Source of the DNA: a virus | DNA: 33,236 nucleotides | IMG/VR virus record: IMGVR_UViG_3300000233_000018 | Location: 1-33,236 of that record | Strand: one strand, 5' to 3' | Shown: positions 1 through 33,236 of the stretch, piece after piece | Layout of the letters: every line of letters starts with the position of its first letter | Position numbering within the stretch: position 1 is the stretch's first letter | Translations under genes and position numbers: made by a program | The notes under the pieces: generated by a model | Database searches by the model: none | What the model was told of the DNA's origin: nothing | The model's input: only the letters and a program-made list of their open reading frames with translations

Positions 1-39
1 GGGGGGTACAGGGGGGGTACAGGGGGGGTACAGGGGGGG
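1..39 (+). repeat. 11-bp tandem repeat of G7 runs spaced by TACA
   Basis: Runs of seven G separated by TACA, period 11 bp (G6 at 1-6, then G7 at 11-17, 22-28 and 33-39). The right end of the window (33219-33236) holds two more G7 runs of the same array. Merging the 17-base overlap gives four G7 runs with three four-base loops, an ideal G-quadruplex on the plus strand. It lies inside the replication protein gene, where it encodes a Gly-rich linker. Since 11 is not a multiple of three, each copy is read in a different frame. Exact copy number is uncertain because the assembly ends here. Confidence 0.9.
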
Positions 40-442
40 TGTCCCTTTACCTTTACCTTTACCTTTACCTTTACCTTTACCTTTACCTTTACCTTTAGAA
101 GAAGAGAAAACACCTGTCGGTGTTCCCAAAAAGGGAAAATCAATTATAAACAAAAAAAACAAAGGATGAGCGATACAAATATATGATAAGATAAAAGAGA
201 TGTGTGTGGTTGTTGATTGAACCCTTAGCGATTGTGTTGTACTTAGATCAAGACTTGAGCAGTATGGTGGAGATCCTGTCAATCTCCTAAAGATTATGAT
301 TACAAGGATGAGAGATATCGGACTTAATCAATACTATTCTGTTTCTAGCCCACAAAAACTCGCAGAACATTTAGGGACAATAGTGGAGAAGTTAAAGATA
401 TCAGACAAGAAGAAAAATAATACCTTTATCCCTTGATTCTAG
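2..442 (+). CDS. Replication initiator-like protein, C-terminal part
   Basis: This is the 3' part of the gene that starts at 32801 and crosses the contig junction. In the frame starting at base 2 it reads a Gly-rich segment, nine Pro-Leu pairs, a basic Lys-rich stretch, then a helical domain (YDKIKEMCVVVDG onward) to TAG at 440-442. In-frame TGA codons (for example 434-436) are read as Gly. Joining over the 17-bp overlap gives 861 nt and 286 residues without interruption. The layout of an N-terminal winged-helix domain, a low-complexity linker and a C-terminal helical domain resembles DnaD-type phage replication proteins. The C-terminal domain itself I do not recognise. It heads the rightward operon, and the next gene begins four bases after the stop. 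Confidence 0.75.
44..97 (+). repeat. CCTTTA hexamer x9, encoding (Pro-Leu)9
   Basis: Nine perfect tandem copies of the hexamer CCTTTA follow the G-run array directly. In the reading frame of the replication protein they encode nine Pro-Leu dipeptides, extending the low-complexity linker between its N- and C-terminal domains. The array keeps frame whatever the copy number, unlike the 11-bp repeat before it. Such repeats inside an initiator gene could also be part of a replication origin, as in the O gene of lambda, but I see no direct evidence for that. Confidence 0.9.
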
Positions 443-446
443 TATA

Positions 447-794
447 ATGAAAGAAAATAACCCATATAACAATGATCAGAGGAAGCTATACCCTAGCTAT
501 ATTTGATTCATTAAAATGAAAAGCTGAGAGGATATGGTATGTGATCCTGAATTGTGTGTATCTATCGTAGATACACTTAACACAAAATGATTAGTGCGAT
601 CTGACTTATATCAGCGTACTATACATGCCTTCGACATAGAATACATAAGAAAAATGAAGACGAAAGACGAACAAAGAATATTGCTTGACAAGTTAGTGAC
701 ACTGCAACAAGAACTAACAGAAGCCTCTATTTTATCTTTTAATCACTCGCTTGAATGACTAAAAAAATCAAAGCCCCTACCAAACTTACAGTAG
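447..794 (+). CDS. Hypothetical protein, 115 aa
   Basis: ATG start four bases after the replication gene stop; TAG stop. Four in-frame TGA codons are read as Gly. The protein begins MKENNPYNNDQRKLY and its middle and end look alpha-helical and charged. Its 3' end overlaps the next gene by 40 bp, a tight arrangement that implies co-transcription and perhaps translational coupling. I do not recognise the family. Its place right after the initiator would suit a replication accessory role such as helicase loading, but that is inference from position only. Confidence 0.7.
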
Positions 795-1234
795 AAGAAG
801 AACAAGAGATCCAAAAGTTATTATCTACAATAGAAGTCTCAACAGACGAACAGATAGACTCATCTATAGGTCTATATGGTAGGTATATTATATATGCTTA
901 TAGGTTCTGACTTATCACAGATAGTCAGAGATGAGTATTAACAAGATATAAGAATTGGAGGGCGAAAATAAATAACGAAAGGAAAGAGAAGACGCTATCA
1001 GAGAAGATGATGATACTAGAGCAGAGTTATGATGAGCCACCAATGATATATCAGATGTGATATATCCAATGAAGAATAATAGTGTCGAGTACCCAAACAG
1101 TACATATACCAAAAGACAATAAAACAAAAGAAGTAGCAAACTGATGAAAAAACATGATCCTCGAAATCTACAAAGAAACTACCCCCAAAGCGTACGAATA
1201 TGCAAGAGAGAGGTATCAGTTATTTATTAGATAA
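755..1234 (+). CDS. Hypothetical protein, 159 aa
   Basis: ATG start inside the preceding gene; TAA stop. Six in-frame TGA codons, including a TGA-TGA pair, are read as Gly. The start is basic (MTKKIKAPTKLTVEEEQEI), followed by a predicted helical middle. No motif I can name. The very AT-rich 200 bp after it contains a small hairpin and then a new promoter, so this is probably the last gene of the first rightward transcription unit. Confidence 0.7.
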
Positions 1235-1252
1235 TACATATCATATATATTT

Positions 1253-1267
1253 TACCATATAATGGTA
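1253..1267 (+). terminator. Weak hairpin after the first rightward unit
   Basis: TACCAT and ATGGTA pair around a three-base loop, 19 bp after a stop codon, and flanking TATA/TATA bases can extend the stem. There is no clear T tract, so it may be only a weak terminator or an RNA 3'-end stabiliser. Confidence 0.3.
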
Positions 1268-1287
1268 TATTATAACCAAACAATCTC

Positions 1288-1315
1288 TTGCAATTAGATA
1301 AAAAAAGAGTATACT
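1288..1315 (+). promoter_or_regulatory. Promoter, TTGCAA-16-TATACT
   Basis: -35 TTGCAA (1288-1293), 16-base spacer, -10 TATACT (1310-1315), expected start near 1322. The extended -35 CTTGCAATTAGA and the spacing match the leftward promoter at 32470-32497, and the rightward promoter at 32612-32639 has the same CTTGCAATT. It drives the recombination gene cluster beginning at 1453. Three copies with the same spacing, each in an intergenic gap just before a structured leader, make a chance match unlikely. Confidence 0.75.
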
Positions 1316-1321
1316 TCATCA

Positions 1322-1420
1322 TCATCAAGGGACAAGCAACGATATATTCTCGGAGGTATTGCTTAGCAATATGGAGTATATATCGGTATCGAGCTTATAG
1401 CTGACGGATACGGACAACCC
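1322..1420 (+). promoter_or_regulatory. Structured 5' leader RNA upstream of the 1453 gene
   Basis: The 131-nt untranslated leader can fold into several stems. 1340-1351 pairs with 1374-1385 (one T-T mismatch). Inside it, 1357-1362 pairs with 1366-1371 around loop TTA. A second branch has 1386-1390 pairing with 1407-1411 around the hairpin 1392-1395/1399-1402. GGG 1329-1331 may pair with CCC 1418-1420. The upstream arm AAGCAA (1334-1339) is also complementary to TTGCTT (1359-1364), giving an alternative fold. The 3' part resembles the leader at 32656. Function unknown: a cis-regulatory RNA is inferred from position and structure. Confidence 0.45.
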
Positions 1421-1452
1421 ATGATACATTTTATTCTTTATTATTTGCTCCA

Positions 1453-1710
1453 ATGGACTCACTCAAAAAACTACTTTACAATCAAGTTAAAGAAAATTGT
1501 AGGACAGAATTACAAAAAAAATGGTTCTTGGATTGGGTATCGTTTGATTATATGACATTATACGATGCTACAAATGAGTGTGAGATAGACTTCTCACAAG
1601 CATTATATGATGCTATCTATAACTCTATGGATGACTCTACTATAGAGATTACAGTCAATACATTATTCGAGTCAGGACTACAAGAGACTGTTTTATCTCA
1701 TAGGAAATAA
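1453..1710 (+). CDS. Hypothetical acidic protein, 85 aa
   Basis: First gene after the internal promoter and its leader. ATG to TAA, two bases before the ERF gene. No in-frame TGA and a single glycine. The sequence starts MDSLKKLLYNQVKENCRTEL and is mostly helical, with an acidic middle (DATNECEIDF). Unknown family. Its position just before an ERF recombinase suggests a recombination- or replication-linked role, but nothing in the protein itself shows this. Confidence 0.7.
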   Translation: MDSLKKLLYNQVKENCRTELQKKWFLDWVSFDYMTLYDATNECEIDFSQALYDAIYNSMDDSTIEITVNTLFESGLQETVLSHRK

Positions 1711-1712
1711 CA

Positions 1713-2255
1713 ATGGATAAACTATATGAAAAACTATTCAAGATACAAGAATTAAATATATCAGTAACAACAGACTGAGAAAATACATTCTTTAAAACTG
1801 CTTGATGAAAACCATCTAAATATACAACCTTAGAGAATCTACTAAAGGTAATACATCCAATACTAAAGAGGAATAAATTATTATTGTACCATAGGTGTTT
1901 CTGATGAAGTCTTATAACTACTATTGTTGATATTGATAGTCATGAGTCTATTACGTCAGAGTTTCAACTAACAAACACAGATCCGCAAAAACAATGATCG
2001 TCTATAACCTATGCAAAGAGGTATAACATATCAGCACTATTCAATATAACTACCGAGAAAGACGATGATTGAAACAAATGATCTTGAACAGGCAAAAAAG
2101 TGTTTGACGAGAAAAAGCTAGAATGACTAAAGAAACGATCTGTATGAAAATCTAAATGAGAAGTAATGCAATATGTGCTTAAAATACAAAAAGAATACAA
2201 AGTATCTGAAGAGGAAAAAGAAAGTCTCGATTTGTTCCTTACTACATTACAATAA
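1713..2255 (+). CDS. erf: ERF-family single-strand annealing protein
   Basis: A 180-residue recombinase of the ERF (essential recombination function, P22 Erf) family, which anneals complementary single strands during phage recombination and genome circularisation. Residues 90-121 carry the family signature: DPQKQGSSITYAKRY, then NISALF, then the acidic TEKDDDGN. The glycine of DDDGN and that after Q94 are both TGA, strong evidence for TGA as Gly. There are 12 TGA glycines and only one GGN. The N-terminal region (LENLLKVIHPILK) fits the start of the domain. The C-terminal 50 residues are a basic helix. It directly abuts the exonuclease gene (stop TAA then ATG with no gap), giving a Red-like exonuclease and annealing pair. 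Confidence 0.88.
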
Positions 2256-3023
2256 ATGGCTACAGAAAAGATTGATATATCGCTATACAATGACGAGATA
2301 AAGATACAATTCTACCCCAATTCACACCAATACAAAAAAGATTGAGTAAATCTATTATCTGTATCAGCTATATGTTGAGTAGTAGACAAATCACAATCTC
2401 TTGTATATTGGGCTACTAATCTAGCAAGAGACTATCTCCTAGAGAGAATGCAAACCGAAACAATATCAGAACAAGATGTAATAGATGCGTGCTTGCAACA
2501 TAAAGTAAAAAAAGAAGAGGCTGCGGATATATGATCGCAAGCTCACAAATGGGTAGAAAACTATATCAAATCAAGCACACTATCACTTCCTTCTGATCCT
2601 AGAGTGGCAAATGCGGTAAACTGATTCTTAGAGTGGACAAAGTGAAAAGATATAAAACGAGAACACTCTGAGATATTCACATATTCAAGAGAATATAACT
2701 ATGTAGGTATTATTGATTGTATAGCGACTATCGACTGAAAGAGGTATTTAATTGACTTCAAGACATCCAATTCTATATACTTACTTACCTATTGAATGCA
2801 AACAAGTGCTTATCTAAAAGCATACGAGGAACAGACTGGCGAGAAATTAGATTGAATCATTATAGTAAAATTCGCTAAAGAAGAAATAGATAAAAAATGA
2901 AATACTATACCATTATTTGAGACACAAGACATTATAGACATTGATTGATTCTATGAGGCGTTTATATCCGCGAAAGTATTGAAAGAATATGTAAAGAAGT
3001 ACGATACATATACAAGATACTAA
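2256..3023 (+). CDS. PD-(D/E)XK exonuclease (RecB/Cas4-like)
   Basis: 255-residue nuclease, probably the 5'-3' exonuclease partner of the ERF protein encoded immediately upstream. Visible motifs are those of RecB/Cas4-type PD-(D/E)XK nucleases: GSQAH (residues 93-97, with the conserved His), D154 in GIIDCIATIDG, the core IDFKTS with D167 and K169, and the QxxxY motif at Q182-Y186 (GMQTSAYLKAY). All catalytic positions appear intact. Fifteen or so in-frame TGA codons are read as Gly, including the ones before A40-type loops and in the DG at 160-161. Expected role: resect double-stranded ends to give ssDNA for annealing. Confidence 0.85.
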
Positions 3024-3047
3024 TTTTATTCACTAATATTATATGTA

Positions 3048-3866
3048 ATGTTTCCAATTATAAAAACAGATCCAACAATAGAACAGCTACAACTTATAGC
3101 ACAATCAGTAGACTGACTTATTATAGATTGAATAGACGATCAAGAGTGATTCGAGAAAGTGAAAGAACACAGAATCAAGCTAAAAAATATAAGAGTTGAG
3201 ATTACAAAACAGTGTAAGTCAATGAGAGAGGATGCAATAAAGCATCAAAAAGATGTTATCGTACATGAGAAAATGCTTATAGACATTATAGAGCCAACAG
3301 AATTAAAGTTAAAATGAATGGAGGACAAAATAAAAGAAATGAAAGAAATAGAAGAAAGAAGAAAGATATTACCAGACAGAATGAACGAGATAAAGAGGAG
3401 TTGATTCTCCGCTGATCCTGAATTTATAGTAACCCTTACGAGCGATCAATTCAATCTTCGATTAACAAACGAGAGATCAAAGAAGTTTATGGAAATGAAG
3501 GCGAAAGAAGACGAAGAAAAGGAAAGAAAGGAAAAGGAAGAAAACGAGCAGAGAATAAGAGACGAAGCAATACAAAAGGAAAAGGAAAGAGCAGAAAAAG
3601 AAAAAGCAGACATGGAGAGAAAGCACAAGGAAGATATCGAAAGAATACAGAAAGAGGCAGAAGATAAGGAGAGGAAAAGAATCGCAGACGAGAAAACAAA
3701 AGAAGAAGAAGAAGATAGAGAGAGAAAGAAAGCAGAGAAAAACAAAAAATATAAGGAGCGACTAGACGATAATTCATACAACGATAATGACTATATTATA
3801 AAATCAGATGCATGAAATAGTAGCTTTTATATGTATAAATTAGTGTCATCTATTACTATTTTATAA
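3048..3866 (+). CDS. Coiled-coil recombination-cluster protein, 272 aa
   Basis: ATG at 3048, TAA at 3864. The first 130 residues form a helical domain of the type found beside RecT/ERF genes in many phages (KVKEHRIKLKNIRVEITK, then a second long helix and IIEPTELKLK). Residues of about 145-240 are an extreme charged coiled coil, nearly all E, K, R, D and A. Six TGA codons are read as Gly. The purine-rich stretch also leaves open frames on the other strand at 3446-3781, which I regard as shadows. The N-terminal domain resembles that of the 146-aa protein at 5496. Function unknown: possibly an annealing-protein or nuclease partner. Confidence 0.75.
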
Positions 3867-3877
3867 AACAATACACC

Positions 3878-4294
3878 ATGAAACTCGCACCACTTCAAAA
3901 TAAAGACATCTTGGAAGCAAACAAAGCAATCAATGATGTCATAGATAAACTGAAATATACAAGGAATAGGGATGATGTAAATGAATTTGAATTTATGATA
4001 TATGAATTATCAAACATCATCTACAACAACAAATCAATATATTATCGCAACTATTACACAGTAGAGAGAGAGAAGGACAAGCTATTCATTGTAAAAAGAA
4101 AGAATGAAAACTCCGACTTAAAGACGATGAAATCTATAAATACAGAGATGAGGGAAGACATAACAATACTAGAACTACAAAAAGAATTTATAGAGCTATG
4201 TGAGAAACAACTGAAAGCGATAACAAGACTAGCAGACCACATAAACAATATGCGTATAGCTGATATGGCTGATGCAAAGAGAAGCCAAATATAA
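3878..4294 (+). CDS. Hypothetical helical protein, 138 aa, glycine-free
   Basis: ATG to TAA, 11 bp after the coiled-coil gene. The start MKLAPLQNKDILEANKAIND is followed by three or four long amphipathic helices. I see no glycine at all, neither GGN nor TGA, which is unusual beside its TGA-rich neighbours and suits an all-helical protein. Family not recognised. It sits in the recombination cluster between a coiled-coil protein and the SSB-like DUF3127 gene. Confidence 0.7.
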   Translation: MKLAPLQNKDILEANKAINDVIDKLKYTRNRDDVNEFEFMIYELSNIIYNNKSIYYRNYYTVEREKDKLFIVKRKNENSDLKTMKSINTEMREDITILELQKEFIELCEKQLKAITRLADHINNMRIADMADAKRSQI

Positions 4295-4318
4295 CCTTTA
4301 TCTCTTTTCCTATTATAA

Positions 4319-4624
4319 ATGAACTTTACATGAGAAATCATCTACATCTCACCTATTGAGTTGGCCGGCTCATCAGAGAAATTTGAAAAAAGAACAGTTG
4401 TGTTAGAAGAAATAACAGATAACAAGTACAAATGATCTATTTCCGTTGATCTCCTTAAAGACAAAGTGAGAATTATTGAATGACACAGGGAATGAGATAT
4501 TGTAGAGATTTCCTTTAATCTCAAAGCGAACAAAAATCTAACCACCTGAAAATACTATAACTCAATAAATTGACGATATATTAAGGAAGTAGAATCTGAT
4601 GTGGATAATGATATTCCTTTCTAG
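4319..4624 (+). CDS. DUF3127 family protein, SSB-like OB fold
   Basis: 101 residues matching DUF3127, a small OB-fold-like family common in phages near recombination genes. It starts MNFTGEIIYISPIELAGSS, then EKFEKRTVVLEE, EGDIVEISFNLKAN and a GKYYNSINGRYI segment near the end, the family's usual order. The last residues are DNDIPF, almost the acidic C-terminal tail of single-stranded DNA-binding proteins, so I infer that it binds ssDNA and recruits partners. Six in-frame TGA codons are Gly (for example in GEII, EGHREGD, TGKYY). TAG stop. Confidence 0.8.
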
Positions 4625-4651
4625 TTCTTTATCTCTTAATCCTAACATATT

Positions 4652-4984
4652 ATGAGACAATCACAAGTTATAAGTGTAGCGGTATTCCTCAAAAAGAGAT
4701 ACCCTGACTGGGTAAAATCTCCTACAATAAGGAACGAGATCTGAGCTACTGCTGATCGCAGGGCGTCTGATCTCAAGACCCTATGACTAATAGAGAAACA
4801 GGACACCTATTTTACCACACAAGAGTGAAAGAAAGTGTTGATTGCAGAGTATAGAATGACAGAGAGATGACTTGCTACTAATAACGATGATATACCTTGA
4901 ATGGTATATAATAAAATACCGAGAAGAACAAAAGATGAGGGCGAATTGAAAAGACAAAACAAAGAAATAAAGATATTTTATTAA
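4652..4984 (+). CDS. Small winged-helix-like protein, 110 aa
   Basis: ATG to TAA. Residues about 5-60 read like a winged helix-turn-helix: a first helix (VAVFLKKRYPDW), a turn, TIRNEIGATADRRASDLKTL as the helix-turn-helix with recognition helix, then LIEKQDTYFTTQEGKKVLI as the wing. Six TGA codons are Gly, including NEIGATADR. The C-terminal 35 residues are basic. It could be a DNA-binding regulator or a replication accessory protein; the family is not recognised for certain. The stop codon overlaps the region where the decayed gene begins. Confidence 0.6.
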
Positions 4985-5452
4985 CACAAACTGAAGAACT
5001 AAAAAAACTATGATATGTAGAATTCATTTGAGAAAGCCAAACAAAACGCAACACTTTTGGTCCAGAATATCGTATTCGTAACATTCTGATATCAGTTCTA
5101 TTTTCAATGAATCTGATAATAGAAAAATAAACATAACTATTGCAAAAGCCCCAGATATACAACCAACCACACTATTATGACGAATCAGATCTTTATTTCT
5201 TTAGTACCACACACACAATGGAAAGAAAACTATCATTGACCGCTATCCACACTATTGTAATAATTAGCATTCAACAACATCAATACCGAAACAGACAACA
5301 ATTACACACGATGATGTATATGGTAGGTATGAATTGACAATGAGCAAGGAATCGTATGATTAGAGACCTTATCTCTTGATGAATAATTTCATCGACTTGA
5401 AATAAATCTTATAAAGTAGTAAATAATATACTACCTACAATAGAGGTTTAAG
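4985..5452 (+). pseudogene. Frame-shifted, apparently decaying gene
   Basis: No single frame gives a convincing protein, but good coding-like pieces lie end to end in all three plus frames. Examples are EELKKLGYVEFIGESQTKRN (frame of 4981), then NRKINITIAKAPDIQPTT (next frame), YYDESDLYFF (back in the first frame), AFNNINTETDNNYT (third frame), DDVYGRYELT and then DNEQGIVGLETLSLDE, again in different frames. The longest single frame, from TTG 5140 to TAA about 5452 (104 residues), is rich in H, Q, T and R, unlike its neighbours. I read this as one ancestral gene broken by several small indels. Local sequencing error is the alternative. No start codon is evident for the upstream piece other than ATT. 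Confidence 0.45.
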
Positions 5453-5495
5453 TGTGAATAGGATATTTTTATTTTATTTTATAAGACAAACACTC

Positions 5496-5936
5496 ATGAC
5501 AGACTTATTAGATGTACCACATACAGTGACAGTAGAGAACTCCCAATTTAATGCAATCTTGGAACAGACATCAAGCATCCAGTTTAAAGCAAACGACCTA
5601 GAGATCAAAGACTATGAAGACACAGTCCTAGCAGTAGAGATCCGTAAGGAAGCAAAAGAACTAGAAAAAACAATCGAAGAAAAGAGAGTAACAATGGTAA
5701 AACCAATGAACGACATGGTATCGGCAATTAACCAAAAGGCAAAAGAGATCAAAGAACCAATCCAAACAGTAATAAACACTATAGACTGAAAGGTAAGACG
5801 GAAATGGGACATAGATGATGAAGATAAAATCCCAGTAATATATAAAACAGTAGATAGCAAGAAAGTAAATGAAGCGATAAAAAATGGAATAAGATCAATA
5901 GACTGAATAAAAATATATCAAGAGAGTGGCTTCTAG
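5496..5936 (+). CDS. Recombination-cluster accessory protein, 146 aa
   Basis: ATG at 5496 chosen over an upstream GTG at 5454, whose extra residues (NRIFLFYFIRQTL) do not fit the family. The N-terminal 90 residues are two long helices (VLAVEIRKEAKELEKTIEEKR, then KEIKEPIQTVINTIDG). The C-terminal segment KTVDSKKVNEAIKNGIRSIDG followed by IKIYQE matches a short domain I associate with phage proteins encoded beside RecT or ERF. Two TGA glycines. TAG stop lies within a terminator-like hairpin. Function unknown, probably an annealing or nuclease partner. Confidence 0.72.
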
Positions 5937-5959
5937 TCACTCCCCTCTCTTTATTTTTT
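5921..5959 (+). terminator. Intrinsic terminator, rightward
   Basis: GAGTG (5924-5928) pairs with CACTC (5938-5942) around a nine-base loop, and flanking AGA/TCT bases extend the stem past a CC bulge. A T-rich run (TTTATTTTTT) follows. It contains the stop codon of the 146-aa gene. The next gene starts 13 bp further on, so some readthrough or a separate promoter must exist. Confidence 0.45.
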
Positions 5960-5971
5960 ACAAAATATATC

Positions 5972-6262
5972 ATGTACAACACACTAACATCAGATGAGAC
6001 ACCTGAAGTATTACAAACGCTAAGAATGCAAGTGACAGATGACGTGGAACACCTAGAGAGGATTAACAAATTATTTAATGAATGATTATCAATTCTATCG
6101 GACAAACTATGACTCTATACAGACAAAATCGACAAAGATAAAGTTTCCACCCCTACCCCAGTGGAACCAAGCCTCCAAAACCTGAGATATAGAATTTCAG
6201 ACAGTATCAAAGAATATGAGGATCTAGTTGACAAACTCTTTTACATACTACAAAAACTATAA
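5972..6262 (+). CDS. Hypothetical helical protein, 96 aa
   Basis: ATG to TAA. Two TGA glycines (NEGLSILSDKLGLYTDK). The protein is helical with heptad-like spacing of Leu and Ile, a short Thr-Pro linker in the middle (STPTPVEP) and a second helix to the end. Probably a small coiled-coil dimer; family not recognised. About 200 bp without genes follow it (6263-6464). That gap holds a hairpin at about 6272-6303 and a promoter-like TATAAT close to the next gene. Confidence 0.65.
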
Positions 6263-6409
6263 TAGAAATCCTGTTGAAGAATAAGAATAATTTTCTTACA
6301 ACTCCCGTCTACGAGTATAACTGAGAGCGTCCACGAACGACAGAGAGGTCAGCATATTTACGACTTATTCTCCTAACTACAGGGATCACACAATACATCC
6401 TCCACGTGG

Positions 6410-6438
6410 CGTGATTGGATAACCAACTAATGTATAAT
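6410..6438 (+). promoter_or_regulatory. Candidate promoter upstream of the repeat protein
   Basis: A perfect -10 TATAAT lies at 6433-6438, 27 bp before the ATG at 6465. The -35 is not clear: TTGGAT at about 6415 is too close (about 12 bases). A small hairpin with CACG/CGTG and ATCC/GGAT pairing sits just upstream. This promoter does not match the CTTGCAATT type used elsewhere. Confidence 0.35.
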
Positions 6439-6464
6439 CTCTTTATTTTTAACCCCCTTATATT

Positions 6465-7754
6465 ATGAAAAAACGCAATGAAGATGATAATGATGGTGTT
6501 GAGATTATTCTTGATTTCAATGACTGATTTAAGTTTGTTAAATTAGCAAGTGAAGAAAGTTATATGGGAGAATTGAAGTCTCTGTGATACAGTTGCATTT
6601 TCTATCAGATATATAATATAAATGCATCATCTCTTAGAGATGAAAATGATAAACCATGTTGTATCATTTGGAAAGGTAAACTAATAGAAAGCAAGGAAGA
6701 GAAGGGGATAAACCCAAAATATATAAAATATATAACAAAATTCTTAGAAACAGTGAATGTACATATGCTAGAGAGTACGATGAAAAAAATATGATATTAC
6801 AAACTAGATAGTATTGATACTGATTTAAGTATTGATCCTAAGTATTTATTTGACTGAGAATATGTGTCTGAATGAGATTCAGAGCATATTAAGGACGAAA
6901 ATTGAGAACAGTATCTTTGACTTTGACTATTGAATATTAAAAAACTGTTCGAGATAAAAGAAGATTATTCAATAGAATATAATTTTAACTTACAATCAAT
7001 GATAAATTATTCCGAGAGAAGAGATAAAGTTAGTGATATTATTGAAATAACGAATAATTCTTATAGTACAGCAGTAGCGAATAGTTCTGATAGTATAGCG
7101 GTAGCGAATAATTACAATAGTATAGCAGTAACTAATAATTCTGATAGTATAGCAGTAGCAAATAATTACAATAGTACAGCAGTAGCTAATTATTACAATA
7201 GTACAGCAGTAGCGAATAGTTCTTATAGTACAGCAGTAGCGAATAATTCTGATAGTATAGCAGTAGCGAATAGTTCTTATAGTACAGTGGTAACTAATAA
7301 TTCTGATAGTATAGCAGTAGCGAATAATTCTGATAGTACAGCAGTAGCGAATAGTTCTGATAGTATAGCAGTAGCGAATAGTTCTGATAGTATAGCAGTA
7401 GCAAATAGTTCTGATAGTATAGCGGTAGCGAATGGTAAGAACTCGTTAGCTATTGCTAGATGATATAACTGTGTAGCGAAAGGGAAAATAGGCACATGGT
7501 TATGTCTAACTGAGTATGACCCACAAGACGATACAATAATAAATATGAAAGTCCTACAAGTAGATTGAGTTAGTGTAATAGGAAATACCTATTACAAATT
7601 AAAAGACAATGATTTTATTATAGTAGAAGATATCAAAGAAGTCTTGGATGTATACGCCGATCTTTTAGTCGATAGTGAGGAGACATCTAAGAGTATAAAT
7701 AACACTGCTAGTGTTATTAACACTACTAGTGCTATTGTGGTAGATGATATTTAG
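6465..7754 (+). CDS. Repeat protein with 14 nine-residue units, 429 aa
   Basis: ATG to TAG. Residues 1-196 are acidic and mixed. Residues 197-322 are 14 tandem nine-residue units of consensus N-(N/S)-(S/Y)-x-S-(I/T)-A-V-A, and two degenerate units follow (NGKNSLAIA, RGYNCVAKG). The C-terminal module (KGKIGTWLCLTEYD, then INMKVLQVDG, NTYYKLKDNDFIIVED) matches a repeat protein found in phages and prophages of Bacteroidetes and Firmicutes, where the repeats read SAATNTG-like. Such repeats probably form a right-handed beta solenoid. Thirteen or so TGA glycines lie outside the repeats. Function unknown; it is the largest rightward gene and is encoded outside the virion operon. Confidence 0.75.
7053..7430 (+). 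repeat. 27-bp tandem repeat, 14 copies
   Basis: Exactly 378 bp, 14 units of 27 bp, encoding the nine-residue beta-solenoid repeats. Units near the 3' end (copies 12-14) are nearly identical and those at the 5' end are more diverged, suggesting recent expansion by slippage at the 3' side. The unit length is a multiple of three, so copy-number change keeps frame. Confidence 0.92.
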
Positions 7755-7869
7755 TGAACAACTAACATTTTGCTTAATAAATAGATATAAAAATTAAAAG
7801 AAAAACCCTCACATACAAATCCAATCATTCGAGAGGTGTATCCTTTTTAGCCCTTATCTTCACATTATC

Positions 7870-8199
7870 ATGGATATGTTACAGAAAAGAGTACAAAGAA
7901 GAGCTTACCAAGCAGAGTATGAAGAATATCTATCAACACTGGGGGGCGAGGTCGTGCCGACCCCATATAGACTATATTCACATATGCTGTCCCAAAGAAA
8001 AAGCTATAAAAAAACAATAGCAAAAATTGAACAAGAGAACTTTGATTTGGCAAATAAAGGGCTACAAGAAGAAATTGAGCTCTTAGAGAAAGACATTGTA
8101 GACACAAGAGACAAGATACGCCAACGAGACAATTTAATGATGATTCATGTTGTTGCAATGGCAGTGTTTATAATCTTATTCTTTATTTACATTAAGTAG
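7870..8199 (+). CDS. Coiled-coil protein with C-terminal membrane anchor
   Basis: 109 residues, ATG to TAG, no TGA. A basic N-terminus is followed by a coiled coil at about 45-86 (KIEQENFDLANKGLQEEIEL) and one hydrophobic membrane segment at 90-108 (MIHVVAMAVFIILFFIYI), ending in Lys. It is encoded just before another small membrane protein and the endolysin, so a role in lysis (holin, antiholin or spanin-like) is likely by context. The topology with the coil facing the cytoplasm would suit an antiholin or tethering role. The 115-bp gap before it holds no feature I can name. Confidence 0.65.
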   Translation: MDMLQKRVQRRAYQAEYEEYLSTLGGEVVPTPYRLYSHMLSQRKSYKKTIAKIEQENFDLANKGLQEEIELLEKDIVDTRDKIRQRDNLMMIHVVAMAVFIILFFIYIK

Positions 8200-8235
8200 T
8201 GTAGAACCTCGATATCTTTATTTTCTAAACTCAAA

Positions 8236-8580
8236 ATGGTCAAACAAAACAAACCATGGCTAGTATCTTTTGTTATTCTTGTTGTGTCTATTGGTATTAT
8301 ATTATTTCAAGGGGATTTTATAAAAAAGAGATGGAATAATTATTATGAGTCGCAAATGTGACTCCAACAAATAAAAATTCTTAAAGACCAAAAGGTAGCA
8401 AAAGAAAACGAATATCTAGAGAGGTCATCAGAGCTAGTCTTAATGCAACAAACAGTTGCTAGACTAACAGTAGAGACAAAAAATTTATCTTGAGCAATCA
8501 AGTCAATCTCATGACATATATTCGAGATTGAAACGAGTCTTTTACTTCTCCAAAAAGCAATATGACTAACCACTGACTAA
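8236..8580 (+). CDS. N-anchored coiled-coil protein, Rz/holin-like, 114 aa
   Basis: ATG to TAA. A single membrane segment at residues 8-25 (WLVSFVILVVSIGIILF) is followed by an outward-facing or periplasmic coiled coil (KILKDQKVAKENEYLERSSE and beyond). Four TGA glycines. The topology of a short N-terminal anchor plus coil resembles the inner-membrane spanin Rz or XhlA-like proteins. Its last base is the first base of the endolysin ATG (TAATG), so the two are translationally coupled. That supports a lysis role, although the family is not certain. Confidence 0.65.
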
Positions 8581-9608
8581 TGGTGCTTAGTGTGGCATTG
8601 CTTATGACAGCATCATATTATACTGTCAGAAACAGTATGCCAACTAAATTATCATACGATTCCATTCCCAAGTCAATAATAGAACAAACCATTGTAGATA
8701 TTGAGTATAAAGCATCAGAGGCAGATGCCTCTGTAAATACACTTTTCCAAAAAGATATAACACAAGTAGTAATACACCATACTGCAACCGATTCTGAACA
8801 AGATGTCCAGAAACTACACAAAGCTATAACTAAAAACCACACCAATAGGTGGATAAGATGAGGTATAATAAAGACAGGGCAACAAATGATGTACCATAGG
8901 CTTATTGGTTCTGATGGTACAATATTAGGAGATAAAGACTTCAATGAGATATGATGGGGAACTCGTGAGAATAATGTAGGCGTAATCCATATCGCATTAC
9001 AATGAAACTTTAACGATGTTCCTCCTACAGAGGCACAATATGAAACCCTACAACAAGTATTATGAACACTTGAACAAAGATATTGAGAAATAAAAATATC
9101 ATGACATTGAGAGTTAGAGTGAGAGAGGACGGCGTGTCCGTGAAAACTATTTGATTATACAAGGATACAAAAGACAAAGGCAGAAATACCAACGATACAA
9201 AATACACCCCCTTCAATAACAAAGATATACAAAAATGTGAGAGTTAAATGAAAACGAATTGAGGTAGATAATGCAATACAATACACACTAACTCAATGTA
9301 ACAAAAAAATAACTGACACTGGCAAATATTCTTGTTACAATATGGTACTCACATTTAACGCAGAGAACTGAAACTGGGATAAGGACGCAAAAAGCAAGAC
9401 TAACACTAATTGAACAACAGATTACGGGATTTGTCAATTGAATAGCGAATATCATAGTACTTTTATTAACAGTCCAGATTTCAAATATTCAGAGAAACAA
9501 ATAGATTATTGTATAGCTGTATGGCAGGATGCAAAATTAAAAAAAGTTATGCCACGAAAGGCGTTTGATAAAAGATTTGAGAGATGAAAAAATGTCTTAT
9601 TCTGGTAG
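8580..9608 (+). CDS. Endolysin: amidase_2 plus lytic transglycosylase
   Basis: 342 residues, ATG overlapping the previous TAA, TAG stop. A short hydrophobic N-terminus (VLSVALLMTASYY) could be a signal-anchor. Residues 60-195 are an N-acetylmuramoyl-L-alanine amidase of the PGRP/AmpD type: VVIHHTAT with the Zn ligand His66, GVIHIALQGNF, SGHGELEG with His176, and TACPGKLFD with Cys186. Residues 235-330 look like a soluble lytic transglycosylase or lysozyme domain: MVLTFNAENGNW with catalytic Glu262, then TTDYGICQLNSEYH. Thus one protein may cut both the amide and the glycan bonds of peptidoglycan. About 17 in-frame TGA fall on expected glycines (SGHGE, CPG, AENG). It is the last gene of the rightward operon. 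Confidence 0.85.
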
Positions 9609-9622
9609 ACTAACATCTCTAT

Positions 9623-9982
9623 CTAAAGTATTTTGGGAAGCCTACTGTTGGCTTCTAATTTGCTTTTATCTTTTTTGGGACAATATATACCATTTTTATA
9701 ATAATAATCAACATTTTCTTCTTCCAAAATCTTAAACATATCTTCTATAAACTCCTTGTTTAGTGCGGTTTTGTGTATTTCTAGTACTTGTATGATTGAC
9801 TCTCTAATCTTTTCTGTTCATGCAAAGGCGTGTCGCCCTAGATGAACTGATGAGAATAATTTTATCTTGTTGTTTTTGTCTTCAGAACCTCAACTCTCCT
9901 TTGCTAGAATATGGTGTGTATGTTCGCTCTGCTTACGAGAAGCATATCATTTGTCGTTGATGTTGAGATAGGGACGAGTCAT
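9623..9982 (-). CDS. HNH-like endonuclease, 119 aa
   Basis: Last gene of the leftward operon, ATG to TAG. The motif HTHHILAKESGGSEDKNNKI followed by KLFSSVHLGRHAF is that of an HNH nuclease core: His23/His24, the GGS-D turn, Asn38 and His47/His51 as later metal or catalytic positions. There are no CxxC zinc pairs. Three TGA glycines (DKGYASRK, the first Gly of GGS, FAGTEK). In phages such genes are either packaging cofactors near terminases or free-standing homing nucleases. Being alone at the end of the late operon after the lysis genes, a homing or host-DNA role is possible, but this is a guess. Confidence 0.65.
9637..9676 (+). terminator. Terminator of the rightward operon
   Basis: GAAGCC (9637-9642) and GGCTTC (9650-9655) form a six-bp stem around a seven-base loop. 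A T-rich tail (TAATTTGCTTTTATCTTTTTT) follows, 28 bp after the endolysin stop. The hairpin lies within the 3' coding end of the convergent HNH gene, so the two operons overlap at their termini. Confidence 0.7.
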
Positions 9983-10006
9983 AGACTATAAAAGAAGAAG
10001 TAAAGC

Positions 10007-10447
10007 TTAATAATTGTTCGGTCTAAATACTTTCAATATATTCCCTCGTTTGGTTTGTCTTAATCTAACCTCATTTCAAGGTCTCATAGTCCCTCATCAT
10101 ACGCCATTTTGCTCTAATATTAGTGGTCAGTCATTAGTAACATTCTCTACTATTGCAATATGTCCTGCTTTGTTATTCCCTTTTGGTCATCGTACTATTA
10201 CATCTCATTTCCATATATCATCAAATCATACCTTTACTTCTATTCGTCAAGGGAATGTACTCGATAGTGTAGCGAGTTTTGCTTGTGGTAGTTTCCCCAT
10301 ATTATAATTGTACGCCTCTCGGCAGTAATGACGGATAAGATCAACGCATTGATATCCATAATATCAATCTGCATCGACGAATTCTCCTATATTTTTTCTT
10401 TTATATCTCCCATACCTCAAAGCATTTCTGAATTTATAATTTTTCAT
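10007..10447 (-). CDS. CHAP-domain peptidoglycan hydrolase, 146 aa
   Basis: ATG to TAA. A compact CHAP (cysteine, histidine-dependent amidohydrolase/peptidase) domain: catalytic Cys34 in GYQCVDLIRHY, the GDVIV strand at 81-85, catalytic His96 in AGHIAIVENV, and LEQNG at 111-115 as the third position. Eleven TGA codons are Gly, including ADGYYG and two of the three in GVGGGT. It overlaps the upstream C39-like gene by one base (TAATG). CHAP enzymes cleave peptide stems or cross-bridges, so this may be a second lysin or a virion-associated enzyme encoded in the late operon. Confidence 0.82.
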
Positions 10448-11013
10448 TATTTATAGGTTATGACTAAAGTCTCTTTATTTTTTCGGAGTCATCTTATTTT
10501 ACGCATCCATTCTTTGCTCAATAGTTTATATTTGCTTAGCTTCCAATTACTATCAACAAGATAATATTCTCATCATATTTTTTGCAGCATAATGGCGTGT
10601 CAATTTCTTCATCTCATAGAATATGAGGGGTAATCTAATAGATTATCTCTCCTATCCTCCTTGTATTGGTCTGATGACCATATAGATACTATTATTGGGT
10701 ATCATAAGTCAAGATATTTCCAAAACATATTCCAAAAAATAGGGATTTTCCTGATACGGATAGTGTCAATCCCTCTACTGTTAAACCATTCAAGTACAAT
10801 AGGCACTCAATCTATTTTATCTCCTCACTCATTTTCGATACCTCTATCTGTAGCAAACTTTACAAAGTTAGTCAGGTCTTTCTTACTAAGTTTGTAGTTA
10901 GTAAGAGTTGCGACTCAATTCATAATACTTATCAACCAACACCACTTCAAGCTAAGTCAGTCTATAGACTGTCCTATCTGTACTATGATGTCGTCAGGTG
11001 CTACCTTTTCCAT
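10447..11013 (-). CDS. Papain-like C39-type cysteine peptidase, 188 aa
   Basis: ATG to TAA. The order of motifs suits the peptidase_C39_2 papain-like fold: Cys25 in LSLKWCWLISIMNG, a helical middle, then GHAIMLQKIGGEYYLVDSNW with His139 and Asp154/Asn156. A similar arrangement occurs in phage-encoded transglutaminase-like or C39-like proteins near lysis genes. Twelve TGA are read as Gly (for example RGRNGHA, KIGGEY). It forms a tight pair with the CHAP gene. Substrate unknown: peptidoglycan peptides or virion proteins are both possible. Confidence 0.6.
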
Positions 11014-11046
11014 CAACGAAAAAGAAGAGATAAACATACTATAATT

Positions 11047-11304
11047 TTACTTTTTTCCTTCATCAACTGCGGAAGTAACAAGATCATATAACACCTTAGC
11101 AATACCAATAACGCTAGTAACTGATGCTACGATCTCTGCTTGCATATCGACTGGAAGATACTTTTGAAATGCTCGGTATGCTATCGCAAGTACTCAAGCA
11201 ACTGTAAGAGACGACTCTTTCTGTGTAAGTCATAGTTTCTTCATTCAGAATGTTGTTATGATTACTGCACAACCAACAATCACACTAAGTAATAACGAAT
11301 CCAT
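11047..11304 (-). CDS. Holin-like membrane protein, 85 aa
   Basis: ATG to TAA. A membrane segment at residues 3-20 (SLLLSVIVGCAVIITTFG) is followed by a short basic turn (MKKLGLTQKE), a second weakly hydrophobic helix (VAGVLAIAYRAF) and a third near the C-terminus (IVASVTSVIGIAKVL), with a charged tail DEGKK. Size, small residues and position just before the hydrolases suit a holin that would release or activate the lysins. Three TGA glycines (TFG, KLG, VAG). No family assigned. Confidence 0.55.
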
Positions 11305-11328
11305 TATAATATAATTAGAAAATAAAGA

Positions 11329-11619
11329 CTATTTTATTACTTGGGCAATCACAGATCCAACAACTGCAAGTACTACAACCCAAGCCAACTTATTGATTAT
11401 ATCGTTGAGCTTATTTATATCTTTACTCATTGTCTCATTCTTCAGGTCTTGTAATATGCTAGTAGAGGCTAGTTCCTCTTTGGTAGCATAAGTATCCTTG
11501 ACCTCTCTTCTCATCTCTTTTATCTCAGATATTACAGTGTCGATCTTTTTATCCATATCGGCATACTTTTTTTCTATAAAAGAGATATTTTGTTCTTGTG
11601 AATATTTTGTTGTAACCAT
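11329..11619 (-). CDS. XhlA-like coiled coil with C-terminal membrane anchor
   Basis: 96 residues, ATG to TAG, no TGA. A long coiled coil (residues 12-75, including EKKYADMDKKIDTVISEIKE) ends in a membrane helix at 77-95 (NKLAWVVVLAVVGSVIAQVI). This layout is that of XhlA/hemolysin-type holin accessory proteins. It lies between the large fibre gene and the holin-like gene. Together they probably form the late lysis cassette with the CHAP and C39-like enzymes. Confidence 0.6.
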   Translation of the reverse strand: MVTTKYSQEQNISFIEKKYADMDKKIDTVISEIKEMRREVKDTYATKEELASTSILQDLKNETMSKDINKLNDIINKLAWVVVLAVVGSVIAQVIK

Positions 11620-11656
11620 AATCAGATATTTTTAAGTAAAACCAATCCTAATGAAA

Positions 11657-14600
11657 CTAGCTTCTTTGTGTATTATGGCTTGCATCTTTGGCATATATCT
11701 TTACTTCTGTACATTCTGTCTGTAATCCGTCCACCTTAGTGTTGATAACCTCTATAGTTTCACTTTGAGCAATCTGTACTTCATCGCCTCCGTATACTTT
11801 AATTATTCCGTTGTCAGTTTCAAGTATATCTTTTGCAAAGTTTCTTGTATTCACAATAGGTGTCCCTTGACTATCATATCTCACTACATAGAATTTACCA
11901 CCTAAATATGGTGTTGTAACGATTGCAAATTTGCCACTTCCTACCCCCTCTCCGATATATGTATTATGTGTCGGGTCACTATCTAACGCATCATAAATAT
12001 ATGCTTTGATTATATCGGTAGGATTAGCCCCTTCAATAGTAACATAACCTGTCGGGTATTTTTCTTTTTGTGCGAGTGCTGTTGTTACCATAGGAACAAA
12101 GATATTAGCCCAAGTAGAATAAGCATTTGTTATTCTTGTCTTTGCTCTTATTTTGATTTTAATACCTTGTGTTGGATTGATTACTTCATTCGGGAAGTTA
12201 AAGAAGAAGTGGTATGAACCAGCCGTGGAAAGACCATTCGGTGCATCGAAGGTTACAACAGAGCCAGTAACATCAACAACCTTTCTTAAAATACGATGTG
12301 TTCCTGAATATACTATACAATAATTACCTACCTTTATTTCCCCACCATCTAAGTCTGAAAATGTTGCTGTATATTGTCCTATTGTTGAAGCCCCTGTCGC
12401 TCTAAAAAATAGATTTTCTTCTGCTTCCCAACCATTACCTTTGTCTAATTGATACCAATAGTTTATTCTTCCTTGTGTTTGGTCATATCCATAAAAATAT
12501 GGGAGCATAAGTCTTCCTCCAGTAAAGCCTTTACGATAAATGGTATCTTCTAAAGTCATTTCATCGCCAAGAGTTTTCATGAACATATAACCCGCACCGT
12601 TATAGGTAGGTGTCCCCGCGATTATCTTGAATTGAGAAGTAGTCTCTACCGAAGGTTCATTGGCAACAGATTGATAATAACCAGTAGTATCTGATAAGAA
12701 TAGGGATTGAAAGTGTGTTCCTAATGTTTGGTTTCTTATCATCACCGCCGCAGTTCCAACTCTAAGAGATGATGCTGTTTCGTTAAATCCATCTAAGTTG
12801 CTATACATTCCCAACCCATTAACATTTACATTTTCCATCACCACGTTTTTATCGGTGTTTGATATTGCAACAATTTGACTTAATTTGTTTCTTGTCTTGA
12901 CATTGATGCCGCGAAGATAGACGTCCCCGTTAATTCCACCAGATTGGAGTATATTTATCAATGATGTTGTGGTTGGTCTCCAGTCTGAACCAAAATCTAT
13001 TGGAGATACTTCCGAACCAAAGTTTTTAAGTGTTAGTCCTTTATTGTTAGCAATGTAAGTAGGATAAACAGGTTTTACATTAAGATAATTTCCTATTGAG
13101 AAGCCATCTACGATAAAATCATTATTGCTCTGTAAATTGTTAGCATACATAATAAGATTATTAGAATAACCAATGAACTTATCTATATAAGTAAAATCTT
13201 TGAAGAACCCATTAGTTACACTTATTGCTATTTGAGACGATTGTATTCCTATATTGTCGTGGAAATTATTATTATTTCCGAATGCGGGGTAATAGGCATA
13301 ACTTGCAGTAGATATTGTGGTGAGATGCCCGAAAGTATTTCTTGCTACTTCCATACCTTCGTTGTATTGAAACAATCCTACGGTAGCATTACCTATTGAG
13401 TTTGCTTTTATTATTTTGTTGTCTTTTATCTCCCCGCCAGAAGTATTGTAAAAACTTGTAAGGTTATTGAAGTTTACTGTTATTGGTATAAAAGAGCCTA
13501 TAACATTTTTATTTATTTTTAGTGGGGTAGAAGTTTCTCCTGAGTATATAATATCTGCGATTGAATTGTTTTCTAAAAATAGTTCATAAGGCTGTCCGAA
13601 GTTCAAATACCAATTACTATCGGTATATGATATGTTGATTTTTCCACCACCATCAGTGTTAAACTCTGGTCTTATTCCAAGTGATACATTTATGATATTT
13701 GTATTAGTTGTCGCATTAAGAGTATTCCTTAGCAATATATTGTTGATATATATTTTTCTTCCAGCGGGAGGAATAAACCCTAGTTGTTGTGTAGTGTTTA
13801 GATCACCAGTAGTTGATACTCCATTATTGTGTATATTTAATCTGTAAGTATTTGTCAGTGGTATATTATAAATAGGGTATGTTCCATCTTTTCCAGTAAT
13901 TCCAGTATTGAAAACAACATCCATAAGATGACCCATTAGTCTCCCGTGACTTGTATGAGTAACTTCGGTATACCATTGAATAGTTACATTCCCATTGGTT
14001 GTTGTTACTCCTCCTATACCAGCGGGTGGCACGATGTAAAAACTATTAGCATCATAATTCAAAACACTGAACTCACCAGACACTCCCGCCATACTTCCCG
14101 ATGTAAAGTTAGCATAGACTTTATCATTGGTATCAAGTCCGTGTCCTGTTGCTGTAATTCTCCAAGCTAACCTAGTTAAAGATAAATGCCCCCCTCTTCC
14201 ACCACCAACAGCGGTATATCTATAAGTATTAAAGTCTACGACTTCTGCTAGTTGATATAATCCATCTGGTAAATCTCCACTAGCAACATCAAGGTAGTAA
14301 TAATTTCCGACAACAAACCCCAACCAACCATCGCTTGGGGTATGATAATGCACTTCCGCAATATCATCTTTCCAAGTATAGAAACTTGTGGCTACCGTTG
14401 AAATCATTATATAAGATGTATTGAGAATTGGGGTTGTATAAGTAAGTCCTGTTTGAGAAATAGTTTCACCAAGTTGTAGTTTTCCACCAGTTAAGTATTT
14501 AGAGAAGTAATGCCTATCATCAACCATTGAAGATGGTTGTCCTAGATATTTATAATTCCAGCCATTCGTTGCCAATAGACTTGAATATCTATCAAAGCCA

Positions 14601-15244
14601 CCACTTCCGTCCTCAATATACAGAGATGGAACAAAACTATCTCCTGCTCCATTTGTTGGCATTTGAATTTGTTGCCCTAGTGTTCCATCAGTTTCACCTA
14701 CTAGGTATCTGTTTGGACTCCCGATTGACTCATATTTCCCTAAACGAGGGACTGTAATTGTTGAGTTTTCAATAGCTACAACCTCTATCCAAGAAGTCCT
14801 ATCGCTACCTGTTGCGTTTGCTGTGATACCTGTTAAAGCACCAGCAGAAAAATTACCACCAGTTATTTCACGGAACTTAATGAAACCAGTTACAGGCATT
14901 GCTCCACCTGCGATTACAGGAGCAGATGCTAAGTCTGCCCACACTCCAAGCATGAACCCCGATACTGCTCCCTGTGAGATTGTTGTACCTGTTGCGGGAA
15001 CAACATCAGAGCCAGCATCAAACCACAATTCACGAATGTTTCTACCATCAATAAGGACTTGACCTTCTGTTAGATTTTGTGCACCAAAAGAACCTTTCAT
15101 CCCTGATGGTGCATTTTGATGAACGCGACTATCTGTTCTAACCGTTAATGTGGCATCACGGTTTAACATATTGAAGGTATCTCCACCAGTTTGTCAAACC
15201 AGTTCGTCTAAATATGAATTTGATGATATATTAAATGTTGCCAT
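11657..15244 (-). CDS. Giant fibre / receptor-binding protein, 1195 aa
   Basis: The start is ATG at 15242-15244. One TGA glycine 16 codons in (LDELVGQTGGD) separates it from the next internal ATG at 15169. TAG stop. The N-terminal 150 residues (KGSFGAQNLTEGQVLIDG and on) look like a virion attachment domain. The long middle is rich in N, G, T, S and Y with repeated short strands, as in beta-helical tail fibres and tailspikes. The C-terminal part ends in a helical stretch (VQIAQSETIEVINTKVDG). Apart from that single TGA, all glycines (about 30 in the first 215 residues alone) are GGN, quite unlike neighbouring genes. Base composition is also richer in GC. It is probably the host-recognition protein; I cannot name a family. 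Confidence 0.7.
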
Positions 15245-15245
15245 A

Positions 15246-15539
15246 CTATTCTAGTGAGCTAAATCATTCTTGTGATATGTTATCAGCTATTGTCTTCAGT
15301 TGTTGCAATGCTTCTATTTCTCCAAGCAAGTATTGATATACTGCTTGCTTTGTTTTCATACTCTTTATTCTTTCTGCTTCTACTTCTAACTTTTCTATCA
15401 TTTCAGATAGATTGGGATTGCTTTCTATCTCTCTGATTTTTTCTGCAACGTCTTCAGACACATCGAAAGACTCAAGAAATCCATCCTCGATAATCTCATC
15501 AGTTGCTACCTCGTATGTAGGGAACTTGTATATTTGCAT
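15246..15539 (-). CDS. Small helical protein before the fibre gene, 97 aa
   Basis: ATG to TAG; the stop precedes the fibre ATG by one base. A TGA glycine seven codons before the end extends it past an apparent stop (ISQEGFSSLE). It starts MQIYKFPTYEVATDEIIEDG, then an acidic segment and a coiled coil with heptads (KLEVEAERIKSMKTKQAVYQ). A chaperone or adaptor for the following fibre would fit its size, acidity and position, as tail-fibre assembly proteins are often encoded next to fibres. No motif supports this. Confidence 0.65.
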
Positions 15540-15545
15540 TATCTA

Positions 15546-15851
15546 CTATGTATAGGATAAAGTAAGTCTATCAGCCCAAGCACCTATCGCCATCGTTTTA
15601 ACGAATGTCGTGTTATCTCTCCTGTTTATTTGGTATACACTATCTCAGTTTGTAAATCCCCAGTATGTATAAGTAGTAGTTATTTCTGAGTTATCTGCTT
15701 CATAAAAACCACCTCACAATATACGAGATCAGTCAGGATTACAGATAACTAATCCATATTTCGTTGGGTCGTTTATACTCTGAACAACTGACAAAAGTTT
15801 ATTCTGTCAGTCTCAATCTGTTATTGCTGTTCTTACTGTTTCTAAGCTCAT
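15546..15851 (-). CDS. Small virion-type protein, 101 aa, paralogue of the next
   Basis: ATG to TAG. It starts MSLETVRTAITDGDGQNKLL, then INDPTKYGLVICNPDGSRILGGG, and ends in a Trp-containing strand-rich segment (AIGAWADRLTLSYT). Seven or so TGA glycines, for example in ITDGDGQ and NPDGSR. Its first 45 residues match the 44-residue protein encoded just upstream (ETVRxAITDG, DDPT/NDPT, NPDGSRI), so the pair arose by partial tandem duplication. It overlaps that gene by ten bases. Unknown family; probably a virion or fibre-network protein from its position. Confidence 0.65.
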
Positions 15852-15871
15852 ATACGAGATCAGTCAGGATT
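15720..15871. repeat. 21-bp direct repeat from gene duplication
   Basis: An identical 21-bp stretch (TATACGAGATCAGTCAGGAT plus T) occurs at 15720-15740 and 15851-15871, 131 bp apart. It encodes the NPDGSRI motif in both small paralogues, on the minus strand. Sequence between the copies has diverged, so the duplication is not very recent or this motif is under constraint. Confidence 0.85.
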
Positions 15872-15976
15872 CAAAACAACTATTCATAGGATAGTTGGAT
15901 CGTCAGTCGTTTCAACGATAGTCACAAGACTATTATTTTCTCCATCTGTTATAGCTATTCTTACCGTCTCCTCCAT
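15842..15976 (-). CDS. 44-aa truncated paralogue of the 101-aa protein
   Basis: ATG to TAG, 44 residues: it begins MEETVRIAITDGENNSLVTI and ends NPDGSRIGA. Three TGA glycines, two of them in the last seven residues. It aligns over its whole length with the N-terminal domain of the protein encoded next and stops where that protein continues into GGGFYEAD. Either it is a real free-standing N-terminal domain or the remnant of a duplication. The overlap with the downstream ATG (TATGAGCTTAG) suggests translational coupling. Confidence 0.5.
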
Positions 15977-15985
15977 AGTAATGTG

Positions 15986-16864
15986 CTATAAATTAAAGTC
16001 CTTATCGAGTTTATCTAAATCGGTCTTCTTTATCTCCCTTTGTTTCATTATTACCAAGAACCTATATTTCTCCTCCTGAAACTCTGTAATTGTTTTAGCT
16101 ATTTCTTGTTCTTTGGATCTTAGTTCCTGTATTTTCTCTTCTGTTAGTAATTTCTCTTTCTTAGCACTTAAATATGCTTCTTTTTCTGTCGCTTCCTTAT
16201 CAATGAGTATCTGATAGTTCTTGTCAATCTCTAGTGATTTCTCGTTCAATTCAGATGCCATCTTCGATAGTTTTTCGCTCTCTATATTATTCTCGCTTTT
16301 GTATTTATTATATATTTCTTCATGTTTCTTGAATAACATCTCCTTTTCGTTCATCTCTTTTTGTCTATCGTTTAAGAGCTGTTTCTCATTCTTAAGCTTT
16401 TCTATTATCTCTTGATTTTCTTTATTTTGTTTTTCTAATACTCATGAATATTCCAATACTTCGATTTTAAGTGATTCTAGCTGTTTTGTCTTATCTGATG
16501 TCTCTTTATCTAATCTATTTATTGTGTCGTTGCCTATCAATATATCTTCTTCTATCTTATCTAATTGTTTATCAAATTTATCTAAATCAGATTGTTTTGA
16601 TAACTTATTCCTTAATCATTCGTCCTCTAACTGTTTTCTCTCCGATTGTATCCTAGCATCGAAGTCTTTTCTATCTCTTTCTAACTGTTCTGACCCTTTT
16701 GTTACACTATCCTTAACTGAAGATATAGATTTTAAGACAACCTCATATTCCTTTCTTTTTTTCTCTATATCTTCTATAAGAAAACTATACTCAGTTCTTA
16801 AAGGTGCTAACTTGGCTTGCAAGTCCTCATACTCCTTGTATTGTTTGAGTAGGTCAAAATCCAT
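15986..16864 (-). CDS. Long coiled-coil protein, 292 aa
   Basis: ATG to TAG. It is continuous only if two TGA codons are read as Gly (EDEGLRNK and EYSGVLEK); without them it would look like several fragments. Nearly the whole length is a charged heptad-repeat coiled coil (KEYEDLQAKLAPLRTEYSFL at the start, NEKEMLFKKHEEIYNKYKSE in the middle), with very few aromatic or small residues. Located among virion genes between small capsid-linked proteins and the fibre cluster, it may be a virion fibre, a neck whisker or a tail-shaft component. Function not known. Confidence 0.7.
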
Positions 16865-16872
16865 TAGTTATA

Positions 16873-17190
16873 TTAAAGGTAAAGCTCGAACTTCATATTC
16901 GCAGTAGATCCAGAAGCGTTTGTTACATAGATATTCTCTACTATCAAACCTTCTTCTGATCTAGTTAGCTTTCTAGGGCTTTCTGATGCTGTCATAATTA
17001 TAGCAGGATTGCTTGTGGAATTAAATCTGATAGTGACTACTTGGTCTGTTGTTATTCTCACGAATCTTGCTTTATCAACATTTGCAAAAAGGGTTGCGTT
17101 GTTTGCTTTCATATCTCTGTTTATTTGTCCAGTAGCTACTGTTGTACTTGCGGCATCGTAAATTGTGTTGTATGAGTCTATTACTGACAT
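16873..17190 (-). CDS. Small beta-rich virion-type protein, 105 aa
   Basis: ATG to TAA, no TGA. It starts MSVIDSYNTIYDAASTTVAT and then has alternating strands (ARFVRITTDQVVTIRFNSTS, NIYVTNASGSTANMKFELYL at the end). The pattern of a polar beta-sandwich resembles capsid decoration or head-fibre knob proteins. It follows the capsid genes and is preceded by a 31-bp direct repeat shared with its upstream neighbour. Decoration protein is a reasonable guess, not shown. Confidence 0.6.
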   Translation of the reverse strand: MSVIDSYNTIYDAASTTVATGQINRDMKANNATLFANVDKARFVRITTDQVVTIRFNSTSNPAIIMTASESPRKLTRSEEGLIVENIYVTNASGSTANMKFELYL

Positions 17191-17191
17191 A

Positions 17192-17519
17192 ATTTGTATG
17201 TATTATAATATAAAACCATTCACAATCGCTGTTTCTAATAGTTTCTTTCACTTAAATAGTCAGTATCATCTTACTTTGTTCTCTCTGCAATACTCCCTTG
17301 CTCTTTCTAGCAATACACTATCTATAGTGTCACTTTCTACTTTCATTGTTTCTCCTTCCACTTTTCCCCCAACCTCTGCTATTCTCTTTTCAAAATAAGT
17401 ATTACCTATTTTCTCTATCGAGGACGGAAGTAAGGTAATGTCCTCTGTCTCTGCAACATTTCAGTCTAAATTGATGTACGCGTGCTTCATTTGTATGTAT
17501 TATAATATAAAACCATTCA
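17192..17519 (-). repeat. 31-bp direct repeat before two consecutive genes
   Basis: An identical 31-bp AT-rich sequence occurs at 17192-17222 and 17489-17519, 297 bp apart. In the leftward direction each copy ends at or just before an ATG (17190 and 17490) and contains TATTATAAT, a perfect -10 hexamer. One copy also encodes the last residues (NGFIL) and stop of the 95-aa protein. It may be a duplicated translation-initiation or promoter element boosting two post-capsid genes. Confidence 0.75.
17203..17490 (-). CDS. Hypothetical virion-region protein, 95 aa
   Basis: ATG to TAA, directly after the major capsid gene. It starts MKHAYINLDGNVAETEDITL and ends with a basic segment RGYGLFKGKKLLETAIVNG. 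Four TGA glycines. Residues 45-70 (VESDTIDSVLLERAREYCRE) look helical. Its start codon sits at the end of one copy of the 31-bp repeat and its own 3' end forms most of the other copy. No family recognised; a head-completion or minor capsid role is only suggested by position. Confidence 0.6.
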
Positions 17520-17558
17520 ATAGAGGGAATTACTCCCCCCTATTTATATAGTTAGATA

Positions 17559-18743
17559 TTAGGCATTGTAGGTATCACATCTGATAGTTACATCAACCAT
17601 AGCAAATGAGTTGTCTCTGAACGTTTTATATCCAAATAATACAGAATTAAGATAGTTAGATCCCATCTTCTCTTGTGCCTTTCTCTCAACAACTTTGGAC
17701 ATTCTCTGTATGATGAGATATGGATTACCCTTTACCCCAAACAAGTTGTGTTGTAATTGTGAGGCAGCAGTCCAAGTGTCGGTAACATCTGTAAGCGTTT
17801 CAGACACATCCAACACGCCTAAACCTTTACCAGTTACAGTAAGTGTATTGGCAGAATTACTGTTCACAGCTGAGATTCTAGCGTTGAATAACTTCAAAAC
17901 ATCTCAAGTGAGAGCAACTCATCCAGAAGTAGTAGTATCAGGAGCATTTATCAATGTAGCAAGATTAGCTCTTGTAGCATCAACATCAGCACCAATATCA
18001 ATATCACCTGAAGTAGATGGAGAGGCAACAAATGTAAATACTTGACCAGAGATAGTGACTGTATCGTTTGCGATAGGTTGTGTAGCAAGCGCTAATACAG
18101 CAGTTGAAGTTAATTGGTTGGATACATAGAAATCGTAACCCATCCATGTAAGGATATAACCATTCATACCAACCTGATCTCACTTAATTGTAGCTTTGTT
18201 TTCTACGTACTGAACAAGAATTTCTTCAAATTCAGGTGAAATAACAGCATACTTGTCTTTAGATGTTATGTTCCTCTTAGCGAGTGCTTTATTTGCACCT
18301 GTTATAGAAGAAATAACATTAGTGGTAGACAAAGTACCTACAACAACTGTAGATGCAGCATTAAGAGCCTCTCCTAATACCATTGCATCGACTTGGTTAG
18401 ATAAGTATTCTGCTGATTTCTTACCATGTTCTAGTGCCGCAGGGTACATACTTTGTAGATCATCATGTTCATCAATATAGAATCCTTGTGCATACTCAGC
18501 GTTGATAATAAGTTGCTCGTTTGTGTCTGTTAGATCTTCGATATTTATCGACGTCCCTCTTACATAAACATCAGGGATGGTGGACATAGAGGTATAAGTC
18601 CTATTCAAAGTATCTCCATACTTTTTTCATTCTAAACCTTGTTCGAATTTACAGATCTTCATAGCAACATTTTGTTTGAAGAATTCTGTCTGTTGTTTTC
18701 CAGCTCGAACTTCTGGAAACGAAGGGGATAGTAAGTTTGCCAT
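17559..18743 (-). CDS. Major capsid protein, P22 coat-like, 394 aa
   Basis: ATG to TAA. Four TGA glycines knit together what would otherwise appear as three fragments. The N-terminus MANLLSPSFPEVRAGKQQTE, the segment FEQGLEGKKYGDTLNRTYTS with VYVRGTSINIEDLTDT, and AYLSNQ-like helix followed by LNAASTVVVG fit HK97-fold coat proteins of the P22 group. A variable, Ala/Thr-rich insertion follows at about 225-290 (TISGQVFTFVASPSTSGDID), possibly an extra surface domain. The end has GYKTFRDNSFAMVDVTIRCD. The scaffold gene lies immediately upstream in the usual order scaffold-coat. Few TGA relative to GGN glycines may reflect selection in a highly expressed gene. Confidence 0.78.
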
Positions 18744-18772
18744 TTGTTAAATAATTGTTAAAGATAAATAAA

Positions 18773-19372
18773 TTATCTAAACTGCGATCTATTTGCTTGA
18801 GCCTCAAACTTCACCCAATCATCTTTTGACCATTCCGAAATGGGCTTTGATTTGTCTGATTCTAGTTTGTCTGATCATCATACAATGTCACGCTGTTTAG
18901 CTTTAGATAGTTTGTCGTGGCTTGAAAACCCGTACTTTACTACGATGTCCTCTATAGCAGAGTTATCGGTAGCCGCAATCTTGCGGATTGCTCACTCGAA
19001 CTGTTTTAAGTCAGGGTTGGATGTTAATACTGATTGTAGAGTTTGTTCGTCTTGTTGTTGTTTATTGAATCAAGCCAGCTTCTGCTCGACTGTCCTATCC
19101 ACAATACCAGACACATACTTCTCAACCTCCACGTCTTCATTGTTAGATTCCTTTTGTTGTTGATTCTGTAACATTTCCCTTTCTCTCGCTAGTTCTTGTG
19201 TCTTACGTGTATAGTCAGATTGTCTTTGGTATCCGTTCTGTAATTCGTCAATAGTGACTTCTTGCATAATTGGATCTCCGTTTGCATCTGTACCTACTTT
19301 CACGTTAAATGTTTGTGGAGTGCCTTCGCCTGCTCCGTTCTGTTCAGGAGTGATGATAACATCGTGTTCCAT
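18773..19372 (-). CDS. Scaffolding protein, 199 aa
   Basis: ATG to TAA, 29 bp before the coat gene. It starts MEHDVIITPEQNGAGEGTPQ and then shows the hallmark segment of many phage scaffolds: VTIDELQNGYQRQSDYTRKT continuing as QELAREREML into a Gln-rich coiled coil. The middle and C-terminal parts are acidic-helical, and the end (WVKFEAQANRSQFR) is basic, as in scaffolds that bind the coat through a basic C-terminal helix. Four TGA glycines, one of which (KLAGFNKQQQ) carries the frame past residue 100. It would guide procapsid assembly and then leave. Confidence 0.72.
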
Positions 19373-19398
19373 TTGATTAAATTAAATTATAAAATATC

Positions 19399-19695
19399 TT
19401 AGTCTTCCGTGTCCAATTCTGCTAGCAGGATATTGTCAAGGAACGATAAGAACTCTTCTCATGCTATCAATTCTCATTGTAGCTTCTTAATATCTTTTGT
19501 TTTTATTGTTCTCATTCTTGTCTGACAGGTCGATACAACCCTTATCCAGTAATCTTTTATTTCTTGGAATCATTTTGTATCTTTTATCGCCTCAAGAGAT
19601 AATTTTTGCTGTTCAAAATAATTTGTCGCCTCGTCTTTGTTTTTAATATATAGCCTTTTGGATTTCTCCTCTTGGATTAAATCGTATATAAGCAT
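19399..19695 (-). CDS. Hypothetical helical protein, 98 aa
   Basis: ATG to TAA, between portal and scaffold. It starts MLIYDLIQEEKSKRLYIKNK, is helical throughout, basic in the middle (TCQTRMRTIKTKDIKKLQ) and acidic at the end (LLAELDTED). Three TGA glycines. No family recognised. Small genes at this site in other phages encode head-assembly helpers, but I see no motif for that. Confidence 0.62.
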
Positions 19696-19711
19696 ATTAT
19701 TATGTTAGGAA

Positions 19712-21538
19712 TTAAACGCCTGCTGTTATATTTCATTTTGCTACTTCTTCTGTTATTTGCTCTGGACTTGTAGGTACTCAAGGTATGGTCGGTATCATAC
19801 CGCCTCATCACACTGCTTGTCAAGGTATGGGTATATTTCTTTGAATATATTTATCTGCACTTGTTCCCTCGAAAGTTCCCAATATATCTTTGAATAACTC
19901 CTGCATATTCACAGGTACTCAAGCTCAAGCATATTGTAGTCATATATTACCCTTAGCTATCGCATCGTCTCTCCTATTTTCCAGTGTATCATAGGAACTT
20001 GTCCCTGTTTCTATTGTGATCTCGTATTTATTTAACGAATCTGTTATTGCTTCTTTATTTATCTCCCAGTATCCATCATCATCCATCTGTTTTATGGTTA
20101 TATTTTCGTCAGAGTTTTCTGCAATCTCTGATAATAATTTATAAGCCAGTCTTGTTAATCATTGCTCAAAATTCTTCCTCACCGCATCAATTACACTATT
20201 ACTCTCGAAGAACTTTATTCTCATGCCAGTTGCGGTATTTGTAAGCCCTTGTGTGTTTGATGAGTTATTTGTATCTATAGTAAAAGTAAGCCCTTGTATT
20301 TGCCTCTCGAAATCATTCTGTTCCTGAAAGTAAGATGGGTTTATCTCTCTATGCGGTATCTCTTGGAGGTTTCTCATTGCCTCTTCTACACTTTTTGTGG
20401 TAGATATGATGTTGTTCGGCTTACTCACTAGCCTTTTCGGATTTATACCGCTGTTTGGACTCCATAGATAAGACCTGTTCAACGAGTGACCGATATATTC
20501 ACTTGCACTATTTTTCTTATAGTTAAGCTCTTGTTGTAGTCACATAATAGGTTCGAGAAACCCTACCGAGAGATTTGTCTCAGTATCCTCAAAACACTTT
20601 ATTTGCTCAAATGGTATTTGAGTGATTTCGTCGAAGCATATACATACTAAGCCATTAGCTACTCATATCTTGTATAGTCTTTCATCTCATTTCAAATCAT
20701 ATAATCAATAGTAGAACTTCACACTCAGATTGTTCTTGTCTATGTCTGGGACATCAACAATATTTACACCAAGCATAGATTGTATATTTTCTTTATAGCT
20801 AATTACTGATCTGTCGAGATTACAAATATCGTCAAGTAAATCTATGTTTATGTATTCTTTTTTATTTCTCTTGAGATCTCAAAGTCTCACTCAAGACACT
20901 ATATGAATAATCGCTGGCATATCAGAGAATAATACATACCTTGGGTCGTAGTATATATCTGCCCATGATACAGGCTCGATAGTTACATATTGATTTACAA
21001 CTCTTTCCCTTATCTTCTTGTCTATTTTTCTTACCTGCTCTATCCCCATATCATCGATATATTTTTCCTCTTCATCTACCACCTCGACATATCTTGATAG
21101 ATCATACTTTGTTTTTACTCTTGCAAATGATGGTCAGTAGTTCACCATACCCTTTGCCCATAATTTAGTTGGCTCTTGGAGATTATATTTGTCAAAAGTA
21201 GTAGATAATAAATCCCTCACTGCTTTTGCTTGCATCTCTAGCTCCCCTGTGTCTCATTCCACAGAACTTGTAATATCGGGTTTTATATTCACAATCCACT
21301 TTGGGTTTCTGCTCACTATTCTCGGGGTTATCTTATTTGAGACCTCGTGCATCTTATTCACTTTGAATGATGTTGATCGGTCTGCTATTTTTGGTTGTGT
21401 AAATGTATTGAGTTCTTTATATACAGATAATAGTCTTGTATAATATGGGTCAAGGAGTTTTTTGTATTGGTCAAAACTACTATTTACATGTAAAATTGCG
21501 TCTTGTTGTTGTGCTAATGTCGGATTTATTTTTATCAT
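19712..21538 (-). CDS. Portal protein, 608 aa (627 with ATT start)
   Basis: ATG at 21538, TAA at 19712; about 18 TGA glycines are needed for continuity. The gene follows terminase large subunit and precedes scaffold and coat, as portals do. Motifs include LLDPYYTRLLSVYKELNTFT near the start, the ADIYYDPRYVLFSDMP strand-loop typical of P22-type portals, and a helical NPSYFQEQNDFERQIQGLTF region. The C-terminal 120 residues are Gly/Pro-rich. The frame remains open 19 codons upstream to an in-frame TAG, and that extension begins ATT GCA AAA, reading (M)AKFKEITIDISSF, plausible protein. So an ATT start at 21595 is possible. Confidence 0.78.
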
Positions 21539-21601
21539 CTCGTCTACTTCGGTAAAGCTCGATATATCTATAGTGATTTCTTTAAATTTTGCAATCTATT
21601 T

Positions 21602-23098
21602 TTAGATATATTCGTATTCGTTATCATACCCTATTATTGGTCTTCAGTTTACATCGTATGTTATCTCTATATTATCCTTATAACTCTTATTGTTTGGGGC
21701 AAGTTCGTACATAGAATATAACATCTGCTCTGCATCTATTATGTCATCATTTCTGCCTCTCGGAAATCTCTTAAGTTGGAATTCTAACTCATCCATACCT
21801 AGTTTATGATAAATGTGTCAATTTCTATAGAGTGGTATGAGTTTACGTAGCTTTGTTTCCTTATCTCCTGTTTGTCTTATCTCCTCTATGGTTGCATACT
21901 GTCATCTTCTTTGGAGTTCTGCTTTTAGGTTAAATCATATTATTGTTTGTGCTTGGAAGCTCTCTATACCTATTTTCTCGGGCTGTCGTTTACTATTGTG
22001 GTATATTATTTTATCTATAAGCTCAGCAGGATCAAATCTACCTACTGTATATTCTAACAAGTACATATCCATTCAATCGAATCATACTGTCATTATACAA
22101 GAGTAATCGGCTGTTTCTTTTTTTGAAAACGCCGGATCAACTGCTGTAAATATTCTTAATTTCTTCGGTTTCTGGTCATCTGTGTAATATCTGAACCACT
22201 CTTCATGAAATTCTTGCGAGCCCTTATCAACTGGGTTTTGTTGGTACTGAGTAGAGAATACTACAGTATTGTCTGATTTCATCTTATGTAGTAACCCTAT
22301 TGGAAATCTCTTCTCAAAAAAACTCTCTCAAGAATTTCTATATCAGTCATCGAACTCTGCAATAGCAGGTATAATCAGTTCCTCTCGATGTTCTCAGGTT
22401 CATAGTTTTCCCTTATCTAAGAGATATCAGCTCAGATCATTGTCGTGTAATCTCTGCATAATTACAACAATAGCACCTTCCGTCTTGCTATTTAATCTAC
22501 TCTTTAATGTATCCTCGTAGTTATTATTGACTCAAATCCTCATCACATCAGATTTTGCCTCTTCTGGGCTTAATGGGTCATCTATAAGCATTATATCACA
22601 TCATTGTCAGATAATAGTTCCTGCCGATCAAGCAGCATACATCTGCCCACCTTGTAAGGTCTCTCGGTGTTGTTTGGTATTCTGATCCTCTCTCAGTCCA
22701 ACTCTTCTTGGAAATACGCTTAGAAATGTATCAGATAAGTACATATTTCTACATCATAGACTATTTTTCTCTGCGAGTTGTGCAGAATATGACACCTCCA
22801 TAAACTTTATCCGTGGGTCGTGTCATAGACACCAAGCAGGGAAAGCGATTGATACCGTCTCTGTCTTTAGTGACCTAGGTGGTATATTTATTATAAGCCT
22901 CTTAATCTCTCAAGAATATACTTGTTCTAGTTTCTCACAAATCAATTTTATATGCCAATTTTCATCAAGAGGTTGTTTCTTCTCTTTTGCCCAATAGTAT
23001 TTCATAAATTCATAAAGACTATCCCTTTGTGGAACGGTCTGTTTCTCTATCTGTCTTATTGCTAGTTCTCTCAGTCATCTTTGCTCAAGAGTTCCCAT
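21602..23098 (-). CDS. terL: Terminase large subunit, 498 aa
   Basis: ATG to TAA. ATPase domain: Walker A-like PPRSLKTET at 73-81, Walker B DIMLIDDP at 168-175, and a coupling motif VIMQRLH at 212-218. Nuclease domain: AVDPAF with Asp321, ETADYS with Asp331, IGIESFQAQ, and GRNDDIIDA near the C-terminus, the three acidic clusters of the RNase H-like terminase nuclease. Sixteen or so TGA glycines, including GCDIM. It packages DNA into the prohead through the portal encoded next. Oddly, the small subunit is more than 7 kb upstream. About 127 bp before the gene hold a possible promoter. Confidence 0.9.
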
Positions 23099-23225
23099 AG
23101 GATTATTCTTAATAAATGTTAGTCTTCTTGATTATTTCTATCATCTTCTCTGAAAAGTTCTATTATAGTAGCTCATATTATTCATAATAATATATATACC
23201 ATTATATTTTTTTTATAAACTAAAA
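23099..23225 (-). promoter_or_regulatory. Intergenic region with TATAAT before terL
   Basis: A perfect leftward -10 TATAAT lies at 23211-23216, just after the upstream stop, but I cannot find a good -35. A 15-codon ORF (MNNMSYYNRTFQ and on, from 23185) ends at TAG before the terminase start. This is one of the few larger gaps in the late operon and may carry an internal promoter for packaging and head genes. Confidence 0.3.
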
Positions 23226-24824
23226 CTAGTCTTGATAATTACCTCATCACATTGCTTTGGATCATACCCTACCTGCTATATATCATCCTCATCATATAAG
23301 TGCAGCATTCTTAACAAATCTTGCGATCTTTGTCTTCATTCATATAACTTTGGGCGTTAGTCTTCAGATATTGTTTCTTATTTGTCATTTAGCGTGATAT
23401 AGATTGGACATAGATTTAAACGCCTTCTTTACTTCTACATCAGGTATTACATCGGTTATTTTCTCTAGGAAATCGTTACCTTCTGATCTTGCGGCTCTCC
23501 GTGCATTATATATGTATTGGTCTTTTCATGATAGATTTATTCATTTTCTTACGCTATCGGGAACAAGGTCGTCTAGCCTTTGTAATGCCTTTCGGAAGTC
23601 GTCGGCATTCTCTGCTTTAGTTATATCCTTGGATAATATCTTTAATTTGTTTCACATACTCGGTGATATGTCTTTTATCTCTGCTGATAGGTCTGCTAGT
23701 TTAACTCTTAGATTCTTTTTGGACATCTTAGCTCACTTTATTCATATGACTTTTAAGTTATCCTCAAGGTTAGATCATAGGCTAGAAATCTTCCTTGATA
23801 CTTGTGTAAATAATTTCTGTGGATTTTTGCTAGCTCATTTAACTGTATTAACAATTTCTTCTACCGCATCTAATGTCCTTTGGCTAGGTTTCACTGTATC
23901 TTTAGATCATACCCACCATTTAGAAAGTTTCCCTTGTGTCTCTATTCATCATCTAGATAATGCTGCTCTCTTGTTACCTACGGTATCAGATTCTTTAATC
24001 ATTCACAACAGAGATTTCTTTAGTCACTGCTTTGCAACTCATTTGGCTATTTGTATTCATGCTGTTCCTATCTGTAATACATCACCTAATGTTCTTGTTC
24101 ATTGATATATAGAACTTGTGGGGTCTCATGCAGTCATCCCCTTAGCGACTTCCGAGAAAGATTTGTTTCATTCTTTAGCTTGGTAATCTGCGAGAGCTTT
24201 CTCTCATACCAATGATTTAACACCCGACCTTATAGCTTCTCATATCGGTCATTTAGCTACAGATTCAGCAGGTTTATCTAATATTCATGTTTCTACTATT
24301 GTTTGTGGTAAATCAGAAACTGATCTATATGCTCAGCCTAATATATCACTAGCAACAGAAAATACTCATTTTTTTTGCTTTCCTATCTTTTGTTTCTCTA
24401 CTGTATAGAATTCAGGGAATTTTTGTTGAACTTCTTCTTGTGTTATCTCTGGTTTAGCTTCTATGGTTGCTATGAAGTCAGCTAGTGACTGTTCTTGTCA
24501 TCTGAATTCAGGGAATTTCTCTTTTATCTCTTCTTGTGTTATCTCTGGTTTGGTTTGTGTTGTCGCTATGAAATCGGCTAGCGATGATGTCCTTCATTCC
24601 TTGAATGATTGGTCTACTGTTCCTATCATTCATTTTAGCAATCCTGATGCAATCTTCTTATCTTCCTCTGTCTTTCACTTTACTTGTGTAATCTTATTAT
24701 TCATCTCCCCTATCATATTTTGTACGGTAGGCTTTTTAGGTTTCATAAGACTAGAAAGCTTTAGTGGAGCCTTAGGTGCTTGCATAGTAAGTGGATTATA
24801 CTTTAGTGGTGTTGTTGTTACCAT
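23226..24824 (-). CDS. Putative ejection / internal virion protein, 532 aa
   Basis: ATG to TAG with over 40 TGA glycines. Residues 81-107 and 113-139 are a two-copy tandem repeat with period 32 (SLADFIATTQTKPEITQEEI... and SLADFIATIEAKPEITQEEV...), each ending KFPEF. The rest is a long stretch of amphipathic helices with many Gly, Ala and Lys, and a C-terminal Gly-rich hydrophobic segment (VKNAALIGGGGYIAGRVG). This composition and the position between tail and head genes resemble DNA-ejection proteins of podoviruses (P22 gp16/gp20, T7 gp15/gp16), which form a channel through the envelope. The function is inferred. Confidence 0.65.
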
Positions 24825-24842
24825 CGTTATATAAGTAATAAA

Positions 24843-26687
24843 TTACCTCACCTTTCAGATAAATCATTTTATAACTGTCCTTTGTGCTTGTTTCTGTTGG
24901 CTAGGTTGTACTGTTGGTTGTTCGTTGTTAGTTTGTGTTTTACTTGCTTGTCTCGGATCTTTCCCTCATATTGATTTTTTTAGAGCATTTGATATGATAG
25001 CGAGTTGCTTCTTGAATTCTTGCTCACTCATATCTAGTCTTATTGCATTTGCGGCATTTCATATACTTACTCTTTCGGAATCACTCAACGCACCGAAGGT
25101 AGCTCACGAATCTTTGAGGGAGATAAGCTTATCCATTGTTAGATTACTCTTAATATAATCATATTGTGCTTTAAAATCTGCTAGTGCTGGGTTTAGCGTA
25201 GTCGATACTCGGAATTCAGATGCGATTGCGCTCGCCCTTCAAGGATATTTGCTTGTTAGATTATCGACTGTATCTAAAGCAACTCAGACATCTTGTCATA
25301 ATTGTGATATCTTCCAGGCTGTAGCCTCTGCTTGTAATTCTTTTGCCGATTTTCAATATAACTTTGTGAATCTCTGTATATCTAAAGACCTTCAATTATT
25401 TACTGTTCTATAAACAGAAGCTAGATTTGGATCGAATCATACCACCTCTTGTTGTTGTGCGGTTCATCAGGTTCATGAGCCAATTTGTCTACCACCACTT
25501 ACTCACCCATTACCTCATACACTTCGTTGTGAGGCTCAAGCGACAGGAACTCGTTTGATCCCATCTCGTTGCATATATCTTGGAGATTTGGTTGTCCCGA
25601 AGTTCTCGGTTCTTGGGGCATCTTTTGATTGTTGAATATTCGCTGTTCTTATGATAGCTTGCATTCATTCAGGTAGAGCCCCCACAAACTCTTCATTGAT
25701 ACTTCCGTCAGGATTCCTCGCCATCTGTGCATATATTTGTATGTCTTCGGGGTTTCAGATATCCATACCATTCTTTGATGCGGTTGTCATAAGGTTATTT
25801 AGACTTTCGATATAACTTGCACCACTTTTTTGATTTGCTTCCGATGTCTGTTGTAGCGATTCCATTTGTCGGATATTCGCTTTGTTCTTATGTTGCTGTA
25901 TAGCATTGTTTAGAGATGATAATGTCTCACTATCTGCCCCCTCTAGTTCTGCTCTCTTCCTAGCAATTTCTATTTCTTTAGCATTATTTAGAGCTATAAT
26001 AGCTCAGTCTATTCATTCCTGAATATCTGCCATCTTATTGGCAGCTACAGAACTTCTTCAGAATCAAGAAAAACTATATATATTTTGTGCCGCACTCCTC
26101 TGTCTTTCTCAGCTTGCAATGAGTTCATCTTTCTGTACTCAATATTGTTGGTCTAGCTGTTTTCTATATACATCTAGTTCGTTTGTGTCTCTATCAGCCT
26201 CTAAAACTTTCTCTTCTTGCTGTCTTCTCATCATCTCATCTATTTGAACTTGTAGAGGATTAACTGTACTTGCTTGTTTTGTTTGTAATGCCTTTTGAGC
26301 CTGTAATGCCTGATAGTATTCTTGCTCTGTAGGAATTTTACCTGTAATACTTCTGGCTTGTAACTTCATCAGATAATCCTCAGGATCAGCTGTGTCGTAT
26401 ATTAGAGAATTGTTAATGGTCTTAGAAATAACAGGCTGGTTTGTAGTAGCCACTGTTGGTTTCTCCCTCTGACTGTAGGCGATATAAGGATTACCACTTG
26501 TTGTTTTAACTACTCTATTATCTATACTCGTTCATAGAGTATATCATAACTTAGATATAGGATTAGTGTTTGTCCTAACCTGTGTTGTTGATGAGGGGAC
26601 ATCTGATTGTATTGCAGACTGCTTTAAAATATTCTTTGGATTAGAATAATTTAGTCCTCCACTTGCCTTCGTTTTTAATATCGCCAT
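24843..26687 (-). CDS. Putative ejection / internal virion protein, 614 aa
   Basis: ATG to TAA. The N-terminal 90 residues are low-complexity, N/S/T/K-rich. A Gln/Ala-rich helical middle follows (YYQALQAQKALQTKQAST, RQQEEKVLEADRDTNELD), then a segment with SGERQRSAAQNIYSFSGFGR. A glycine-rich linker at about residues 370-400 (GNGGVSGGRQIGSG) is encoded largely by TGA. The C-terminal helical domain ends with a Gln-rich tail. It is adjacent to the 532-aa protein, and both look like internal virion (ejection) proteins. No catalytic motif seen. Confidence 0.65.
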
Positions 26688-26708
26688 TTGTTATGATATG
26701 AAAGTAAA

Positions 26709-28301
26709 TTATAGAGGTGGTACAAAGTTTAATTCTGTAGTTGATATAGCTCTCCCTACTTTGACTGATGTTGTTCAAGGTGTTGTTCAGATAGTCCCGT
26801 CATTTTTTAGATAATATACTGCTCAAGGTGTGAGTCCTGTATATCATCACACTCTCCCTCATAGTATTCAGCTCATAGGAGCATCAGCAATAACTGTTGA
26901 TTGTACTATTCATTCTATATTTAAGAATGGGGCTTTAGTTGATAACGCTTTATATTTCTTAGTCGCTGTTTCTCACGGATTAATGGTTAGAGAATAGTTT
27001 GCTCTATATCAACCTATGTATATTTCCCATATATTAGCACTAGATATATAATATATATTATCAGGAGTTGCTACTAATCATGTTAGTTTAGAATAATTAC
27101 TAGAACTATTTGCTCTAGGTACTGATAATTTAGCGTAATATGTGGTGCCTCCCACAACAGCCTCTGATGAAAATGTAAATGTATGCGTTGTTGCTGATCA
27201 TGTAAGTGATGCCTCTGATATAGTATTTGTAGATGTAGCAACCACTGTCGTTCATGGGATATTAGAATATAATGTCATTGTTATCTGCGATGTTGGGCTT
27301 CCAATTTTTAATAAAGAAGCAGTGATGTTAACTAATAATCATGTAGCTCCTACTGGTACAGACATCCCAATTGATTGGGATGAGTTATCCCTTCATATAC
27401 CTATATAACTGGAGGGGTCTGCTGTTCCTCAATTTGATGCTATATCGAGAAAATTTCACGATATTCATGTCCTAAATCATTCTCATGCAGATAATCACGT
27501 TCAGGCAGTAAATATATTTGTAAAGACATCTGTGATTGGAAGAAATGATGTTTCAATCTTACCACTCGAATTAAGGATGATTATTTTATTCTCATCTCAA
27601 ACTCCACTTGAAGTCTTGACGAGGTTCTTGTTCATAACTACAAGCTTAGCCCCTGACTCTCCTGTTTCTGTAGCTGTGCCCATCTGGTCAAGCGTAGCTC
27701 ATTCTCGTTTACCTGCTATTGTCTCGCTACCATTGGGCGTACTTGCTCAAGCTGTGTCGTCTACCCATGCTCATGCTTGATATTTCTGTAATAATCATAC
27801 TGCTGTGTTATATATTCTCATTCAATTACTAGGACTAGGGATTGCTATATCTCTTGCTGTAGCGTCGGCATATACTGCATCTTTAGTATAACCAGTAGCA
27901 ATAACCTTATCGAATGTCTGTGTGTCTGTCCAAGTGTTACTAGTATCTGTTCAAGCTTTGCTACTTATTGCTGTTCTGATATCCCTCCAGAAAGCGTAAT
28001 TATTGGAAAACCTAACTATGCTATTCGCCGCATGTGTTTGTGCGGTATAGTCTACTCCATTGCCTTTTTCTATAGAGATACTTATTACATTGAAAGTTTT
28101 TGCTCCACTATTCCATCAGTCGATTTGGGCTACTTGCATATTTGACTTTCAAGGATTTATAACAATATATGAGGTCTCCCCTGTCTCTATTGTTCAATCT
28201 GGTACATCTAGAACCGCTACAGATCAAACTGAGCCGTTCCGAGAAGATGCTAGAGTTGTCTCAAATCAGTCTATAACTGGGATATTGGTTAGATTTGCCA
28301 T
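26709..28301 (-). CDS. Tail fibre-like protein, 530 aa
   Basis: ATG to TAA; about 27 TGA glycines. The N-terminal 200 residues are strand-rich (MANLTNIPVIDGFETTLASS; GKSNMQVAQIDGWNSG). Then come short repeats seen in phage fibres (AIPSPSNGMRIYNTAVGLLQ, AGAWVDDTAGAS). A lectin-like part is DNSSQSIGMSVPVGATGLLV, and the C-terminus VGGYTGLTPGAVYYLKNDGT with TPGTTSVKVGRAISTTELNF is the widespread terminal domain of phage and ICE fibre proteins. It is probably a second adhesin besides the 1195-aa protein, or the tail needle or fibre of the short tail. Confidence 0.72.
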
Positions 28302-28317
28302 GAGAGTGGATTAAAAA

Positions 28318-29880
28318 CTAAATTATATTTGCATGTCAGAAAACGTATATCGATTGTGCATCAACCATTATTCTTGCATTATCTATTGTCCGAGTTCCTC
28401 ATAAACTCTTCATACTGAAATTAACGGTAGATCCTGTGGAATAGAAAGGTAGCCTTGCGATGTATTGATATATATCTACTCAATCATCGGTATCTTCTCA
28501 TCATGTAATCGCATCTGTTCATATAGGCCTTACTCATATAGACTCATTTGGTTTGAATTCAGTAATCATCGCATCAGTTATCAATCATCAACCTACTATC
28601 TCCCCATCTACTTCTATATTAACTTCTATATCTAGATTCTTACTCTTTTTACCTATAAGGTCTATATATTCATAAGTCTTGAATGCTCAAGGCTCTCAGA
28701 AATCAAAGTCTTTGCTCTTAATCTCGTGTTCTATCGACTCACCCAAGTCGTCGAATCATGTCTCTATTTCATATAATCTATCTTCTGTGGCACTTGCTAC
28801 AAGGTATTTATATTCTCCTGTACTTGTTATGTAGAATCAATAATCATATATGGCAGGTAGGGTATACTGTGTCCGAGCCTTTACTATGGAATTATACACT
28901 AGAGTTGTGTCTGGGATATCATCTCCATTTGTATCAAATGTAATATAATAGTTACCTAGTCTTTTTATGTACCAACCACAATTTGCATTAAGGTTTAATT
29001 CTCTTATCTTGGTTGTAAGTTCCCTCACATCCTCATCTAGTGGATTACTTTCTAAAGCACTTGCTCAAGCTAGTGATTGTCTTGGTTTGAGGGTGTCTAT
29101 CCCCCTATCAGTTAGATATACAAGAGAATTACCGACATTAGAGATACTTCTGTCGCTATATCCTCAAGTTTGTGCATCGATTGGATCTGATCTCTCATTC
29201 GCTACATCCACACTATATATCTTGTTTGATTTAATCACGAGTATTATATTTCAAAGTTCATTAAGTCCATTGATTCTTCATAATTCATCTCATCACACTA
29301 CGACTGCATTAGCATCTACTATAGATCAGTTAATAGGTGCTGCGTTGGTATAATATAACGTATTCGGATTAACATCTACTCAAGCTCAGAGTAATCTATC
29401 GGTATTCATATTGATATATCTATATTTCGGTTGTGTCGCATATACTGAGTATGTCGTTCAGTCATAACTCGCATAATTATCTATTCCGTTTGTTAGATAG
29501 ATGACATTCTTATAGACTGCATAATCTCGCCTTGTCCTTCGTGTTGTTTTGTTTGTAGCTGTCTCGAATTCGGTCAGCCCACTCTTGATACTAGATCGGT
29601 TGCTAGTCGCTTCATTGTATCTATACATATTTGTACCACTTGCACATAATGCTGTGGTCGCTCAGGTGTCGTCCCTCTGAAAAAAGAAGTAAGAACTGAC
29701 TGGTTTTAATGATCATACGGCATTACCGAAGTATTGCATTCCATACCTCGTTTGGAGCTGCCCCCTTTGGTTATAGAACATATTCTTACATACAGAAAAT
29801 TGATTATCCCCTATATCACTTGTGATGGATAGGTTCAATCATCAATCGAATCTCTTAATTTTTATAGGTTTTATCGCCAT
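28318..29880 (-). CDS. Tail hub/nozzle protein, gp10-like beta propeller
   Basis: 520 residues, ATG to TAG. It begins MAIKPIKIKRFDGGLNLSIT, the usual start of the P22 gp10 / T7 gp12-type tail nozzle family, followed by CKNMFYNQRGQLQTRYGMQ. Repeated blade-like units follow: a four-strand pattern with YAVYKNVIYLTNGIDNYASY, NGLNELGNIILVIKSNKIYS, RSISNVGNSLVYLTDRGIDT and KYLVASATEDRLYEIETG. These suggest a six- or seven-bladed propeller with an outer domain. Over 25 TGA glycines. It lies directly after the connector gene, as gp4-gp10 do in P22-like phages. Confidence 0.72.
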
Positions 29881-29892
29881 ATATTTGTTGCC

Positions 29893-30531
29893 TTATAAAG
29901 AATCATCTCTTATTCTCTCGGTGTCTCTTTGGATACCAAAACTTATTCAGTAGTCGTCATTTATGAATTGTCCGTAGAGTTCGTTTATTCTTTCCATATA
30001 GAGAGATAGGGCCATGTTAGCTTTTGCTTGTTTTTCGACACTTATCATCATAAGATAGCAAGCATAAGACGCTATTGCGTCATCGTAGTCTGTAGGGAGT
30101 TCGCTTCATACTGTACTTGTTATCTTAGGGAGTGTCCTATTGTAGATTAGATTGATAGTGTAGGAATTATTTGGGGTTGGATAAAATCAAATCTTTCATC
30201 AGTACATAAAATAACTACAGGGTCTACTATCGGTAGGTCTTGACCTTATAGAATACTCTTTTGTAATTCTTGTGAGTTTGTATCAATCCTGAAAAAATCC
30301 TATTACTTTTTGCAAGTCAGTAGGTTTTGAATATTCGGTTGTACCACTTATGGTGGTTATATCGATACTAGATTGACACTCAGGAATATCATATCATACA
30401 TCTCTCTGAATCTTTCTATACGCTTCGTTGATATAGTAATCCAGAGTATTGTCATCCCATATCTTAGAGTGTGGGTCTATCTTGGAGTATGTAGTTCTTA
30501 CTAATACCCTCAATTCAATTAGTGTATTCAT
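29893..30531 (-). CDS. Head-tail connector, P22 gp4-like, 212 aa
   Basis: ATG to TAA. It starts MNTLIELRVLVRTTYSKIDP, then YYINEAYRKIQRDV, with a central PTDLQKVIGFFQDG and GKIGFYPTPNNSYTINLIYN. The C-terminal helix has DDAIASYACYLMMISVEKQA and ALSLYMERINELYGQF. This pattern of N-terminal helices, a beta-sandwich with GKIGFYPTP and a long C-terminal helix with a YY/YL core is that of head-completion (adaptor) proteins of podoviruses. Six TGA glycines. The next gene starts 12 bp downstream. Confidence 0.72.
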
Positions 30532-30616
30532 AGTTTCCTAGAATGATAAACTATTATAGAATACTGACGGAGTTATTCCAATGAATTTATTATAATCATT
30601 TTTTATATAATACAAT
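30532..30616 (-). promoter_or_regulatory. Gap with candidate leftward promoter
   Basis: TTGTAT (30610-30615) and a perfect -10 TATAAT (30589-30594), separated by 15 bases on the minus strand, precede the connector gene by about 50 bp. The -35 does not match the CTTGCAATT type. A five-bp GAATA/TATTC hairpin follows. It may be an internal late promoter for the tail genes. Confidence 0.35.
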
Positions 30617-31024
30617 CTATTTTTGTTTAATTAGTGATAATAACTCTTCTGTACTCATACTCTCTACATTGACGTTGAGATTTAGTTCTTGTATTCTCTC
30701 TACTGGTTTATATCAAGCACGATCTAATACATCTTTCGATGCTCATAATCTTACTGCTGCAGGTGTTGTTTTATCCTCAACTAACTCCATAATAACACTC
30801 GCCGCTATTTGTGCGTTATCTTGTAGATACTCTAGTACGTTATGTTTCCTCAGGTTCTCAGATGCAATCACCCCTGCGGTCGTTCATTCTTTGTTCTTTA
30901 TGTTATATGCTTTCAGTGCGGCTTGTGTTCCATTTCATGTTTTAAGATACTCGTCAGCAAATTCTTTTTGCTTCTTTGTTAATTTTAATCAAAATATATT
31001 AGTAGTTGTGTCTCACTTTTGCAT
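30617..31024 (-). CDS. terS: Terminase small subunit, 135 aa
   Basis: ATG to TAG. KLTKKQKEFADEYLKTGNGT followed by QAALKAYNI is the classic opening of the terminase_2 small-subunit family, with a DNA-binding helix-turn-helix. The typical KNKEGTTAGVIASENLRKHN segment and then YLQDNAQIAASVIMELVEDK with TTPAAVRLGASKDVLDRAGY form the oligomerisation part. Six TGA glycines in expected loops (KTGNGT, DRAGY). It recognises viral DNA for packaging. In most phages the large subunit follows directly; here connector, tail and ejection genes intervene. Confidence 0.85.
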
Positions 31025-31026
31025 AA

Positions 31027-31359
31027 TTAGTCGATAAGATAAGTACTCAATTTTTCGATTCTCTCTATTACATTAGTTTCTCCTATGAGAAGTGTAACTG
31101 GTTTTCTGACAATATAAGTTTTTACTTCTTCTTGGATAGCCTCGATATCCTGTATGGAGAACTGTCAATTTTCTTGTTTTGTATACTTCGCCTCGATCTC
31201 TCTAGCTTGTGCAACTGTTAGAGTATCTACTTCTTCGTACAGGATTCATCCCTCGAAGATAAATTGTACTCAGCTCGCTATAACAAGAATATAGTCTTCT
31301 TTCTTCTCAAGCAAGAGAGACATGGTTTTGTTGAGTTGGATTACTTTTGGGGTTTTCAT
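31027..31359 (-). CDS. Hypothetical protein, 110 aa
   Basis: ATG to TAA, stop two bases before the terminase small subunit start. Sequence starts MKTPKVIQLNKTMSLLLEKK, then EDYILVIASGVQFIFEGG, an acidic helical middle and a final strand (YIVRKPVTLLIGETNVIERI). Three TGA glycines. Mixed alpha/beta, not recognised. It is co-transcribed with terS and probably acts late, but nothing indicates how. Confidence 0.62.
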
Positions 31360-31381
31360 TATTATGATTATGAATTAAAAG

Positions 31382-31564
31382 CTATATCTTTGTTTTTATC
31401 TTAGATTGTATATAGTCTCGGAACTGTTGTAAATGAAAGTCTGATAATCTAACCTCTTCGTCTGGTCTGACGTTGTAATCTCTGAATTCGAGGATAAGGG
31501 ACATACATACCTTCGCGTGATATTCCTCAAGATCTACTTTAAGGGGTTTTAGTCTTTTGCCCAT
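31382..31564 (-). CDS. Small hypothetical protein, 60 aa
   Basis: ATG to TAG, no glycine other than Gly2. It begins MGKRLKPLKVDLEEYHAKVC, then EFRDYNVRPDEEVRLSDFHL and ends SKIKTKI: charged and probably helical. Too small to classify. It lies between NinG-like and terS-linked genes and follows a hairpin that could end the preceding transcript. Confidence 0.5.
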   Translation of the reverse strand: MGKRLKPLKVDLEEYHAKVCMSLILEFRDYNVRPDEEVRLSDFHLQQFRDYIQSKIKTKI

Positions 31565-31703
31565 AGAGATTTTAAGAGATTTTATTGGTAATAAAATATT
31601 ATCCTTGTAGCATTACCGTAACGTGGTCATTCCTTTTATTCGGGTAGGATTTCTGGCTTTCTCTTGTAATGGACAGACTGGTCTTTCAATCTTTTAGCTT
31701 ACC
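31565..31703 (-). other. Intergenic gap with perfect 8-bp hairpin
   Basis: ATTTTATT (31579-31586) and AATAAAAT (31590-31597) form a perfect stem with loop GGT, about 100 bp after the NinG-like stop and just before the 60-aa gene. In the leftward direction a weak T/C-rich run follows. The stretch between stop and hairpin stays open in the NinG frame for 34 codons but has no start codon near its beginning. Confidence 0.4.
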
Positions 31704-32396
31704 TTATCCGTGATGTTTGTGATCTCCGATCCTCGCAAACTCTTTATCTACGAGTGGTTGGAGTTCGGAGATTTTTTGGATGTAGTATTCCCTTTTCCTT
31801 AGATCTCCTTTCGGTTCTCTACTCATAGCTTCAAGTATAGTATATTGATCTATACCTATGATTGCAAGTAGATTTTCTTTCCAATAGTATCATGGCTGAT
31901 CTCATTGGAGTTTGTTGCTTATTGCAGAGATTGGTCGTATGTTCATAATCTCGAACGCTAGATTTGGGTGGTTATGTTTCGAGTAATAGTGTCCTCATTG
32001 TGCTTTTTTATAGTGTACAGGCTTTCCAGTGTCGACTAGTCTCAATATCCCCTTATTATCAGAGCGTAGTAATCTCGCTAGGAGTTGTACAAGTCTGAAG
32101 GCTTCTTTTTTATAATCTCATAATGTAGGGATTTTTCTGGTTGGCTCTGGTAGTGTTCCATCCTTAATACATTTGATTGCTAGTTTATAAGCTCTCTCCT
32201 CTATCTTTATTCTCTGCGATATCTTATTCGTAGTTTTCTTGTTGGTCTTCTCTCTGAGTTTCTCTGATTGTCTAAAAGACAATATTTTATAATAATTGAT
32301 AGTGCTATTCGTTATCTCCTTTATTCTTTGTTTGTGATACTTCTCTACTTTTTCTGAGGTTATCCCCTTTGTCTTGAGTAGATTATTGTAGGACAT
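31704..32396 (-). CDS. NinG-like recombination protein, 230 aa, Zn cysteines lost
   Basis: ATG to TAA; first gene of the leftward operon. The C-terminal half follows the NinG (lambda Rap-type) layout: RLVQLLARLLR helix, then VDTGKPVHYKKAQGGHYYSK with the family's (A/G)GHY, HNHPNLAFEIMNIRPISAIS, and LQGDQPGYY. NinG proteins normally have two CxxC-type zinc sites here (before GK and before the NK). In this protein those cysteines are replaced (VDTGK, ISAISNK), and the only cysteine is at about residue 76. Four TGA glycines, two of them near the GGHYY and LQG positions. NinG/Rap is a structure-specific nuclease that resolves recombination intermediates. The N-terminal 90 residues are basic helices unlike lambda. 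Confidence 0.7.
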
Positions 32397-32410
32397 ATTA
32401 CAGAATAAAT

Positions 32411-32462
32411 AAAAAGAGTCATATCCACCGCGAAGAAGATATAGCTCTTTTTAGTCCGCGGT
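32411..32462 (-). promoter_or_regulatory. Leader RNA pseudoknot before the leftward operon
   Basis: AAAAAGAG (32411-32418) pairs with CTCTTTTT (32445-32452), and ATATC/GATAT pairing (32421-32425 with 32438-32442) extends the stem past a 2x2 internal loop. The hairpin loop contains ACCGCG (32427-32432), which is complementary to CGCGGT at 32457-32462. In the leftward transcript this is the very 5' end. The result is an H-type pseudoknot between the RNA 5' end and the loop of an A/U-rich hairpin that ends in a U run. It could act as an attenuator, a 5'-end protector or a ligand sensor. The ATG of the first gene is 15 bases further on. Confidence 0.6.
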
Positions 32463-32469
32463 TAGTTTT

Positions 32470-32497
32470 AATATAGTGATTCTATTTCTAATTGCAA
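32470..32497 (-). promoter_or_regulatory. Leftward promoter, TTGCAA-16-TATATT
   Basis: -35 TTGCAA at 32492-32497 and -10 TATATT (AATATA on the plus strand, 32470-32475), 16-base spacer; the extended -35 is CTTGCAATTAGA. The predicted start is near 32463, exactly at the first paired base of the pseudoknot leader. This should drive the long leftward operon of NinG-like, packaging, virion and lysis genes. Confidence 0.75.
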
Positions 32498-32611
32498 GTG
32501 ATTTTTACCTTTCGGTAGTTAATGTATGTTTTTATACACAAAACAATATATGAAAAACTAACTCTCTGACTATATTCTATGTTCTTTCTTGTAATTTCGT
32601 CATATTCCCTC

Positions 32612-32639
32612 TTGCAATTTAATTTTATTTGATTATACT
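32612..32639 (+). promoter_or_regulatory. Rightward promoter, TTGCAA-16-TATACT
   Basis: -35 TTGCAA (32612-32617) with CTTGCAATTT context, 16-base spacer, -10 TATACT (32634-32639); expected start near 32646, ten bases before the structured leader. It drives the replication gene. It is divergent from the leftward promoter, with about 140 bp between the two start sites. The gap between them (32498-32611) is AT-rich, and I see no clear operator or repressor site in it. Confidence 0.78.
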
Positions 32640-32655
32640 ACTTGTAGTTATCAAA

Positions 32656-32781
32656 AGCCTTGCGATATACTTTTGATTGTATGATAGGGAGCATTTATGC
32701 TCATACGGATGGACGTACCCCAGTGGGGAAGGGATCATACAGAAAACCTCTAGTTACTCGCAAGGCTACTAGGGGTTTTCT
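32656..32781 (+). promoter_or_regulatory. Structured riboswitch-like leader of the replication gene
   Basis: A perfect 10-bp stem (P1) pairs 32656-32665 with 32758-32767. Inside it, an 8-bp stem (P2) pairs 32678-32685 with 32734-32741 and encloses two hairpins: GAGCA/TGCTC (32689-32693 with 32698-32702) and CCCC/GGGG (32718-32721 with 32725-32728). Overlapping the 3' side, 32741-32753 pairs with 32769-32781 (13 bp, one G-U), followed by a U-rich tail like an intrinsic terminator. The 3' strand of P1 is in the loop of that hairpin, so the two folds either compete or form a pseudoknot. This is the geometry of a regulated attenuator. I cannot match it to a known riboswitch class. Confidence 0.6.
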
Positions 32782-32800
32782 TTATAATAAAAATATTATC

Positions 32801-33236
32801 ATGGCTAAAACACGTATGATTTCTACAGACTTTCGATCTGATACTTGGATTGATAATTTAGACCCTATAGAGAAACTCTTATATATCTATTGTTTCACTA
32901 ATGATAAGTCTTCATGGTGTGGAGCAACAGAGATACCTCTAAAAAAGATATGATATGAAACATGAATTGATAGGGATATGGTACAGAAAATACTTAATAG
33001 ATTCGAGGTAGATAATAAGGTTATATATTCCTGATGATATTTGATTATAAAGAATTTTCTTAAACGGCACCTCAACGGAATAGAGAGTCCAGATAAGCGA
33101 GGTAAAAATTCACAACTAAAGGCAATAAAAGATGCTATTCTCAAATTACCTGATGATATATATAATATATGTTATGGCTTTGTAATTGGATTTGATGATA
33201 TTTGTAATCAGAAAGACAGGGGGGGTACAGGGGGGG
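32801..33236 (+). CDS. Replication initiator-like protein, N-terminal part
   Basis: ATG at 32801 (MAKTRMISTDFRSDTWIDNL). An alternative TTG at 32660 would read through the structured leader and is rejected. Residues 1-110 match the winged-helix N-terminal domain of phage replication proteins that I know from many small-genome phages: LDPIEKLLYIYCFTN, then IPLKKIGYETGIDRDMVQKI with LNRFEVDNKVIYSGGYLIIK and NFLKRH. Four TGA codons are Gly (KKIGYETG, YSGGYL). The frame runs into the G7-TACA repeat (NQKDRGGTGG) and continues at base 2 of the window. Merging the 17-bp overlap gives a single protein of 286 residues. Role: binding the origin, perhaps the repeats in its own gene, and recruiting a host helicase. 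Confidence 0.78.
33219..33236 (+). repeat. Right-end copy of the G7-TACA array and 17-bp overlap
   Basis: Two G7 runs separated by TACA. The last 17 bases (33220-33236: G6, TACA, G7) are identical to bases 1-17. With a 17-base overlap the replication gene frame is kept (codon starts at 32801 and at 2 coincide), whereas direct joining, or a six-base overlap, would break it. Confidence 0.85.

Follow-up and report, generated by a model that had tools for sequence, protein, structure and literature searches.

A probable transcription attenuator with an interleaved antiterminator ahead of the replication operon of a TGA-recoded phage

In phage P4 immunity, the CI RNA is a processed RNA that acts in trans, and pairing within the leader of the replication operon decides whether transcription terminates prematurely. 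The rep leaders of the Gram-positive plasmids pT181 and pIP501 are attenuators in which a pre-emptor strand base-pairs to the terminator's 5' arm and a counter-transcribed RNA shifts the outcome (PMC5703833), and pT181 furthermore makes use of a kissing-hairpin interaction (PMC3753616). The putL and putR elements of phage HK022, leader RNAs of about 70 nt at both divergent promoters with sequence in common, bind RNA polymerase and act on distant terminators (PMC9378689). In transcriptional riboswitches with pseudoknots or switch helices, of which the Mn riboswitch is an example (PMC11087558), an early helix competes with the terminator cotranscriptionally.

The leader described here precedes the replication operon of a tailed phage, and its nearest functional parallel would, by analogy, be the rep attenuators of pT181 and pIP501. 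It is likewise the leader of a replication gene with a terminator immediately upstream of the ATG, and an upstream pre-emptor strand, here called a, is predicted to prevent that terminator from forming. It may thus work alike but is not a member of that group, since the pairing target of a is the terminator loop and not the 5' arm (one related phage with an arm-pairing strand, G033, being the exception) and since no general promoter for a counter-transcript was seen. Moreover, unlike in the plasmids, the structural operon carries the layout as well. With putL and putR it has in common that putative cis-acting leader RNAs affecting termination are found at both divergent phage promoters, but membership was rejected, as the put elements are a conserved pair of stem-loops devoid of a terminator, whereas the present leaders share no sequence and fold differently. 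As in P4, RNA pairing in a phage replication leader is proposed to set premature termination, although the processed trans-acting RNA is a feature of P4 and any counterpart here is speculative. The predicted cotranscriptional competition of an early helix with the terminator also resembles the Mn type of riboswitch, but the conserved ligand aptamer of the latter was not found in any of these leaders, and the label riboswitch goes beyond the evidence.

The window, by which we mean the whole stretch of DNA analysed, is the entire IMG/VR phage record IMGVR_UViG_3300000233_000018 of 33,236 bases. Long open frames cover 36% of it under the standard code versus 89% under code 25, in which TGA encodes glycine, and the phage is therefore TGA-recoded, as has been reported for phages of Absconditabacteria and Gracilibacteria (PMC10746230); from the genetic code, as the sole basis, we infer a host of this type. 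The literature searched held nothing on gene regulation in phages of TGA-recoded Absconditabacteria or Gracilibacteria, comparison of the window with annotated phages at the DNA level gave no match, and a search of genome contigs for terminase relatives returned none, a broader one giving mostly unrelated phages. The genome is laid out in two divergent blocks, rightward for replication and leftward for structural genes (Table 1). Its last bases stop inside a GGGGGGTACA tandem repeat which also opens the record (1-40 and 33214-33236) and is read in frame as part of the rep gene. The genome is thus probably circular, the record having been opened at this repeat, and since the repeat stands at both ends, the rep gene probably resumes at position 1. 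The rep protein has 23 viral relatives, only distant ones. Among the early-strand genes, a protein rich in SYSTAVANNSDSIAVAN-type repeats (6465-7754) matches only phrogs of unknown function.

Table 1. Coordinates of the two leaders and of the gene blocks in the window
Feature	Position	Strand	Basis
Promoter TTGCAA-16-TATACT, rightward (replication) operon	32612..32639	+	sequence
Hairpin ATCAAAAG[CCTTGCGATATA]CTTTTGAT, 8 bp, showing strand a in its loop	32650..32677	+	MFE and centroid structure
Strand a AGCCTTGCGA, candidate 5' strand of the antiterminator	32656..32665	+	perfect complement of a'; P(a:a') 0.98 in transcript ending at a'
P2 domain, 8-bp closing helix TGTATGAT/ATCATACA around three small hairpins; spacer between a and terminator	32678..32741	+	predicted structure
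Intrinsic terminator hairpin b:b', 14 bp, U-rich tail	32741..32783	+	predicted fold
Strand a' TCGCAAGGCT in 13-nt terminator loop, directly adjoining b'	32758..32767	+	sequence
Replication gene (DnaD/DnaA-like replisome organizer), code 25	32801..33236, runs off record end	+	phrog_6251 E 4.9e-13, phrog_1701 E 8e-10
Rightward block: replisome organizer, Erf, exonuclease, SSB, amidase	from 32801, continuing at 1-9608	+	
Promoter TTGCAA-16-TATATT, leftward (structural) operon	32470..32497	-	sequence
Strand a of leftward leader ACCGCGGA	32455..32462	-	layout score -33.2, 0/2400 shuffles
Leftward terminator, about 17-bp stem with one mismatch, U-tail; stem ends 13 nt before ATG of the 32396 gene	32407..32453	-	
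Strand a' of leftward leader TTCGCGGT, in terminator loop	32427..32434	-	
Leftward block: terminase subunits, portal, capsid, tail proteins	32396 to about 9600	-	

In the rightward leader a and a' form a perfect helix of 10 bp, a' lying 92 nt downstream of a, and the intervening P2 domain holds the hairpins GAGCA/TGCTC (5 bp), UACG/CGUA (4 bp) and CCCC/GGGG (4 bp). The terminator hairpin reads AGAAAACCTCTAGT-[TAC TCGCAAGGCT]-ACTAGGGGTTTTCT(TT) with the tail GGGGUUUUCUUU, it ends 19 nt before the rep ATG, and its G+C-containing stem and U-tract, above chance, are those of an intrinsic terminator; a simple consensus terminator scan missed it because that scan permits loops of only 3-8 nt. An earlier, sequence-only reading of 32656-32781 had described four nested helices of 10, 8, 5 and 4 bp, all of which are present within a few bases of where it put them, and a terminator-like hairpin with one strand of the outer helix in its loop. 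The hairpin does exist and does hold a' in the loop, but the stem has 14 bp in the MFE structure and not 13. The mutually exclusive or pseudoknotted geometry claimed is found as well, a' sitting inside the terminator loop in the interleaved order a-b-a'-b', and the proposed place ahead of a replication gene agrees with the match to the replisome organizer family phrog_6251. What had been overlooked are the hairpin displaying a, the TTGCAA-16-TATACT promoter and a leftward twin of the leader. This twin (32407-32462) has the same layout with a different a/a' pair, namely the promoter TTGCAA-16-TATATT, then ACCGCGGA, then TAAAAAGAGCTATATCTTCTTCGCGGTGGATATGACTCTTTTTA with TTCGCGGT in its loop; a P2-like domain is absent, and the gap between a and the terminator is a single nucleotide.

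The layout is unlikely to have arisen at random. The MFE of the rightward leader is -45.7 kcal/mol compared with -31.5 +/- 3.5 for shuffles (z = -4.1, 0/200), and the joint score of strand a plus a terminator with a' in its loop is -44.3, with 0 of 2400 dinucleotide shuffles reaching it and the best of these at -31.9; nor was the score of the leftward leader reached in as many shuffles (Table 1). Scored for the layout, 71 TTGCAA-type sites give a bimodal distribution, since six of them score -31.9 or lower and the next scores -24.9, and all six (0/200 shuffles each) are leaders before an operon. The promoter form TTGCAA-N16/17-TATA itself occurs five times in the window versus 0.56 expected. 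Further TTGCAA-16-TATA promoter matches, unaccompanied by a pseudoknotted terminator, are seen inside the early operon (1288-1315, plus strand) and just upstream of the portal gene (21569-21594, minus strand). A third exact copy of AGCCTTGCGA lies at 28451-28460 inside a structural gene and in the leftward mRNA reads as a', a potential partner for strand a of the replication leader; extra copies are not general in other genomes, and this one is probably due to chance, with roughly 0.02 copies expected from base composition. In Rfam 15 the whole window gave no match at gathering score and chance-level matches only with permissive filters, in keeping with the earlier reading, which could not assign the element to a described RNA class.

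We consider it likely, on the basis of the predicted folds, that the rightward leader is a transcription attenuator whose antiterminator is interleaved with the terminator. Strand a, close to the 5' end of the leader, would pair with a' in the loop of the terminator immediately upstream of the first gene, and since the polymerase reaches a' shortly before the second terminator arm b', the a:a' helix could form first and keep the terminator open, giving read-through. If a were unavailable, or if a:a' lost the race, b:b' would form and RNA polymerase would stop before the gene. As modelled, the two helices share no nucleotides and are interleaved, so the switch would work by topology and timing and not by strand sharing. 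The structural operon would carry its own version of this switch with another a/a' pair. In these leaders we infer termination, read-through and regulation alike; candidate triggers may be polymerase speed or pausing, a protein, or a trans-acting RNA, for which the terminated leader itself would also qualify.

Folding of transcripts, in nested folds that ignore pseudoknot energies and the polymerase, is consistent with this order of events. In transcripts ending at a', P(a:a') is 0.95-0.98 in 7 of 11 leaders (0.98 and 0.95 in the rightward and leftward leader of the window, and at least 0.96 in five of the nine outside it). In the full-length transcript it drops to 0-0.02 in the two leaders of the window (0.00 rightward, 0.02 leftward), where the terminator wins, as well as in G025_A and L037_L. 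The a:a' helix is not dominant in the prefix fold of G029 (0.01), G025_B (0.22) and G006 (0.35), and in G020_R, G008 and L037_R it still dominates the full-length nested fold, in which pseudoknots cannot appear. Because the antiterminator is predicted to form first and the terminator to be more stable later, the decision to stop or go is probably kinetic. This folding order and the non-random layout support attenuation as the likely function, as had already been suggested.

Close homologues of the rightward leader or of the rep gene were not found in viral contigs, which gave one distant match only, and the layout nonetheless recurs. In the code-25 relative G025 (39% identity in rep) the layout is the same with unrelated letters, AAGTCAGACC pairing with GGTCTGACTT in the terminator loop. 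It likewise precedes the first genes of replication operons in the code-25 phages G006, G008, G020, G025 (twice), G029 and G036; these first genes are unrelated to one another and are followed by DnaB-type helicases. The leaders of G006, G020, G029 and G036 (L037) and the second one of G025 were found by a layout scan, and those of G008 and of the opposite operons of G020 and G036 by eye. The promoter form TTGCAA-16/17-TA...T stands ahead of ten of the eleven code-25 leaders, G025_A with TTGACA being the exception. Phages with the standard code and the same rep family show the layout too (L055 and L066, and by eye L170), as do L057 and L059, but there the second hairpin of the a-b-a'-b' series has no U-tract. 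The 3' arm of this hairpin in L057 contains AAAGGG not far from the ATG, and translation may therefore be the controlled step.

In most leaders 3-31 nt separate the end of the terminator stem from the first ATG, and a' adjoins b' within 0-2 nt; in compact cases its other flank in the loop measures 2-4 nt. The gap between a and b is 75 nt in the rightward leader, so a:a' and the terminator could in principle coexist, but it is just 0-3 nt in several others (the leftward leader of the window, L057, L059, G006 and L033), and both full helices cannot form together there. No domain is common to the about 15 leaders with the layout, and neither sequence nor fold of P2 is seen in the others; the recurring feature is an arrangement and not a sequence-conserved RNA class. 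Nor is the arrangement universal. In G033, among the closest genomes by terminase, the rep terminator is instead opposed by an overlapping antiterminator of the conventional kind, in which GGTGGGTT pairs with the arm AACCCACC of the terminator. At 17 of 25 rep-family loci there is no terminator-like hairpin near the gene, partly because rep sits inside an operon there, and Geobacillus virus E2, which has a related rep protein, likewise has its rep gene inside an operon and hence no leader for comparison.

Since the leader has no close homologue, column-by-column covariation is precluded, and its place is taken by a swap test between unrelated leaders. In this test each terminator loop is paired with the upstream strands of other leaders and the summed helix energies are compared. 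For seven code-25 genomes chosen by their DnaB helicase only, own pairs sum to -117.9 versus -76.6 +/- 10.7 (p=0.0007), and for eight loci chosen by rep protein only to -107.5 versus -90.1 +/- 6.6 (p=0.007). In a pooled set of 16, the window included, 0 of 100,000 permutations reach the observed value, and a set in which no U-tail was demanded gives p=0.003. A terminator loop is thus better matched by the upstream strand of its own leader than by foreign ones, although this does not hold everywhere. The leaders are few, and the scan itself supplied some of them. The first swap test took in such scan-picked leaders, whereas the later sets were chosen without reference to the feature, and the formal tests use non-scan sets except for the pooled set with the window. 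For G008 and L064 the automatic hairpin picker took another hairpin, which in both cases counts against the result; G008 has the layout by eye all the same.

Several other explanations must be weighed against an attenuator. The hairpin could be the constitutive end of a short stable phage RNA, a:a' only protecting it or setting a fixed read-through, with no switch involved. This would suit the full-length fold, which strongly favours the terminator (P(a:a') 0.00), and the display of a in a hairpin loop, seen in G025_B, G025_A and L070 also, makes a kissing complex with the terminator loop conceivable. However, whole early and structural operons lie downstream and no other equally strong promoter is found near their start, so substantial read-through must occur, and a-b gaps of 0-3 nt in several leaders exclude coexistence of the full helices; we therefore regard such a constitutive end as unlikely. 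A speculative extension of the attenuator, rather than an exclusive alternative to it, is feedback in trans, in which a terminated leader RNA, with a and a' exposed, would pair with a or a' of new leaders, deprive them of their antiterminator and raise termination, in the manner of the P4 CI RNA or of plasmid antisense RNAs. In most genomes a is found nowhere else except with its own a', and each leader has a private a/a' pair as self-specific control would predict, but private pairs also arise through simple drift. The leader loops, where 2-4 nt precede a' and nothing follows it, resemble antisense recognition loops, and a kissing-hairpin interaction is known in pT181. On the other hand, an antisense promoter search found none within 7 of 11 leaders, and the sole match in the window leader is a weak TTGCGA-18-TATGAT, which leaves such feedback quite improbable. 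The wider proposal, that both genome halves are under self-specific RNA switches in which the exposed a' loop of a terminated leader shuts its own operon in trans, is to our minds doubtful to the same degree. If true, it would mean RNA-only copy-number control or superinfection immunity with neither a dedicated repressor nor an antisense gene, each phage carrying private a/a' codes.

The sequence-only reading called the leader riboswitch-like. A ligand-sensing riboswitch would have P2 as its aptamer, and P2, placed between a and the terminator, is indeed compact and branched. It is however not conserved, has no Rfam match and is missing from the leftward leader, and the layout occurs in its absence; because no domain between a and the terminator is common to the leaders, this explanation is not supported and appears very improbable. 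An aptamer private to the rightward leader, which has no close homologues to align, is conceivable. That the leaders are put-like elements, binding RNA polymerase and conferring terminator resistance, agrees with their presence at the start of both divergent operons, as for putL and putR (PMC9378689), but is hardly to be expected when nothing is common to the leaders and the pairing target is their own terminator loop. Finally, a and a' could act at the DNA level, as an inverted repeat that a repressor or initiator recognises, given that the two match perfectly in inverted orientation and lie close to both a promoter and a replication gene. This we hold to be highly unlikely, since a' is always in the terminator loop and the sequences differ between operons and among all the phages. 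A repressor-operator reading was also rejected because a is not repeated in the genomes, save for the one extra copy in the window at 28451.

The attenuator favoured here would represent a design in which antiterminator and terminator have no bases in common. As only the arrangement is conserved, methods of the Rfam type, which depend on sequence conservation, miss it. The arrangement does however provide a signature for operon starts, consisting of a TTGCAA promoter, an a strand, a terminator loop complementary to a and a start codon, which can be scanned for in any genome.

Differently wired leaders were also seen. In the rep leaders of L070 and L002 a hairpin loop pairs over 12-15 bp with downstream sequence (GTTACTATCCTAAGC with GCTTAGGATAGTAAC and GCGTTGCTTACT with AGTAAGCAACGC), and both leaders also hold a strand complementary to the terminator arm, so they may be related attenuators; a whole-locus scan of the GC-rich locus L002/L064 gave many chance matches and was excluded as evidence. 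In the code-25 phage L033, the leader of the portal gene (1220-1362) has AGGAAACGGT pairing with ACCGTTTCCT in a hairpin loop, and a further pair, GGAAACTAT..ATAGTTTCCTTTTTT, overlaps the 3' arm of this hairpin, which looks like a three-state switch with inverted logic.
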